64,000 bases of DNA, from the NCBI RefSeq assembly GCF_010983895.1, contig NZ_CP048836.1:1178001-1242000 (forward strand), written 5' to 3'. Both the position numbers and the translations under genes were made by a program. A model generated the notes under the pieces. The model had not been told where the DNA came from and made no database searches. It saw only the letters and a program-made list of their open reading frames with translations. Shown piece by piece: positions 1 through 64,000 of the stretch (the first letter of the stretch is position 1; each line of letters begins with the position of its first letter). The stretch comes from Nitrogeniibacter mangrovi. GTDB lineage: Bacteria > Pseudomonadota > Gammaproteobacteria > Burkholderiales > Rhodocyclaceae.

Positions 1-1
1 G

Positions 2-424
2 CGCGCCCAGGCCAGGGCCATCGATCTGGGCGTGGAAGACACCGGCTGGCCACTGCTGATCGACGGCAATCCGGTCATGCTCAACGAGATGATCGCCAAT
101 CTGGTCGACAACGCCATCAAGTACACGCCCGAGGGCGGCAGTGTCACCATTCGCACCCAGGCTACCGATTTCGCCATCCTCGAGGTCGAGGACACCGGTA
201 TCGGCATTCCCGAGGAGGACCGCGAGCGGGTCTTCGAGCGCTTCTACCGGGTGCTCGGCAGCGATGCAGACGGCTCCGGCCTGGGCCTGCCGATCGTGCG
301 CGAGATCGCCGAGATGCATCGGGCCAGCGTGACGCTCAAGCCCAATCCGGCCGGCAAGGGCTCCATCGCGCAAGTGGTGTTCCCGCGCAGTTATGCCCGT
401 CGCCGCCCCCTGGACGATACCTGA
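2..424 (+). CDS. Sensor histidine kinase, C-terminal ATPase part (5' end outside window)
   Basis: Only the C-terminal ~140 residues are present; the frame is open to the left edge. The HATPase_c boxes of a membrane sensor kinase are visible in order: N box (NEMIANLVDNAIKYTP), G1 box (EDTGIGIP), F box (ERFYR) and G2 box (GSGLGLPIV). The protein would autophosphorylate a histidine upstream of this segment and pass phosphate to a response regulator, whose gene is not in view. The style of the boxes resembles the TctE/QseC group, but sensor and dimerisation domains are missing, so the stimulus cannot be told. The gene ends at TGA 422-424, just before the tRNA-Phe promoter. Confidence 0.9.
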   Translation, partial: RAQARAIDLGVEDTGWPLLIDGNPVMLNEMIANLVDNAIKYTPEGGSVTIRTQATDFAILEVEDTGIGIPEEDRERVFERFYRVLGSDADGSGLGLPIVREIAEMHRASVTLKPNPAGKGSIAQVVFPRSYARRRPLDDT

Positions 425-435
425 GCCCGGAGTGT

Positions 436-463
436 TTGACGTCGCCGGAGATTCAGCTATAAT
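436..463 (+). promoter_or_regulatory. Sigma-70 promoter of tRNA-Phe
   Basis: A TTGACG -35 box (436-441) is separated by 16 bp from a perfect TATAAT -10 box (458-463). Transcription would begin near 470, a few bases before the mature tRNA at 477. Close-to-consensus promoters are usual for stable RNA genes. Confidence 0.85.
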
Positions 464-476
464 GCGCGCTCTTCGT

Positions 477-552
477 GGCCAGTTAGCTCAGTTGGTAGAG
501 CAGCGGATTGAAAATCCGCGTGTCCGTGGTTCGATTCCGCGACTGGCCACCA
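477..552 (+). tRNA. tRNA-Phe (anticodon GAA)
   Basis: A 76-nt cloverleaf. The acceptor stem is GGCCAGT (477-483) paired with ACTGGCC (542-548), then discriminator A and encoded CCA (550-552). The D-loop contains AGTTGGTA, the anticodon stem is GCGGA/TCCGC, and the anticodon GAA lies at 510-512. The T-loop TTCGATT is intact. The anticodon assigns phenylalanine. It stands alone between a sensor kinase and hemA, with its own promoter and terminator. Confidence 0.98.
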
Positions 553-560
553 GAATCCTG

Positions 561-598
561 CAAGACGCCGGCTCACTTGGGCCGGCGTCTTGTTTTTT
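561..598 (+). terminator. Rho-independent terminator of tRNA-Phe
   Basis: A perfect 12-bp stem, CAAGACGCCGGC (561-572) with GCCGGCGTCTTG (581-592), has an 8-nt loop and is followed directly by six T residues (593-598). This is a textbook intrinsic terminator. Confidence 0.93.
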
Positions 599-680
599 GC
601 GCCTCGAATGTGTCGGCGCCGTCAATCGCCATCCCGGAAGCGTCTGATTTTCCTCAAGCTTTGGGGTGGGGTCGGGGTGA

Positions 681-686
681 TATAAT
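681..686 (+). promoter_or_regulatory. Probable -10 box of the hemA promoter
   Basis: A perfect TATAAT lies 34 bp before the hemA start codon, in an otherwise GC-rich stretch. No convincing -35 hexamer is seen at 16-18 bp spacing (the best is the CTTTGG region near 659-664), so an activator or an extended -10 could be involved. Confidence 0.55.
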
Positions 687-720
687 TCGCCCTCGAATTT
701 TGCCGGCTTTGTTCTGCTTC

Positions 721-1968
721 ATGCCCCTTTTTGCGCTCGGTCTGAATCACCACACGGCACCGCTCGCCATTCGCGAGCGCGTGGCGTTCGGGCCTGAGCG
801 GTTGCTGACGGCGCTCAAGGATCTGACCGCGCGCTGTGCGCAGGAGGCGGCGATCCTGTCCACCTGCAATCGCACCGAGGTCTACTTCTCGACCCAGGAG
901 CCGCAGGCGGCGGCCGACTGGCTGGCGCACTTTCACAGCCTGCCGCTGGCGGATGTCTCCCCGTACCTCTACACGTATCCGGACCGTGAGGCCGTGCGCC
1001 ATGTGTTTCGCGTGGCCAGCGGGCTCGATTCGATGGTGCTGGGCGAGCCGCAGATCCTCGGGCAGGTCAAGGAGGCCATGCGCCAGGCCGAGGAGGCCGG
1101 CACCCTCGGTACGACGCTGCACAAGCTGTTCGAGCGCACCTTCTCGGTGGCCAAGGAAGTGCGCTCGTCCACGGCGATCGGTGCCAACGTGGTGTCCATG
1201 GCGGCGGCCTCGGTGCATCTGGCCGAGCGCATCTTCGAGCGGATGAAGGATCAGCGGGTGCTGTTCATCGGCGCCGGCGAGATGATCGAGCTGTGTGCCG
1301 CGCACTTCGCGGGGACCGGCCCGAAGCAGATCACCATCGCCAACCGCACGCCGGAGCGCGCCCTGGCCTTGGCCGAGCGTTTCGGCGGCGACACCCTGCG
1401 TCTCGAGCTCATCGGGGATCTGCTACACAAGTACGACGTGGTGGTCTCCTGTACGGCGAGCCGCTTGCCGATCGTCGGCCTCGGCATGGTCGAGCGTGCG
1501 CTCAAGGCGCGACGCCACCGGCCCATGGTGATGGTCGATCTGGCGGTGCCGCGCGACATCGAGCGCGAGGTGGAGGATCTGGACGACATCTTTCTGTACA
1601 CCGTCGACGATCTGGCCCAGGTGGTCGCTTCGGGCAGGGAGTCGCGCCAGGCCGCGGTACTGGAAGCCGAGGCGATCATCGACGATCGGGTGCAGGGCTT
1701 CTTCCACTGGCTCGAGGGGCGTGGTGCGGTCCCCGTGATCCGGGCCCTGCGCGAGGAGGCCGACCGACTGCGTCAGGCCGAACTGGAGCGCGCCATGCGG
1801 CGCCTGGCCAAGGGCGAGAGTGCGGAGAAGGTGCTCGAATCGCTCAGCCACGGCTTGACCAACAAGCTGATTCACGGCCCGTCGCACTACCTGAACCACG
1901 CTGAGGGCGAATCGCTGGCCGAGGCCGGCGAGATGGTCAGCCAACTGTTCAAGCTCGGCCAGCGCTAG
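721..1968 (+). CDS. hemA: Glutamyl-tRNA reductase
   Basis: First step of tetrapyrrole synthesis by the C5 pathway: NADPH reduces glutamyl-tRNA(Glu) to glutamate-1-semialdehyde in the cytosol. The 415-residue protein has the usual family length. The N-terminal catalytic domain holds the nucleophilic cysteine C49 in STCNRTEVY, followed by [13 protein letters not shown], the NADPH-binding GAGEM region and the C-terminal dimerisation helix. I chose ATG 721 ([11 protein letters not shown]) because it matches the family N-terminus; the frame is open further upstream through the tRNA region. prfA follows after 40 bp, and hemC, D, X, Y and F lie elsewhere in the window. A TATAAT box precedes it. Confidence 0.96.
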
Positions 1969-2008
1969 CGGCCGCCACGTGTGCTACTGGCGCGCGCATC
2001 GGATTCCC

Positions 2009-3091
2009 ATGAAAGCAAGCATTCGCGACAAACTCGATCAGCTGGAGGCCCGTCTGGCCGAACTCGACCATCAACTGGCCGACAGTGCCGGCCTGGACGG
2101 CGCCGCCCTGGCGAAGATCGGGCGCGAGCGTGCCGAGATCGAGCCGGTGGTGATCGCCTATTCGGCCTACCGGCAGGCCGAGGCCGACCAGGCGGCCGCG
2201 CGCGACATGTTGTCGGACCCGGAGATGGCCGAGCTGGCGCGTGAGGAGCTGGGGGCGTCGGAAGTGCAGCTGGAGCGTCTCCAGCAGACCCTGCAGACCG
2301 CCTTGCTGCCCAAGGACCCGGACGACCGGCGCAACCTCTTTCTCGAGGTGCGTGCCGGCACCGGTGGGGACGAGGCCGCGCTGTTCGCCGGTGATCTGCT
2401 GCGCATGTACCTGCGCTATGCCGAGTCGCGGCGCTGGAAGGTCGACACCGTGTCCCTGTCGGAGTCGGAACTGGGCGGATACAAGGAGGCCATCGTGCGC
2501 ATCAGCGGCGAGGGGGCCTACGGGCGGCTCAAGTTCGAATCCGGCGGGCATCGCGTGCAGCGCGTGCCGGTGACCGAGACCCAGGGCCGGATCCACACCT
2601 CGGCCTGCACCGTGGCGGTGATGCCCGAAGCGGACGAAGTCGAGGAAGTGGCCATCAATCCGGCGGATCTGCGCATCGACACCTTCCGCGCCAGCGGCGC
2701 CGGCGGCCAGCACGTGAACAAGACCGATTCGGCGGTGCGCATCACCCACCTGCCCACGGGCATCGTGGTCGAATGCCAGGACGACCGCTCCCAGCACCGC
2801 AACAAGGCGCAGGCCATGTCCATTCTCGCCGCGCGCATCAAGGACGTGCAGCAGCGCGCCCAGCGCGAGTCCGAGGCGGCCACGCGCAAGAGCCTGGTGG
2901 GCAGCGGTGACCGCTCCGAGCGGATCCGCACCTACAACTTCCCTCAGGGGCGGGTGACCGATCACCGCATCAACCTCACCCTGTACAAGCTCGACGCGGT
3001 GCTCGAAGGCGCCCTGGACGAGCTGATCGATGCCTTGCTCGCCGAGCATCAGGCGGAGCAACTGGCGGCGCTGGCCGGCGATGGCGGCTGA
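2009..3091 (+). CDS. prfA: Peptide chain release factor 1
   Basis: Reads UAA and UAG stop codons and triggers peptidyl-tRNA hydrolysis on the ribosome. At 360 residues it has the length of E. coli RF1. The codon-recognition tripeptide of the P-x-T class appears as PVT in [16 protein letters not shown], and the catalytic GGQ is at residues 232-234 in [17 protein letters not shown] 2009 (MKASIRDKL) is chosen; an upstream GTG in frame gives an atypical extension. The 3' end overlaps prmC by 11 bp. This is the conserved pairing with the methylase that modifies the GGQ glutamine. Confidence 0.97.
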
Positions 3092-3929
3092 GCCTCCGAG
3101 TCTCGGCGAGGCGTTGGCGCATGCGTCGGCCCGTATCGGCCGCGTCGATGCGCGCATTCTGCTGGCGCACGTGCTCGACAAGCCGGTCAGCTATCTCGTG
3201 GCGTTTCCGGAACGTGCCCTGAGCGATGCGCAGCAGGCGAGCTTGCGCGAGCTGGTCCGGCGTCGCGAGTCCGGCGAGCCGGTGGCATACCTGGTGGGCG
3301 AACGGGAATTCTACGGGCGCCGCTTCCACGTCGGTCCGCAGGTGCTGATCCCCCGGCCGGAAACCGAGCTGCTCGTCGATCTGGCCCGCGAAGCGTTCCC
3401 GTCCGGCGCCGGCCGGGTACTGGATCTGGGGACCGGCAGCGGCGCGCTGGCGGTCACGCTGGCCTGCGAATGGCCGGCGGCCGAGGTCGTGGCGGTGGAT
3501 GCCTCCGAGGCGGCGCTGAGCATGGCCGCGAAGAATGCGGCCCGGCTCGGGGCGTCGGTGCGCTGGGTGCGCAGCGACTGGTTCGAGGCCCTGGCGGGCG
3601 AGGCGCCTTTCGACCTCATCGTCTCGAACCCGCCCTATGTGGGCGACGCGGACCCGCACCTGAGCCAGGGCGACGTACGCTTCGAGCCCCGCACGGCGCT
3701 CGCGGCCGGTGCGGACGGGCTCGACGACATTCGCCGTATCGTCGCCGCGGCGCCGGCTTTCCTGCGTACGGGCGGGTGTCTTCTGGTCGAGCATGGCTAC
3801 GATCAGGCCGCCGCTGCGCGCGAACTGATGGAGGTCGGTCCCTTCATCGGGGTGCATTCATGGTGCGATCTGGCCGGGATCCAGCGCGTCACCGGTGCTC
3901 GGCTTGACGGCGGCGCGGAGCCGGCCTAG
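3081..3929 (+). CDS. prmC: Release factor glutamine N5-methyltransferase
   Basis: Methylates the glutamine of the GGQ motif in release factors using S-adenosylmethionine. The 282-residue protein has an N-terminal helical domain, a SAM-binding motif ([16 protein letters not shown]) and the signature NPPY at residues 183-186, which positions the amide nitrogen. ATG 3081 lies inside the end of prfA (11-bp overlap), which implies translational coupling. grxD follows after 39 bp. Nothing in the sequence departs from the family. Confidence 0.96.
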
Positions 3930-3968
3930 AATTTCCCGATCAATTAACTCAACTATTCGGGTCGCAGC

Positions 3969-4298
3969 ATGAGCGTTCAAGAGCAGATCAAGGAGTTCGT
4001 CTCCGCCAACCCCATCGTCCTTTTCATGAAAGGGACTCCGCAGTTTCCCCAGTGCGGGTTCTCCGCGACGGTCGCGCAGATCCTGAAGCTGGCCGGTGTG
4101 GCGGAATATGCCTCGGTGAACGTGCTGGCCGATGAGAATGTACGCCAGGGCATCAAGGAATACGCCAACTGGCCGACGATTCCTCAGTTGTACATCAACG
4201 GCGAGTTCGTGGGCGGCTGTGACATCATCCGCGAGATGTACGAGAACGGCGAACTGCAGGAGATGCTCAAGGAGGCGGGCGCGAACGCCGCTGGCTGA
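3969..4298 (+). CDS. grxD: Monothiol glutaredoxin (Grx4 type)
   Basis: A 109-residue single-domain glutaredoxin with the monothiol active site CGFS (C29) in [13 protein letters not shown], plus the glutathione-contact region [19 protein letters not shown]. Proteins of this class bind a [2Fe-2S] cluster as bridged dimers and deliver Fe-S clusters in the cytosol. The start ATG 3969 gives [11 protein letters not shown], normal for the family. It sits last in the hemA-prfA-prmC row and is followed by a strong hairpin at 4321. Confidence 0.96.
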
Positions 4299-4320
4299 GC
4301 CGACTTCAGGACGGAACGCG

Positions 4321-4344
4321 ATGAGGGGCCTTCGGGCCCCTCAT
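4321..4344. terminator. Hairpin with UUCG loop between grxD and the convergent nucleotidyltransferase gene
   Basis: A perfect 10-bp stem (4321-4330 with 4335-4344) closes a TTCG tetraloop. There is no long T-run on either side, so it is a likely but weak bidirectional terminator. It covers the stop codon of the minus-strand gene (4341-4343). Confidence 0.6.
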
Positions 4345-5435
4345 TCCATTCGGGCGTCGGTTTTGGGTGACTCGGTCAGATGCATCCAGGCCTTGCGGGC
4401 GAGGTGTCGTGTCAGCATCCCCATGGGCATGCGCAGGCGGTGTGCGCGCACGTAGACAAGCTGGCGTGCGATCGCCGTGCCCAGGGGAATGCTACCCTCC
4501 GAGGATGGATGGATGGCGCGCATGTACCGTCTCAGCAGCGCGTTGTGTGCACGCTCCCATCGTTTCGCGCCGAATGGCTCCAGTTGTTCCATTGTGCATG
4601 CGTCCGGGAAAAACCGGTTGACGAGTCGCAGCGCCAGCGCCACGGGTTCGCTCAGATCATGGTCGGACGCGGCGGCGGCGAGTCGGTGGAGAAAATCGCC
4701 CGATCCCGTGTTGGATTCGAGCAGGCATGCAATGTCGTGCATGTCTCTGAGGGCGTTGTCGACCTCGCCTTCGTGCACGAGGTGGCAGCAGCTATGAACG
4801 ATGAGATCCTCGGGGCTCGGGGTCATCATGCAGCGGTAGCCGGGCAGTGGAATGGCCGCGTCGAAGATGCGCTCGGGATTGGGGCGGTAGCGCGCCGTGA
4901 GCGGCAGGATGGTGTGATGGACATCGATGACGGTGCCCCTGCGGACATGCATCATCGGGGGGATCTCATGCATCCACTGGCGATAGTAGCGCTGATCGTA
5001 GGCATCCTGCTTGATGGCCGTCCAGCCGCTGACCATCAGGTGCATCTCCACCTGATCCAGCGACGCTCGGGGCACCAGGATGTCAATGTCGCCGAAAAGG
5101 CGGCCATCGGCGGATGCGTGCCGGGCCATGGCATAAGCGGCGCCCTTGAGCAGGACGACGGGTATGTTCAGGTCGGCGAGCGCGTCGTCGATTTGAACGG
5201 CTTCCCAGGTAACCGACTGGCGTTGTCGTCTGCTGAGCATGAGTGCGCCGACGAGATGTCGCGACGGATTGCCTGGCGGGAGGCGGTTGGCCGCGTCCAG
5301 CCTTGCTGCGAGCTTGCCGAGCAGATTGGCGTTGCGCGCGACGGCGATGACACGGCTCCACGCCGCCTCGTCCAGGTGTTCGGCGGTGTCCGGGGCGCTC
5401 AGGAGGGCGACGAGCGTAGCGACGTCGGGCGGCAT
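4341..5435 (-). CDS. Nucleotidyltransferase-fold family protein (NTP_transf_5-like)
   Basis: A 364-residue soluble protein of the uncharacterised nucleotidyltransferase group (Pfam NTP_transf_5). The region at residues 92-122 carries PVVLLKGAAY followed by the metal-binding D-x-D of this superfamily (D116 and D118 in GDIDILV). The C-terminal half (HHTILP, SPEDLIVHSCCHLVHEG) is also typical. The substrate is unknown. Its ATG directly follows the TAA of the HprK-like gene with no gap, so the two are almost certainly co-expressed. Genes of this family recur beside HprK-related and PqqD-like genes, which points to one joint modification system; the chemistry is inference. Confidence 0.82.
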   Translation of the reverse strand: MPPDVATLVALLSAPDTAEHLDEAAWSRVIAVARNANLLGKLAARLDAANRLPPGNPSRHLVGALMLSRRQRQSVTWEAVQIDDALADLNIPVVLLKGAAYAMARHASADGRLFGDIDILVPRASLDQVEMHLMVSGWTAIKQDAYDQRYYRQWMHEIPPMMHVRRGTVIDVHHTILPLTARYRPNPERIFDAAIPLPGYRCMMTPSPEDLIVHSCCHLVHEGEVDNALRDMHDIACLLESNTGSGDFLHRLAAAASDHDLSEPVALALRLVNRFFPDACTMEQLEPFGAKRWERAHNALLRRYMRAIHPSSEGSIPLGTAIARQLVYVRAHRLRMPMGMLTRHLARKAWMHLTESPKTDARME

Positions 5436-6302
5436 TTACGGGGTGCTCTCGACGATCTGCTGGATTGCGTTCAAGCCGTCTTCTGTCGAGCCATATTCGA
5501 TGCGATAGCACCGGGACTGCGTCAGCAGAGCGCATAGGGTCTCGAAGCCGACGTCTCCCATGCGTTCCTGATTGAACGACTGCTGCTGAATGAGCATGAA
5601 GGCCTCGGCACGGGAAATTTCGTCGACCGAGGCCGGGGCGTCCTGACGGAACGTTGGAAATACGATCCAGCCGGCCTGCGCCGTCGCTTCGGCCTGGGCC
5701 ACCGATGATTTCGGGGCTGCCGCATGCGCGACGGTGCCCTTTCGGGTGTCGTGAAAAAGCGGTCCGAGGGAGGCCCCGGGAAAGGCCGAAACAAGGTCGA
5801 TGGACTGATTTTTCAGGCTGATGGGGCGTGGATGCGCCACAAGGCGACCGTCGTCGGGGCGAACGATCGCCAGCTCGTCCGAGAACAGTTGCCAATCACG
5901 CAGGTGGCACAGGGAGGCGCATAGTGTGCTTTTCCCGGCGCCCGGGAATCCGGGCAGGATGACGGCCCGGTCATGTCGCGCAAGCACGGCGGCGTGCAGG
6001 ACCAGATAGCCCAGCGAACGGCTGGCAATTGTCCAGTTGAGCCCCCATTCGAGCAGTGGTGCGGCCTGGTCGGCGGGAAGGGGCAGGAAGGGCGTCTGTG
6101 AGTCGACCTGAAACCGGACCTGTTTGCGCCAGAGGCGTCTGACGCCCTTGCCGGGCAGGAGCTGAACGTCGAAATCGACAAACGCATCCGATGACAGGCG
6201 CGCAAATCCTTCGTAAAAGCGGTCGAGATGGCTCCGGACTTCCGGAAACGACGATTGAACGCGGACGTTGAACGGGGGGATGCGAATAATCGTGTCGAGC
6301 AC
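5436..6302 (-). CDS. HprK-related kinase (HPr-rel-A type)
   Basis: A 288-residue protein related to the C-terminal kinase domain of HPr kinase/phosphorylase. It has a P-loop GFPGAGKST (residues 118-126) preceded by YLVLHAAVLA, a Walker-B-like FSDELAIV (140-147) and a KGTVAHAAAPKSSV segment (188-201) like the substrate-site region of HprK. No HPr gene is nearby, so the target is probably not HPr. The start is uncertain: GTG 6302 lacks a Shine-Dalgarno, and the frame upstream runs ten more codons to the TAA of the PqqD-like gene. It has a CTG preceded by AAGAG, and family members usually carry extra residues here. The nucleotidyltransferase gene follows directly. Confidence 0.82.
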   Translation of the reverse strand: MLDTIIRIPPFNVRVQSSFPEVRSHLDRFYEGFARLSSDAFVDFDVQLLPGKGVRRLWRKQVRFQVDSQTPFLPLPADQAAPLLEWGLNWTIASRSLGYLVLHAAVLARHDRAVILPGFPGAGKSTLCASLCHLRDWQLFSDELAIVRPDDGRLVAHPRPISLKNQSIDLVSAFPGASLGPLFHDTRKGTVAHAAAPKSSVAQAEATAQAGWIVFPTFRQDAPASVDEISRAEAFMLIQQQSFNQERMGDVGFETLCALLTQSRCYRIEYGSTEDGLNAIQQIVESTP

Positions 6303-6332
6303 GGGAGGGGGCTTGAGCCTCAGTTGGCGCTC

Positions 6333-6641
6333 TTAGTCGCTGGAGTCGCGAAATATATCAAGCTTGATCAGCTGTTTCAAAGCGGTTTCGGCGTCGTCCC
6401 GAACCTCCGGGGGCACGGCCTCGATCAGGAATTCGGCCGGGATGGCGTGCGCTGAGTGCATCAGATGCTCGATCCACTGCCGTGCCGTCGGCGCGATGAC
6501 CCAGTAGTCACCGGAGTTGCGGTCGAACAGGATGCTCGGCTCGTCTTCCTGCCATTCCGGTGACAGCGCCAGCGACCGCCCCGGATGAATGGCCACGCAC
6601 GCGGCGCGCGCGCCGACAGAGGCCAGTACCGGGTCGGTCAT
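6333..6641 (-). CDS. PqqD-family protein of the HPr-rel-A type
   Basis: A 102-residue protein with the PqqD-like winged-helix pattern: an N-terminal strand region (SILFDRNSGDYWVIAPTARQWIEHL), then a helix and a C-terminal segment (ETALKQLIKLDIF). PqqD proteins bind precursor peptides and present them to modifying enzymes. No radical-SAM gene is near; the partners here are the HprK-like kinase and the nucleotidyltransferase downstream, and an exported Cys-rich protein 18 bp upstream. I infer a peptide- or protein-presenting role. The ATG at 6641 lacks a strong Shine-Dalgarno. Its stop TAA (6335-6333) is in the same frame as the kinase gene. Confidence 0.75.
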   Translation of the reverse strand: MTDPVLASVGARAACVAIHPGRSLALSPEWQEDEPSILFDRNSGDYWVIAPTARQWIEHLMHSAHAIPAEFLIEAVPPEVRDDAETALKQLIKLDIFRDSSD

Positions 6642-6659
6642 GGGACGATTGTCAGTGTC

Positions 6660-7478
6660 TTACTTGGACGTGCACCACTGGATGTTGAGATCCGCATTGA
6701 TGTCGTACATGCCATCGAGATACGCCACGAACGATGACGGCGTGAAGGCGTTGGTGCCGCAGGAACTGGACAGGCTGTCCGGGCACCACGTACCGGTCGT
6801 CATCAGGCTCACGCCTGCCTCGACAACCTGTTGCGTCGTCAGGGCATAGTCCGGGAAGGCGAGCGAATTCAGGTAGGCCGCGCACAGGTGCCACAGCAGA
6901 TGCCCCTCCTGGATGCCCGCGTCTTTCGGGAATGCCAGCACGCCCCACAGACCCCAGTCGGAGGGATTGATGGTGTAGGGGCCTGCCGAGCAACCGATGG
7001 TGTTGCCCTTGCGTACGCCCGAGTAGGACGTCAGGAGACTGGTCGCGGCAGAACCGAATACCGAGTCGACGGTCGTGCCCTGCGTGCAGATGTTGTCGGG
7101 GCTGATGCCGCCGAGGCCGGTCGGGCACTGGGCGACATTGACCAGCGTCGGCGGGGTGGCGCCGACCCAGGCGTTGAAATGCTGGGGGTTGCGCCAGAAG
7201 CCCGGGGAGCGCCCGCCCGAACACGGCGGAGGGGCATCCCGGTTGGGACTCGTGTTGCCGCTGACCATGGCCGACGGGCTCTGGCAGATGTTGGTGCCAA
7301 GCGCCGTCTTGGCGCTGACCGCCATGAGAACGCCGACGCCGGCTCCGCCGATCAGGCGACGCCGGGAGTTGCGCGTGACCGCCTCCGCCTGAGTGGGCTG
7401 GTTCGCCTCGTCGTGCTCGATGTGCTTGTGCGTGTTCATAGGTATCCCGATGTCGTTCTGACCCTGAGACCTGTGCAT
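6660..7478 (-). CDS. Exported Cys-rich protein with SPGFW motif, first gene of the HPr-rel-A-like cassette
   Basis: A 272-residue protein of unknown function. A long polar N-terminus leads to a twin-arginine-like signal (SRRRLIGGAG, residues 38-47) and a hydrophobic stretch (42-60), so Tat or Sec export is likely. The mature part contains nine cysteines, Gly/Ser/Pro-rich loops and the motif GGRSPGFWRNPQHF (88-101). That motif recalls the G-[FY]-W-[KR]-[NT] motifs of surface proteins. ATG 7478 is preferred over the internal ATG 7439 because GGAGG precedes it by 9 nt. The AT-richer 7479-7741 upstream is probably its promoter region. It may be the substrate of the downstream modification genes (inference). 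Confidence 0.7.
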   Translation of the reverse strand: MHRSQGQNDIGIPMNTHKHIEHDEANQPTQAEAVTRNSRRRLIGGAGVGVLMAVSAKTALGTNICQSPSAMVSGNTSPNRDAPPPCSGGRSPGFWRNPQHFNAWVGATPPTLVNVAQCPTGLGGISPDNICTQGTTVDSVFGSAATSLLTSYSGVRKGNTIGCSAGPYTINPSDWGLWGVLAFPKDAGIQEGHLLWHLCAAYLNSLAFPDYALTTQQVVEAGVSLMTTGTWCPDSLSSSCGTNAFTPSSFVAYLDGMYDINADLNIQWCTSK

Positions 7479-7487
7479 GACTGAGTG

Positions 7488-7492
7488 CCTCC
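7488..7492 (-). promoter_or_regulatory. Shine-Dalgarno GGAGG deciding the start of the exported protein
   Basis: On the minus strand GGAGG lies 9 nt upstream of ATG 7478. The alternative ATG at 7439 has only a weak GGGA in front of it. The 263-bp stretch 7479-7741 is AT-rich compared with its surroundings, including a T-run at 7590-7597, and holds no gene that I can see. Confidence 0.65.
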
Positions 7493-7741
7493 GAGAGCGG
7501 GCGCAGGTCTGTTGTCGATGATCTGGTTATTCACTAGCAAAATTCACGCCGGGTTTTTCTTGATCTTCTAACGTGATGATCTGATTATGTTTTTTTTGGC
7601 CTTGCGTGATCCTGGAGAAAAGCTGTAAGAAAACTCGACAAGCTCGCTCATGGATGCATTTCAGGTCTCATGCTAGCAAAACACCGTCGCGGCTGTCGGC
7701 GGCTCTGGCGTCGACCGTGAATTAGCTCTCGCCCGAGCGCG

Positions 7742-8641
7742 TTATCGGCAGGCCAGCAGCCAGTCGATCTGCCTGACGGTTTCGCGCAGGTAAGCGTGAC
7801 CGAACAGGACGACATGGTTGAGCAGATGGTAGCAACGATAGAGACGGTCGCGGATTTCATAGCCGGGGCGTGGCGGCCTGGCGCGGCGGTAGGCGGCATA
7901 GAAGCTGCTCGGGAAGCCGCCGAACAGGCCGGTCATGGCCAGATCAAATTCCGGATCCCCACGGAACACGGCCGGATCGAAAACCGTCGGCGTGCCATCC
8001 GGTCGGACGCCGATATTGCCGTGCCACAGGTCGCCATGCAGTAGGGAGGCCGGTGTCGCATCGTCGACGAACAGGGCCGGCAGGCGCTCGACCAGCTGTC
8101 GCCCCTTGCGTTCGAGTGTGACATGACCGGCAGCGACGGCGGCCGCGAAGAGGGGCGCGAAGCGCGCGGTGGCGAGGAATTGCGGCCAATGCGCCTGCCA
8201 CCGGTTGTCCAGCGGCGTGCGCCCGAGAAAATTGGATCGGTGCCAACCGAACTGGGCGGAGGTGTCGGCATGCAGTACCGCCAGGGCCTCGCCGGCGCGT
8301 TCGCCGTCCGCCGCGGACTGCAAGGGGGCTAGCGTCACATGCTCGAGGATCAGGCAGGCGTGCGTTGCGTCGGCGCGATGACCGACGAGCTCTGGCACAT
8401 ACAGCGGGCTCGCCCCGCGCAAGGCGTCGAGGCCATCCGCTTCGGCCGCGAACATGTCGTTGCAGGTGTGGCCGCCGAGCTTGATGAAATAGGTGTCGCG
8501 GTCGCCATGAGCCCGGTAGCAGTCGTGGATGCTGCCACCGTGGACGGGCTGCAGATCGATCAGTCGGAATGCTGCGCCCGTGGCGTCCCGGATCGCGGAT
8601 TCGACAAACGCGATCCGGTCCCGGTCCTGGGTGTCAGACAT
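7742..8641 (-). CDS. Fructosamine kinase family protein
   Basis: A 299-residue kinase of the fructosamine/ketosamine-3-kinase family, which phosphorylates sugar-amine adducts on proteins or small molecules so that they break down. The N-terminal lobe has HGGSIHDCYR and YFIKLG. The catalytic loop LLHGDLWHGNI has the expected D204, and the metal-binding FDPAVFRGDPEFDLAM follows (D222). It overlaps the upstream Ser/Thr kinase gene by 8 bp (ATGTCTGA), so the two are translationally coupled. Exact substrate unknown; cytosolic. Confidence 0.88.
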   Translation of the reverse strand: MSDTQDRDRIAFVESAIRDATGAAFRLIDLQPVHGGSIHDCYRAHGDRDTYFIKLGGHTCNDMFAAEADGLDALRGASPLYVPELVGHRADATHACLILEHVTLAPLQSAADGERAGEALAVLHADTSAQFGWHRSNFLGRTPLDNRWQAHWPQFLATARFAPLFAAAVAAGHVTLERKGRQLVERLPALFVDDATPASLLHGDLWHGNIGVRPDGTPTVFDPAVFRGDPEFDLAMTGLFGGFPSSFYAAYRRARPPRPGYEIRDRLYRCYHLLNHVVLFGHAYLRETVRQIDWLLACR

Positions 8642-9914
8642 TGGCGAAGCGCGCGCTGGTCATGGACAGCCGGGTGGCGAGCACCTCGAGGAAGGCCTTG
8701 TAGAAGTGCATCCGGCAGGCGTCCGAGGCGCGCTGGAGGGCGCGGGAGCGCACGGTGATGATCTCGACCTCGGTGCTCGCTTCCACCGAGGCGGTGCGCA
8801 CCCCGCTGCCGGCAGAAAAGACCGCCATCTCGCCGAAGCAGTCGCCGGGGGTGAGCAGGTGGAGCAGGCGGCCGTGCTTGGAGACGCGCGCTTCACCACG
8901 GGCCAGGAAGCAGAAGTGGTCGCCCGGCTCGCCTTCCTTGAGGATGACGGTGCCCGGTTGGGCGAAGCGCCATTCGGAGAAGCGCAGCACTTCCCAGATC
9001 TCCACGTCGGAGAATTCGCGGAAGAACGTCAGGCTGCGCAGGGTCTGGAATTTCTGCGTCTCCGACAGGGCGCTCTTGCGTGTGGCCAGGCCGATGTTGC
9101 GGAACGCATGGGCCAGATCGTGGGAGAACTCGACCCAGGTCTCGTAGCGTTCGCTCAGGTCCTTCTGCATCGCACGCTGGACGATGGCATCCAGTTCCTC
9201 GGGGATCTCCGGGCGGAGCGTGGCCGGGGTGGGAGGCGTCTCGTTGGCGATGCGGTACAGCAGGCTGTAGTTGTTGGTGGCCTCGAAAGGCAGTCGCCCG
9301 GTCAGCAGCTGGTACATCACCACGCCGAGCGAGTAGATGTCGGTCTGGTGCGTGAGCGGCATCTCGCGCACCTGCTGGGGCGACATGTAGGCGGGGGAGC
9401 CGACGCCGGAGATCTGGGTGGTGTCGGAGGCGGTAAACAGCGCGGCGCCGAAATCGGACAGCTTGATGTCCTGCCCTTCGGGGCTGACCATGAGGATGTT
9501 CGCGGGCTTGATGTCGCGATGGGTGATGCCCTGGTGGTAGGCGTAGTCGAGCGCGCGTGTGGCCTTGAAGATGATCTCGATGACCCGGTCGAAGGGCAGC
9601 AGTGCGTCAGGGCGGCAGAACTGCTCCAGCGTGCCACCGGGGACGTACTCCATCACCACGTAGCCGTTGTCGTCGTCGACCATGGCGTCGTAGATGTGGG
9701 CGATGTGCGGGTGGCACAGGCGACCGGCGAGGGAGGCCTCGTTGATCAGCAGGTGCCGGTACAGGCGCCCGCGGTCCGGATCGCGCAGCACCTCCGGGTA
9801 GATCCGCTTGATGGCCACTTCACGCTGGGCGAACGGGTCCCACGCCAGGTAGACCGCACTGGTGGCGCCTTCGCCCAGCAGGCTGCGCAGCTCGTATTTG
9901 CCCAGGCGCTCCAC
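8634..9914 (-). CDS. Ser/Thr protein kinase with C-terminal cyclic-nucleotide-binding domain
   Basis: A 426-residue soluble fusion. The Hanks-type kinase domain (about 8-270) has the glycine loop LGEGATSAVYLA, catalytic K36, HRD at 132-134, DFG at 154-156 and GSPAYMSPQQ (173-181). The C-terminal domain (about 295-415) is a cNMP-binding fold with a phosphate-binding cassette FGEMAVF...VRTASV (E362, R373). No membrane segment is seen. I place the start at GTG 9914, 6 nt after the argH stop, because translation upstream enters argH out of frame. It overlaps the fructosamine kinase gene. Likely a cNMP-regulated kinase; ligand and targets are unknown. Confidence 0.88.
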   Translation of the reverse strand: MERLGKYELRSLLGEGATSAVYLAWDPFAQREVAIKRIYPEVLRDPDRGRLYRHLLINEASLAGRLCHPHIAHIYDAMVDDDNGYVVMEYVPGGTLEQFCRPDALLPFDRVIEIIFKATRALDYAYHQGITHRDIKPANILMVSPEGQDIKLSDFGAALFTASDTTQISGVGSPAYMSPQQVREMPLTHQTDIYSLGVVMYQLLTGRLPFEATNNYSLLYRIANETPPTPATLRPEIPEELDAIVQRAMQKDLSERYETWVEFSHDLAHAFRNIGLATRKSALSETQKFQTLRSLTFFREFSDVEIWEVLRFSEWRFAQPGTVILKEGEPGDHFCFLARGEARVSKHGRLLHLLTPGDCFGEMAVFSAGSGVRTASVEASTEVEIITVRSRALQRASDACRMHFYKAFLEVLATRLSMTSARFANV

Positions 9915-9919
9915 GATGC

Positions 9920-11323
9920 TTACCCCAGCCGTTTTCGGGCGCGCCCGATGGCGGCGCGCACCTGGGCGGGCGCGGTGCCGCCGATGTGGTCGCGGCTGCC
10001 GAGCGCCCCTTCGACGGTGAGGACCTGATAGACATCCTCGTCGATGAGTTCGGAGAAGGCGCGCAGGTCGGCCAGCGGCAGGTCGGGCAGATCGCAGCCG
10101 CGGGTCTCGGCGGCGCGCACGGCACGGGCGACCACTTCGTGGGCGTCGCGGAAGGGTACGCCCTTCTTGACCAGATAGTCCGCCAGGTCGGTCGCGGTGG
10201 CGAAGCCCTGCGACAGCGCGTCGCGCATGGCGTCGGCCTTGACGCGGATGCCCGGGATCATGTCGGTGTAGATGCGCAGGGTGTCGATCACCGTGTCGGC
10301 GGTGTCGAACAGCGGTTCCTTGTCTTCCTGGTTGTCCTTGTTGTAGGCCAGGGGCTGACCCTTCATCAGGGTGAGCAGGGTGATGAGGCTGCCATTGACC
10401 CGGCCGGTCTTGCCACGCACCAGTTCGGGCACGTCCGGGTTCTTCTTCTGCGGCATGATCGAACTGCCGGTGCAGAAGCGGTCGGCCAGATCGATGAAAC
10501 CCACACGCGGGCTCATCCACAGGATCAGCTCCTCCGACAGCCGGGACAGGTGCACCATCAGCAGCGAGGACGCGGCGCAGAATTCGATGGCGAAGTCGCG
10601 GTCGGAGACGGCGTCGAGGGAGTTCTCGCACACCTCGTCGAAGCCCAGCTCGCGCGCCACGAATTCGCGGTCGATGGGGTAGGAGGTGCCGGCCAGCGCC
10701 GCCGAGCCCAGCGGCAGGCGGTTAACCCGCTTGCGGCAGTCGGCGAAGCGTTCGGCGTCGCGGCGGGCCATCTCGCAATAGGCCATGAGGTGATGGCCGA
10801 AGGTGACCGGCTGGGCGACCTGCAGGTGGGTGAAGCCCGGCAGCGGGGTGTCGGCATTGGCCTCGGCCAGATCGAGCAGGGCGCGCTGGAAGTGGCCGAG
10901 CAGGGCGAGGATCTGGTCGATGGCGTCGCGCAGCCACAGGCGGATGTCGGTGGCCACCTGGTCGTTACGGCTGCGCCCGGTGTGCAGGCGCTTGCCGGCA
11001 TCGCCGATCAGGGCGGTGAGGCGCTTCTCGATGTTCAGATGCACGTCCTCGTCCTGCAGCGACCACTGGAATTCGCCACGCTCGATTTCGTCGCGCAACT
11101 GCGCCATCCCGCGTTCGATGTCCGCCAGATCCTGCGTGCTGATGATGCCCTGGCGGGCTAGCATGGCCGCGTGGGCCAGCGAGCCGCGGATGTCCTGCAT
11201 GGCCATGCGCTGGTCGAAGAACACGGACGCGGTATAGCGCATCACGAGGTCGGACACGGGCTCGGAAAAGCGGCCGGACCAGGCCTTGCTGTTGTCATCC
11301 CGGTTGTTTTGCTGATCTGCCAT
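9920..11323 (-). CDS. argH: Argininosuccinate lyase
   Basis: Last step of arginine synthesis: argininosuccinate to arginine and fumarate. The 467-residue protein has the fumarase/aspartase superfamily signature [12 protein letters not shown], the substrate loop [12 protein letters not shown] and the [13 protein letters not shown] region with the catalytic histidine. ATG 11323 gives [19 protein letters not shown], matching the family. The gene is divergent from algZ, a neighbourhood common in pseudomonads and related beta/gammaproteobacteria. The kinase gene starts 5 bp after its stop. Confidence 0.97.
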
Positions 11324-11404
11324 AATGCGGAAAAAATTTGCCAGGTTGGATGAATGCTGCGGATCGGATCGGGGAGCTTGGCCGTTCCCCGTTTCGCGTC
11401 ATGA

Positions 11405-12457
11405 ATGAACCGCGACCCGAAGGGTCCTTACCCCGGAAAGAGGCAAAGTATAAGTCAAAAGCTCCGTGCGCTCGCCACCCCCGGCACCCTGCCCGATTTC
11501 AGAAATATGGGCGTCATCCTGCGGGTGGTCCTGCTCGTCAACGCGCTTGCCGCATTGACGGTATTCATTCGTGTCGACGCGGTCGACCAGTGGGGCGCCG
11601 CCTTGCTTGCGATGGCCGGTGCCGTCGAGCTGCCGCTGTTCATTACCGTGTTGCTGCTCTACATCGGCCGGCCGGTCATGGAGCGGCTCGCGCCGGTCCG
11701 GGTGTGGGCCGTGGTCGCCGTGCTCGGGCTGCTCGTATCGCTGGTCACCTATCCGGTCTTCGGTGCGCCTTCGGGTGAGGCGGTGTGGCGCTGGTGCGGT
11801 TGGGCCTTGCTGGCTGCGGTGGCGGTCATGGCCTATTTTGACTACTTGGGGCGGCTCTACTCGCCGGCCTTGACCGAAGCGCGGCTGCATGCGCTGACGG
11901 CGCGCATTCGCCCGCATTTCCTGTTCAACAGCCTCAACGGGGTGCTGGGTGTGATCCGGGAGGATCCGCGCCGGGCCGAACGGGTGCTGGAGGAGATCGC
12001 CGACATGTTCCGCGTCCTCATGAAGGAGCACAAGGAACTCGTGCCGCTGGACGACGAAATCGATCTGTGCACGCGCTATCTGGATGTGGAGCGCCTGCGC
12101 CTGGGGGATCGGCTGGTGGTGCGCTGGGACCTGGAGTTTCGGCCGATTGCCGCCCTGGTGCCGCCGCTGCTGCTTCAACCTTTGCTTGAAAATGCCGTCT
12201 ACCACGGAATAGAACCGTCACCACAGCCCGGGGACATTGCCGTACGGGTCGCGCGCCGGGGCAACGAGGTGCTCCTGGAAGTGAGCAACCCGATTGTCGA
12301 TACCCCGCGCAACCAGCGCGGCAACCGCATGGCCCAGGCCAACATCCGGGAGCGGTTGGCGCTGTTCTTCGATCTGGAGGCGGACATGTCGATTGACCGG
12401 CGTGGCGGACGCTACACGGTCCGGATCCGTTTCCCCTACCGGAGGGTGAAGTCATGA
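11405..12457 (+). CDS. algZ: Membrane sensor histidine kinase of the LytS/AlgZ type
   Basis: A 350-residue kinase with about four membrane helices (near 37-56, 65-87, 100-118, 130-146) and a His_kinase domain containing the phospho-acceptor H171 in RIRPHFLFNSLNG. The segment LLLQPLLENAVYHGIEP (N box) follows; the ATPase part is short, as usual for this class. The partner is the LytTR regulator immediately downstream (4-bp overlap ATGA). In Pseudomonas the pair AlgZ(FimS)/AlgR governs alginate and type IV pili; here the regulon is unknown. ATG 11405 is used; the ATG at 11401 is in another frame. Confidence 0.88.
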   Translation: MNRDPKGPYPGKRQSISQKLRALATPGTLPDFRNMGVILRVVLLVNALAALTVFIRVDAVDQWGAALLAMAGAVELPLFITVLLLYIGRPVMERLAPVRVWAVVAVLGLLVSLVTYPVFGAPSGEAVWRWCGWALLAAVAVMAYFDYLGRLYSPALTEARLHALTARIRPHFLFNSLNGVLGVIREDPRRAERVLEEIADMFRVLMKEHKELVPLDDEIDLCTRYLDVERLRLGDRLVVRWDLEFRPIAALVPPLLLQPLLENAVYHGIEPSPQPGDIAVRVARRGNEVLLEVSNPIVDTPRNQRGNRMAQANIRERLALFFDLEADMSIDRRGGRYTVRIRFPYRRVKS

Positions 12458-13197
12458 CGCAATCCGAGCTTCGCATTCTCGTCGTCGACGACGAGGCGCC
12501 TGCGCGCGCGCGGCTGCGGGACCTCCTGGGCGACGTGCGCGGCGAGCAGCCCAACCGCATCGTCGGATTCGCGGCCAACGGGGAAGAGGCCCTGCGCCTT
12601 GTCGATGCCGAGACGCCGGACGTGGTGCTGGCGGACATCCGCATGCCGGGCATGGATGGCGTGGCCCTCGCCGAGCACCTGCACGAACGTGACCACCCGC
12701 CGGTGGTGATCTTCACCACCGCCTACGAGCAGTACGCGGTGCAAGCCTTCGATCTGGCGGTGGCCGACTATCTGGTCAAACCGGTGCGCGCCGCGCGCCT
12801 GACCGACGCCCTCGACAAGGCCCGGCGCCTGTGTCAGCGCGAATCGTCGGCCGATGGTGCGGACAAGCCGCTGAGCGTGACCGAACGCGGTCGCATCCTC
12901 CTCGTGCCCATCGCCTCGGTCCTGTACCTGCGTGCGGAACAGAAGTACGTGACCGCCCGAACCGTGGAACGCGAGTATCTGCTCGATGAATCCCTCGTCC
13001 ATCTGGAAGAGACCTATCCCGGGCGCTTCTTGCGGATCCATCGCAACTGCCTGGTGGCCAGCGACATGATCGCCGGGGTCGAACGGGAGGCGAATCAGGG
13101 CGAAGGGCGCTGGCTCGTCGTGCTCAAGGATTTCGACGAGCGCCTGCCGATCAGTCGGCGCCAGTGGCCGACGGTCAAGGATATCCTGGGTCTATAG
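12454..13197 (+). CDS. algR: LytTR-family response regulator (AlgR-like)
   Basis: A 247-residue two-domain regulator. The receiver domain has the acidic pair D12-D13, phospho-acceptor D61 in VVLADIRMPGMDG and K109 in DYLVKPV. The C-terminal LytTR DNA-binding domain (about 140-245) shows ILLVPIASVLYLRAEQKYV and RFLRIHRNCLVA. The start overlaps the stop of the sensor kinase gene by 4 bp, so they form a two-component operon. LytTR proteins bind direct repeats as dimers. Function as in AlgR is by family resemblance only. Confidence 0.9.
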   Translation: MTQSELRILVVDDEAPARARLRDLLGDVRGEQPNRIVGFAANGEEALRLVDAETPDVVLADIRMPGMDGVALAEHLHERDHPPVVIFTTAYEQYAVQAFDLAVADYLVKPVRAARLTDALDKARRLCQRESSADGADKPLSVTERGRILLVPIASVLYLRAEQKYVTARTVEREYLLDESLVHLEETYPGRFLRIHRNCLVASDMIAGVEREANQGEGRWLVVLKDFDERLPISRRQWPTVKDILGL

Positions 13198-13214
13198 TCG
13201 CGCGACGGCGCCGC

Positions 13215-13613
13215 TCACAGCCCGTGCGCGACCTGCATTCCGTCGGTCTGCCGGCGGCCGCGACGATGTCGGCGCTCGTCGCCGCCGTGAACGGCGTAGG
13301 TATGTGACACGGCACTGTAGGGGTTGCGCCGGTCGCCGTGGCGGCGATCCGCGTGGTGCTCGAAGGTGCATGTGCAGCGGGCGCTATCGCAGCTGACGAG
13401 CGGGAGCGTCGGGGCCTCGGCGGAGAGGAAACGGAGGCCCTTGAGGGTTTGGGCGGTGCGGCAGGCGCCATTGCCGGGCACGATGGCGACGCAGTGATAG
13501 GGTGAGGCGTGCTTGGCCTCCGGGTCGTCCGCCGACGGTTGGCTCCGGCGCATCCAGAACCACAGCCCCGCCGCGACCAGCGCAAGCAGCAACACCAGGC
13601 TTCCAGTAGACAT
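13215..13613 (-). CDS. Small single-pass membrane protein, hypothetical
   Basis: A 132-residue protein that I do not recognise. It starts with a membrane helix (STGSLVLLLALVAAGLWFWM), then a stretch with five cysteines (CVAIVPGNGAC, SCDSARCTC) and an Arg/His-rich C-terminus ([18 protein letters not shown]). I choose ATG 13613 because GGAGGAG stands 9 nt before it; an ATG 18 nt upstream overlaps that Shine-Dalgarno. The gene converges on algR (17 bp apart). A long perfect inverted repeat lies 59-97 bp upstream. The clear ribosome-binding site and the N-terminal helix argue that it is real. Confidence 0.7.
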   Translation of the reverse strand: MSTGSLVLLLALVAAGLWFWMRRSQPSADDPEAKHASPYHCVAIVPGNGACRTAQTLKGLRFLSAEAPTLPLVSCDSARCTCTFEHHADRRHGDRRNPYSAVSHTYAVHGGDERRHRRGRRQTDGMQVAHGL

Positions 13614-13671
13614 CTTGGCAATCTCCTCCATGACTGCTTCCAGTATGGTTGCTGCATGGACAGAGGTGTTT

Positions 13672-13710
13672 CATGCGGATACAAATACAAACATCATTTG
13701 TATCCGCATG
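13672..13710. repeat. 15-bp perfect inverted repeat, AT-rich
   Basis: CATGCGGATACAAAT (13672-13686) is repeated inverted at 13696-13710 with a 9-bp spacer that itself echoes the ATACAAA sequence. It lies 23 bp after the ppc stop and 59-97 bp before the small membrane-protein gene. There is no T-run after either arm, so it may be a ppc terminator or an operator for the small gene. Confidence 0.85.
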
Positions 13711-13732
13711 TTTCTCGCTGTGGCAGGCGTGC

Positions 13733-16480
<2,748 letters not shown>

Positions 16481-16528
16481 GAAGTGGTCCGAGTTGTTGT
16501 GAATCCTGTCGTCCCGGACCCGGCGGCC

Positions 16529-17053
16529 TCAGGGGGCCATGGCCGCCCGCGCCTGCTCGATCGCCTGCTCCAGGTACTGTCCATAAAAATCCGGCAGCGA
16601 GACGCCGACGATGGCCGGCGCCAGCGCCTGGCCATCGGGTCCGAACACCACCACCGTGGGGGTGACGGACACGCCGGCCGCCTTGGCGAAACCGCGATGC
16701 GTCTGCGCCGTGCCGTCAAAGCCCACCAGGGGGGCGTCCGAGTCCAGATCGATCTGGCGGAACAGCGCCCGGCCCTGCCAGTGCGCGTCGCGGCTCATCG
16801 GGCCCAGGTAGTGCGCCCGGGCCTTTTCGCAATAGCTACAGTTGGCCTGGCTGAAGAGCACCAGCATGGGGCGCTTCTCGCGCCGCATCAGCGCCGCCTC
16901 CTGCCGCAGATCGACCGGCCGGGTCAAGCCGTCCTGAGCAAAAAGCGCGCCGGGGACCCATGCTAGAATCGCCACCAGCCATGACGCCATCAGTGCGAAC
17001 CCTGATGTTGCGCTGCGATATCGACGCGGGGCGCCTCTGAATGGCCGTTTCAT
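16529..17053 (-). CDS. Exported thioredoxin-like protein
   Basis: A 174-residue protein with an Arg-rich N-terminus and a hydrophobic signal (about 20-39, ending AQDG), followed by a thioredoxin fold. The redox pair is CSYC in LFSQANCSYCEKARAHYL, and the cis-proline region is VTPTVVVFGPDG. Its mature domain would act in the periplasm as a thiol reductase or oxidase; the partner is unknown. ATG 17053 is favoured by a GGAAGGA ribosome-binding site upstream. It is divergent from hemC with only 36 bp between the start codons, so the hemC promoter must reach into this gene (a TAGAAT at 16964-16969 is a candidate -10). Confidence 0.85.
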   Translation of the reverse strand: MKRPFRGAPRRYRSATSGFALMASWLVAILAWVPGALFAQDGLTRPVDLRQEAALMRREKRPMLVLFSQANCSYCEKARAHYLGPMSRDAHWQGRALFRQIDLDSDAPLVGFDGTAQTHRGFAKAAGVSVTPTVVVFGPDGQALAPAIVGVSLPDFYGQYLEQAIEQARAAMAP

Positions 17054-17089
17054 TGACCGTATCCTTCCTGTCCGAGTGAGCCGCCCATC

Positions 17090-18034
17090 GTGAGCCAGTC
17101 CCAAGCCGCTGCCCAACCGCCCGAGCGTATCGTCATCGCGACCCGAGAAAGTCGCCTTGCCCTGTGGCAGGCCGAACATGTCAAGGCGCGTCTCGAGGCA
17201 TTGTATCCCGGCTGCACGGTGGAATTGCTGGGCATGACGACCCGCGGCGACCAGATTCTCGACCGGCCGCTGGCCAAGGTGGGTGGCAAGGGACTTTTCG
17301 TCAAGGAACTGGAAACGGCACTGCTTGACCGCCGCGCCGACATCGCCGTGCACTCGATGAAGGACGTGCCCATGGAGATGACGGATCCGTTCGCGCTGGT
17401 CACCATCTCGGCGCGGGAGGTGCCCCTCGACGCCTTCGTGTCGAACCGGTACGCGTCCCTCGACGACCTGCCGCCGGGCGCCGTGGTCGGCACCTCCAGT
17501 CTGCGCCGCGAGTCGCAGCTGCACGCCAATTATCCCTATCTGGCCGTCACCAGCCTGCGCGGCAACCTCGACACCCGTCTGCGCAAGCTCGACGAAGGCC
17601 AGTACGACGCCATCATCCTCGCCGCCGCGGGCCTGACCCGGCTGGGGCTGTCCGAACGCATTCGCGGCGTGTTGCCGGCCGAGGTGTCCCTGCCCGCGGC
17701 TGGGCAGGGCGCCCTGGGCATCGAGGCCTTGTCGGACCGGCCGGAGGTGGCCGCCTGGATGGCGCCGCTCAACGACGCGACCACCTCCGCCTGCGTGCGC
17801 GCCGAGCGTGCCGTGGCGCGTGCCCTGGCCGGCAGCTGCGAGGTGCCGCTGGGCGCCTTCGCCATCGAGGACGATGGGCAGCTGTGGCTGCGCGGATTCG
17901 TCGCCCGCCCCGACGGCAGCGAGTTCGTGCGTGCCGAGCGGCGCGGCCCCCTGGATGCGGCCGAGGCGCTCGGTCAGGCGCTGGCCGACGAGCTGCGTGC
18001 GGCCGGTGCCGCCGAGATTCTTGCCACGCTCTGA
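17090..18034 (+). CDS. hemC: Hydroxymethylbilane synthase (porphobilinogen deaminase)
   Basis: Polymerises four porphobilinogens to hydroxymethylbilane. The 314-residue protein has the catalytic D in [11 protein letters not shown], the [11 protein letters not shown] substrate site and the dipyrromethane-cofactor cysteine C250 in [10 protein letters not shown]. The start is GTG 17090 ([21 protein letters not shown]); the slightly long N-terminus is acceptable. hemD begins 6 bp after the stop, and hemX and hemY follow in the same direction. This is a hemCDXY operon. Confidence 0.96.
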
Positions 18035-18040
18035 GCCGCC

Positions 18041-18817
18041 ATGCCGATGAGCGGAGCTTCGCCCCTCGCCGGGCGCCGCATCGTGGTGACCCGGCCCCCC
18101 AGCCAGGCCGACGGGCTGCGGCGTGCGATCGAGGCGCGTGGCGGCTCCGCCGAATGCATTCCGGTGATGCTGATCGAGGCCATGCCCGCGTCGGCCGAGC
18201 GGGACGCGCTCATCGACCGGCTCGACACCTTCTCCCTGGCCTTCTTCGTCAGCGCCAATGCGGTCCGCTTCGGCCTCGAGGCGGTGCATGCGCGCCGGCA
18301 ATGGCCGGCGACCCTGGCGGTGGCCACGGTCGGGCCGGGCAGCGAACGCGCGCTGCTCGACGCCGGCTTCGATCGGGTCATCGCCCCGCACGCCGGGTTC
18401 GACAGCGAAGCGGTGCTGGCGCTGCCGGAATTCGCTGCAGCGGCGGTTCGCGGCAAGGGCGTTGTCATTTTCCGTGGCAACGGCGGGCGCGATCTTCTGG
18501 GTGATACACTCACGGAACGTGGTGCCACGGTGGCGTATGCGGCCTGCTACCGGCGTGTCGTGCCCGTGCAGGGCGGGGCGCGACTGGTCGGGCTGGCCGA
18601 GTCCATCGATGCGATCGTGCTGACCAGCAGCGAGGGGGTGGACAACCTGGTCCACATGGTCGGCGACCGGCTGGAGCGCTTGCGCGCGATTCCGGTGATC
18701 TGCGCTCATCCGCGCATCGCGGCGCGTGCCTCGGCCGCCGGATTCGCCCAGGTGGTGCAGACCGCGCCCGGCGATGCCGGTCTGATCGAAGGCATGGAAC
18801 ATTATTTTCAGGGTTGA
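18041..18817 (+). CDS. hemD: Uroporphyrinogen-III synthase
   Basis: Closes hydroxymethylbilane with inversion of ring D to give uroporphyrinogen III. The 258-residue protein shows the weakly conserved HemD pattern: GRRIVVTRPPSQADGLRRAIEARGG at the N-terminus, FFVSANAVRFGLEA, ATVGPGSERAL and a C-terminal VLTSSEGVDNLVHMV region. The assignment is strengthened by its position between hemC and hemX. ATG 18041 is used; a second ATG two codons later is equally possible. Confidence 0.93.
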   Translation: MPMSGASPLAGRRIVVTRPPSQADGLRRAIEARGGSAECIPVMLIEAMPASAERDALIDRLDTFSLAFFVSANAVRFGLEAVHARRQWPATLAVATVGPGSERALLDAGFDRVIAPHAGFDSEAVLALPEFAAAAVRGKGVVIFRGNGGRDLLGDTLTERGATVAYAACYRRVVPVQGGARLVGLAESIDAIVLTSSEGVDNLVHMVGDRLERLRAIPVICAHPRIAARASAAGFAQVVQTAPGDAGLIEGMEHYFQG

Positions 18818-18829
18818 TGAGCGAGTCCT

Positions 18830-20614
18830 ATGAGTGAAGAGAACAAGCAGGCCAATGCCGTCGAACCAGAGACCGCCGACATCGTGACCGACGCGCCCGC
18901 CGCGGGCCCGGCATCGGAGGCTGGAGCTCCGCGACCGGCGACTGACGAGGCCGTCCCCGCACGCAAGAGCGGCAAGCTGGTGCCCGCGCTGCTGGTGCTG
19001 TGTCTCGGCGGCCTCGGCTTCCTCGGCTGGCAGTGGTGGCAGATCCGTGGACAACTGGCCGGCGCCCAGACGCAGGTGGCCGAGCGTCTGGCCCGGAGCG
19101 ACGACGTGGCACGGGAGGCCCGTGCCGGGGTGCATCAGGTGCAGGACACGGTGACCTCGATCCAGGGCAAGGTGGGGCTGCTCGAGGCCAAGATGGCCGA
19201 ATCGGAAGGTCAGGCGGCCGCCCTCGAGGATCTGTACCAGGAGTTCTCGCGCACCCGCGACGAACGCATGATGGCCGAGATCGAGCAGGCCGTGACCATC
19301 GCCAGTCAGCAGTTGCAGCTGGCCGGCAACGTCGAGGCGGCACTCATCGCCCTGCAGGGGGCGGACGCCCGGCTGGCGACCTCGACCCAGGGTCGGCTGG
19401 GGCCGCTGCGTCGCGCCCTGTCCCACGACATCGAACGCCTGCGCGCCACCCCGCGGGTGGACGTCACCGGCATCACCCTCAAGCTCGAGCACCTGCTCGA
19501 AGTGGCCGATCACCTGCCGCTGACCTTCACCGACCAGCCCGAAGCCAACGCGCCGGCCGAGGCCCAGCCCAAGGGGCGCTTTCTCGACGACCCGCTGGGC
19601 TATGCCAAGGCACTGGCGCTGGATGTGTGGGGCGAGATCCGGGCCATGGTGCGGGTCGAGCGTCTCGATGCGGCCGCCGATCCGGTGCTGCTGTCGCCTT
19701 CGCAGAGTACCTTCCTGCGCGAGAACCTGAAGATCCGCCTGCTCACCGCGCGCTTGGCGTTGCTGGGACGCGACGCGCGCACCTTCGAGGCGGATGTGTC
19801 GCGTGCCGCCGAGTGGGTGTCGCGCTACTTCGACCTGAGCAAGCCGGAGGTGAAGAACGCACTCGAGACCCTCAAGCAGCTCAAGACGATTTCGGTCGCG
19901 CCGCAGCAACCCATGCTGACTGAAACCCTGGCGGTCCTGCAGAACATGCAGGGTCGCCCGCCGATCGCACCGGTGGTGCCGATCGAGCCGCACGACGGCG
20001 CGGGCAAGGGCGCGGCCGATGCCGCGCCGGCATCGGCGGCTTCGGCCCCGACGGCCGATGGCGAACCGGCGACAGCAGCCGAGGCGCCCCCCACGGTGCG
20101 GGCGAGGCGCCGGCCGCTACGGACAAAACGGAGTAACTCGTCATGCGTGGACTGCTCTGGCTCATTGCCCTGTTCGCCCTCGCCGTCGGCGTGGCCATGC
20201 TGGCAAGCGTCAACGACGGCTACGCCCTGTTGGTGTTGCCGCCCTATCGCGCCCAGGTGTCGCTCAATTTCCTCGTGCTGGCCATCCTGGCGGTGGTGTT
20301 GGCCGTGTACTTCCTGGTCGGTGTTATCTCCCGGGCGCTGCGCCTGCCGGGCAAGGTGGTGGCCTATCGCGACCGGCGCCGCCGCGAGCGCGCCGCCGAG
20401 TCGCTGCGCGATGCGGTGCGTCTGCAGCTCGAAGGGCGCTACTCGCAGGCCCTCAAGATGGCGCGCAAATCGTGGGGCGCCGGGGATCCGAGTGGCGTCT
20501 CGGCGCTGGTGGCGGCGCGCGCCGCGCATGCCCTGCGCGACGATCAGCGCTATCGCGAGTGGATCGGCCATGCCGCCGAACGTGACGACAAGATCCTCAC
20601 CGCGCGCCTCATGA
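18830..20614 (+). CDS. hemX: HemX-like membrane protein with 3' frameshift (as read, runs into hemY)
   Basis: A HemX-type protein of the hemCDXY operon, often annotated as a uroporphyrinogen-III methyltransferase although it lacks that enzyme's domain. It has a cytoplasmic Ala/Pro-rich head, one membrane helix (about 46-64), a coiled coil (65-140) and the conserved HemX core up to about residue 365. The frame has no stop before 20614 and so overlaps hemY by 472 bp. Adding one C to the six-C run at 20087-20092 restores a short Ala/Pro tail ending at TAA 20134-20136, just before hemY. The last ~175 residues as read are therefore probably an artefact of an indel or a sequencing error. Confidence 0.85.
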   Translation: MSEENKQANAVEPETADIVTDAPAAGPASEAGAPRPATDEAVPARKSGKLVPALLVLCLGGLGFLGWQWWQIRGQLAGAQTQVAERLARSDDVAREARAGVHQVQDTVTSIQGKVGLLEAKMAESEGQAAALEDLYQEFSRTRDERMMAEIEQAVTIASQQLQLAGNVEAALIALQGADARLATSTQGRLGPLRRALSHDIERLRATPRVDVTGITLKLEHLLEVADHLPLTFTDQPEANAPAEAQPKGRFLDDPLGYAKALALDVWGEIRAMVRVERLDAAADPVLLSPSQSTFLRENLKIRLLTARLALLGRDARTFEADVSRAAEWVSRYFDLSKPEVKNALETLKQLKTISVAPQQPMLTETLAVLQNMQGRPPIAPVVPIEPHDGAGKGAADAAPASAASAPTADGEPATAAEAPPTVRARRRPLRTKRSNSSCVDCSGSLPCSPSPSAWPCWQASTTATPCWCCRPIAPRCRSISSCWPSWRWCWPCTSWSVLSPGRCACRARWWPIATGAAASAPPSRCAMRCVCSSKGATRRPSRWRANRGAPGIRVASRRWWRRAPRMPCATISAIASGSAMPPNVTTRSSPRAS

Positions 20615-21366
20615 CCGAGGCCGAGATGGCGGTTGAGGGGCGCCGCTTCGACGAGGCGGCGCGCTGCGTCGACGCCATGAAGACCAACGACAACCGGCCG
20701 GTCGCCACCTTGCAGCTGGCGTTGCAGATCGCCGAGGCGAAGGACGACTGGAAAGCGGTGGTGAAGATCGCGCGCCAGCTGCGCAAGCATCACCTGCTCG
20801 CGGACGAGCAGGCCCGCCCCCTGGTGCGTCGCGCCCACGTGGCGTCCATGCGTGCGCTCGATGGCCAGGGCGAGGCCATCGTGGCGTACTGGAACGGCAT
20901 GCCGGCCGAAGAGCAGAATGATCCGAGCCTGGTGGAGAAGGTGGTGCCGCTGATGGTGGCCAACGGGCAGGGGGCCACGGTGCGGCGAGTGCTGGAAAGC
21001 CAGCTCGATGCCCAGTGGGACAGCCGCCTGGCCCGACTGTATGGCGAATGTGGCGACCATGAGCCGGTATCGGCCATCGCCCGTGCGGAGAAGTGGCTGC
21101 AGGCCCATCCGAAGGACAGCGGCCTGCTGTATGCGCTGGGTCGCCTGTGCGTGGCGGCCGAGTTGTGGGGCAAGGCCCAGAGCTATCTGGAGGCGTCGGT
21201 CTCCGCGGCGCCGAGCGTCGATGCCCACCTCACCCTGGCGCAGCTGTCGGAACGCTTCGAGCGTCCGCAGGTGGCGCAAGACCATTACCGGCGTGCGGCG
21301 CAGCTGACCGCCCATGCCGCCGGTGGGCAACTGGCGCTGCCGGCGACAGAGGGTGAAACCGCCTGA
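20143..21366 (+). CDS. hemY: HemY-like TPR membrane protein
   Basis: A 407-residue protein with two N-terminal membrane helices (about 4-21 and 41-63, separated by the YALLVLPPYRAQ segment typical of HemY_N) and a large TPR-like domain (from about 80). It is the proteobacterial HemY of haem operons, distinct from the protoporphyrinogen oxidase of the same name; its role in haem synthesis is unclear. ATG 20143 (MRGLLWLIALFALAVG) fits the family start and would lie 6 bp after the restored hemX stop. A bidirectional terminator follows. Confidence 0.92.
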   Translation: MRGLLWLIALFALAVGVAMLASVNDGYALLVLPPYRAQVSLNFLVLAILAVVLAVYFLVGVISRALRLPGKVVAYRDRRRRERAAESLRDAVRLQLEGRYSQALKMARKSWGAGDPSGVSALVAARAAHALRDDQRYREWIGHAAERDDKILTARLMTEAEMAVEGRRFDEAARCVDAMKTNDNRPVATLQLALQIAEAKDDWKAVVKIARQLRKHHLLADEQARPLVRRAHVASMRALDGQGEAIVAYWNGMPAEEQNDPSLVEKVVPLMVANGQGATVRRVLESQLDAQWDSRLARLYGECGDHEPVSAIARAEKWLQAHPKDSGLLYALGRLCVAAELWGKAQSYLEASVSAAPSVDAHLTLAQLSERFERPQVAQDHYRRAAQLTAHAAGGQLALPATEGETA

Positions 21367-21381
21367 GAGGCGCCGTCCCGC

Positions 21382-21419
21382 CATGACAAAGGCCCCGGCA
21401 TGCCGGGGCCTTTGTCATG
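21382..21419. terminator. Bidirectional terminator between hemY and hemF
   Basis: A perfect 19-bp inverted repeat, 21382-21400 with 21401-21419, has a GC-rich core (GGCCCCGGCATGCCGGGGCC) flanked by AAA/TTT. It reads as a terminator in both directions between convergent genes. Confidence 0.85.
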
Positions 21420-21434
21420 TGCGTTGGGTCAGGA

Positions 21435-22938
<1,504 letters not shown>

Positions 22939-22953
22939 AGGACTTCTCGTGTA

Positions 22954-24222
22954 TCAACGCTTGACCGCCCGATGGCCGATATCGCGGCGGTACTGCTTGC
23001 CGGCGAACTGGATGCGGTCGGCAATGTCGTAGGCGCGGCTCTGCGCGGTACGCACGTTGTCGGACAGGGCGGTGACGCACAGTACGCGCCCGCCGCTGGT
23101 GACCACCTGGTCGTCCGCCATCGCGGTGCCGGCGTGGAAGACGTGAGCATCCTCGGCGGCGGCGGGCAGGCCGGTGATGACGTCGCCCTTGCGCGGGTCG
23201 GCCGGGTAGCCTTCGGCGGCCAGGACCACGCCCAGCGCGATGCGTCGGTCCCACTCCGCCTCGGCGGTGTCGAGCGTGCCCTTGAGCGCGGCGTCGACCA
23301 GCTCCACCAGATCGGACTTGAGGCGCATCATGATCGGCTGAGTTTCCGGATCGCCCATGCGGCAGTTGAATTCGACCACGCGTGGGTTGCCGTCGGCGTC
23401 GATCATCAGGCCGGCGTAGAGGAAGCCGGTGTAGGGCGCCCCCTCGGCGGCCATGCCGGCCAGGGTCGGCTGGATGATCTCGCGCATGACCTTGGCGTGC
23501 ACCTGCGGGGTCACCACCGGGGCCGGCGAGTAGGCGCCCATGCCGCCGGTGTTGGGGCCTTCGTCGTTGTCCTTGAGGCGCTTGTGATCCTGGCTGGTGG
23601 CCAGGGCAAGGGCATGCTTGCCATCGGCCATGACGATGAAGCTGGCCTCTTCGCCCTGCATGAACGCCTCGATCACCACCCGCGCGCCGGCCGTTCCCAT
23701 GCCGGCGTCGCGCAGCATCATGTCGATGGCGGCGTGGGCGTCGTCGGCGTTCATCGCCACGACGACCCCCTTGCCGGCGGCGAGACCGTCGGCCTTGATG
23801 ACGATCGGGGTGCCCTGCGCGTTCACGTAGGCGTGGGCCGCGTCGGCGTCGGTGAAGGTGGCGTAGGCGGCGGTCGGAATCTTGTGGCGGACCAGGAACT
23901 GCTTGCAGAAGTCCTTGGACGCTTCGAGCTGGGCAGCCTGTTGCGTCGGGCCGAAGATCGGCAGGCCGGCGGCGCGGAAGGCGTCCACCACGCCGGCGGC
24001 GAGCGGGGCCTCGGGGCCGACCACCGTCATGCCCACGTCGTTGTTCCTGACGAAGGCGATCAGTTCGTCGGTGGCGGTCACCGGGATGTTCTCAACCAGC
24101 GGCTCCATGGCGGTGCCGGCGTTGCCCGGAGCGACATAGACCCGGTTGACGCGCGGCGACTGGGCCAGCTTCCAGGCCAGGGCATGCTCACGGCCGCCGC
24201 CGCCGATAACGAGTACTTTCAT
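22954..24222 (-). CDS. purD: Phosphoribosylamine-glycine ligase
   Basis: Second step of purine synthesis: 5-phosphoribosylamine, glycine and ATP give GAR. The 422-residue ATP-grasp enzyme begins MKVLVIGGGGREHALAWKL, has the GPEAPLAAGVVDAFRAAG and VIKADGLAAGKGVVVA segments, and the GARS signature FNCRMGDPETQ. It lies 31 bp downstream of purH on the same strand, and purC is elsewhere in the window. An AAGGA ribosome-binding site precedes ATG 24222. Confidence 0.97.
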   Translation of the reverse strand: MKVLVIGGGGREHALAWKLAQSPRVNRVYVAPGNAGTAMEPLVENIPVTATDELIAFVRNNDVGMTVVGPEAPLAAGVVDAFRAAGLPIFGPTQQAAQLEASKDFCKQFLVRHKIPTAAYATFTDADAAHAYVNAQGTPIVIKADGLAAGKGVVVAMNADDAHAAIDMMLRDAGMGTAGARVVIEAFMQGEEASFIVMADGKHALALATSQDHKRLKDNDEGPNTGGMGAYSPAPVVTPQVHAKVMREIIQPTLAGMAAEGAPYTGFLYAGLMIDADGNPRVVEFNCRMGDPETQPIMMRLKSDLVELVDAALKGTLDTAEAEWDRRIALGVVLAAEGYPADPRKGDVITGLPAAAEDAHVFHAGTAMADDQVVTSGGRVLCVTALSDNVRTAQSRAYDIADRIQFAGKQYRRDIGHRAVKR

Positions 24223-24253
24223 GTTCTGCAGATTCCTTCTTGCGAACCGGGGC

Positions 24254-25831
24254 TCAGTGACGGAAGTGGCGGAAGCCGGTGAATACCATGGCGAGGCCGT
24301 GCTCGTTGGCCGCCGCGATCACCTCTTCGTCACGCATCGAGCCGCCCGGCTGGATGACCGCCGTGGCGCCGGCCTCGGCCAGCACGTCGAGGCCGTCGCG
24401 GAAGGGGAAGAAGGCGTCCGAGGCGACCACGGTGCCGGCAATCGACAGCTGCGCGTTCTCGGCCTTGATCTTGGCGATGCGGGCCGAATCGACACGGCTC
24501 ATCTGGCCGGCGCCGACGCCCACGGTCATGCCGTCCTTGCAATAGACGATGGCGTTGGATTTCACGTATTTGGCCACGCGCCAGGCGAACAGCAGGTCGG
24601 TCATCTCCTGGGCGGAGGGGGCGCGCTGGGTGACGACCTTGAGATCGGCCACCGCGATGCGGGCGGTGTCGGCCGACTGCACCAGCAGGCCGCCGCCGAC
24701 GCGTTTGTAGTCGAGCGCGCCTTCGATGGTGCCGAGCGGGCAGGTGAGCACGCGCACGTTTTTCTTGGCGGCGAGCAGGGCCAGTGCCTCGTCGGTGTAG
24801 GACGGGGCGATCAGCACCTCGAGGAACTGGGCGCTGACCGCTTCGGCGGCGGCGGCGTCCACCGGACCGTTGAAGGCGATGATGCCGCCGAAGGCCGAGG
24901 TGGGGTCGGTGGCGAAGGCTTTCTTGTAGGCGTCCAGCGGGGTGGCGGCGATGGCCACGCCACAGGGGTTGGCATGCTTGACGATCACGCAGGCGGCGCT
25001 GCTGTCGTCGAAGGCCTTGACGCATTCCCAGGCGGCGTCGGCATCGGCGATGTTGTTGTAGGACAGCGCCTTGCCCTGCAGCTGGGTGTAGCCGGCGACG
25101 CCGCCCGCGGGGGCGCCCGGCTCGCGATAGAACGCGGCGCTCTGATGCGGGTTCTCGCCATAGCGCAGGTCCTGAACCTTGTCGAAGGCCACCTGCAGGC
25201 GTTCCGGATAGGCCTGGCGCTCGCCGGATTCGGTGAGCGCCGTCAGGTAGTTGGAAATGGCGCCGTCGTAGCGGGCGGTGTGGGTGAAGGCCTTGACCGC
25301 GAGCGCGAAGCGGGTGCGGTAGGTGAGGGTCTTGTCGTTGTGCTTCAGTTCGGCGAGCACCGCCTCGTAGTCGGCCGGATCGGTGACGATGCCCACGCCG
25401 CCGTGCTCATCGCCGTGGTTCTTCGCCGCGGCGCGGACCATGGTCGGGCCGCCGATGTCGATGTTCTCGATGGCATCCTCGAGGGTGCACTCGGGCTTGG
25501 CCACGGTCTGGCTGAACGGGTAGAGGTTCACCACCACCAGGTCGATGCGCTCGATGCCGTGCTCGGCGATGGTGTCCAGGTGTCCGGCCAGGTCGCGGCG
25601 GGCGAGGATGCCGCCATGCACCTTGGGGTGCAGCGTCTTGACGCGGCCGTCGAGCATTTCCGGAAAGCCGGTGTAGTCGGACACGTCGGTCACGGGCAGG
25701 CCGGCTTCGCGCAACAGCTTGGCGGTGCCGCCGGTGGACAGCAGCTTGATGCCCAGCTCGTGGAGCTCGCGGGCGAAGGCCTCGATGCCGGATTTGTCGG
25801 AAACGCTGAGAAGGGCTTGGGTCGTTTGCAT
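24254..25831 (-). CDS. purH: Bifunctional AICAR transformylase / IMP cyclohydrolase
   Basis: Last two steps of IMP synthesis: formyl transfer to AICAR, then ring closure. The 525-residue protein has the N-terminal IMP cyclohydrolase domain ([38 protein letters not shown]) and the C-terminal transformylase domain with the K-H pair in [11 protein letters not shown] and [10 protein letters not shown] choose ATG 25831 ([15 protein letters not shown]); the same frame runs on upstream but only through fis and dusB. It is in a dusB-fis-purH-purD row. Confidence 0.97.
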
Positions 25832-25866
25832 GGGTACACAATGGCGCCTCGCGGCGCGCTCGGGTT

Positions 25867-26103
25867 TCAAATGAGGTCGTATTCGGACAGCTTGCGGCGC
25901 AGGGTATTGCGATTGATGCCGAGCAGCTGGGCGGCCACGGTCTGGTTGCCGTCGGTGTGGGCGAGGATGAATTCGAGCATGGGGCGCTCGGCGCTGCGCA
26001 TCACCATGTCGTGCAGCGCGGCCGGCTGCTCGCCGTCCAGATCGTCGAAGTATTGCCGAAGGGTGCGCGTCACGGCGCAGGCGATGTCGTTTTGATGGCT
26101 CAT
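25867..26103 (-). CDS. fis: Fis-family DNA-binding protein
   Basis: A 78-residue nucleoid protein of the Fis family. The N-terminal half carries the Fis dimerisation helices, and the C-terminal HTH is [26 protein letters not shown]. Fis bends DNA and adjusts transcription of stable RNA and growth genes. ATG 26103 ([11 protein letters not shown]) overlaps the dusB stop by 4 bp (ATGA), the same dusB-fis coupling as in enterobacteria. purH follows 35 bp later. Confidence 0.93.
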
Positions 26104-27122
26104 GCGGCCAGTTCCTCGAAACAGGACGGCTGTCGATGCGGACGGACGCCCTGGCGGTCGAGCTGATCGAAGAAGCGGTCTGTCGCCGCCAGTTGTCCCT
26201 CGATCGTCTCCTCGGTGAGCATGGATTGGCGGAACTGTTGGGCACCCGCCAGGCCCTTGGTGTACCAGCCGATGTGCTTGCGCGCGATGCGTACCCCCGA
26301 CCATGCGCCGTAAAAGGCATACAGGTCGGCCAGGTGGCCGCGGCAGATGTCGCGGATCTCGCCTGCCGACGGGGCCGGCAGTTCCTCGCCCGTGGCCAGG
26401 AAGTGCGCGATCTCGCGGAAGATCCACGGGCGCCCCTGGGCCGCACGGCCGATCATGAGGCCGTCGGCGCCGGTGTGGCGCAGCACCGCGGCCGCCTTGC
26501 GGGGCGAGTCGATGTCGCCGTTGGCGATCACCGGGATGCGCACCGCCTGCTTGATGGTGGCGATGGTGTCGTACTCGGCGTGCCCCATGTACTTGTCGGC
26601 GCGGGTGCGCCCGTGCACCGCCAGTGCGCGGATGCCTGCCTCTTCGGCGATGCGCGCCAGGCGCGGTGCGTTGCGGTTGTCCCGGTCCCAGCCGGTGCGC
26701 ATCTTGAGGGTCACCGGCAGTTCAGGCACGGCGCCCACGACCGCCTCGAGGATGCGGCCGACGAGCGCTTCGTCGCGCATCAGGGCGGAGCCGGCGGCCT
26801 TGTTGCACACCTTCTTGGCGGGGCAGCCCATGTTGATGTCGATGATCTGGGCGCCGTGGTCACGATTGTGCCGGGCCGCCTCGGCCATCATCAGCGGGTC
26901 GCCGCCGGCGATCTGCACCGAGATCGGCTCGGTCTCGCCGGTGTGGTCAGTGCGGCGCCGGGTCTTCTCGGTGGCGTACAGGAGGTTGTTGGAGGTCACC
27001 ATTTCGGAGACCGCCAGGCCCGCGCCCAGACGCTTGCACAGTTGCCGGAACGGGCGGTCGGTCACCCCGGCCATGGGGGCGACAAACAGGTTGTTCCGCA
27101 GCGTGAAGCCGGCAAATTCCAT
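26100..27122 (-). CDS. dusB: tRNA-dihydrouridine synthase B
   Basis: FMN-dependent reduction of uridine in the tRNA D-loop. The 340-residue protein shows [23 protein letters not shown], the dihydrouridine synthase signature [14 protein letters not shown] with its catalytic cysteine, [11 protein letters not shown] and the FMN-phosphate-binding ANGDIDSP and [13 protein letters not shown]. DusB rather than DusA or DusC is supported by the coupled downstream fis gene. Confidence 0.95.
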
Positions 27123-27275
27123 GGGTGGGGGCAGAGCAGAGAAAGGGGCACATTCTACCCGATGCAGACCGTCGGGCGAAGCGCGAAATTGTGACGCACT
27201 GCCTTGGTGCGACTGACATTCAGCCTCGGGACACGGATTTCCGACGCACGGCCCGCCGGGCGCCGACGGCGGCGC

Positions 27276-28415
27276 CTATGGCCAGGCGCGGGCGCCGAAC
27301 ATCATGCGCTTGGCGACGAAGTGGCGCAGCGGGGGCGCCAGATCGAGCGCGAGCAGGCCGAGGCCGCGCAGGTGGCGCAGCGGGCCGATGTCGTTGCTGA
27401 ACAGACGTACCAGCGAATCGGTGAAGCCGATGGTGCCGCGCCGGTCCAGGGCGCGCTGGCGCAGATAGGCGGCGAGCACCGCCGGGCTGCCCGGGTCGTC
27501 GGCGCCGCGCAGCTGTTCGCCCAGGGCCCACACGTCGCGCAGGGCGAGGTTGAAGCCCTGGCCGGCGACCGGGTGCAGGGTCTGGGCTGCGTTGCCGAGC
27601 CAGACGATGCGATCGGCCACCGGGTGCCGACGGACCCGTAGCTGCAGGGGGAAGCGTTCCCGGCGACTGACGCCGACCAGGCGCAGGCGGGTACCGAAGG
27701 CCTGCTGCAGCGTGGCCAGGTAGGCCGCGTCGTCGAGCGCGAGGAGGGTCTCCGCGCGCTCCGGCGGCGCGGTGTGCACGACCGCGAAATCGGTCCCGCA
27801 CGGCAGCAGCGCGACCGGCCCGCTCGGGGTGAAACGCTCGTAGGCGGTGTGGCCGTGCGCCTGGGCGGGCGTCGCCATGCAGATGACCGCGTGCTGGTCG
27901 TAGTCGCGCACCTCGATGTCCGGGTCGTCGGCGCGCATGCCGCCTTCGGCGCAGGCGACGAGGCGGCAGCTCAGGGTGTCGACGGTGTCGCCGCGGGTCA
28001 GCCGGACCCGGCCCGGGAGGCCGGGATCGGGTGCCGCCTCGCAGTGGTCGAGCACCGCAATGCCGGCGTGGGCGACCGCGTCGTCGAGGGCGGCGGCCAG
28101 ATCGCCGGCGCGGATCACATGGCCGAGGCCGTCGATGCCGTACTCGTCTTCCTCGATCACCGTGCGTCCGGCCCCGCCCTGCTGGGAGACGTGGATGCGG
28201 CGAATGGGCGTGGCCGGCAACCGGCCCCACACGCCGAGGCGCTCGAGGGTGAGGCGGGTGCCATGGGCGAGGGCGAGCACGCGCGGGTCGCGCCGCGCCG
28301 CGCCGCGCTCACGGGCGTCGACCAGGGTGACCCGGTGGGGGCCGCCGTGTACGGCCAGCGCCAGGGCCATGCCGACCGGGCCGGCGCCGACGATGAGGAT
28401 GTCGGTCGATGTCAT
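27276..28415 (-). CDS. ubiH: Ubiquinone-biosynthesis FAD monooxygenase (UbiH/VisC type)
   Basis: A 379-residue flavin hydroxylase of the UbiH/UbiF/VisC family, which hydroxylates the ubiquinone ring. It has an N-terminal Rossmann motif DILIVGAGPVGMALALAV, an ARRDPRVLALAHG segment and the FAD-binding GNAAQTLHPVAGQGFNLALRD. The 4-bp overlap with pepP is the classical pepP-ubiH arrangement and supports UbiH over its paralogues, although the paralogues cannot be fully separated by eye. It acts at the membrane face in the ubiquinone complex. Confidence 0.88.
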   Translation of the reverse strand: MTSTDILIVGAGPVGMALALAVHGGPHRVTLVDARERGAARRDPRVLALAHGTRLTLERLGVWGRLPATPIRRIHVSQQGGAGRTVIEEDEYGIDGLGHVIRAGDLAAALDDAVAHAGIAVLDHCEAAPDPGLPGRVRLTRGDTVDTLSCRLVACAEGGMRADDPDIEVRDYDQHAVICMATPAQAHGHTAYERFTPSGPVALLPCGTDFAVVHTAPPERAETLLALDDAAYLATLQQAFGTRLRLVGVSRRERFPLQLRVRRHPVADRIVWLGNAAQTLHPVAGQGFNLALRDVWALGEQLRGADDPGSPAVLAAYLRQRALDRRGTIGFTDSLVRLFSNDIGPLRHLRGLGLLALDLAPPLRHFVAKRMMFGARAWP

Positions 28416-29734
28416 GAGCGTGCGTCGCGCATCAGCGCCTCGATGTCGTCGATGGCCTTCGGCGCGTCGGCGCTGATCAGTTCGCAGCCGCTGTCGGTGA
28501 CCAGGGCGTCGTCCTCGATGCGCACGCCGATGTGCCAGAAGGCCTCGGGCACGTCGTCGGCCGGGCGGATGTAGCAGCCCGGCTCGATGGTGAGCATCAT
28601 GCCTGCCTCGAGGGGGCGCCAGTCGCCCCGTTGCTTGTAGTCGCCGGCGTCGTGCACGTCGCGGCCGAGCCAGTGGCCGGTGCGGTGCATGTAGAAGCGG
28701 CGGTAGTCGCCGTTCTCGATGACCGCGTCCACGCTGCCGCTGAGCAGGCCCAGATCCACCAGGCCCTGGGCGAGCACCGCCACCGCGGCGTCGTGCGGCG
28801 CGTTCCAGGGCACGCCGGCGCGGGTCGCCTCGGCGGCGGCGCGCTGGGCGTCGAGCACGAGGCTGTAGACGTCGCGCTGCGGCCCGTTGAAGCGGCCGCT
28901 CACGGGGAAGGTGCGGGTGATGTCGGAGGCGTAGCCGTCCAACTCGCAGCCGGCGTCGATGAGCAGGAGGTCGCCCGCCTGCATCCGGCGGTCGTTGCTC
29001 ACGTAATGGAGCACGCAGGCGTTGGGCCCGCTGGCGACGATGGACGCGTAGGCCGGCGCCTGGGCTCCGGCGCGCCGGAAGGCGTGCAACAGTTCGGCCT
29101 CGATCTCGTATTCGAAGCGCCCCGGCGCCGTGGCCCGCATCGCCCGGGCGTGGGCGTCGGCCGAGATGCGGGCGGCGCGGCGCATGATGTCCTGCTCGTG
29201 GGCGTCCTTGACGAGGCGCATCTCGTCGAGGACGCTGTGGATGTCCTGGATGGCGCCCGGCGCGGCGATGCCGGTACGGACCTTTTCGCGCACCCGGCCC
29301 AGGGTGTCGATGAGGCGCCGGTCCCAGCCGGCGTCCTGGCCCATGGCGAAGAAGACGGTGGGCTGGTCGCCGAGCAGGTCTGTCAGGCGCAGGTCGAACT
29401 CCGCGACCGGATGGGCTTCGTCGAAGCCGAAGTGCTCGCAGGCGGCGGGTGGGCCCCAGCGATAGCCGTCCCAGATCTCGCGTTCCTCGTCCTTTTCGCG
29501 ACAGAACAGGATGCTGCGCGGGGTGTCGCCGGCGATCAGCACGAGCACCGCCTCGGGTTCGTCGAAGCCGGTCAGGTAGTGGAAGTAGCTGTCGGGCCGA
29601 TACGGGTAGTGGGCGTCGCGGTTGCGGATCACTTCCGGTGCCGTGGGGATGACGGCCACGCCGCCGCCGGCCTGCTGCATGTGGGCGAGGACGCGGCGGC
29701 GGCGGTCGATGAAGGCGGCGTAGGGGGGATTCAA
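28412..29734 (-). CDS. pepP: Xaa-Pro aminopeptidase II
   Basis: A 440-residue metallopeptidase that removes N-terminal residues before proline. The N-terminal creatinase-like domain is followed by the pita-bread domain. The Mn ligands are in LLIDAGCELDGYASDITRTFP (two Asp), the HRTGHWLGRDVHD region (His) and TIEPGCYI and GVRIEDD (two Glu). The start is TTG 29734 (MNPPYAAFIDRRR), with GGAG 8 nt upstream. It is 22 bp after murU and overlaps ubiH by 4 bp. Confidence 0.95.
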   Translation of the reverse strand: MNPPYAAFIDRRRRVLAHMQQAGGGVAVIPTAPEVIRNRDAHYPYRPDSYFHYLTGFDEPEAVLVLIAGDTPRSILFCREKDEEREIWDGYRWGPPAACEHFGFDEAHPVAEFDLRLTDLLGDQPTVFFAMGQDAGWDRRLIDTLGRVREKVRTGIAAPGAIQDIHSVLDEMRLVKDAHEQDIMRRAARISADAHARAMRATAPGRFEYEIEAELLHAFRRAGAQAPAYASIVASGPNACVLHYVSNDRRMQAGDLLLIDAGCELDGYASDITRTFPVSGRFNGPQRDVYSLVLDAQRAAAEATRAGVPWNAPHDAAVAVLAQGLVDLGLLSGSVDAVIENGDYRRFYMHRTGHWLGRDVHDAGDYKQRGDWRPLEAGMMLTIEPGCYIRPADDVPEAFWHIGVRIEDDALVTDSGCELISADAPKAIDDIEALMRDARS

Positions 29735-29756
29735 GGACGTGCTCCGGGGGATCTGC

Positions 29757-30467
29757 TCATGGGTGAGACTGTACGCTGCTGACGGCGTTCGCGCGCAGGC
29801 TGCGGTCGAGTTCGGCGAGGCGCTCGGGGGTGCCGATGTCCATCCAGCGGCCGTGATGGTGGCTCGCGCCGATCCGGTCGGCGTCCATGGCTTCGCACAG
29901 CAGCGGGCCGAGCGCCGCCCGCTGTCCGGGTTCGAGGCCGGCGAACAGGGCCGGGTGGTAGGCGCCCACGCCGGAAAAGGTGAGCCGTGGTTCGCCGCTG
30001 CGCCGGGCGCGCCCGCCGTGCAGATGGAAGTCGCCCGCCGGGTGGTGGGGCGGGTTGTCCACCAGCACCAGGTGTGCCAGGTCGCCGTCCGCCGACAGGG
30101 TGGTCGCGGTGCGGGCCAGGGCGGCCAGGTCGATGTCGGTGAACACGTCGCCGTTGATGACGATGAAGGGCGCCGCGCCGAGCAGGGGCAGGGCGGTGCG
30201 GATGCCGCCGGCGGTCTCCAGCGCTTCGCCTTCGTGGGAATAGTGGATCGAGACTCCGTAGGCGGCGCCGTCGCCGAGGCGCGCTTCGATCAGCGCTCCG
30301 AGGTGGGCGAGATTGATGACGACGTCGGTGATCCCGGCCGCCTTGAGCCGCCGCAGGTGGTGACCGACGAGGGGTTCGCCGCCGGCCTCGAGCAGGGGTT
30401 TGGGGCAGGTGTCGGTGAGCGGGCGCATGCGCTCGCCACGACCGGCCGCGAGGATCATGGCCCGCAT
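29757..30467 (-). CDS. murU: N-acetylmuramate-1-phosphate uridylyltransferase
   Basis: A 236-residue nucleotidyltransferase with the glucose-1-phosphate-uridylyltransferase-like N-terminus [23 protein letters not shown] and the metal-binding [10 protein letters not shown]. In Pseudomonas, MurU with AmgK forms a cell-wall recycling route that makes UDP-MurNAc directly. The assignment here rests on the directly adjacent amgK-type kinase (1-bp overlap, TGATG). ATG 30467 ([11 protein letters not shown]) is chosen. The gene lies between amgK and pepP and is divergent from lptD. Confidence 0.9.
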
Positions 30468-31465
30468 CAGAAGGTGTAACCCACCGTGGTGTTCACCGGA
30501 TCGGAACGGTCCAGCAGCTTGAGGATGGGCTTGAGTTCGCCATAGCGTTCGCAGGCCTTGCGCAGGTAGTCGAGCACCCGCGGCATGTCGGCCAGGTAGC
30601 CGTCCTTGCCGTCGCGGTGGCACAGGCGCGCGAAGATGCCGAGCACCTTGAGGTGGCGCTGCACGCCCATCCATTCGAAGTCGCGGTGGAATTCGGCGAA
30701 GTCCTCGCGTACCGGCAGGCCGATCTGGCGTGCCGCCTCCCAGTAGCGGGCGAGCATGTCGAGCACGAAGGCTTCGTCCCAGTCGATGTAGGCGTCCTTG
30801 AACAGGGACACCAGGTCGTAGCTGATGGGGCCGTAGACCGCATCCTGGAAATCGAGCACCCCGGCGCCGCGGTCGGTCACCATGAGGTTGCGGCTGTGGA
30901 AGTCGCGATGGACGAAGACCGTTGGCTCGGCGAGGTTGATCGCGAGAATCGTCTCGAAAGTCTTGTCGAGCAGCGTGCGCTCGGTGTCGGACAGCTCGAG
31001 GTGCTTGTGGCGCCCCAGATACCACTCGGGGAAGAGCTGCATCTCGGCGAGCAGGCGGTCGCGGTCGTAGTCGGGCAGCACGCCGGGAGCGCTGGCTTTC
31101 TGAATGCAGATCAGCGCGCCCAGGGCGTCGGCATAGAGTTCATGGGCGTTGTCGGCGTCGAGCGCGGCCAGATAGGTGGTGTCGCCCAGGTCGGTGAGCA
31201 GCAGGAAACCGTGCTCGGTGTCGCGGTCGAGCACTTCGGGGACATGGGCGCCGGCGGCGCCGAAGCACTCGGCGACCTGGATGAAGGGGCCGACGTCTTC
31301 CTTCTCCGGTGGTGCGTCCATGGCGATCCGCGTGTCGGCCTCGCCGTCGATCCGGACACGGAAGTAGCGGCGGAAGCTCGCGTCGGCCGACGCGGGGGTC
31401 AGTTCGATCGATCGGTCGGGAAAGCGGCTTGCCAGCCATGCCTTCAATTGCGCCAGTCTTTGCAC
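30467..31465 (-). CDS. amgK: N-acetylmuramate/N-acetylglucosamine-1-kinase
   Basis: A 332-residue aminoglycoside-phosphotransferase-fold kinase that phosphorylates MurNAc (and GlcNAc) at C1 in peptidoglycan recycling. The catalytic loop is [14 protein letters not shown] and the metal site is [20 protein letters not shown]. The N-terminus [15 protein letters not shown] and the length fit AmgK. It overlaps murU by one base and is divergent from lptD, the same neighbourhood as in Pseudomonas. A TAAAAT element at 31487-31492 lies in the shared promoter region. Confidence 0.92.
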
Positions 31466-31571
31466 TTTGGCCTTTTCGTGTTCGTGTAAAATGCCGGGAT
31501 TTTAGCAAACAGCACCGTCGGGACGTTGATTCCAGCGTTCGCCCGCGCGACATGCCAAATGGAGATACGCA

Positions 31572-33968
31572 TTGCCGCAACCTGAATGCTGGACGATGAA
31601 GATCATCCCTTGCCTGCTGGCCGTGTTTCCGGCCGTGGCGGGGGCTGCCGAGGGCTTGCCTGCCCTGCGGGTCGATCCGGGACTGCTGGCGCCGAATGCG
31701 CCGGTGTCGAAGTCTGCCGCGCCGCGCGCTTCGGGCGGAGAAGCCGCCCTCCGATCCAAGGAAGGCACGGCGCCTGTGAAGCCGGCGCCCGGTCCGGGCG
31801 CCGATGCCGCGGCAGCGGACGCGGACGTGGGCATGACGGCCGAGGCCGGTTCGACGGTCGTGGTTGCCGATCGCATCGACGGACAGCAGGACGTCGAGCT
31901 GTCTGCCGTGGGCAATGCCCAGCTGGTGCGGGACGACACCCACGTGCGTGCCGACCGGATCATCTACCGCGAAGTGCTCGATGAGGTCGAGGCGATTGGC
32001 GATGTGCGTCTGAGCCGCGGCGAGGACATCATCCGCAGCGACAAGCTTCGGGTTCGCCTCGACGAGCAGACCGGTGAGGTCGATGCGCCGGAGTACGCGT
32101 TCTCCCGCGTGGTCCAGAAGCAGGAGGGCATGACGCCACGCACGGTCATCGGCAGCGGCCATGCGGATGTGCTCAAGCTCAACGGCGAGAATCAGTATGC
32201 GCTGAAGAACGCCACGTGGAGTACCTGCAAGCCCGCCGATCCGGACTGGTACCTGAAGGCCGGCGAGCTCGAACTGGACTACGATCGCGAACTCGGCGTC
32301 GCCCGCGACAGCACGGTGGTGTTCAAGGACGTACCGATCTTCTACATGCCGTGGGCGGAGTTCCCGCTCGTGGCGCAGCGCAAGTCCGGTTTCCTGCCGC
32401 CGACCTTCGGCACTTCGAACAAGACCGGCGTCGACCTGTCGGTGCCGTATTACTGGAACATCGCGCCGAACTACGACGCCACTTTCGTGCCTCGCTACAT
32501 GAGCCGGCGCGGGCTGCAGCTGGGCGGCGAATACCGTTACCTCACCGATGATGCCAGCGGCACCATCCGGGCCGAGTGGATGCCCAACGACCGCGTGGCC
32601 GGGCGTGACAATCGGGCGGCGGGCTCGATCCTGCATCAGCAGACGTTCGGCAGCCACTGGTCCACCTACCTGAACCTGAACGGGGTGTCGGACAAGCACT
32701 ACCTCGAGGATCTCAACTCCCGCCTGGCCATCGCTTCGCAGAGCAACCTGGTGCGTGAGGGGAGCGTTAGTTACGCGTCAGGCAGCTGGTGGTCTGCGAC
32801 GATGCTGGCGCAAAGCTACCAGACCCTGACCGGAGATAAACCCTACCGGCGCCTGCCGCAACTGACGCTTGGCGGGCAGCGACCCTTCCTCGACGATCGT
32901 GCCGATTTCATCTTCAGCAGCGAGTACGTGCGCTTCTCCCATCCCGACCCGGACAAGCCGGACGGGTCGCGCTTCGTGGCGTATCCGAGCGTGCAGGTGC
33001 CGCTCGGCGGCACCGCGTTCTCGCTCACGCCCAAGCTGGGACTGCACTACACCCGGTACGCGCTCGACCAGGCGCTGATCGGCGACAAGAAGGAGATCAC
33101 CCGCACCCTGCCGATCTTCACCCTCGACAGCTCGGTGGTGATGGAGCGTGACACCCGCTGGGCGGGGCGCGACACCATCCAGACGCTCGAGCCGCGGATC
33201 TATTACGTCAACATTCCGTATCGCGACCAGAGCGCCATCCCGAACTTCGATTCCGGTCTGTACGACTTCAACTTCGCGCAGATCTTCTCCGAGAACATCT
33301 TCAGCGGCAGCGACCGGATCGCCAACGCCAACCAGGTGACCGCCGCCGTCACCTCGCGCCTGATCGACAGCGACAGCGGGATCGAGCGGTTGCGTTTCGC
33401 CCTCGGCCAGCGCTATTACTTTGCCGACCAGCGTGTGACTCTGCCGGGCGTGCCCGCCCGCACCGGGCGCCGGGCCGACATCCTGGCCAGCCTCGATGGC
33501 CGCCTGTCGCAGGATTTCAGCCTCAATTCGGGCTGGCAGTACAACCCGCGCGACAAGATCACCGAGCGCTTCAACGCCGACCTGCGCTACCAGCCGGGCT
33601 TTGCCCAGGTGGTCAATCTGGGCTTCCGCTACACCCGCGACGTGCTGCGCGACCTCGACGTGTCGGGGCAGTGGCCACTGGGCGGACACTGGTATGGTGT
33701 CGCCCGATACAACCGTTCGCTGCGCGATCACCGCGTCACCGAGGCCCTGGCGGGTCTGGAATACGCGGGCGACTGCTGGGTCTTCCGCACGGTCTTCCAC
33801 CGCTTCGCCACCAAGGAGAACGCCGTGACCCAGGCGGTGTTCCTGCAACTGGAACTGACCGATCTGGCCAGTGTCGGATCGAGTCCGCTGGATCTGTTGC
33901 GGCGGACCGTCGGTGGCTATGGCACCATCAACCAGCCGGTGGCCGATCCCGTCTTTGGTCAGCCGTAA
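31572..33968 (+). CDS. lptD: LPS-assembly outer-membrane protein LptD
   Basis: An outer-membrane beta-barrel that inserts lipopolysaccharide into the outer leaflet with LptE. It is 798 residues from TTG 31572, which has GGAGA 6-7 nt upstream. ATG 31596 (MKIIPCLLAVFPAVAGAAEG) would give a cleaner signal peptide but has no Shine-Dalgarno. The N-terminal OstA/LptA-like periplasmic domain (DRIDGQQDVELSAVGNAQL, ADRIIYREVLDEVEAIG) is followed by a barrel with many alternating strands and the conserved FPLVAQRKSGFLPPTFG and cysteine regions (TCKPADP, GDCWVF). surA follows after 31 bp. Confidence 0.95.
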   Translation: MPQPECWTMKIIPCLLAVFPAVAGAAEGLPALRVDPGLLAPNAPVSKSAAPRASGGEAALRSKEGTAPVKPAPGPGADAAAADADVGMTAEAGSTVVVADRIDGQQDVELSAVGNAQLVRDDTHVRADRIIYREVLDEVEAIGDVRLSRGEDIIRSDKLRVRLDEQTGEVDAPEYAFSRVVQKQEGMTPRTVIGSGHADVLKLNGENQYALKNATWSTCKPADPDWYLKAGELELDYDRELGVARDSTVVFKDVPIFYMPWAEFPLVAQRKSGFLPPTFGTSNKTGVDLSVPYYWNIAPNYDATFVPRYMSRRGLQLGGEYRYLTDDASGTIRAEWMPNDRVAGRDNRAAGSILHQQTFGSHWSTYLNLNGVSDKHYLEDLNSRLAIASQSNLVREGSVSYASGSWWSATMLAQSYQTLTGDKPYRRLPQLTLGGQRPFLDDRADFIFSSEYVRFSHPDPDKPDGSRFVAYPSVQVPLGGTAFSLTPKLGLHYTRYALDQALIGDKKEITRTLPIFTLDSSVVMERDTRWAGRDTIQTLEPRIYYVNIPYRDQSAIPNFDSGLYDFNFAQIFSENIFSGSDRIANANQVTAAVTSRLIDSDSGIERLRFALGQRYYFADQRVTLPGVPARTGRRADILASLDGRLSQDFSLNSGWQYNPRDKITERFNADLRYQPGFAQVVNLGFRYTRDVLRDLDVSGQWPLGGHWYGVARYNRSLRDHRVTEALAGLEYAGDCWVFRTVFHRFATKENAVTQAVFLQLELTDLASVGSSPLDLLRRTVGGYGTINQPVADPVFGQP

Positions 33969-33999
33969 TGGCCGGCCCCATTGTCAGAACAGGAAACGT

Positions 34000-35313
34000 A
34001 TGAAGAAGGTACTGTCCGGACCCCTGCTCGTCGTGGCCATGCTGGTCGCGTCCGCCTCCTTCCTCCAGCCGGCGCGCGCTGCGCGCATCGAGCTGGTCGA
34101 CCGCATCGTCGCGGTGGTCAACAACGAGGCCATCACGTCCTCGACGCTGGACGAGCGGGTCGAGCAGGTGCAGCGCCAGTTCGCCCGCCGCGGTGACCGT
34201 CTGCCGCCGTCCGACGTGCTCCGCCGCCAGGTGCTGGAGCAACTGGTCGCCGAGAGTGCCCAGGTGCAGCGCGCCAAGGAGACCGGGCTCAAGATCGACG
34301 ACGACGCCCTCTCCGGCGCCATCGAGCGCATTGCCCAGTCGAACAAGATGAGCGTGTTCCAGTTCCGCTCGGCGCTCGAGAACGACGGTATCTCGTGGGA
34401 TGCGTTCCGCAACAACATCCGCCGCGAGATGCTCATCTCGCGTTTGCGCGAACGCGACGTGGAGTCGCGTGTCGTGGTCACCGACGCCGAGATCGACAAC
34501 TTTCTCAAGAACAATCCCGATGTCGGCGCCGGTAGCGAGTTCAAGGTGCAGCACATCCTCCTGCGCGCGCCCGAGGCGGCCAGTCCGGAGCAGCTCAAGG
34601 CGCTGGCCGACAAGGCGGCGGCGGTTCGTCAGCGGGCCATTGCCGGCGAAGACTTCGGTGCCCTGGCGGCCGAGGTGTCGAATGCGCCCGATGCGCTGCA
34701 AGGCGGCGATCTGGGCTGGCGTGCCGCCAGTGCCTTGCCCGGTCTGTTCGCGCAGGCGATCCAGTCGATGCAAGCGGGCGACATCTCGCCGGTGATGCGC
34801 AGTTCCGCCGGTTTTCACATCATCAAGCTCGACGGCAAGCGGGCGGCCCAGGGGGGTGAGGACATGGTCGAGCAGACGCGCGTCAGCCACATCCTCATCA
34901 AGACCTCCGAGCTGGTCTCCGACGACGACGCACGCAAGCGCCTCGAGACCCTGCGCACGCGCATTCTCAATGGCGAATCCTTCGCCGATCTGGCGCGTGC
35001 GAACTCGGCCGACCTGTCGGCGGCCAACGGCGGCGAGATCGGCTGGGTCTATCCGGGGGATACCGTGCCCGAGTTCGAGCGCGCCATGAACGCGCTCAAG
35101 CCCGGCGAGCTGAGCGAACCGGTCAAGTCCCCGTTCGGCTGGCATCTGATCCGGGTCGAGGAGCGGCGCAAGGAAGACGTATCCGACAAGCGCAAGCGCG
35201 CGATCGCGCGCAACACCCTGCGCCAGCGCAAGATCGAGGATGCCTACGACGACTGGCTGCGCCAGCTCGTCAGCGGAGCCTTCGTCGAATACCGCCTCGA
35301 AGACGTGTATTGA
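34000..35313 (+). CDS. surA: Periplasmic chaperone and peptidyl-prolyl isomerase SurA
   Basis: Escorts outer-membrane proteins across the periplasm. The 437-residue precursor starts [21 protein letters not shown], a signal peptide ending near ARA, with AGGA 5 nt before ATG 34000. The SurA N-terminal domain ([19 protein letters not shown]) is followed by two parvulin domains ([12 protein letters not shown]...[16 protein letters not shown] and [10 protein letters not shown]...[16 protein letters not shown]). It lies between lptD, one of its known clients, and pdxA, the standard order. Confidence 0.96.
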
Positions 35314-35318
35314 TCGCC

Positions 35319-36305
35319 ATGGCCGACGCCGCTCCCGTTCTGGCCATCACCAGTGGCGAGCCCGCCGGCGTCGGCCCTGAACTGTGCCTGAAACTGGCCG
35401 GGCACGACTGGCCCGGCAGGGTGGTCGTGCTGGCCGACGAGGCGCTGCTGGCCGAGCGGATGGCTCAAGTCGGCGTGTCCGTGCCGCTGCAATCGTATGA
35501 TCCCGGTATGCCCGCTGCGCGCGGCACCCTGGAAGTGCTCCATACGCCGATCTCGGTGCCGTCGCGGGCAGGATGTCTCGACGCCGGCAACGCGCGCAGC
35601 GTGCTGGCGATGCTCGATCGGGCGATCGACGGGTGTGTGCGCGGCGAGTTCGCGGGCATGGTGACCGCGCCGGTTCACAAGGGCGTCATCTGCGACGCCG
35701 GCATCGCGTTTTCCGGCCACACCGAATACCTGGCCGAGGCGACCGCCGCCTCACGGGTGGTGATGATGCTGGTCGGCGGCGGGTTGCGGGTGGCGCTGCT
35801 CACCACCCATCTGCCGCTGGCGGCAGTGCCCGCGGCGGTCACGCCCACCGCCCTGGCGGAAACCCTGCAGATCCTCGATCACGACCTGCGTACCCGTTTC
35901 GGCCTGGCGCAGCCGCGCATCCTCGTCGCCGGCCTCAATCCGCATGCCGGCGAGGGCGGTCACATGGGGCGCGAGGAAATCGACGTCATCGAGCCGGTGC
36001 TCGAGCGCCTGCGCCAGACCGGCATGTGTCTGCTCGGCCCGCTCCCGGCCGATACCCTGTTCGTGCCGCATACCCTGTCCCGGGGCGACGCCGTGCTCGC
36101 CATGTATCACGATCAGGGGCTGCCGGTGCTCAAGCACGCGAGTTTCGGTGGTGGCGTGAATGTCACCCTCGGCCTGCCCATCATCCGCACCTCGGTCGAT
36201 CACGGGACCGCACTCGATCTGGCAGGGACGGGGCGTGCCGACCCCGGCAGCCTGTTCGCGGCCGTGCGCCTGGCCTTCGAGATGGCCGGCGCCGGTGCCC
36301 GATAG
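35319..36305 (+). CDS. pdxA: 4-hydroxythreonine-4-phosphate dehydrogenase
   Basis: Vitamin B6 synthesis: NAD-dependent oxidation of 4-phosphohydroxythreonine. The 328-residue protein has [14 protein letters not shown], the [10 protein letters not shown] region, and metal- and substrate-binding segments including [12 protein letters not shown] and [28 protein letters not shown] 35319 is chosen over the overlapping TTG 35310. It starts 5 bp after surA, and epd, another B6 gene, lies near 59 kb. Confidence 0.96.
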
Positions 36306-36374
36306 GGCGTCCAGGCCGGCGGGCCGATCGCTGGTGGCCGCCCGCGGACACGGGCATTTCCCCGGGCGGCGCTC

Positions 36375-36380
36375 TATAAT
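36375..36380 (+). promoter_or_regulatory. Probable -10 box of the rsmA promoter
   Basis: A perfect TATAAT lies at the pdxA-rsmA boundary. A transcript from it would start near 36387. That leaves a ~33-nt leader before TTG 36420 but only ~9 nt before TTG 36396, which supports the later start codon. No good -35 box is seen. Confidence 0.5.
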
Positions 36381-36419
36381 CGCCCACTTCGCCCATTGCG
36401 CCGCCGACCGGATACGCCC

Positions 36420-37181
36420 TTGACCCATCAAGCCCGGAAACGCTTCGGCCAGAATTTTCTGTCCGATCCCAACATCATTCGCAAGATCGTCGAGGCGATC
36501 GCGCCCCAGCGCGGCCAGAACATGGTCGAGATCGGCCCCGGGCTGGGGGCCATGACCGATCCGCTGCTCGAGCGGGTGGGGCATCTGCAGGTCGTGGAGA
36601 TCGATCGCGACCTGATCGCGCGCCTGCATGAGCGCTACCTGCCGGAGCAACTGACGGTCCACGAGGGCGACGCGCTCAAATTCGACTTCGCCCGCCTCGG
36701 TGACGACCTGCGCGTGGTGGGCAACCTGCCCTACAACATCTCCACACCGCTGCTGTTCCATCTGGCGCGATTCGCCGACCGGGTGCGTGACATGACCTTC
36801 ATGCTGCAAAAGGAGGTGGTCATGCGCATGGTGGCGGCGCCCGGGTCGGGCGACTACGGGCGCCTGTCGGTCATGCTTCAGTACCGCTTTCGCATGGGAC
36901 GCCTGTTCGACGTGCCGCCGGGCGCCTTCCGACCCGTGCCGAAGGTCATCTCGAGCATCGTGCGCCTGGTGCCGCGACCGGCCGAGGCATTGGAAGCCAG
37001 GGACGAAGAGATCCTCTCGCAGGTGGTGACCGCCGCTTTCGGCCAGCGCCGCAAGACCCTGCGCAATACGCTGCGCGGTCTCATCGACGAGGCCGGGCTC
37101 GAGCGCCTGGGCATCGACCCGGGCGATCGGGCCGAGCGCCTCGCGGTGGCCGATTTCGTCCGCATCGCCAACGCCCTGTGA
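36420..37181 (+). CDS. rsmA: 16S rRNA dimethyladenosine transferase (KsgA)
   Basis: Dimethylates two adjacent adenines near the 3' end of 16S rRNA. From TTG 36420 ([17 protein letters not shown]) it has 253 residues. The SAM motif is [16 protein letters not shown] and the catalytic motif is [10 protein letters not shown] 36420 matches the family N-terminus and sits 33 nt after a likely transcription start; an earlier TTG at 36396 would leave almost no leader. It is last in the lptD-surA-pdxA-rsmA row and ends at a strong hairpin. Confidence 0.94.
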
Positions 37182-37189
37182 GGCGTCGG

Positions 37190-37234
37190 CCCGCCAGCCG
37201 GGTGACGGAAATCTTCCGTCGCCCGGCTGGCGGG
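37190..37234. terminator. Long hairpin between rsmA and the convergent DUF2892 gene
   Basis: A 21-bp stem (37190-37210 with 37214-37234) has one mismatch, which can form a G-U pair, and a 3-nt loop. The stem is GC-rich and followed by no T-run. It is probably a bidirectional terminator for two convergent genes. Confidence 0.75.
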
Positions 37235-37239
37235 GGCCG

Positions 37240-37431
37240 TCACGGCTTCTTCATCGGGCAGGTGTTCATGCCGAGCAAGGTGTAGGCCGGGCACCAGCCC
37301 ATCAGGCCGGTCGCCAGGGGCACGATGCCGATCCAGGCCCACACCGGCCCGCCCATCAGTGCCCAGGCCATCAGGGCCAGGCCGGCGACGATGCGAAGAA
37401 TCTTGTCGATACCGCCCACATTCGTTTTCAT
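37240..37431 (-). CDS. DUF2892 (YgaP-like) inner-membrane protein
   Basis: A 63-residue protein with the DUF2892 pattern: the N-terminus MKTNVGGIDKILRIVAGLAL, two membrane helices, GLMGWCPAYTLLGMNTC with two cysteines, and a lysine-rich end. In YgaP this domain anchors a rhodanese; here it stands alone, so its role is unclear. ATG 37431 is set by GGGAG 6 nt upstream. A palindrome TGTAACC-AA-GGTTACA lies 65-80 bp upstream and may be its operator. Confidence 0.87.
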   Translation of the reverse strand: MKTNVGGIDKILRIVAGLALMAWALMGGPVWAWIGIVPLATGLMGWCPAYTLLGMNTCPMKKP

Positions 37432-37495
37432 GATGCGCTCCCGCTTGGAGTGAGGTGTCAGTGTGTGCATTGCATCATCCGGCCGCCCTGGTGTC

Positions 37496-37511
37496 TGTAA
37501 CCAAGGTTACA
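37496..37511. promoter_or_regulatory. Palindrome, candidate operator
   Basis: TGTAACC and GGTTACA form 7-bp perfect arms around AA. It lies in the 281-bp divergent region between the DUF2892 gene and the chemoreceptor gene, much closer to the former. No regulator is identified. Confidence 0.5.
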
Positions 37512-37712
37512 TAGCCGGGCCGCCGTGGCGGATGCGCGCAGCGATAAAGTGTCGCGTCGTCCTGCCGATAATGCACTGAAGACATAAATCAGCCGTGTCA
37601 CGGTCGGGCCTGAAGCAGGGGTTATTGCTTTCGGCTTAGTGGCTGGGCGCCCCCGGCAGGGGCCTCCGGTTCGCGACCGGCCGGCGCCTGTGCGGGCTTA
37701 GGGGAGGGAATG

Positions 37713-39338
37713 ATGCAGAGGGTATCCGATACACCGATCTGGCTGCGGCTCACGGCCGTCATCGGTGCGATGCTGGTGTGTGCGTTCGGGGCGATGATCT
37801 ACTGGGAGACCCAGGTCAACCGGGACACGGCCATCGACCAGGCGCGGGAGTTTGCGCTGTCGGTGCACGACATGACCATGGCGGGGCTGACCGGGATGAT
37901 GATCACCGGCACGGTCGCGCAGCGCGACGTGTTTCTCGACCAGATCAAGGAATTGTCGTCGGTGCGCGATCTGCGGGTGATTCGCGGCGAACCCGTCACC
38001 AAGCAGTTCGGCCCCGGGGCCGCCAGCGACGGCAAGGTGGTGGATGACTTCGAACAGCGGGCGATGGCGTCGGGCAAGCCCATGTCCGAGCTGCAAAGCG
38101 ATCCGCAGATCGGCGAATACCTGCGCGTCGTCGTGCCGGCGGTGGCATCCACCAACTACCTGGGCAAGAACTGCCTCAGTTGCCACATGGTCAGCGAAGG
38201 CACCACGCTGGGCGCGGTGAGCATGAAGATCGATCTGGCCAAGGTCAACGCGGCCGTCAGCGCCTTCCGGACCAAGAGCACGCTGTTCGCGCTGCTCGTC
38301 TCCATTCCGTTGATGGCCTTCATCTTCTTCTTCATTCGCCGCTTCGTCACCACGCCGCTGGCGCACATGACCGGCTCTCTGGCGGAGTTGGCCGACGGCA
38401 AGGGTGACTTGACCCGTCGCCTCGACGTGACCCACCGCGACGAGATCGGTCGCGCCGCCGAGAGCTTCAACCAGATGCTCGCCACGATCGGCGATCTGGT
38501 CCGCCAGGTGGGTGGATCGGCCGGGACCGTCGCCGATGTGGCCCGTGGGGTGTCGGACAGCGCGAGCCGCCTCGCCGACGGATCGCACCAGCAGAACCGT
38601 CAGTCGGTGGCTGCCGCCGAGGCCATGGAAGAACTGATGCAGAAGACCGCGCACATCGCCGCCAGTGCCGAGCGCGTACGCGACCTGTCGCACGAGTCCC
38701 TGGCCCGTTCCGAGGAAGGCAAGCACCGCCTGAGTCACCTGATGGGCGAGGTCGACCACGTGGAGCGGGCGGTGGTGCAGATGGACGAGACCGTCAATGC
38801 CTTCGTCGAGTCGACCACCTCCATCAATCACATGACCCAGGAAGTGCGCGAGATCGCCGAGCAGACCAACCTGCTGGCCTTGAACGCGGCCATCGAGGCG
38901 GCACGCGCCGGCGAGCAGGGGCGTGGATTCGCCGTCGTCGCCGACGAGGTGCGCAAGCTGGCCGAGAAGTCGGCCCGTTCGGCCGGCGAGATCGATGCCA
39001 TCACCACCACCCTGTCCAAGCAGTCGGGTGAGGTGCGCGCGTCGCTGGACAGCGGTCGCGGTCATCTGGACAGCTCGCGCAAGGCCGCCGACGACGTGGC
39101 CGGGGTGCTCGAGGCGGCCAACGCCTCGGCGGCCGAGGTGCGCAGCGGCCTCGACGACATCGCCGAGGCCACCGAGGCCCAGCGCGCGGCCAACGAACAG
39201 GTCACCCAGAGCATCGAGGCCATCGCCGCGATGGCGCGGGAGAACGACGCGGCCATCGGCAAGACCGTCGATTCGGCGCACGACATGGCGCGCCAGGCCG
39301 TGGGCCTGCAGGAAGCCGTCGGGCGCTTCCGGGTCTGA
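37713..39338 (+). CDS. Methyl-accepting chemotaxis protein with CxxCH haem motif in the sensor domain
   Basis: A 541-residue chemoreceptor. TM1 is about 11-30, followed by a periplasmic domain of about 157 residues containing NCLSCH (C154, C157, H158), the covalent haem-c attachment motif. TM2 is about 188-208, HAMP about 209-262, and the signalling coiled coil contains [20 protein letters not shown] and [14 protein letters not shown]. It probably senses redox state or a gas and signals to CheA; this is inference from similar haem-bearing receptors. ATG 37713 is preferred to ATG 37710 because GGGGAG lies 6 nt before it. A terminator follows at 39355. Confidence 0.92.
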
Positions 39339-39354
39339 CGGGCGCGATACCCGA

Positions 39355-39380
39355 GGGCCGCCGACCGGGCGGCCCTTTTT
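39355..39380 (+). terminator. Rho-independent terminator after the chemoreceptor gene
   Basis: An 8-bp stem GGGCCGCC (39355-39362) with GGCGGCCC (39368-39375), a 5-nt loop and five T residues (39376-39380). It ends 3 bp before the convergent Crp-family gene. Confidence 0.88.
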
Positions 39381-39383
39381 GCG

Positions 39384-40037
39384 TCAACCGGCGGCGATGC
39401 GCCGCAAGCCGGCCGGATCGAGGATCTCCACCTGCTCACGCGAGAGCCGGACCAGTCCCTGCGCGGCAAAGCCCTTGAGCAGGCGACTGACGATTTCGCG
39501 CACGCTGCCCAGTTCGTCGGCCAGGTGCTGGTGCGTGGTGTGCAGGAGGCGCCCCTTGCCCAGCAACAGCGCGGCGAGGCGCTGGTCGAGCTTGTGGAAG
39601 GCCACTTCCTCGATCAGTTGCATCAGCTCGGCGATCCGTTCCGAAAACAGATGGAAGACGAAACCGCGAAACGCCGGCTCGGCCAGCAGGGCGTCGAACA
39701 CGCCCTTGGGCAGCAGCGCCAGAACGGTGTCCGTCTCGGTGATGCCGCGGGCGTTGTAGTCCTCGTGGCCGAGCAGGCAGGCGGAGGAGATCACGCAGGT
39801 CTCGCCGGGGGCGACGCGGTACAGGGGCAGTTCGCGTCCCTGCGCAGAGGCCTTGATCACCCGGATCGAGCCACTGAGCACGAAGGGAAAGCCCTCGCAC
39901 GCCTGATGGTCGTCGAAGAGCACGGTGCCGGCAGGCACACTGATCCATTGGGCGCGTTCGAACAACTGCGTGCGCGCCTCGGGCGACAGGGCGGCGAGGA
40001 CGGGGTAGCGATCGGCGAGTTCTTCGGATGCGTTCAT
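39384..40037 (-). CDS. Crp/Fnr-family transcription regulator
   Basis: A 217-residue regulator with an N-terminal cNMP-binding-like beta barrel (TVLFDDHQACEGFPFVLSGSIRVIKASAQGRELPLYRV), a dimerisation helix (ERIAELMQLIEEVAFHKLDQRLAALLL) and a C-terminal winged HTH (THQHLADELGSVREIVSRLLKGF). The N-terminal cysteine cluster of FNR is absent, so it does not hold an FNR-type [4Fe-4S] cluster. A single C (C47 region) and CVISSAC are present. Its stop lies 3 bp from the chemoreceptor terminator, and its start overlaps the hydrolase gene by 4 bp. Target genes unknown. Confidence 0.88.
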   Translation of the reverse strand: MNASEELADRYPVLAALSPEARTQLFERAQWISVPAGTVLFDDHQACEGFPFVLSGSIRVIKASAQGRELPLYRVAPGETCVISSACLLGHEDYNARGITETDTVLALLPKGVFDALLAEPAFRGFVFHLFSERIAELMQLIEEVAFHKLDQRLAALLLGKGRLLHTTHQHLADELGSVREIVSRLLKGFAAQGLVRLSREQVEILDPAGLRRIAAG

Positions 40038-40744
40038 GAGGTCGTGTCCAGGGTGCGCAGCCAGTCCATCACGTGTGCTGCGCCGGCTTGCGGTGTCGTG
40101 GCGTGGTCGGCCGCGATGCGTGCATAGCGATCGAGTCGATGCGCCGGCGTGCGCGCGAAAGCATAGTCCATTCCGAGCCGTGCCGCGGGGTCACCATGGC
40201 CCACGACCCACAGCATCGGGACTTCGGGTGCGAGGCGCCGGGTGTTCTCCGGCCACACCAGGGGGCCGACCGGTTCGAAGTAATCCAGATAGACGGCCGG
40301 CGCGACGCGCAGGCGCCGGGTTCGGCCCTGATGCACGTCCACCAGCGGCATGCGTGCTGTCGCCGACTCGGCCTGCCGGGCCTGTGCCAGCGCTTCCGTG
40401 GTCAGCCCTTCGTCGGCCAGACGCTCGGGAAAATGCCCCGGGGCGAGCAGCGCCAGCGCGTCGACGCCGCCGTGGCGGGCCGCATGGGCCAGCGCGACGG
40501 CGCCCCCGAGGCTGTGACCGCACAGGACGACGCGCTGGCAGCCGGAACGGCGCAGCTCGGCGATCTGCGCGGCGAGTCCTTCGTGGACCTGCTCGAGCGC
40601 TTGGTCGTACAGGCGCCGCAGGGCCCACGGCCAGACGGTCAAGCGCACGGTGTAGCCAGCGTCGGTGAGGACTCGCGCCAGTGGTGCGACCGCAAACGGC
40701 GGCGTATCCCACTTGCCGTGCAGCAGGATCACGCCGGTCGGCAT
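40034..40744 (-). CDS. Alpha/beta hydrolase
   Basis: A 236-residue alpha/beta hydrolase: N-terminal GVILLHGKWDTPP (oxyanion region), nucleophile elbow GHSLGG, an Asp region near VVGHGDPAARLG and a His near AADHATTP. No signal peptide. Substrate unknown. ATG 40744 overlaps the xthA stop by one base, and its own stop overlaps the Crp-family gene by 4 bp, so xthA, hydrolase and regulator form one transcription unit. Confidence 0.85.
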   Translation of the reverse strand: MPTGVILLHGKWDTPPFAVAPLARVLTDAGYTVRLTVWPWALRRLYDQALEQVHEGLAAQIAELRRSGCQRVVLCGHSLGGAVALAHAARHGGVDALALLAPGHFPERLADEGLTTEALAQARQAESATARMPLVDVHQGRTRRLRVAPAVYLDYFEPVGPLVWPENTRRLAPEVPMLWVVGHGDPAARLGMDYAFARTPAHRLDRYARIAADHATTPQAGAAHVMDWLRTLDTTS

Positions 40745-41505
40745 CACGGGGCGAGATCGAGCACCACCGGGGCATGGTCGGAGGGGCGCTCCAGCTTGCG
40801 CGGCGCCTTGTCCACCCAGCAGGCGGTGCTGGCACCCGTTAGCGCCTCGCTCACCAGCAGATGGTCGATGCGCAGCCCGAAGTTGCGCCGGAACGCGCCC
40901 ATGCGGTAATCCCACCAGGAGAAGCTGCGCTCTTCCTGCTCGAACAGCCGGAAGGCGTCGGTGAGTCCCAGTTCGGTGAGCGCACGGAAGGCTTCGCGCT
41001 CGGGCGCGGAGACGTGAATCTCGTCCTTCCAGTCCGGATGGGCGTCCCGGTCCTCCGGGGCGATGTTGAAGTCACCGGTCAGCACCAGCTTGGGATGGAC
41101 GGCCATTTCCGCGCGGACCCATTCGGTGAGCGCAGCGAGCCAGCGCAGCTTGTATTCGAACTTTTCCGAGCCGACGGCCTGGCCGTTGGGGAAGTAGCCG
41201 CAGATGATGCGCACGTCGCCGAGGGTGCCGGCGATGATGCGCTTCTGCGCGTCCTCGAAGCCGGGGATGTCCCGCACCGGATCGGCCAGCGGCTGCGGCG
41301 AGAGGATGGCGACGCCGTTGTAGGTCTTCTGGCCGTTGAAGATCGCCTGGTAGCCGGCCTCTTGCAGCGCCTCGAGCGGAAACGCCTTGTCCTCCATCTT
41401 CAGCTCCTGAAGGCACAGGGCGTCGGGCTTCTCGGCGGCCAGCCAGTCGAGGACGTGGGGGAGGCGAACCTTGAGGGAGTTGACGTTCCAGGTGGCGATT
41501 CTCAT
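40744..41505 (-). CDS. xthA: Exodeoxyribonuclease III
   Basis: AP endonuclease and 3'-5' exonuclease of base-excision repair. The 253-residue protein starts MRIATWNVNSLKVRLPHVLDWL and carries the catalytic acidic motif CLQELKMEDKAFP, the TGDFNIAPEDRDAHP site and a C-terminal RIDHLLVS and SDHAPVV. ATG 41505 is chosen on family grounds, although no Shine-Dalgarno is seen; the frame continues 12 codons further upstream. It is divergent from the EAL gene. Confidence 0.95.
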   Translation of the reverse strand: MRIATWNVNSLKVRLPHVLDWLAAEKPDALCLQELKMEDKAFPLEALQEAGYQAIFNGQKTYNGVAILSPQPLADPVRDIPGFEDAQKRIIAGTLGDVRIICGYFPNGQAVGSEKFEYKLRWLAALTEWVRAEMAVHPKLVLTGDFNIAPEDRDAHPDWKDEIHVSAPEREAFRALTELGLTDAFRLFEQEERSFSWWDYRMGAFRRNFGLRIDHLLVSEALTGASTACWVDKAPRKLERPSDHAPVVLDLAP

Positions 41506-41661
41506 GGGGGGCGGGTTCCGAAGTCTTGATCCGGGTGCCATTGTGCCAGCAGTTGAGGTGCCGGGGCGTCGGCGCTCGGGCGCGACGTGTCACGAAAGCT
41601 TCATTCAAGCGGGTGGCCGCCGCGCCGTTGATCTGCCTGGTATCTGAACTGGGGAGTGAAG

Positions 41662-43476
41662 GTGTTGGCACGGGCAAAAACGCTGGCAAGCGTGACGCGG
41701 ATCGAGCAGATCATCTCGACCCGGGCGCTGGGCTTTGAATTCCAGCCGATCGCACATCTGTCGCAGCGGACGCTGCACGGTTTCGAAGCGCTCATGCGTG
41801 GGCCCGCCGGCAGCGAGCTGGCCTCGCCCGAGCGCATGCTCGAGGTGGCGCGCTATGCTGGTCTGTCGCTGGAGCTGGAGCGGCTCAGTTGCCTGGAGGC
41901 GATCAAGGCCTTCGCCCGGCTGCAGTTGCCGGGGCTGCTGTTCCTCAATGCCAGCGCCGGGACGATCGCGTCGTTCGCCGAGCCCGGCGGTGGTGGCCTG
42001 ATTGCCACGGCGCGTGAGCATGGCATCTCGGAAGCGCGGCTCGTGCTCGAGCTGACCGAGCACGAACGGGTCACCGACATCGACCGCTTTGCGGGGACGG
42101 TGGCGGTGTTGCGCGATGCCGGCATCAAGCTGGCGCTGGATGACTTCGGTGATGGTCGCTCGAGCGTGCGCCTGTGGACGCAGCTCAAGCCCGAACTGGT
42201 CAAGTTCGACCGCTTCTTCGTGCGCGATGCCCATGTCGACGCGCGCAAGCATGCGGTGCTCAAGTCCCTGTTTCAGCTCGCCGAGGCCCTCGACACGCCG
42301 GTCGTGATCGAAGGCATCGAGACGCGCGAGGATCTGATGGTGGCGCGGGATCTGGGCTGCCAGTTCGCCCAGGGCTATCTGCTCGGACGTCCGCATCCGG
42401 CACCGGCGCGCGAGCTGCGCACCGAGGTGTGCGCGTGGCTCGCGCAGGCAGGGCTCGCCAGTGCGCCGATGCCGGCACAGCGGCGCAATGTGCTCGAGAC
42501 CGTCGAGTCGCTGCTCGTCCATGCGCCGACGGTCCGGCCCGGGGACAGCTGCGAGGCGGTGTTGCGCACCTTTGGTCGCCACGAGGATGTGCACGCCCTG
42601 GCCGTGGTTCAGGATGACCGGCCGATCGGGCTCATCAACCGGCAGAAGTTCACCGACAAGATGTCGCAACCCTTTCACATCGACCTGTTCGGCCGCCGCC
42701 CCTGTGCCATCTTCATGGACCCCAACCCGCTGCGGGTGGACCGGTATTCAGGCATCGAATCGTTGGCGACGGTGATGCTCGGCGAGGATCAGCGCTATCT
42801 GACCGACGGTTTCATCGTCACCGACGGGGGTGCCTATGCCGGCCTCGGTACCGGCGAGCGCCTGGTGCGGGCGGTGACCGAGCGCCGCATCGAGGCCGCG
42901 CGCCTGGCCAACCCCCTGACCTGTCTGCCCGGCAACATCCCCATCACCGACCATATCCGGCGATTGTTGGGGGCCGAGGCGCCGTTCTCGGCGGCCTACT
43001 TCGATCTCAATCATTTCAAGCCCTACAACGATCTGTACGGCTACTGGCGCGGAGACGAAATGATCAAGCTGGCGGCGGCGGTCATGGTGCGCCATTGCGA
43101 CAGCCGCTGTGATTTTCTCGGCCACGTGGGCGGCGACGACTTCGTCGTCCTGTTCCAGAGTCCGGACTGGGTCGAGCGCTGCGAGGCGATCATCGAGGAA
43201 TTCAACCGACGCGCCCGATGTCTGTTCGACGATGCGGAACTGGCCCGTGGCGGCTTCGTCTCCGAAGACCGCCGCGGGCACGAGACCTTCTTTCCGCTGA
43301 CCTCGATCAGCGTCGGCGTGGTGACCGTGCCGCCCGGTTGCGCCATCGATCCCGAAGGCGTCGCCTCCAGCGCCGCGGCAGCCAAGAAGGCCGCCAAGCG
43401 GGCGAAGGATCACTTCTTCGCCGCTGGCGACATCCGCCGTGATTCAGGCCGCTTCGAGCATGCCGCTGTGGCGTAG
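41662..43476 (+). CDS. c-di-GMP signalling protein, EAL-CBS-GGDEF
   Basis: A 604-residue soluble protein. The EAL phosphodiesterase domain (about 15-245) keeps E42-A43-L44 (FEALMRG), LFLNAS, LELTEHE and ALDDFGDGRSS, so catalysis is plausible. A CBS pair (about 270-390) follows, then a GGDEF domain with the variant GGDDF at 490-494, likely weak or regulatory. GTG 41662 has GGGGAG 5 nt upstream; GTG 41656 is too close to it. The 3' end overlaps convergent prlC by 33 bp. Confidence 0.9.
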   Translation: MLARAKTLASVTRIEQIISTRALGFEFQPIAHLSQRTLHGFEALMRGPAGSELASPERMLEVARYAGLSLELERLSCLEAIKAFARLQLPGLLFLNASAGTIASFAEPGGGGLIATAREHGISEARLVLELTEHERVTDIDRFAGTVAVLRDAGIKLALDDFGDGRSSVRLWTQLKPELVKFDRFFVRDAHVDARKHAVLKSLFQLAEALDTPVVIEGIETREDLMVARDLGCQFAQGYLLGRPHPAPARELRTEVCAWLAQAGLASAPMPAQRRNVLETVESLLVHAPTVRPGDSCEAVLRTFGRHEDVHALAVVQDDRPIGLINRQKFTDKMSQPFHIDLFGRRPCAIFMDPNPLRVDRYSGIESLATVMLGEDQRYLTDGFIVTDGGAYAGLGTGERLVRAVTERRIEAARLANPLTCLPGNIPITDHIRRLLGAEAPFSAAYFDLNHFKPYNDLYGYWRGDEMIKLAAAVMVRHCDSRCDFLGHVGGDDFVVLFQSPDWVERCEAIIEEFNRRARCLFDDAELARGGFVSEDRRGHETFFPLTSISVGVVTVPPGCAIDPEGVASSAAAAKKAAKRAKDHFFAAGDIRRDSGRFEHAAVA

Positions 43477-45513
43477 CAGCGCCTCGACCTGCGGCTCACG
43501 ACCGCGGAAGGCGCGGAACGATTCGATCGCCGGCCGGCTGCCACCGACCGCCAGGATCTCGCGCCAGAAGCGTTCGCCGGTGTCGCGGTCGAGCAGTGAA
43601 TGCCGGCCTTCGCCGGCTTCCTCGAAGGCGGCGAAGGCATCCGCGGAGAGCACTTCGGCCCACTTGTAGCTGTAGTAACCGGCCGAATAGCCGCCCGCGA
43701 AGATATGCGAGAAGCTGTGCGGGAAGCGGTGCCAGGGGGGCGGCATCAGCACCGCGACCTGGCGGCGCACCTCGTCGAGCAGCTTGAGGATGGTCTCCAC
43801 CGCCACCGGCTGGTCCGCCTCGACTTCGTGGTGGAGGCGCAGGTCGAAGAGGCTGAATTCGAGCTGACGCACCATCTGCATGCCGCTCTGGAAGTGGCGC
43901 GCGGCCACCATCTTGTCGAACAGCGCACGCGGCAGCGGGGCGCCGGTGTCCACATGGGCGCTCATGCCCGACACCACATCCCATTCCCAGCAGAAGTTCT
44001 CCATGAACTGGCTGGGCAGCTCGACCGCGTCCCATTCCACCCCGTGGATGCCGGACACCGCCACGTCGTCCACCTCGGTCAGCAGATGATGCAGGGCATG
44101 ACCGAACTCGTGGAACAGCGTGGTGACGTCGTCGTGGCTCAGGGTGGCCGGCTTGTCGCCGACCGGGGGAGCGAAGTTGCACACCACGTACGCCACCGGG
44201 GTGAGCAGGCGGCCGCCGCTGTTCTGGCGGCTGCGCGCCGAGTCCATCCAGGCGCCGCCGCGTTTGGTCTCGCGGGCGTGCAGGTCGAGGTAGAGCTGGC
44301 CGATCAGGCGCGCGTCGCGCTCGATGCGCAGCACCGTGACCGACGGATCCCAGGTCGGCGCGGTGTCTCGCGCGAGGCGCACGCCGTAGAGCGATTCGAT
44401 GACGCCGAACAGGCCATCGAGTACCCGGGGCTCCGGAAAATACTGGCGCACCTCGTTCTCGGAGAAATCATAGCGGGCGTGGCGCAGCTTCTCGCTGGCG
44501 TAGGCCACGTCCCAGGGGTGCATCTCGGCCATGCCCAGGCGCTCGCGGGCGAAGGCCTTCAGTTCCTCCAGATCGCGCTCGGCAAAGGGTTTGGCCTTGC
44601 CGGCCAGATCGTTGAGGAAGGCCAGCACCTGAGCCGGGCTGTCGGCCATCTTGGGCACCACCGACAGCTCGGCATAGCTTTCGAAGCCGAGCATCTTCGC
44701 CTCCTCGGCACGCAGCGCCAGGATCCGGCCCATCAGCGGCCCGTTGTCCCATTTGGCTTCGCCCTGTTCCGAGGCGCGGGTCGCGTAGGCGCGGTACATG
44801 GTCTCGCGCAGGCGGGCGCTGTCCGCGTACTGCATCACCGGCAGGTAGCTGGGCATGTGCAGGGTGAACTTCCAGCCGGCCTTGCCATCGCGCTCGGCCG
44901 CCGCCCGCGCCGCGGCGATCACGTCGTCGGGCAGGCCGGTCAGCTCGGCCGCGTCATCGACGAATTCGGCGAAGGCGTTGGTGGCGTCGAGCAGGTTTTC
45001 CGAGAAGCCCGCCGCCAGGCTCGACAGCTCTTCCTGAATGGCCTGGAAGCGCGGCTTGCGATCGTCGGCCAGTTCGGCACCGGAGAGGCGGAAGTCGCGC
45101 AGTTCATGTTCGACGATGCGTTGGCGCACCGGGGGGAGCCGATCGAAGGCGGTGCTGTTGGCCAGTTGGCGGTACTTCTCGTACACCGCCTGGTTCTGCC
45201 CCAGCTCGGCGAAGAAGCGGCTGATCTCGGGCAGCAGTGCGTTGTAGGCGGCACGCCAGTCCGGCGTGTCCATCACGCTGTGCATGTGGCCGACCACGCC
45301 CCAGGCGCGTCCGAGATGCTCGGTCGCCTCGGTCATGGGGACGACGAAATCGTCCCAAGTGGCGGGCGTCGCCGGTTGTGCCAGCGCGTCGATGGTCTTG
45401 CGCGCGTCGTCGAGCAGATGACGAATCGCCGGTTCGACATGGGCCGGGGTGATGCGATCGAAGTGGGTGAGGTCGGTGAAGTCCAGCAGCGGGTTGTCTG
45501 CGAGCGTGCTCAT
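43444..45513 (-). CDS. prlC: Oligopeptidase A
   Basis: A cytosolic M3-family zinc metallopeptidase that degrades short peptides such as cleaved signal peptides. The 689-residue protein has the zinc motif HEFGH in TLFHEFGHALHHLL and the downstream glutamate region. Family regions MPSYLPVMQYADSARLRE and AGYYSYKWAEVLSADAF are present. ATG 45513 (MSTLADNPLLDFTDL) is the usual family start; the frame runs further upstream without support. Its stop lies inside the 3' end of the EAL gene. Confidence 0.96.
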   Translation of the reverse strand: MSTLADNPLLDFTDLTHFDRITPAHVEPAIRHLLDDARKTIDALAQPATPATWDDFVVPMTEATEHLGRAWGVVGHMHSVMDTPDWRAAYNALLPEISRFFAELGQNQAVYEKYRQLANSTAFDRLPPVRQRIVEHELRDFRLSGAELADDRKPRFQAIQEELSSLAAGFSENLLDATNAFAEFVDDAAELTGLPDDVIAAARAAAERDGKAGWKFTLHMPSYLPVMQYADSARLRETMYRAYATRASEQGEAKWDNGPLMGRILALRAEEAKMLGFESYAELSVVPKMADSPAQVLAFLNDLAGKAKPFAERDLEELKAFARERLGMAEMHPWDVAYASEKLRHARYDFSENEVRQYFPEPRVLDGLFGVIESLYGVRLARDTAPTWDPSVTVLRIERDARLIGQLYLDLHARETKRGGAWMDSARSRQNSGGRLLTPVAYVVCNFAPPVGDKPATLSHDDVTTLFHEFGHALHHLLTEVDDVAVSGIHGVEWDAVELPSQFMENFCWEWDVVSGMSAHVDTGAPLPRALFDKMVAARHFQSGMQMVRQLEFSLFDLRLHHEVEADQPVAVETILKLLDEVRRQVAVLMPPPWHRFPHSFSHIFAGGYSAGYYSYKWAEVLSADAFAAFEEAGEGRHSLLDRDTGERFWREILAVGGSRPAIESFRAFRGREPQVEALLRHSGMLEAA

Positions 45514-45618
45514 GCGTGAATTCCGTGGGAATGGCCGCGCGCATTGTACAGGCGCACGCAGCCCGGCGGGGTGACAGGCGTACCCGGAGTAGATCGGGGG
45601 CGGAAGGGGCAAATTCAA

Positions 45619-45643
45619 GCCCCCGGCGCGTGTGGCCGGGGGC
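45619..45643 (-). terminator. Hairpin after the DUF2189 gene
   Basis: A 9-bp perfect stem GCCCCCGGC (45619-45627) with GCCGGGGGC (45635-45643) and a 7-nt loop. On the minus strand it is followed by TTGAATTT, so it is a plausible intrinsic terminator 38 bp after the DUF2189 stop codon. Confidence 0.6.
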
Positions 45644-45681
45644 GGCGGGCCGGGTAGGTCCGCTTCGGGTCGAACGGGATG

Positions 45682-46455
45682 TCAGCCCACCATGTCGCGG
45701 TAGGCGTGCCAGCTCGCGTGGCCGAGCAGCGGTAGCAGGATCACCATGCCGACCATCAGGGTGGCGAAGCCCATGGCCACGAGGGCCACGATCAGTACCG
45801 CCCACACGAGCATCGGCAACGGGTTGACCGCCACCGCCCGGGCGCTGGTCGCCATGGCGGTGAGCATGTCGGTGTCACGCGCCATCATCATGGGGATGGC
45901 AATCACGGTGGCGCAGAACACCAGCACCGCCAGCGTGCCGCCCACGAAGAGATAGGCGACCAGCAGGGCAGTATGCTCGCCGGACAAGATGATCGACTGG
46001 AGGAAATTGCCCAGATCGGGGACGTTGTCGGCATAGAACAGGGCGAACACCACCGCCGAGATCCGCTCCCAGGCAATCAGCAGCAAGGCCAGCAGGAGTC
46101 CGAAATGGAGCAGCACGTCGGCGCGACGACGCAGGCCGGCCAGCGAGGATCGGAAGGAGGAATTGCGGCCGCGCTCATGGCGCCGGGAAATCTCGTAGAG
46201 CCCCGCGGCGGCCAGCGGGCCGACCAGCAGAAAGCCGGAAATGGCCGTCGTGAACAGGTAGGGACGCGGCGCTGCGAAGGTGAGCAGCGCATAGCCGATC
46301 ACGGCGAAGAACAGGCCGTAGCACACGCTGGCGCCGAGGTTGTCGCGCATGTCGCTCCACCCGCGCGAGAGCCAGTCGAGCGGGCGTTGGGGCGTCACTT
46401 CACGAATGTGGGGGATCGCAAAATGCTGCGACAGAAAATCTGCCGGTTTTTCCAT
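45682..46455 (-). CDS. DUF2189 integral membrane protein
   Basis: A 257-residue inner-membrane protein with about six hydrophobic helices and the DUF2189 N-terminal pattern VTPQRPLDWLSRGWSDMRDN and GPLAAAGLYEISRRHERG. Function unknown; some relatives lie near cytochrome oxidase genes, but there is none here. ATG 46455 is fixed by AAGGAG 7 nt upstream. Monocistronic, with a hairpin after it. Confidence 0.88.
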   Translation of the reverse strand: MEKPADFLSQHFAIPHIREVTPQRPLDWLSRGWSDMRDNLGASVCYGLFFAVIGYALLTFAAPRPYLFTTAISGFLLVGPLAAAGLYEISRRHERGRNSSFRSSLAGLRRRADVLLHFGLLLALLLIAWERISAVVFALFYADNVPDLGNFLQSIILSGEHTALLVAYLFVGGTLAVLVFCATVIAIPMMMARDTDMLTAMATSARAVAVNPLPMLVWAVLIVALVAMGFATLMVGMVILLPLLGHASWHAYRDMVG

Positions 46456-46583
46456 GCACACGCTCCTTGTCCGGGGCATCGTGAAACCACTTTAGATCGC
46501 GTGCGGGGAATTGAAAAGTTGCGCTGCATCATGTGCCTGGCATAAGCGCAGGGCGGCCCGGGGTCGCCCCGTCGATGCAGGGC

Positions 46584-47519
46584 TCAGGGCAGCGTCTTGC
46601 CGGTGAGGCGTTCGTAGGCTTCGACGTATTTCGCGCTGGTGCGTTCGATGACCTCGGCGGGCAGATGCGGCCCCGGGGCACGCTTGTCCCAGTCGAGCGT
46701 CTCGAGGTGGTCGCGCACATACTGCTTGTCGAAGGACGGCGGGCTGATGCCTTCCCGGTATTGATCCGCCGGCCAGAAGCGCGATGAGTCGGGCGTGAGC
46801 GCCTCGTCGATCAGGTGCAGCGTGCCGGCCGCGTCGATGCCGAACTCGAACTTGGTGTCGGCGATGATGATGCCGCGCCCGGCCGCGTACGCCGCCGCTT
46901 CCTCGTACAGCTGGATGGCGACACGGCGGGCGTCTTCGGTCAGCGCGGCGCCGGTGACGCCGGTGCCGGCCAGGGCGCCGGCCAGCACCGCCTCGGTGCG
47001 CGCCTGGGCCTGTGCGAAGGAAATGTTCTCGTCGTGGTCGCCGACTTCGGCCTTGGAGGCCGGGGTGAAGATCGGCGCGGGGAGTTTGGCCGCCTGCTGC
47101 AGCCCGGGCGGCAGCGGGATGCCGCAGATGGCGCCGGTGAGCTGATAGTCCTTCCAGCCCGAGCCGATCACGTAGCCGCGCACCACCGCCTCGATGGGCA
47201 GCGGGTTGAGGCGCTTGACCACCAGCGCACGGCCGACGACCTGATCACGCTCGTCGGCGGCGACCACGTCTTCGGGGGCGATGCCGGTGAGCTGGTTCGG
47301 CACCACGTGGGCGAGCCGGTCGAACCAGAAGTTCGCCAGCGCGGTGAGCACCTGGCCCTTGCGCGGAATCGGGTCCGGCAGGATCACGTCGAAGGCGGAG
47401 AGCCGGTCGGAGGTGATGATCAGCAGCTTTTCGTCGTCGACGGCGTAGATGTCGCGCACTTTTCCGCGACCGAGCAGAGGCAGGGAGCGGAGGGTCGATT
47501 CAAACAGGGGCGAGGTCAT
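46584..47519 (-). CDS. purC: SAICAR synthetase
   Basis: Purine synthesis: joins CAIR and aspartate with ATP. The 311-residue protein is the longer proteobacterial/fungal type. It starts [25 protein letters not shown] and holds [21 protein letters not shown], the aspartate-site [13 protein letters not shown] and [11 protein letters not shown]. Its monocistronic placement, away from purH and purD, is common in this group. It lies between a DUF2189 gene and the acetylation pair. Confidence 0.96.
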
Positions 47520-47576
47520 GGCGTGCGACTTTCATGGGACAAAGGCGAATTATACCGGGCCTCGGGACCGAATCGC

Positions 47577-48614
47577 TCATTGCGCCGGGTGTCCCATGGC
47601 GGCCGCGACCGTTTCGGCGGCCACGCGATGGGCCGCTGCGTTCCAGTGGCCGTCGTAGGGGCCGACGGCGGTCGACAACCCGGTGCGGGCCTGCCACTGT
47701 TCGAACGCTTCGGCCAGCCGGACCACGGGCATGCCGGCCGCCGTCGCGCGTTCGGCGAGCTGTTGCATGTCGGCGGCGTTCCAGCGGGCGCTCTGGCCGC
47801 GTGCATGCGAGGTGCCGATCACGATCAGCGGCGGTTGGGTGGTCGCCGGCAGCGCGGCGAAGAAATCCGTGATCAGGGTGTCGGCCAGGGCGGGCGAGAC
47901 CGGGTTGGTGTCCGCCTTGGGTTTGGTGCCGGTGGCGCCATGGGCGGCGGCTGGCGCGAACCAGGCCTTGACGGCATGCAGCCACTGGCCGGGATCGACG
48001 CGCAGCTGCGAGAACAGGTATTGCGCCAGCGCCGAGTGGCGCACGATCTGCTTGAGCGTGCCGGCCGGTGCGGCCGAGATCTCGCGCAGCTGCAGGGTCT
48101 TCGGGTCGATGCAGTCGTGATCGTAGTTGCCGGAGCCGCACAGCATCTGGCGCACGTCGCCGGTCTCGATCACGAACACGAAGCGCTCGATCTTGAGCGT
48201 CTTGTGGGCGAAGCGGGCGCGGCGCGCGTAGTCGAGCAGGCTGGTGCCGGGCACGCCCATCGAATACACCGGCACGCCGAGAATCCGCTCCAGCTGCGGG
48301 CCGATGCGGGCGGACGCGGGCAGCATGTTCGCCTCGATGAAGCTGTCGCCGATGACGGCGATGGCGCGCGGGTCGGGGTGAAAGTCGCGGTCGTCGACGA
48401 AGCCGTAGTTGTTGGTGCGGTGGGTGCGGGCGTTCTTCAGATCCCAGCCGGTGGCGACGGTGAAGCGGTGGTGCGGCGGGTAGGTCTGGATGGCCGGGTC
48501 GATGTAGTGGCCGACCATCGTCGACGTGGACACCGGCAGGCACTGCAGCACCGCTTCGAGCGCCACCAGCAGGAGCAGCGCGCCGAGCAGGAAGAGGGCC
48601 GTTTTTCGGAGCAT
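47577..48614 (-). CDS. SGNH-hydrolase-like protein (AlgJ/AlgX-like), partner of the MBOAT protein
   Basis: A 345-residue protein with an N-terminal membrane anchor (about 5-24) and a periplasmic SGNH-like domain: the catalytic Ser block AVIGDSFIEAN (D90, S91) and the Asp/His block DGHWN (D321, H323). Such proteins transfer or remove acetyl groups on extracellular polysaccharides, working with an MBOAT membrane protein, here the gene 8 bp upstream. No polysaccharide synthesis gene is in view, so the glycan is unknown. Confidence 0.84.
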   Translation of the reverse strand: MLRKTALFLLGALLLLVALEAVLQCLPVSTSTMVGHYIDPAIQTYPPHHRFTVATGWDLKNARTHRTNNYGFVDDRDFHPDPRAIAVIGDSFIEANMLPASARIGPQLERILGVPVYSMGVPGTSLLDYARRARFAHKTLKIERFVFVIETGDVRQMLCGSGNYDHDCIDPKTLQLREISAAPAGTLKQIVRHSALAQYLFSQLRVDPGQWLHAVKAWFAPAAAHGATGTKPKADTNPVSPALADTLITDFFAALPATTQPPLIVIGTSHARGQSARWNAADMQQLAERATAAGMPVVRLAEAFEQWQARTGLSTAVGPYDGHWNAAAHRVAAETVAAAMGHPAQ

Positions 48615-48622
48615 GGGCGGCC

Positions 48623-50101
48623 TCAGAAGTTGAAGTAGATGAAGGCGCTGAGCGAGTCGCGCGTCTCGTTGATCAGTACCAGCAGGATGGCCGCCGTGGT
48701 GACGGCGCCGGCGAGCAGGGCGCGCAGCCCGGCGCGCTCGCGCACCAGTGCCAGCGTCCGTTCGCCGATCCGGTTGCTGTTCGGCCCGAGGAAGGCGAGC
48801 GCGCCGAGGACCGCGCACCAGAGCACGCCGGTGGCGACCGCCAGGCCGTCGTTCCACAGGATGGTGTGCGGCTGGTCGGCTGCCGGCAGGTGCCCGGTCA
48901 TGGCATGGAGGATGCGGAAGGCGGACGTGAAGCTCTCGGCGCGGAAGAACACCCAGGCGACGACCACGCTCAGGAAGGTGAGTGCCCAGGCCGCCAAGCG
49001 GTAGATCACATGCCGTGTCCAGCGCGGTGCGATCCGCGCCATGAGTGCGCTGAAGGCATGGTCGATGGCCAGGTACAGGCCGTGCAGCCCGCCCCAGACC
49101 ACGAAGGTCCACGCCGCGCCGTGCCACAGCCCGCCCAGCAGCATGGTGATGAACAGGTTCACGTAGCGCCGTGTCGGCCCCTTGCGGTTGCCGCCTAGCG
49201 GAATGTACAGGTAGTCGCGCAGGAAGTTGGACAGGCTCATGTGCCAGCGGCGCCAGAAATCGCTGATGGACAGGGCCTTGTAGGGGGAATCGAAGTTGTA
49301 GGGCAGGCGGATGTTGAGCATCCACGACAGGCCGATGGCCATGTCCGAGTAGCCCGAAAAGTCGAAATAGAGCTGGAAGGTGTAGGCCAGCGCGCCCATC
49401 CAGGCTTCCACCAGATCGGGGGTGGCGCCGTGGTGAACCGCGTTGAACACGCCGTCGGCGTAGGGCGCGACCCCGTCGGCGAGGACGACCTTCTTGAACA
49501 GGCCGAGGGCGAAGATGGCCAGCCCGCCGACCAGATTGCCGGTGTTGAGGCGGTAGGTCGAGGCGTCGCGGAACTGCGGCATCATCTGGGCGTGATGCAG
49601 CACCGGGCCGGCGATCAGGTGCGGGAAGTAGGTGACGAACAGGCCGTAGTGGGAAAAGGCGTATTCCCGCGTTCCCTTCTGATAGGCGTCGGCAAGGAAG
49701 GCGATCTGGGTGAAGGTGAAGAAGGAGATGCCGATCGGCAGGGTGATCTGCACCGGGCCCAGGTCCAGCCCGCTCACGGCGGCGACGCTGTTGACCAGGA
49801 AGGCGGCGTACTTGAAGTAGGCCAGCAGCAGCAGATCCACCGTGACGCCGAGGATGAGCCAGAAGCGGCCCCCCGGGGTGCGCCCCCCGGCCGCGGCGAT
49901 GCGCATGCCCGCCAGGTAGTTCCAGACGATGGACACGAGCAGCAGCACCACGTAGCTCGGCATCCAGTAGCCGTAGAAGAACAGGGACGCCACGAACAGC
50001 CAGCTCGCGCCCCAGGGGCGCCACTTTTGCGGCAGCAGGAAGAAGCCCGCGACCGTGATCGGCAGGAACAGGAAGGCGAATGCCGCGCTGGTGAATAGCA
50101 T
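48623..50101 (-). CDS. MBOAT membrane O-acyltransferase (AlgI-like)
   Basis: A 492-residue polytopic protein of the AlgI/DltB branch. Signatures are DFWRRWHMSLSNFLRDY (281-297), YIPLGGNRKG and GLWHGAAWTFVVWGGLH, with the invariant histidine H327. It moves acyl groups across the inner membrane for O-acetylation of a cell-surface polymer. The SGNH-like gene follows after 8 bp and completes the typical two-component pair. Alginate genes are absent, so an alginate role cannot be claimed. Confidence 0.9.
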   Translation of the reverse strand: MLFTSAAFAFLFLPITVAGFFLLPQKWRPWGASWLFVASLFFYGYWMPSYVVLLLVSIVWNYLAGMRIAAAGGRTPGGRFWLILGVTVDLLLLAYFKYAAFLVNSVAAVSGLDLGPVQITLPIGISFFTFTQIAFLADAYQKGTREYAFSHYGLFVTYFPHLIAGPVLHHAQMMPQFRDASTYRLNTGNLVGGLAIFALGLFKKVVLADGVAPYADGVFNAVHHGATPDLVEAWMGALAYTFQLYFDFSGYSDMAIGLSWMLNIRLPYNFDSPYKALSISDFWRRWHMSLSNFLRDYLYIPLGGNRKGPTRRYVNLFITMLLGGLWHGAAWTFVVWGGLHGLYLAIDHAFSALMARIAPRWTRHVIYRLAAWALTFLSVVVAWVFFRAESFTSAFRILHAMTGHLPAADQPHTILWNDGLAVATGVLWCAVLGALAFLGPNSNRIGERTLALVRERAGLRALLAGAVTTAAILLVLINETRDSLSAFIYFNF

Positions 50102-50174
50102 GGAGGTGGGGGCGAACGTCGAGTCGCCCGACTATGGCGTCATTCGCACGGGCCGACAGTGACCCCTGTCACGA

Positions 50175-50206
50175 TGATGGCATCACTCATTGATGGCATC
50201 ACTCAT
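50175..50206. repeat. Perfect 16-bp tandem duplication at the DUF3422 stop codon
   Basis: TGATGGCATCACTCAT occurs at 50175-50190 and again at 50191-50206. The second copy includes the last codons and stop of the DUF3422 gene, so the duplication added a copy of the gene's end to the 3' flank without changing the protein. Confidence 0.9.
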
Positions 50207-51488
50207 GCGCCTCGGCCGCGGCCAGATGCTTGCGCATCCGGTGCAGGCCGAGGGCGACCAGGCCGGCGATGACCGGGATCGACACCGCGGTGATGATCTC
50301 CGGCGTGAGCGGCTTGATGAAGGGTTTGGCGCCCTTGGACAGGTAGTTGACCAGCTGCGAGGCGTAGTAGGTGATGGCGACCACCGACAGGCCTTCGACC
50401 GTTTCCTGCAGGCGCAGCTGCAGCTTGGCGCGCTGGTTCATCTGCCCCAGCAGGGACTGGTTCTGCTGCTGCAGCTCGATGTCCACGCGGGTGCGCAGCA
50501 ACTGGCTGTTGCGGGCGACGCGGGCGGACAGTTCTTCCTGGCGGTGGGCGATGGCGGCGCAGGTGTTCACCGCCGGTGCCAGCCGGCGCTCGATGAAGTC
50601 GCCGATGCTGGGAAAACCGGCGTAGCGGGTTTCCCGCAGCTCGTGGGTGCGTTGCTGGACCAGGCGATAGTAGGCCGCCGCGGCACCGAATCGGTACGTG
50701 GTGCGCGCCACCGACTGCTCCACCTGCGCGGACAGCCGGGTGAGGCGGGCGAGGATGTCGCGCTCGTCGTCGGGCGTCTGGGCGCGGCCCATGGTGTCCA
50801 TGAGATCGGCCAGCTCGTTTTCCGCCTCGGTGAGCACCGGGCCGACGGCCTTGGCGACCGGGAAGGCGAGCAGCGCCATGAGCCGGTAGGTCTCGATCTC
50901 GAGCAGGCGTTGCACGTTGCGGCCCGCCTGGCGCCGGTCGAGGCGCTCGTCGATGACCGTGAAGCGGGAGAACCCGTCGTGGATGCGGAAATCGGTGAAG
51001 ATCCAGCCGGCGTTGTCGGCAAAGCGCGAGATGACCCACATCTGCGACGGATCGCGGTAGCCCTCGAGCCGTTGCTGCGGCGGATAGGCGCGGGCGTCGA
51101 GCACGGCCACGTGGGAGGCGACCAGCAATTGCCCGGGAATCGCCTTGCGCCAGGCGGCCGGTACCGCGAGCAGGGCGGTGGTGTCCTCGGGCTCGTTGTC
51201 GGGCACGTCGCGGAAAAAGGTGTAGCTCGAGAACTCGGTGTGGCGCTCCCACTTGAGGCGGAAGTCGCCGGCGTCGATCAGGATGTGACCCTTGCCGGTC
51301 TCGGGCAGATCGATGCCCAGCTGCTGGGCGAGCTGTTCCAGATGATGGTGTTCGCGATCGCTGCTGCCGTTGGCATGGACGAAGGCCAGGTAGCTGATGC
51401 GGGTCGGCCCGGTCAGGGGCACCGACGGACGGGCGTGGACCTCTTCGTTGAGGGCGTGGCGCAGCGGATGTTCTTCGAAAAGGGTCAT
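50199..51488 (-). CDS. DUF3422 membrane protein
   Basis: A 429-residue protein of the uncharacterised DUF3422 family. The N-terminal region HPLRHALNEEVHARP and FVHANGSSDREHHHLEQL is typical. A coiled-coil stretch in the middle (QLRTRVDIELQQQNQSLLGQMNQRAKLQLRL region) leads to two C-terminal membrane helices (about 355-410, VVAITYYASQLVNYL and ITAVSIPVIAGLVALGL). Function unknown. ATG 51488 (MTLFEEHPL) is selected on family fit. The stop codon lies in a 16-bp tandem duplication. Confidence 0.88.
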   Translation of the reverse strand: MTLFEEHPLRHALNEEVHARPSVPLTGPTRISYLAFVHANGSSDREHHHLEQLAQQLGIDLPETGKGHILIDAGDFRLKWERHTEFSSYTFFRDVPDNEPEDTTALLAVPAAWRKAIPGQLLVASHVAVLDARAYPPQQRLEGYRDPSQMWVISRFADNAGWIFTDFRIHDGFSRFTVIDERLDRRQAGRNVQRLLEIETYRLMALLAFPVAKAVGPVLTEAENELADLMDTMGRAQTPDDERDILARLTRLSAQVEQSVARTTYRFGAAAAYYRLVQQRTHELRETRYAGFPSIGDFIERRLAPAVNTCAAIAHRQEELSARVARNSQLLRTRVDIELQQQNQSLLGQMNQRAKLQLRLQETVEGLSVVAITYYASQLVNYLSKGAKPFIKPLTPEIITAVSIPVIAGLVALGLHRMRKHLAAAEAHE

Positions 51489-51564
51489 GACGTTGGCGCA
51501 GTGCTCGGCAAGGCACTTAATGTAACAGCCCGGGCCGGGCCCGAACAGCCGGTGACGGGGCGTG

Positions 51565-51975
51565 TTACAGCGGTGCAGGAGGATGGCGCAGCAGGAAGCG
51601 CGCCTTGCCTTCACGCAGGAAGTGCTCGAAGTCCCACGGGCCGGCATCGAGGCGATGCCCCTGGGCGGTGTCGAACACATAGACCCAGGCCGCGACGGTG
51701 TGTCCGTCGCACAGGGTGACCTCGAGCCGCTCGCGCCGATACTCGTCGCCCTCGAAGCGATCGAGGTAGGCCACGCCGGCCGGACTGACGTTGCGGTAGA
51801 GCCTGCCGGGCACCCGGGCGCCGTCGCGGCGGCGAACGCCCGGGTAGTCGGTGCCGATCACCGGGTGGCGGGCATAACCCTCGAGGACGGCCGCTTCCGG
51901 CCTCAGCACCAGACCGGTGACCGCGGTGAAGATGTCCTCGCACATCAGCGAGCCGTAGGTGAAGCAGTGGTCCAT
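51565..51975 (-). CDS. Gamma-glutamylcyclotransferase-like protein (AIG2/GGCT fold)
   Basis: A 136-residue protein with the GGCT-fold signature YGSLM near the N-terminus (residues 7-11) and the catalytic-glutamate region YLDRFEGDEYRRERL. Family members cyclise gamma-glutamyl amines or amino acids; the true substrate here is unknown. ATG 51975 (MDHCFTYGSLMCED) is used. The tandem repeat array lies just upstream, between this gene and fba. Confidence 0.85.
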   Translation of the reverse strand: MDHCFTYGSLMCEDIFTAVTGLVLRPEAAVLEGYARHPVIGTDYPGVRRRDGARVPGRLYRNVSPAGVAYLDRFEGDEYRRERLEVTLCDGHTVAAWVYVFDTAQGHRLDAGPWDFEHFLREGKARFLLRHPPAPL

Positions 51976-52025
51976 GAATCGTCCAGGTCACAAAAAACGG
52001 CACCGCTCAGGATGCCGTCCCACAT

Positions 52026-52423
52026 TGGGGGCCGAGCGCACCGCCCGCCGGGCCGCCCCAAGGGCGGTGCAGCCCCCTCGGGGGGCAGCGAGCGGATGTG
52101 AGCGTGGGGGCAGTCCACTCTCCGCCGGGCCGCCCCAAGGGCGGTGCAGCCCCCTCGGGGGGCTGCGAGCGGATGCGAGCGTGGGGGCCGAGCGCACCGC
52201 CCGCCGGGCCGCCCCAAGGGCGGAGCAGCCCCCTCGGGGGGGGCAGCGAGCGGATGCGAGCGTGGGGGCAGTCCACTCTCCGCCGGGCCGCCCCAAGGGC
52301 GGTGCAGCCCCCCCGGGGGGCAGCGAGCACAGCGAGCGTGGGGGCCGAGCGCACCGCCCGCCGGGCCGCCCCAAGGGCGGTGCAGCCCCCTCGGGGGGCA
52401 GCGAGCGCAGCGAGCGTGGGGGC
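52026..52423. repeat. Five tandem ~78-bp GC-rich repeats, alternating A-B-A-B-A
   Basis: Units start with TGGGGGC at 52026, 52105, 52182, 52263 and 52339 (periods 79, 77, 81, 76, 78). A shared core contains GGGCCGCCCCAAGGGCGG, which can fold as CCGCCC/GGGCGG, and CCCCCTCGGGGG, a second small hairpin, then GCGAGCGGATGCGAGCG. Units 1, 3 and 5 carry CCGAGCGCACCGCCCG before the core; units 2 and 4 carry CAGTCCACTCTCCG. The array fills almost the whole 462-bp gap 51976-52437, downstream of fba; no gene is seen in it. Similar single elements are common between genes of betaproteobacteria (recalled, not searched). Confidence 0.93.
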
Positions 52424-52437
52424 CTGTTTCCCGCCCC

Positions 52438-53502
52438 TCAGCGCACCACCTGGCGCAACTCGCCAGCCTTGTAGAGCGCGGCCATCTTTTCCAGCGACAC
52501 GGGCTTGATCCGGCTCGCCTGACCGGCGCAGCCGAAGGCCTCGTAACGGGCCTTGCACACCTGCTTGGCGGCCTCGCGGGCGGGTTTGTTGTACTCGCGC
52601 GGGTCGAACTTGGACGGGTTCTCGGCGAGGAACTTGCGGATCGCGCCGGTCATGGCGAGGCGGATGTCGGTGTCGATGTTGATCTTGCGCACGCCGTACT
52701 TGATGCCCTCGACGATCTCCTCGACCGGCACGCCGTAGGTTTCCTTCATGTCGCCGCCGTACTGGCGGATGATCTCGAGCAGCTCCTGCGGCACGCTGGA
52801 GGAGCCGTGCATCACCAGGTGGGTGTTGGGCAGGCGCTGGTGGATGGCCTTGATGCGGTCGATGGCGAGGATGTCGCCGGTGGGCTTGCGGGTGAACTTG
52901 TAGGCGCCGTGGCTGGTGCCGATGGCGATGGCCAGGGCGTCGCAGTCGGTCTGCTTGACGAAGTCGGCCGCCTGGTCCGGATCGGTGAGCAGGGCGCTGT
53001 GGTCGAGCACGCCCTCGGCGCCGATGCCGTCTTCCTCGCCGGCCATGCCGGTCTCGAGCGAGCCCAGGCAACCCAGCTCGGCTTCCACGGTGACGCCGAT
53101 CGAATGCGCCATCTCGACCACCTTGCGGCTCACGTCCACGTTGTATTCGTAGGAGGACGGGGTCTTGCCGTCTTCCATGAGCGAGCCGTCCATCATCACC
53201 GAGGAGAAGCCCGAGCGCATGGCGGCCATGCAGATGGCGGGCGACTGACCGTGGTCCTGGTGCATCACCACGGGAATGTGCGGATAGGCCTCGACGGCGG
53301 CATCGATGAGGTGGCGCAGGAAGGCTTCGCCCGCGTATTTGCGCGCGCCGGCCGAGGCCTGCATGATCACCGGGCTGTCGGTTTCGCTGGCCGCTTCCAT
53401 GATGGCCTGGACCTGTTCGAGGTTGTTCACGTTGAACGCGGGCAGGCCGTAGCCGTTTTCGGCGGCGTGGTCGAGAAGCTGTCGCATGGACACGAGCGGC
53501 AT
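52438..53502 (-). CDS. fba: Class II fructose-1,6-bisphosphate aldolase
   Basis: Zinc-dependent aldol cleavage or condensation of fructose-1,6-bisphosphate; it can also act on sedoheptulose bisphosphate in the Calvin cycle (cbbA type). The 354-residue protein has the zinc-binding HQDHGQS, the [11 protein letters not shown] segment, GTSHGAYKF and HGSSSVP. ATG 53502 ([24 protein letters not shown]) has GGAGA upstream. It is the last gene of the prk-tkt-gap-pgk-pyk block, with bluB inserted upstream and the repeat array after its stop. Confidence 0.96.
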
Positions 53503-53604
53503 GGGGTCTCTCCAGAGTGTCGTTGGGGTCGGGCGACGGTGCTGATGCCGCCCGGACGATCCCGTGATTTTACCTTGCCCGGATCAAAGTTGTGATGCAA
53601 CGCA

Positions 53605-54354
53605 TCACAGCGGTGGGCAACCGTTTGTTGCGAGCGCCTGGGCCTCGCGCAGATGGGCCTTGAGGGCGTCGCCCGAGGGGCTGGCGCCGTCCCAGCAATC
53701 GAAGTGGATCAGTTGATCGAGCGGCAACCGTGCGCGCCAGCCGGCCGCTTCCAGTTCCGGCCGGTCGAGAAAGTGGCTCACGTGGCCGATGCACAGGTAG
53801 GCGACCGGCATCACCCGCTCGGGCAGTTGCAGGATGTCGCGGATCGCCGCCTTGTGGAAGATGCTCACCCAGCCCACCCCGAGGCCCTCGGCGCGTGCCG
53901 CCAGCCACAGGTTCTGCACTGCGCATACGGTGCTGTACAGGTCCATGGCCTTCTGGTGGGTGCGACCGAGCACCACCGGGCCGTCGCGGTCGCGGTCGCA
54001 GGTGATGCACAGGTTGACCGGCGCTTCGAGAATGCCTTCGAGCCGTAGCGACTTGTAGGCCTCGCGCCGCGCGCCCTCGAACATGTCGGCGGCCTCGGCA
54101 TTGGCCTGGGTGAAGGCTTCATGTGCGCGCTGTTTGACGGCTGGGTCGCGCACCAGCACGAAGCTCCACGGCTGCATGAAGCCGACCGAGGGGGCGAAGT
54201 GGGCGGCGGTGAGGATGCGGGCGAGCACCGCGTCGTCCACCGGATCGGGCACGAACTGGCTGCGCACGTCGCGGCGGGCGAGCATGTTGCGGTAGATGGT
54301 GGCGCGCTCTTCGCGACTGAAGGCGTGCGCATGGAGGGCATTGGACGCTTGCAT
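53605..54354 (-). CDS. bluB: 5,6-Dimethylbenzimidazole synthase
   Basis: Makes the lower ligand of vitamin B12 by breaking up reduced flavin with O2. The 249-residue nitroreductase-fold protein has RRDVRSQFVPDPVDDAVLARIL, AHFAPSVGFMQPWSFVLV and GLGVGWVSIFHKAAIRDIL, which distinguish BluB from ordinary nitroreductases. A cobalamin riboswitch directly upstream on the same strand confirms the B12 link. ATG 54354 is preceded by GGGGA. No other B12 gene is in the window. Confidence 0.93.
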   Translation of the reverse strand: MQASNALHAHAFSREERATIYRNMLARRDVRSQFVPDPVDDAVLARILTAAHFAPSVGFMQPWSFVLVRDPAVKQRAHEAFTQANAEAADMFEGARREAYKSLRLEGILEAPVNLCITCDRDRDGPVVLGRTHQKAMDLYSTVCAVQNLWLAARAEGLGVGWVSIFHKAAIRDILQLPERVMPVAYLCIGHVSHFLDRPELEAAGWRARLPLDQLIHFDCWDGASPSGDALKAHLREAQALATNGCPPL

Positions 54355-54420
54355 GATTCCCCTTGCTCAAGCGTGTTGGGCATCGACCCGGCCTTGCCGA
54401 TACCGTGTGATGGCTTCCGG

Positions 54421-54585
54421 GCCGGTCTTCTGACTCGGGGTCATCCGCGTGCGACGCCTTCCCGATGGCTCAGTGGCGTGTGTCGCGCGCGTCCCCCTCA
54501 CAGCGCTGGGCGCGTTGCGGAATCCGGGCGAGGCGCCCGTCACCGCATTCCCGATTCTCCCGCCGGGGCGGGCACCTGGAAGCTG
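54421..54585 (-). ncRNA. Cobalamin (B12) riboswitch upstream of bluB
   Basis: Read on the minus strand, the leader contains the conserved blocks in order: AGGTGCCC, GGGAGAATCGGGAA, GGTGA, the AATCCGG-like GGATTCCGCAAC, the B12 box GCCACTG (54477-54471), GGGAAGG, and GATGACCCCGAGTCAGAAGACCGGCC. It ends about 67 bp before bluB and should lower bluB expression when adenosylcobalamin is bound. No clear terminator lies between it and bluB, so control is probably by hiding the ribosome-binding site. Confidence 0.95.
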
Positions 54586-54614
54586 TTCGATTGTGGAGTG
54601 AAGCCTACCAGACC

Positions 54615-56060
54615 CTAGTCAGTCACTCCCGGCGCCGGATGATCGCCGACGCGCACGATCTTGAGGGTGTTGGTGCCGCCGCTCGAGCCGATGGGCTCGC
54701 CGATGGTGAGCACGATCATGTCGCCGTATTCGACCACGCCCTGGTCGAGCAGGATCTGCTCGGCCTCCCACAGCAGCACGTCGCGATCCTGGTGGGTCTG
54801 CGACATGAGCAGCGGATAGACGTCGCGGTACAGGGTCATCTGGTTGCGCGCCGCCTTCTCCGGGGTGAGCGCATAGATGGGCACGCCGCAGTTCAGGCGG
54901 CTCATCCACAGCGCGGTGGAGCCGGTCTGGGTGAGCGCGGCGATGGCCTTGACCTTGAGGTGGTAGGCGGTCCAGATCGCCGCCATGGCGATGGACTGGT
55001 CGATGCGGGTGAAGGTGCGGGCGAGCACGTCGCGCTCGAGCATCACCTCGTTGGATTTCTCCGCCTCGAGGCAGATGCGCGACATCGCCTCGATGACCTC
55101 GACCGGGTAGTTGCCGGCGGCGGTCTCCGCCGAGAGCATGACCGCGTCGGTGCCGTCGAGCACCGCGTTGGCCACGTCGGAGACTTCGGCTCGGGTGGGC
55201 ACCGGGCTGTTGATCATGGATTCCATCATCTGGGTGGCGGTGATGGTGAGCTTGTTCTTGTTGCGCGCCGCGCGCAGCATCTTCTTCTGCAGCGCCGGCA
55301 CCGCGGCGTCGCCCACTTCCACGGCGAGGTCGCCACGCGCCACCATGATGCCGTCGGAGGCGTCGAGGATCTCCTCCAGATTGGCCACCGCCTCGACCCG
55401 CTCGATCTTGGCGATCAGCAGCGCCTTGCCGCCGGCGGCGCGCAGCAGCTGGCGCGCCATGTACATGTCGGCTGCGCTCTTGGGGAAGGAGACGGCGACG
55501 AAATCGACCCCGATCTTCGCCGCGGTACGGATGTCGTCCATGTCCTTGGCGGTCAGCGCCGGGGCCGACAGGCCGCCGCCCTGGCGATTGATGCCCTTGT
55601 TGTTGGAGAGCACGCCGCCGACCTTCACGGTGCAATGGATTTCGGTGCCCAGCACCCGCTCGACGCGCAGTTTGAGGCGACCGTCGTCGAGCAGCAGGAT
55701 GTCGCCGGGGCCCACGTCCTTGGGCAGGTCGGCGTAGTCGAGGCCGACACGCTGTTCGTTGCCCTCGGCGCAGGTGGCGTCGAGGACGAAATCGGCGTTC
55801 TCGCGCAGCGTGACCTTGCCGCCTGCGAACTTGCCGACGCGGATCTTGGGGCCTTGCAGATCGGCGAGGATGCCCACCGGGCGTCCGGCCCGGGCACTGG
55901 CCTCGCGGATGGCCTCGGCGCGGGCGATATGATCGTCGGCGCTGCCATGGGAAAAATTCATCCGGACCACGTCGACGCCTGCCTGCACCATGCGTTCGAG
56001 TACGGGCAGGTCCGACGAACTGGGGCCGAGCGTGGCGACGATCTTGGTGTGGCGGGACAT
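54615..56060 (-). CDS. pyk: Pyruvate kinase
   Basis: PEP plus ADP to pyruvate plus ATP. The 481-residue protein starts MSRHTKIVATLGPSSSD and holds VVRMNFSHGS, ILADLQGPKIRVG, the active-site lysine motif LLIAKIERVEA, GIMVARGDLAVE and the C-terminal allosteric-type domain (TQTGSTALWMSRLN, PIYALTPEKAARNQM). ATG 56060 has AGGA 7 nt upstream; the frame extends further without support. It lies between bluB and the GGDEF gene in the carbon-metabolism block. Confidence 0.96.
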   Translation of the reverse strand: MSRHTKIVATLGPSSSDLPVLERMVQAGVDVVRMNFSHGSADDHIARAEAIREASARAGRPVGILADLQGPKIRVGKFAGGKVTLRENADFVLDATCAEGNEQRVGLDYADLPKDVGPGDILLLDDGRLKLRVERVLGTEIHCTVKVGGVLSNNKGINRQGGGLSAPALTAKDMDDIRTAAKIGVDFVAVSFPKSAADMYMARQLLRAAGGKALLIAKIERVEAVANLEEILDASDGIMVARGDLAVEVGDAAVPALQKKMLRAARNKNKLTITATQMMESMINSPVPTRAEVSDVANAVLDGTDAVMLSAETAAGNYPVEVIEAMSRICLEAEKSNEVMLERDVLARTFTRIDQSIAMAAIWTAYHLKVKAIAALTQTGSTALWMSRLNCGVPIYALTPEKAARNQMTLYRDVYPLLMSQTHQDRDVLLWEAEQILLDQGVVEYGDMIVLTIGEPIGSSGGTNTLKIVRVGDHPAPGVTD

Positions 56061-56162
56061 GGGCGTTCCTGTGCGTGTGCGTTGAATTTGTGCTGCACGC
56101 ATTCTAGCCCGGATAGGTTGCGCCGGTGAGGCACGACACCGGGGCTCGTGGCCACGGCGGAC

Positions 56163-57314
56163 TCAGGGCCGATGCCAGCGGTCCCCGCCGCCGCGCTTGG
56201 CTTCGTACATGGCGTGGTCGGCCTGGGCGATCAGGGTGTCGATGTCGTAGCCGTGATCGAAAAAGCTCGCCACCCCGATGCTGACGCCGAGCTGTTTCGG
56301 GGCGAGTTCGTCCGGCGTGAGCTCGGCCATGGCCTCGACAATGCGTCGGCACAGATCGTCGATGGCGTGGGCGTCGACCAGGCCCGGGCACAGGAGCACG
56401 AACTCGTCGCCGCCGATGCGCGCCACTTCGTCGCTTTGCCGCGCCGTCAGCCTGAGGCGTTCGGCGAAGCGCACGAGGACGGCGTCGCCGACCGGATGGC
56501 CGAGGCGGTCGTTGACCGGCTTGAAACCGTCCAGGTCGAGCAGGATCAGGCTGCCTGGCTCCTGGCCCCGCTTGGCACGCGCCAGCTGGCGTGCCGCCGC
56601 CTCGAAGAAGCCCTTGCGGTTCGACAGGCCGGTGAGCGGATCCAGCCGCGCCAGGGCCTGCCAGCGGGCGGATTCCTCTTCCGCTTCGCGAAAGCGCCGG
56701 TTCAGGCCGACGACGATGAGGACGAAGTTGGCCAGCGCGAGGAGGAAGGCGCCCGACTGGATCAGGCGCAACTGCTCGGTGCGCCGCACCGAATCGCGCT
56801 CGAGCGCGGTCGTCAGCGTGTTCATGAGCGTGAGGATCTCGACATTGTGCTCGACCAGATAGTCCGCTGCGCGTTGCAGGCCCGCCTGCTGCTCGTCCGC
56901 GAGGGAGGCCGGAAGCGGCGCGAGCAGGGCCTGGGTCGAGGCGACTGCCGCTGCGCCGCGATCGCTGACCGGATCGAGCACCACCGGACGGCCGTCGCTG
57001 CCGGTCGTCTGGCCGCCACCGGCGAAGGCGTCGAGGGTCCGCATGAAGATCGCGTGGGCGTTGCGAAATTCGTCCTCGGCGATCGCTTGGGCGACCGGAT
57101 CGGCGGCCTGGGCCCTGAGCAGGAGCGCCTTGGTCATGCGTTGCGAGAGCATGCGCTGGCGGCCCGCCAGGTTGATGGCGACCGCGTCGCCGGCCACGTG
57201 CCGGGCGATCCACAGGTTGGTGAGCAGCACCGTGAGGTCGAGCGCCAGGAACAGCAGGATCGCCGCCACCAGGCGGCGTCGCGATCCGATCAGGGTGCTC
57301 AGGGGGAAAGGCAT
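56163..57314 (-). CDS. Diguanylate cyclase with PilJ-type sensor domain
   Basis: A 383-residue membrane protein: TM1 (about 15-34), a periplasmic PilJ-like domain with INLAGRQRMLSQRMTKALLLR, TM2 (about 180-200), then a GGDEF domain with RIGGDEFVLLCPG and a DLDGFKPVND site. It should make c-di-GMP in response to an unknown signal. I prefer ATG 57314 because a TATAAA (57356-57351 on the minus strand) would start transcription just upstream; ATG 57377 would precede that promoter. It sits between pyk and pgk. Confidence 0.87.
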   Translation of the reverse strand: MPFPLSTLIGSRRRLVAAILLFLALDLTVLLTNLWIARHVAGDAVAINLAGRQRMLSQRMTKALLLRAQAADPVAQAIAEDEFRNAHAIFMRTLDAFAGGGQTTGSDGRPVVLDPVSDRGAAAVASTQALLAPLPASLADEQQAGLQRAADYLVEHNVEILTLMNTLTTALERDSVRRTEQLRLIQSGAFLLALANFVLIVVGLNRRFREAEEESARWQALARLDPLTGLSNRKGFFEAAARQLARAKRGQEPGSLILLDLDGFKPVNDRLGHPVGDAVLVRFAERLRLTARQSDEVARIGGDEFVLLCPGLVDAHAIDDLCRRIVEAMAELTPDELAPKQLGVSIGVASFFDHGYDIDTLIAQADHAMYEAKRGGGDRWHRP

Positions 57315-57417
57315 GGTGCGAAGCCGCCGGTGTTTTCGGGTCGATACCTCTTTATACGGTAGGGGCGGGGTCGACATGAAGTCCGGGAAACCCGCAGGAG
57401 CTGGCGCGTGAAACGAC

Positions 57418-57441
57418 AATGGCGGCCTGCCGGCCGCCATT
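57418..57441 (-). terminator. Hairpin after pgk
   Basis: A perfect 10-bp stem AATGGCGGCC (57418-57427) with GGCCGCCATT (57432-57441) and a TGCC loop, 24 bp after the pgk stop. No long T-run follows, so it is a moderate terminator. It would separate pgk from the GGDEF gene. Confidence 0.6.
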
Positions 57442-57464
57442 TCCGTGGTGGATGGTGTCGCCCC

Positions 57465-58649
57465 TCAGTCCTGGAAGCGTGCTTCCAGTGCCGCGATGGC
57501 CGGCAGGGTCTTGCCTTCGAGGAACTCGAGGAAGGCGCCGCCACCGGTGGAGATGTAGCCCACGTCGTCGGCGATGTCGAACTTGGCGATCGCCGCCAGG
57601 GTGTCGCCGCCGCCGGCGATGGAAAAGGCCTCCGAGTGGGCGATGGCCGAGGCCATCATCTTGGTGCCGCCGGCGAACTGGTTGTACTCGAACACGCCGA
57701 CCGGGCCGTTCCACACGATGGTGCCGGCGTGGGCGATGATGTCGGCGAGGCGGGCGGAGCTCTTGGGCCCGAAGTCGAGGATGCGGTCGTGTGCGCCCAC
57801 GTCGTCGATGCAGATGCGGTTGGCGCGCGCCAGGGCGGACACCTCGTCGGCCACGACCACGTCGGTGGGCAAGGGGACTTCGGCGCCGCGGGCCTTCATG
57901 ATCTCCATCACTTCGCGCGCTTCGTTCACCATCTCCGGTTCGGCCAGCGACTCGCCGATATTGTGGCCGGCGGCCAGCAGGAAGGTGTTGGCGATGCCGC
58001 CGCCGACGATGAGCTGATCCACCTTCTCGGCCAGGGTCTTGAGGATGGTGAGCTTGGTGGACACCTTGGCGCCGCCGACGATCGCCACCAGCGGCCGGGC
58101 GGGCGCGTACAGGGCCTTGGAGAGGGCGTCGATCTCGGCGCCCATGAGCATGCCGGCGCAGGCCACGGGAGCGAAGCGGGCGATGCCGTGGGTGGTGGCC
58201 TGGGCGCGGTGGGCGGTACCGAAGGCGTCATTCACGTAGATGTCGCACAGGGCGGCCATCTTCTTCGACAGGGTCTCGTCGTCCTTCTTCTCGCCGGTGT
58301 TGCAGCGGCAGTTCTCGAGCAGCACCACCTGGCCGGGTTCGACGCCGAAACCGCCGTCCACCCAGTCGGAGATCAGCTTGACCGGTTTGCCCAGCAGCTG
58401 GCCCAGGCGCACCGCGATGGGGGCCAGGGTGTCCTCGGGGCCGACGGTGCCTTCGGTCGGGCGCCCCAGGTGGGAGGTGACCATCACCGCGGCGCCGTTG
58501 TCCAGGCAATACTGGATGGACGGGATGGAGGCGCGGATGCGGGTGTCTTCGGTGATGTTGCCGGCCTCGTCCTGGGGGACGTTCAGGTCGGCACGGATGA
58601 AGACGCGCTTGCCGGCCACGTCCAGATCCTGAAGTTTCTTCACTTGCAT
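57465..58649 (-). CDS. pgk: Phosphoglycerate kinase
   Basis: 1,3-bisphosphoglycerate plus ADP to 3-phosphoglycerate plus ATP; reverse in CO2 fixation. The 394-residue protein has [33 protein letters not shown], a [12 protein letters not shown] site (Cys in place of the usual Val/Phe, seen in some betaproteobacteria), the [10 protein letters not shown] hinge and the GGGDTLA nucleotide loop. ATG 58649 has GGAGA upstream. epd lies 47 bp upstream on the same strand and a hairpin follows. Confidence 0.97.
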
Positions 58650-58696
58650 GGGATGAGTCTCCTGAGAATGGTGAGGATGGCGATGGAATCGGAAAA

Positions 58697-59725
58697 TCAG
58701 CGTGGCCAGCGGTGGTGCCAGTGCGAGAGCACGTCCACCATGCGGCTGGCGAAGCCCCATTCGTTGTCGAACCACAGCAGCAGGGTGGCGAGCGTGTCGC
58801 CGCTGACCAGGGTCTGGCCGCCGTCGATGACGGCCGAATGGGGGTCGTGATTGAAATCGATGGAGGCGTGGGCCTGCTCGGTATAGGCGAGCAGACCGGC
58901 GAAGGGGCCGCGCGCGGCCTCGGCCATGAGCCGGTTTACGGCGGCGGCATCGACCCGCTGGCGCAGGGTCAGCGTCAGTTCGATGGCCGAGACGTTCAGG
59001 GTCGGCACGCGGATGGCCTTGGCCTTCACGCGGCCGGCCAGTTGCGGCAGCAGCCGCTCCACGCCGCGGGCGAGGCCGGTCGACACCGGAATGATCGACT
59101 GCATGGCCGAGCGGGTGCGGCGCAGGTCGGTGTGGTGGTAGCCGTCGATGAGTGGCTGGTCGTTCATGACCGAATGCAGGGTGGTCAGCAGGGCATGGTC
59201 GACGCCGAAGCTGTCGTCGAGCAGGGCCAGGACCGGCACCACGGCGTTGGTGGTGCACGAGGCGTTGGAGACGATGCGCTCGTCGCCGCGCAGGGTGTCG
59301 TGATTGATGCCGAACACCGTGGTGGCGTCGACCTCCTCGGCCCCCTGGGCCGGGTGCGAGAGCAGCACGCGCGGACAGCCGGCGTCGATGAAGCGCTGCA
59401 GCTGGTCGCGGGTGCCGTAGCGGCCCGAGCATTCGACGAGCAGATCGATGCCGAGCGCGGCCCAGTCCACCTGTTCCGGCTCGGTGGCGTGGGTGATGGC
59501 GATCGGGCGGCCGTCGATGCGCAGGGCGTCGTCGCTCACGTCCACCACGCCGGGAAAGCGGCCGTGGGTGGAGTCGAAGCGGGTGAGGTATTCGATGCTG
59601 GCCAGATCGGCCGGCTCGTTGATGGCGACCACCTGCCACTGGTCGCGGTACGTCGATTCGTACAGCGCGCGCAGAAAGCAGCGGCCGATGCGGCCATAGC
59701 CGTTGATGGCGAGGCGGACGGTCAT
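58697..59725 (-). CDS. epd: Erythrose-4-phosphate dehydrogenase
   Basis: A 342-residue member of the GAPDH superfamily that oxidises erythrose-4-phosphate for pyridoxal phosphate synthesis. It has the NAD-binding INGYGRIGR and catalytic Cys in SNASCTTN. The residues follow the Epd pattern rather than [50 protein letters not shown] and [13 protein letters not shown]. It sits between gap and pgk. pdxA, the next-but-one B6 step, is at 35 kb. A dual GAPDH-like role cannot be excluded by sequence alone. Confidence 0.86.
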
Positions 59726-59752
59726 CGAAGGTGTTGCGTCAGGTTGAGGAAA

Positions 59753-59776
59753 CCGGGGGCACAGGCGTGCCCCCGG
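59753..59776 (-). terminator. Terminator between gap and epd
   Basis: A perfect 10-bp stem CCGGGGGCAC (59753-59762) with GTGCCCCCGG (59767-59776) and an AGGC loop. On the minus strand it is followed by TTTCCTC. It lies 9 bp after the gap stop and would partly separate gap from epd. Confidence 0.72.
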
Positions 59777-59785
59777 GGTCCGGTC

Positions 59786-60814
59786 TTACTGGGCTGCGGC
59801 GAACGCGCGGGCGGCGTCCACCATGCGGCAGGAGTAGCCCCACTCGTTGTCGTACCAGGCCAGCACCTTGACCAGCACGGAGCCGTCTTCGGCCTTGATG
59901 ACGCGGGTCTGCGTCGCATCGAAAGTCGAGGAGACGGCGGTGTGGTTGAAGTCGGAGGAGACCAGCGGCTCGTTGTTGACGGCCAGGATGCCCTTGAGCG
60001 GGCCGTTGGCCGCCGCGGTCATGAGCTCGTTGATTTCTTCCTTGGTGGTCGCACGCTCGGCGGTGAAGGTCAGATCCACCAGCGACACGTTCAGGGTCGG
60101 CACGCGCAGCGCGAAGCCGTCGAACTTGCCCTTGAGCTGCGGCAGCACCAGGCCGACGGCCTTGGCGGCGCCGGTCTTGGTGGGGATGATGTTGGCGGCC
60201 GCGGCGCGGGCGCGGCGCAGATCCTTGTGGCGCACGTCCACGGTCACCTGGTCGTTGGTGTAGGCGTGCACGGTGGTCATCAGGCCCTGCTTGATGCCGA
60301 CGGACTCGGACAGCACCTTGGCCACCGGGGCCAGGCAGTTGGTGGTGCACGAGGCGTTGGAGACCACGGTCATGTCACCGCGCAGGTCGCCTTCGTTCAC
60401 GCCCATCACGATGGTGGCATCCACGTCGTCACCGCCGGGGGCGGAGATCAGCACGCGCTTGGCGCCCATCTCGAGCAGCTGCACGGCCTTGGCCTTGCTG
60501 GTGTAGGCACCGGTGCACTCGAGCAGCACGTCCACGCCGTGCTCGCCCCAGTTGACGCCCTTCGGGTCCTTGGTGGAGTAGAAGGGGATCGGCTTGCCGT
60601 CGATGATGATGCAGTTCTCGCCTTCGGTTTCGACCGAGGTGGCGAAACGGCCGTGCGTGGTGTCGTACTTGAGCAGGTGGGCATTGGTGGCCAGGTCGCC
60701 CGAGGCGTTGATGGCAACGACCTCGAGTTCGTTCTGCAGACCTTGCTCGTAGATGGCGCGCAGGGTGCAGCGGCCGATCCGGCCGAAACCATTGATTGCG
60801 ACTTTGATGCTCAT
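59786..60814 (-). CDS. gap: Glyceraldehyde-3-phosphate dehydrogenase, type I
   Basis: A 342-residue GAPDH: NAD-binding [18 protein letters not shown], active site [48 protein letters not shown] and C-terminal [14 protein letters not shown]. In context (tkt upstream, pgk downstream, prk nearby) it can serve glycolysis or the Calvin cycle. ATG 60814 has AAGGAG 8 nt upstream. A terminator follows its stop. Confidence 0.97.
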
Positions 60815-60864
60815 CGGATTGCTCCTTCTCAGGTTTTAAATTCTGTTGTTCGTCGCGCTGGCGC

Positions 60865-62895
60865 TCAACCGACCAGGGTGCGCACGGCGTCGACGACGGC
60901 ATCGCTGGTGATGCCGAATTCCTTGAACAGCTGGCCGGCCGGGGCGGACTCGCCGAAGCGGTCGATGCCGATCACGGCCCCCTCCAGGCCCACGTACTTG
61001 CGCCAGAAATCGGTCACGCCGGCCTCGATGGCCACGCGCGGCACGCGCGCCGGCAGCACCGAGGCCTTGTAGGCGGCTTCCTGGCGGTCGAAGACATTGG
61101 TGCTCGGCATGGAAACCACGCGCACGAAGGTGCCGACTTCGGCCAGCTTGGCCTGGGCTTCCATGGCCAGGGCCACCTCCGAGCCGGTGGCGAGGATCAC
61201 CGCATGGGGGGCTTCACCGCGTTCGGCGTTGCCGGCTTCGGACAGCACATAACCGCCGTGGCGGATGGCGGCGACCTGGGCGGCGCTGCGCGGCTGGAAG
61301 GCCAGGTTCTGGCGCGAGAAGCACAGGCTGCTGGGGCCGTCGGCGCGCTCGATGGCGCAGGCCCAGGCCACGGTGGATTCGGTGGTGTCGCAGGGGCGCC
61401 ACACGTCCATGTTGGGGATGAACCGCAGGGTGGCGATCTGCTCGACCGGCTGGTGGGTCGGACCATCCTCGCCCAGGCCGATGGAGTCGTGGGTGAACAC
61501 GAACACTTGGCGGATCTTCATGAGCGCGGCCATGCGCAGGGCGTTGCGCGCGTACTCGCTGAACATCAGGAAGGTGGCGGTGTAGGGAATCAGGCCGCCA
61601 TGCAGCGACAGGCCGTTGGCGATCGCGGCCATGCCGAACTCGCGCACGCCGTAATACACGTAGTTGCCGCCGTGCTCGCGGGTGACGCCGCGGGCACCCG
61701 ACCACAGGGTGAGGTTGGAGCCGGCCAGGTCGGCGGAGCCGCCGATGAGCTCGGGCAGCCTGGGCGCGAAGGCTTCGATGCTCTTCTGGCTGGCCTTGCG
61801 GGTGGCGATGGTCTCCGCCTTGTCGGTGACCTGGGCGAGCACCGCATCCACGTGCGCGGTCCAGTCGCTGGGCAGCTTGCCGCTCATGCGGCGCTCGAAC
61901 TCGGCGGCCAGTTCCGGATGGGCGGCGCGGTAGGTTTTGAGGCGCGCGTTCCATTCGGCTTCGGCGCTGGCGCCGGCCTCGCGCGCGTTCCAGGCGGCAT
62001 AGACCTCGGCCGGGATCTCGAACGGGGGGTGATGCCAACCGATGTGTTCACGGGTGGCAGCGATTTCCGCGTCGCCCAGGGCCGCGCCATGGACGTCGTG
62101 GCCGCCCTGCTTGTTGGGGGCGCCGGCGCCGATGATGGTCTTGCAGCAGATCAGGGTCGGCTGGGCGGTGTTGGCCTTGGCCTGCGCGATGGCCGCCTCG
62201 ATGGCGACCGGGTCATGGCCCTGTACATCGCGGATCACCTGCCAGCCATAGGCTTCGAAGCGCTTCGGCGTGTCGTCGGTGAACCAGCCGTCCACATGGC
62301 CGTCGATGGAGATGTCGTTGTCGTCGTAGAAGGCGGTCAGCTTGCCCAGGCCCCAGGTGCCGGCCAGCGAGCAGGCCTCGTGGGAGATGCCTTCCATCAG
62401 GCAGCCGTCGCCCAGGAACACCCAGGTGCGGTGATCGACGATGGCGTGGCCGGGGCGGTTGAATTCGTCGGCCAGCACCTTCTCGGCCAGCGCCATGCCC
62501 ACGGCGTTGGTGATGCCCTGGCCGAGCGGGCCTGTGGTGGTCTCGATGCCGGGGGCGTAGCCGTATTCCGGGTGGCCCGGGGTCTTGCTGTGCAGCTGGC
62601 GGAAATTCTTCAGGTCATCGATGGACAGATCGTAGCCGGTCAGGTGCAGCAGGGCGTAGATCAGCATGGAGCCGTGCCCGTTGGAGAGCACGAAGCGGTC
62701 GCGGTCCGCCCATTTCGGGTTGGCCGGATTGTGTTTCAGATGGTGGCGCCACAGCACCTCCGCGATCTCCGCCATGCCCATGGGCGCGCCCGGGTGGCCG
62801 GAGTTGGCCTTCTGCACGGCATCCATCGCCAGGGCCCGGATGGCGCCGGTGATGGGGTTGAACTGGGGAGGGGTGACGTTGCGCTCGGACGACAT
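60865..62895 (-). CDS. tkt: Transketolase
   Basis: Thiamine-diphosphate enzyme that moves two-carbon units in the pentose phosphate and Calvin cycles. The 676-residue protein has the N-terminal [20 protein letters not shown] and [19 protein letters not shown], the ThDP motif [13 protein letters not shown]...[10 protein letters not shown], and the transketolase signature [21 protein letters not shown] 62895 ([20 protein letters not shown]) is chosen; the frame extends upstream without support. gap follows 50 bp later. Confidence 0.97.
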
Positions 62896-63048
62896 TGCGG
62901 TTCTCGCGGTCCGGGGACCGGTTGGGGAAAAGGCGCAATTATCGTCGAAATGGGCCCGCTTGGGTAGCCGTCTGTGCGCGCGGCATTGTGACCGCACGCG
63001 TTACAACGTCTCGATTTATTTCAATGGAATCATTGGCTTGGCCAATCG

Positions 63049-63924
63049 TCAGACCCACTGCCGGCGACGCTCCATGAGCTTCCAGATCAAGGGCGTGAGG
63101 ATCAGCTGCATGGCCAGATCGAGGCGGCCGCCGGGCACGACGATGGTGTTCGCGCGCGACATGAACGAGTCGTGGAGCATGCGCAGCAGGTAGGGGAAGT
63201 CCACCCCGCGTGGATCCTTGAAACGGATCACCACCTTCGACTCCTCCAGGGTGGGCACGTCGCGCGCCGAGAACGGGTTGGAGGTGTCGACCACCGGCAC
63301 GCGCTGGAAGTTGATGTGGGTGCGCGAGAACTGGGGCACGATGAAATGCACGTAGTCGTGCATGCGCCGCAGCACCGTGTCCTGCACCGCTTCGCGGGAG
63401 TAGCCGCGCACCCGGGTGTCCCGGTGCAGCTTCTGGATCCATTCCAGGTTGATGGTCGGAACCACGCCGATGAGCAGGTCCACATGGCGCGCCACATCCA
63501 CCTCGTCGGTCACGACGGCGCCGTGCAGGCCTTCGTAGAACAGGCAGTCGGTGCCGACCGGGAGGTCCTCCCACTCGGTGAAGGTCCCCATGGGCAGGCC
63601 GCGCTGCACTGATTGCGCCTCGTCATGGATGTAGCAGCGGCGGCGGCCGGTGGCCGAATCCCCGTAGGAGCGGAACAGCTGTTCGAGCAGGTCGAGCCGG
63701 TTGGACTCCGGACCGAAGTGGCTGATGCCGCGCTTGCCCTGCGCTTCGGCCTCCTCGATCTGCTGCTTCATCTCGTCGCGCGTGTAGCGATGGAAGCTGT
63801 CGCCCTCGACGATGGCGGCATTGACGTTTTCGCGGTGGAAGATCGCCTGGAAGGTGTGCTTGACGGTCGTCGTGCCCGCGCCCGACGAGCCGGTCACGGC
63901 GATGATCGGATGCTTCATGGACAT
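63049..63924 (-). CDS. prk: Phosphoribulokinase
   Basis: Calvin-cycle enzyme making ribulose-1,5-bisphosphate, the Rubisco substrate. The 291-residue protein is of the proteobacterial octameric class: IIAVTGSSGAGTTTVKHTF (the P-loop without the usual GK is normal for this class), EGDSFHRY, LFYEGLHGAVV, GVVPTINLEWIQKLHRD, VPVVDTSNPFSARDVP and LDLAMQLILTPLIWK. ATG 63924 has GGAG 7 nt upstream. It stands 153 bp upstream of tkt on the same strand. This marks a CO2-fixation (cbb) neighbourhood; Rubisco genes are outside the window, if present. Confidence 0.96.
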   Translation of the reverse strand: MSMKHPIIAVTGSSGAGTTTVKHTFQAIFHRENVNAAIVEGDSFHRYTRDEMKQQIEEAEAQGKRGISHFGPESNRLDLLEQLFRSYGDSATGRRRCYIHDEAQSVQRGLPMGTFTEWEDLPVGTDCLFYEGLHGAVVTDEVDVARHVDLLIGVVPTINLEWIQKLHRDTRVRGYSREAVQDTVLRRMHDYVHFIVPQFSRTHINFQRVPVVDTSNPFSARDVPTLEESKVVIRFKDPRGVDFPYLLRMLHDSFMSRANTIVVPGGRLDLAMQLILTPLIWKLMERRRQWV

Positions 63925-64000
63925 GATGGAACTCCGCGCAGAAAAGGAAGACGGTCAGTGGTCGCGTGGCCGGCGCCGATCAGGCGTGATTCTGCAGCCA

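Follow-up and report, generated by a model that had tools for sequence, protein, structure and literature searches.

An HPr-rel-A cassette of Nitrogeniibacter mangrovi as a probable RiPP-like system that modifies a single exported protein

Four tightly packed genes, all on the minus strand, occupy positions 4341-7478 of the window, by which we mean the whole 64,000-nucleotide stretch of Nitrogeniibacter mangrovi DNA that was analysed (ORF listing of the window). Read along that strand, they are open reading frames for EX (6660..7478, 272 aa, ATG start), the candidate exported substrate, PQ (6333..6641, 102 aa), a PqqD-like RiPP recognition element (RRE) and putative leader-binding protein, HK (5436..6302, 288 aa, GTG start), an HprK-related serine kinase A, and NT (4341..5435, 364 aa), a nucleotidyltransferase of family PF14907. 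An earlier sequence-only reading had given the gaps between them as 18, 30 and 0 bp, and these values are confirmed. A GGAGG lies 9 nt upstream of the EX start codon, at 7488-7492. The run is flanked by genes for a fructosamine kinase and Grx4, and a scan for promoters and terminators gave no signal above chance.

HK scores 364.5 bits against TIGR04352 (HprK_rel_A), for which the cut-off is 200, and its profile matches HPrK chains in the PDB at 5e-4. The full P-loop that had been read from the letters is present as the Walker A motif GFPGAGKST (5925..5951, minus strand), in which G121, G123, K124 and T126 are invariant in 23 aligned rows; TIGR04352 bears out the relationship to HprK, and the proposed HPr-rel-A identity agrees with the NCBIfam family names. 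An S-D-E motif (5874..5882, minus strand) supplies D142 and E143, invariant in the same number of rows, which align to the Asp-Asp of HPr kinase (alignment to 1jb1). With H103 and K124 they make up an invariant catalytic set of His-Lys-Asp-Glu, whereas the kinases of lasso-peptide clusters have His-Lys-Asp-Asp, so that the last Asp is Glu in HK. It had been remarked, correctly, that no HPr gene is nearby: the gene for HPr maps to 3.99 Mb, the cassette to 1.18 Mb, and a further gene, at 0.45 Mb, encodes an ordinary HPr kinase/phosphorylase (309 bits).

NT is the sole PF14907 match found in the genome, at 188.9 bits against a cut-off of 31.2. The nucleotidyltransferase D-x-D seen earlier is indeed there, within FGDIDILV (D116 and D118; 5082..5090, minus strand), and like the third carboxylate, D171 (4923-4925, minus strand), it is invariant in 23 rows. 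A profile search returned no solved relatives of NT below E 0.1.

PQ itself scores 18.4 bits (E 0.0031) against TIGR04353 (PqqD_rel_X), below the cut-off of 35; its position and its relatives mark it as a divergent member. All 58 aligned members of its family, the window protein included, match that model at E up to 0.01. The PQ profile matches TfuB1 in the PDB at 1.1e-5, and the best structure match of the predicted fold (pLDDT 90) is the TbiB1-leader complex (probability 1.00, E 0.01). PQ therefore models as an RRE, closest to the B1 proteins of lasso-peptide clusters. The sequence-only reading had pointed out that this PqqD-like protein has no radical SAM partner, and none is present in the four-gene run or its direct neighbours; the implied need for one falls away, because the nearest solved relatives are lasso-peptide RREs.

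The leader of EX has a twin-arginine n-region followed by a hydrophobic stretch. Its Tat-type core, residues 38-61 (SRRRLIGGAGVGVLMAVSAKTALG; 7296..7367, minus strand), contains an RR pair that is invariant in 115/115 sequences. The generic NCBIfam Tat model, TIGR01409, gives EX 14.1 bits, just below its cut-off of 16.7, and the genome encodes TatC (243.7 bits); from its motif, EX would be a Tat substrate. Directly behind the leader is a predicted modification segment, C65-x3-S69-x3-S73-x3-S77 (7248..7286, minus strand). Among 116 non-redundant homologues (80% dereplication), the Cys is kept in 111/114, the first and second Ser in 115/115 each, and the third in 95/115. Only four columns of EX are invariant, namely the two leader Arg and two Ser just past the leader. 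In a MAFFT alignment of 64 rows, S69 is invariant and S73 and S77 are at 90% or above. One leader pattern missed four EX rows (L058, L118, L149 and L153), the first of which begins inside the gene.

The rest of EX is mostly a helical 'SPGFW' domain, predicted at about residues 86-258 (6705..7223, minus strand). The AlphaFold model has a pLDDT mostly of 83-95 in this helical core and is uncertain near the leader and the Ser motif. Foldseek found no PDB match for the domain, no known fold was recognized by sequence, and EX matched no Pfam family. The 211 residues past position 61 include 9 Cys, two of which are conserved in the family. A C-terminal Ser, which the paeninodin analogy would suggest as the kinase target, was rejected for class I substrates because their C-termini vary (47 rows listed) and EX of the window ends in CTSK.

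That the kinase, transferase and PqqD-like families recur together had been stated in the sequence-only reading, and the genomes agree. At most 200 bp separate the kinase from an NT homologue on the same strand in 50/50 relative loci (window included) and in 77/80 named loci, so this linkage is beyond chance, and the PqqD-like members match their family model throughout, as noted above. The taxa listed among the 80 named loci are Pseudomonadota and one Phycisphaeraceae MAG. Of the relative loci, with the window among them, 47/50 contain an EX homologue (E<1e-3), and 74/80 named loci have one no more than 3 kb upstream. Counting every leader-bearing protein, 129/130 loci have one, by profiles that were partly built from those loci, and the exception, L058, is cut by a contig end. 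A leader-like stretch at L189 was insignificant (E 4).

In scans that did not presuppose the kinase, the exported protein was tabulated against it, as the sequence-only reading had proposed. A profile of the leader only, run on 150 related genomes at E<=2.3e-5, matched 48/50 kinase-positive and 0/100 kinase-negative genomes. Of these 48, at least 24 had gone into the profile, so it is the kinase-negative genomes that form the real control. The E-values of the two groups are separated by a gap from 2.3e-5 to 2.3e-4, and once the threshold is relaxed to 5e-4 to 0.01, partial matches, and only partial ones, turn up in 12 of the 100 kinase-negative relatives. Two kinase-negative candidates were rejected as EX: the match in G116 is a GYWK domain, part of a 1094-aa frame, that has C-x3-S and lacks the second Ser at +4, and G135 has C-x3-S-x3-S in an 89-aa arginine-rich frame, which we took for chance. 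In a sample of the phylum, all 37 leader-including EX matches (4 of them profile members) fell in the 61 kinase-positive genomes and none in the 337 others; 24 of the 61 had no leader match among the best candidates scored. These scans scored only the best candidates per genome (up to 6 and 8 in the phylum sample, 21 for EX-like proteins and 51 for leaders in the relatives), so the absences are not exhaustive. Many Tat signals are expected in every genome. A generic Tat signal was rejected as the full cause of leader conservation, given that the profile tells genomes with the kinase from those without it.

The cassette is the HPr-rel-A system (TIGR04352, TIGR04353 and PF14907) and not different in kind from it, although the family names of that system that we have seen include neither a Tat-leader exported protein nor invariant serines. 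We found no paper on the cassette, its family names or its accessions in the open-licence literature. The chemistry had been called unknown, and this is only partly so, because the same trio of enzymes has been tested in lasso peptides and in linear polyphosphorylated peptides (LPP). Lasso clusters of the paeninodin/pseudomycoidin type share with the window an RRE (B1), an HprK-homologous Ser kinase (K) and a nucleotidyltransferase (N). In pseudomycoidin, PsmK phosphorylates a Ser that PsmN then hexosylates, and the lasso nucleotidyltransferase N adds hexoses to phospho-Ser (PMC9266682). By contrast, EX has no conserved C-terminal Ser and the substrate would be a whole protein. No macrolactam cyclase is present in the four-gene run or its two flanking genes, and a genome search for a B2 leader peptidase (PF13471) gave at best 24.1 bits, against a cut-off of 26, in an 81-aa frame.

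The LPP clusters of Bacillota, described in 2026, have a discrete RRE, an HprK-like kinase and an NTP transferase (PMC13381572), the same three types of protein as in the window. Their precursors have a conserved N-terminus and a variable C-terminus, and the residue that LppK phosphorylates, Ser3, follows shortly after the leader (PMC13381572). Deletion of LppN made no difference in the heterologous host (PMC13381572), so PsmN is the one precedent for the transferase step. The clusters also encode a leader peptidase of SpI type together with an MsbA-like transporter, have YxxPxVL leaders, and were called Bacillota-restricted (PMC13381572). Neither the peptidase nor the transporter is encoded by the four cassette genes or by the flanking fructosamine kinase and Grx4 genes. 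Unlike LPP leaders, the window leader is of Tat type without [Y/W]xxP, and the mature protein has about 200 aa. Known RREs of this type bind a [Y/W]xxP leader motif; only 3/123 leader segments, not including that of the window, have it, and with the motif missing from the other 120 we rejected it as the RRE-binding motif of these leaders.

We think it probable, with real room for doubt, that the four genes form a RiPP-like line dedicated to modifying a single exported protein, EX. A dedicated protein-modifying system had already been suspected from the letters, and the suspicion is supported by the co-occurrence of leader and kinase, the RRE fold of PQ, and the separate HPr and HPr-kinase pair. 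EX would be synthesized with its N-terminal twin-arginine leader, which PQ would hold in the cytoplasm, passing the precursor to HK. Using ATP, HK would phosphorylate S69 and S73, and perhaps S77, behind the leader, and NT would add a nucleotidyl or sugar group onto the phosphate. The marked, folded protein would then leave through Tat and lose its leader. Also in favour are the LppK and PsmK/PsmN precedents, the RRE-kinase fusion L080 described below and the presence of tatC; the Glu in the catalytic set of HK, the general lack of [Y/W]xxP in the leaders and of a conserved C-terminal Ser in EX, the outcome of the LppN deletion, the partial leader matches in 12 kinase-negative relatives and the 24 kinase-positive genomes with no leader match weigh against it.

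Other explanations account for parts of these data. PQ, HK and NT could be a team for maturation or proofreading of a Tat substrate, which holds the leader until EX folds, and the invariant serines may then be structural, or catalytic, instead of modified. The invariant twin arginines of class I fit this, as does the fact that substrates share the leader and not the mature part, class II mature parts being different; yet a kinase and a nucleotidyltransferase whose catalytic residues are intact would be superfluous to such a team, the mature part has no invariant positions other than the two serines, and the 'SPGFW' domain downstream is found in other proteins without the leader. We regard it as unlikely. 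Less likely again is that the three enzymes turn a peptide or nucleotide into a small molecule or a cofactor, with EX as its carrier or user enzyme. PqqD relatives act in PQQ synthesis and cofactor-loaded proteins are often exported by Tat, but cofactor genes, those for radical SAM enzymes included, are absent from the four-gene run and its immediate neighbours, and 46 of 48 positive relatives have a single leader-type match (G040 and G042 have two).

The kinship of HK with HprK might also mean that it serves as an additional HPr kinase for tuning the PTS, with EX as a passenger. This is very improbable, considering that HPr and a full HPr kinase/phosphorylase are encoded elsewhere in the genome and that EX, PQ and NT travel with HK. 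We give slightly less credence still to a toxin-antitoxin-like or defence module in which NT resembles the AbiEii/MenT nucleotidyltransferases. The NT profile matches AbiEii-type toxins weakly (E 0.13-0.42), and PF08843 scores 16.7 bits, under its cut-off; against this, kinase, transferase and exported partner are kept together across many genera, the leader protein is directly upstream in 117/123 loci, and hemA, prfA, prmC or grxD lies near the cassette, in the same stretch, in 18-23 of 49 relatives.

There is also a wider proposal, which we hold with somewhat more doubt than belief: that the twin-arginine signal peptide doubles as the RRE recognition leader, and that a whole protein of about 200 residues is phosphorylated on a fixed pair of Ser and receives a nucleotide or sugar cap ahead of its export by Tat. 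On that view, HPr-rel-A cassettes, their class II substrates and the RRE-kinase fusions with their tiny Tat-leader peptides would represent branches of a single widespread and hitherto undescribed route that decorates exported proteins of Gram-negative bacteria. If true, RRE-guided modification would extend beyond small peptides to entire proteins exported by Tat, the surface chemistry of many Gram-negatives would include an additional, phosphate-based mark, and the donor of PF14907 transferases could be sought in a second context. With a likely substrate, a leader and two candidate serines named for the HPr-rel-A cassette, the gene set is directly testable.

Class II exported proteins have mature parts other than that of EX, and in 8/13 of them a C-x2-S motif occurs close to the C-terminus. 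Mapped onto the kinase tree, class II requires 5 changes, compared with 11.7 in shuffles (0/500 as low); common descent would give the same clustering, so we do not lean on this result. The fusion variant (L080 and L081) resembles the window in having an HprK-like kinase, an NT homologue and a gene with a Tat leader, and differs in that the kinase falls under the HprK_rel_A cut-off, the RRE-like stretch is inside the kinase and the substrate has 57-62 aa. The fused RRE is clearest in L080 (NF033530, 6e-5, under cut-off) and weak in L081 and elsewhere. The L080 kinase, which scores 100.9 bits, is preceded by an NT homologue and followed by a Tat-like leader peptide of 57 aa; L081 is in the genus of the window itself (G008). 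By a crude pattern and by eye, we found small Tat-like peptides beside fusion-type kinases in 6/24 loci (23 distinct ones, L083 and L185 being the same place). The remaining loci showed none or noise, so we treat the Tat-peptide fusion branch as a lead. The six are L080, L081, L172, L173, L174 and L179, and the peptide of the last has RKR instead of RR.

The four-gene cassette described in the sequence-only reading is real: open reading frames for an exported protein with a Tat-type leader (EX, 272 aa), a PqqD-like candidate RiPP recognition element (PQ; RRE), an HprK-related kinase (HK), and a nucleotidyltransferase (NT) follow in that order on the minus strand, uninterrupted from 7478 to 4341, with intergenic gaps of 18, 30, and 0 bp. 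HK matches TIGR04352 (HprK-related kinase A) at 364.5 bits, NT matches PF14907 at 188.9 bits, and PQ matches TIGR04353 ('HPr-rel-A system PqqD family peptide chaperone') at just 18.4 bits; all 58 aligned PQ members match that model at E values up to 0.01, including the window's own (E 0.0031). The cassette is an HPr-rel-A system, albeit one whose PQ falls below its own family cut-off. The system does not extend to the neighbouring genes, which encode a fructosamine kinase and a Grx4 glutaredoxin. The fructosamine-3-kinase relative (window 7742-8641; PF03881, 256 bits), immediately upstream of the cassette, is also found in 7/49 relative loci and 1/80 named loci (best 80 of at least 187), and the adjacency of a protein-deglycating kinase to a protein-marking cassette may be chance.

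The gene set recurs. Among 150 genomes of relatives, including the window's, 50 have the kinase above the cut-off, and in all 50 loci, every one of which was used, an NT homologue lies on the same strand within 200 bp of the kinase; the locus holds an EX homologue in 47/50 and a PQ homologue in 38/50 (E<1e-3). A scan of named genomes gave at least 187 kinase relatives, and in the best 80 of these, which come from Burkholderiales, Aromatoleum, Propionivibrio, Methylobacter, Magnetococcales, a Phycisphaeraceae MAG, and others, NT is on the kinase strand in 79 (the exception, L162, stops at a contig end) and within 200 bp in 77 (299 bp in L136, about 2 kb in L127), with PQ upstream in 77 and EX at most 3 kb upstream in 74. 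L095, L099, L100, L121, and L137 have EX at another position of the locus. A tandem pair of EX-type proteins is located downstream of the kinase in L095 (2532-4040) and L099 (5668-7104). The stretch that carries the cassette also contains homologues of HemA, PrfA, PrmC, or GrxD in 18-23 of 49 relatives and in 8-10 of the same best 80 named loci, a shared neighbourhood which suggests that the cassette is inherited vertically, at least in part of the family.

All 130 loci (50+80) were picked via the kinase, so tests that are not conditioned on it weigh more. The EX profile (A1) matches 49 of the 150 genomes: 46 at the cassette, one off-locus (G059, in a 1597-aa frame), and two kinase-negative (G116 and G135), in which the matches are weak and without the leader. 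Its 40 rows were all drawn from the same 150 genomes, so there only the kinase-negatives serve as a test. A leader-only profile (A7; 51 rows, 36 columns) matches 48 genomes at E<=2.3e-5, at least 24 of which had given a row; all 48 are kinase-positive and no match is more than about 2 kb from the kinase. The next match (2.3e-4), again from a kinase-positive genome, lies outside the locus, and at 5e-4 to 0.01 there are 12 kinase-negative genomes, each covering the leader only in part. In a phylum sample of 398 genomes, 61 with the kinase above the cut-off, EX matches occur in 40; 37 span the leader, all in kinase-positive genomes of which just 4 were row donors, and the other three are kinase-negative and begin near column 72, past the leader and the serines. 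Fisher tests give 3e-37 and 3e-36, on the assumption that genomes are independent, which does not hold for relatives. With the best candidates scored per genome (up to 6 for the kinase and 8 for EX in the phylum sample, 21 for A1 and 51 for A7 in the 150), 24 of the 61 kinase-positive phylum genomes have no leader match, so an EX partner is unproven in those 24. In five phylum genomes (G217, G229, G271, G170, and G333) a leader-type match is on another contig than the kinase, reflecting either unlinked substrates or assembly breaks.

What is new here is the likely substrate, through the EX leader, the Ser pair, and the link of EX to the kinase. When 116 EX-type homologues (class I, after dropping rows more than 80% identical) were aligned to the profile, only four columns were fully invariant (115/115 aligned rows): two leader Arg and two Ser spaced four residues (S69 and S73 of the window's EX). 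A Cys ahead of the pair is kept in 111/114, a third Ser at +4 in 95/115, and a second Cys in 98/114. In a separate MAFFT alignment of 64 rows, S69 is invariant and S73 and S77 are kept in at least 90%. The core of the helical domain behind the leader is modelled fairly well, and comparing the model with solved structures gave no fold match. None of five other proteins examined as GYWK-type relatives of this domain (L188-L192) has a significant leader; L190 presumably resembles SdrD-type repeats. A second class comprises 13 leader-bearing proteins that match the EX profile only at E>=1e-8; 8 of them carry C-[WYL]-x-S-[FLMV] at most 24 residues from the C-terminus, versus 1/110 in class I. Given C-x2-S near the second-class end and C-x3-S in class I, both classes often have a Cys followed two or three residues on by a kept Ser, a likeness observed post hoc and in a small second class.

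By homology, PQ would bind the EX leader as an RRE, HK would phosphorylate Ser directly behind it, NT would cap the phosphate, and Tat would export the product. The Tat leader fits this scheme, as an argument rather than a result: the donors that the kinase and transferase require are cytoplasmic, and a protein can pass through Tat folded and already carrying its mark. The earlier proposal of a dedicated protein-modifying system stands. We consider a dedicated four-part system highly probable and lean towards phosphorylation of EX at the Ser pair; its capping by a nucleotide or sugar is a tentative suggestion. There are two tested precedents for the kinase step and one for the capping step. 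LppK adds up to four phosphates to its precursor, which is no longer phosphorylated when it carries S3A (PMC13381572), and a C-terminal Ser is the target of PadeK and PsmK (reviews PMC8498205, PMC9266682). For capping, PsmN is required for one or two hexoses on the Ser phosphate, possibly via nucleotidylation (PMC9266682), and no effect of LppN deletion was seen (PMC13381572).

The NCBIfam lasso PqqD model matches 7/58 PQ homologues. The closest solved relative of the PQ profile is TfuB1 (E 1.1e-5), and the top five matches of the PQ model (pLDDT 90) are all TbiB1 with bound leader peptide (probability 0.97-1.00, E 0.01-0.09, none below 0.001); we take both to be lasso-peptide B1 proteins. H103, K124, D142, and E143 of HK are invariant in 23 sequences and correspond in an alignment to the histidine, lysine, and two acidic residues of HPr kinase, whereas lasso kinases carry His-Lys-Asp-Asp (PMC9266682) and differ in the final acid. 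D116, D118, and D171 of NT are kept in 23/23 rows. HPr and a full HPr kinase/phosphorylase are both encoded elsewhere in the genome, which means that HK need not serve HPr; the genome also gave one PF14907 match and one TatC.

The cassette would work like linear polyphosphorylated peptide (LPP) and paeninodin-type tailoring but belongs to neither. The four genes and two neighbours include neither the SpI peptidase and MsbA-like transporter of LPP nor the cyclase of paeninodin-type systems, the genome has no lasso B2 peptidase above the cut-off, and EX has no [Y/W]xxP leader motif and no C-terminal Ser. LPP and paeninodins are described as Bacillota-restricted in PMC13381572, and LPP clusters are patchy, whereas the cassette is probably inherited vertically in part of its family. 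Searching titles and abstract starts of the open-licence literature for the family names, RRE with HPr kinase, and related terms, we found no paper on an HPr-rel-A system.

In L080, an HprK-like kinase begins with an RRE-like stretch, a fusion that would tie leader binding and kinase into one chain. This second architecture (L080, 6304-9053; L081, 6182-9130) has an NT homologue, the HprK-like kinase with its N-terminal RRE-like stretch, clear in L080 and weak in L081, and then a Tat-leader peptide of 57 or 62 aa. L081 belongs to a genome of the window's genus, G008, and G008 carries a window-type cassette too. Further small proteins with Tat-like leaders lie by HprK-like kinase and NT-like genes in L172, L173, L174, and L179, and those of L173 and L174 have 'RRKFLISCGRFAAVTPPAMTLLLS' and glycine-rich tails in common. 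In L085 (7237-11152), an HprK-like kinase, a PF14907 transferase, a small RRE-like frame, and a family 2 glycosyltransferase are in a row, an arrangement that could reveal which partner adds the sugar in such systems.
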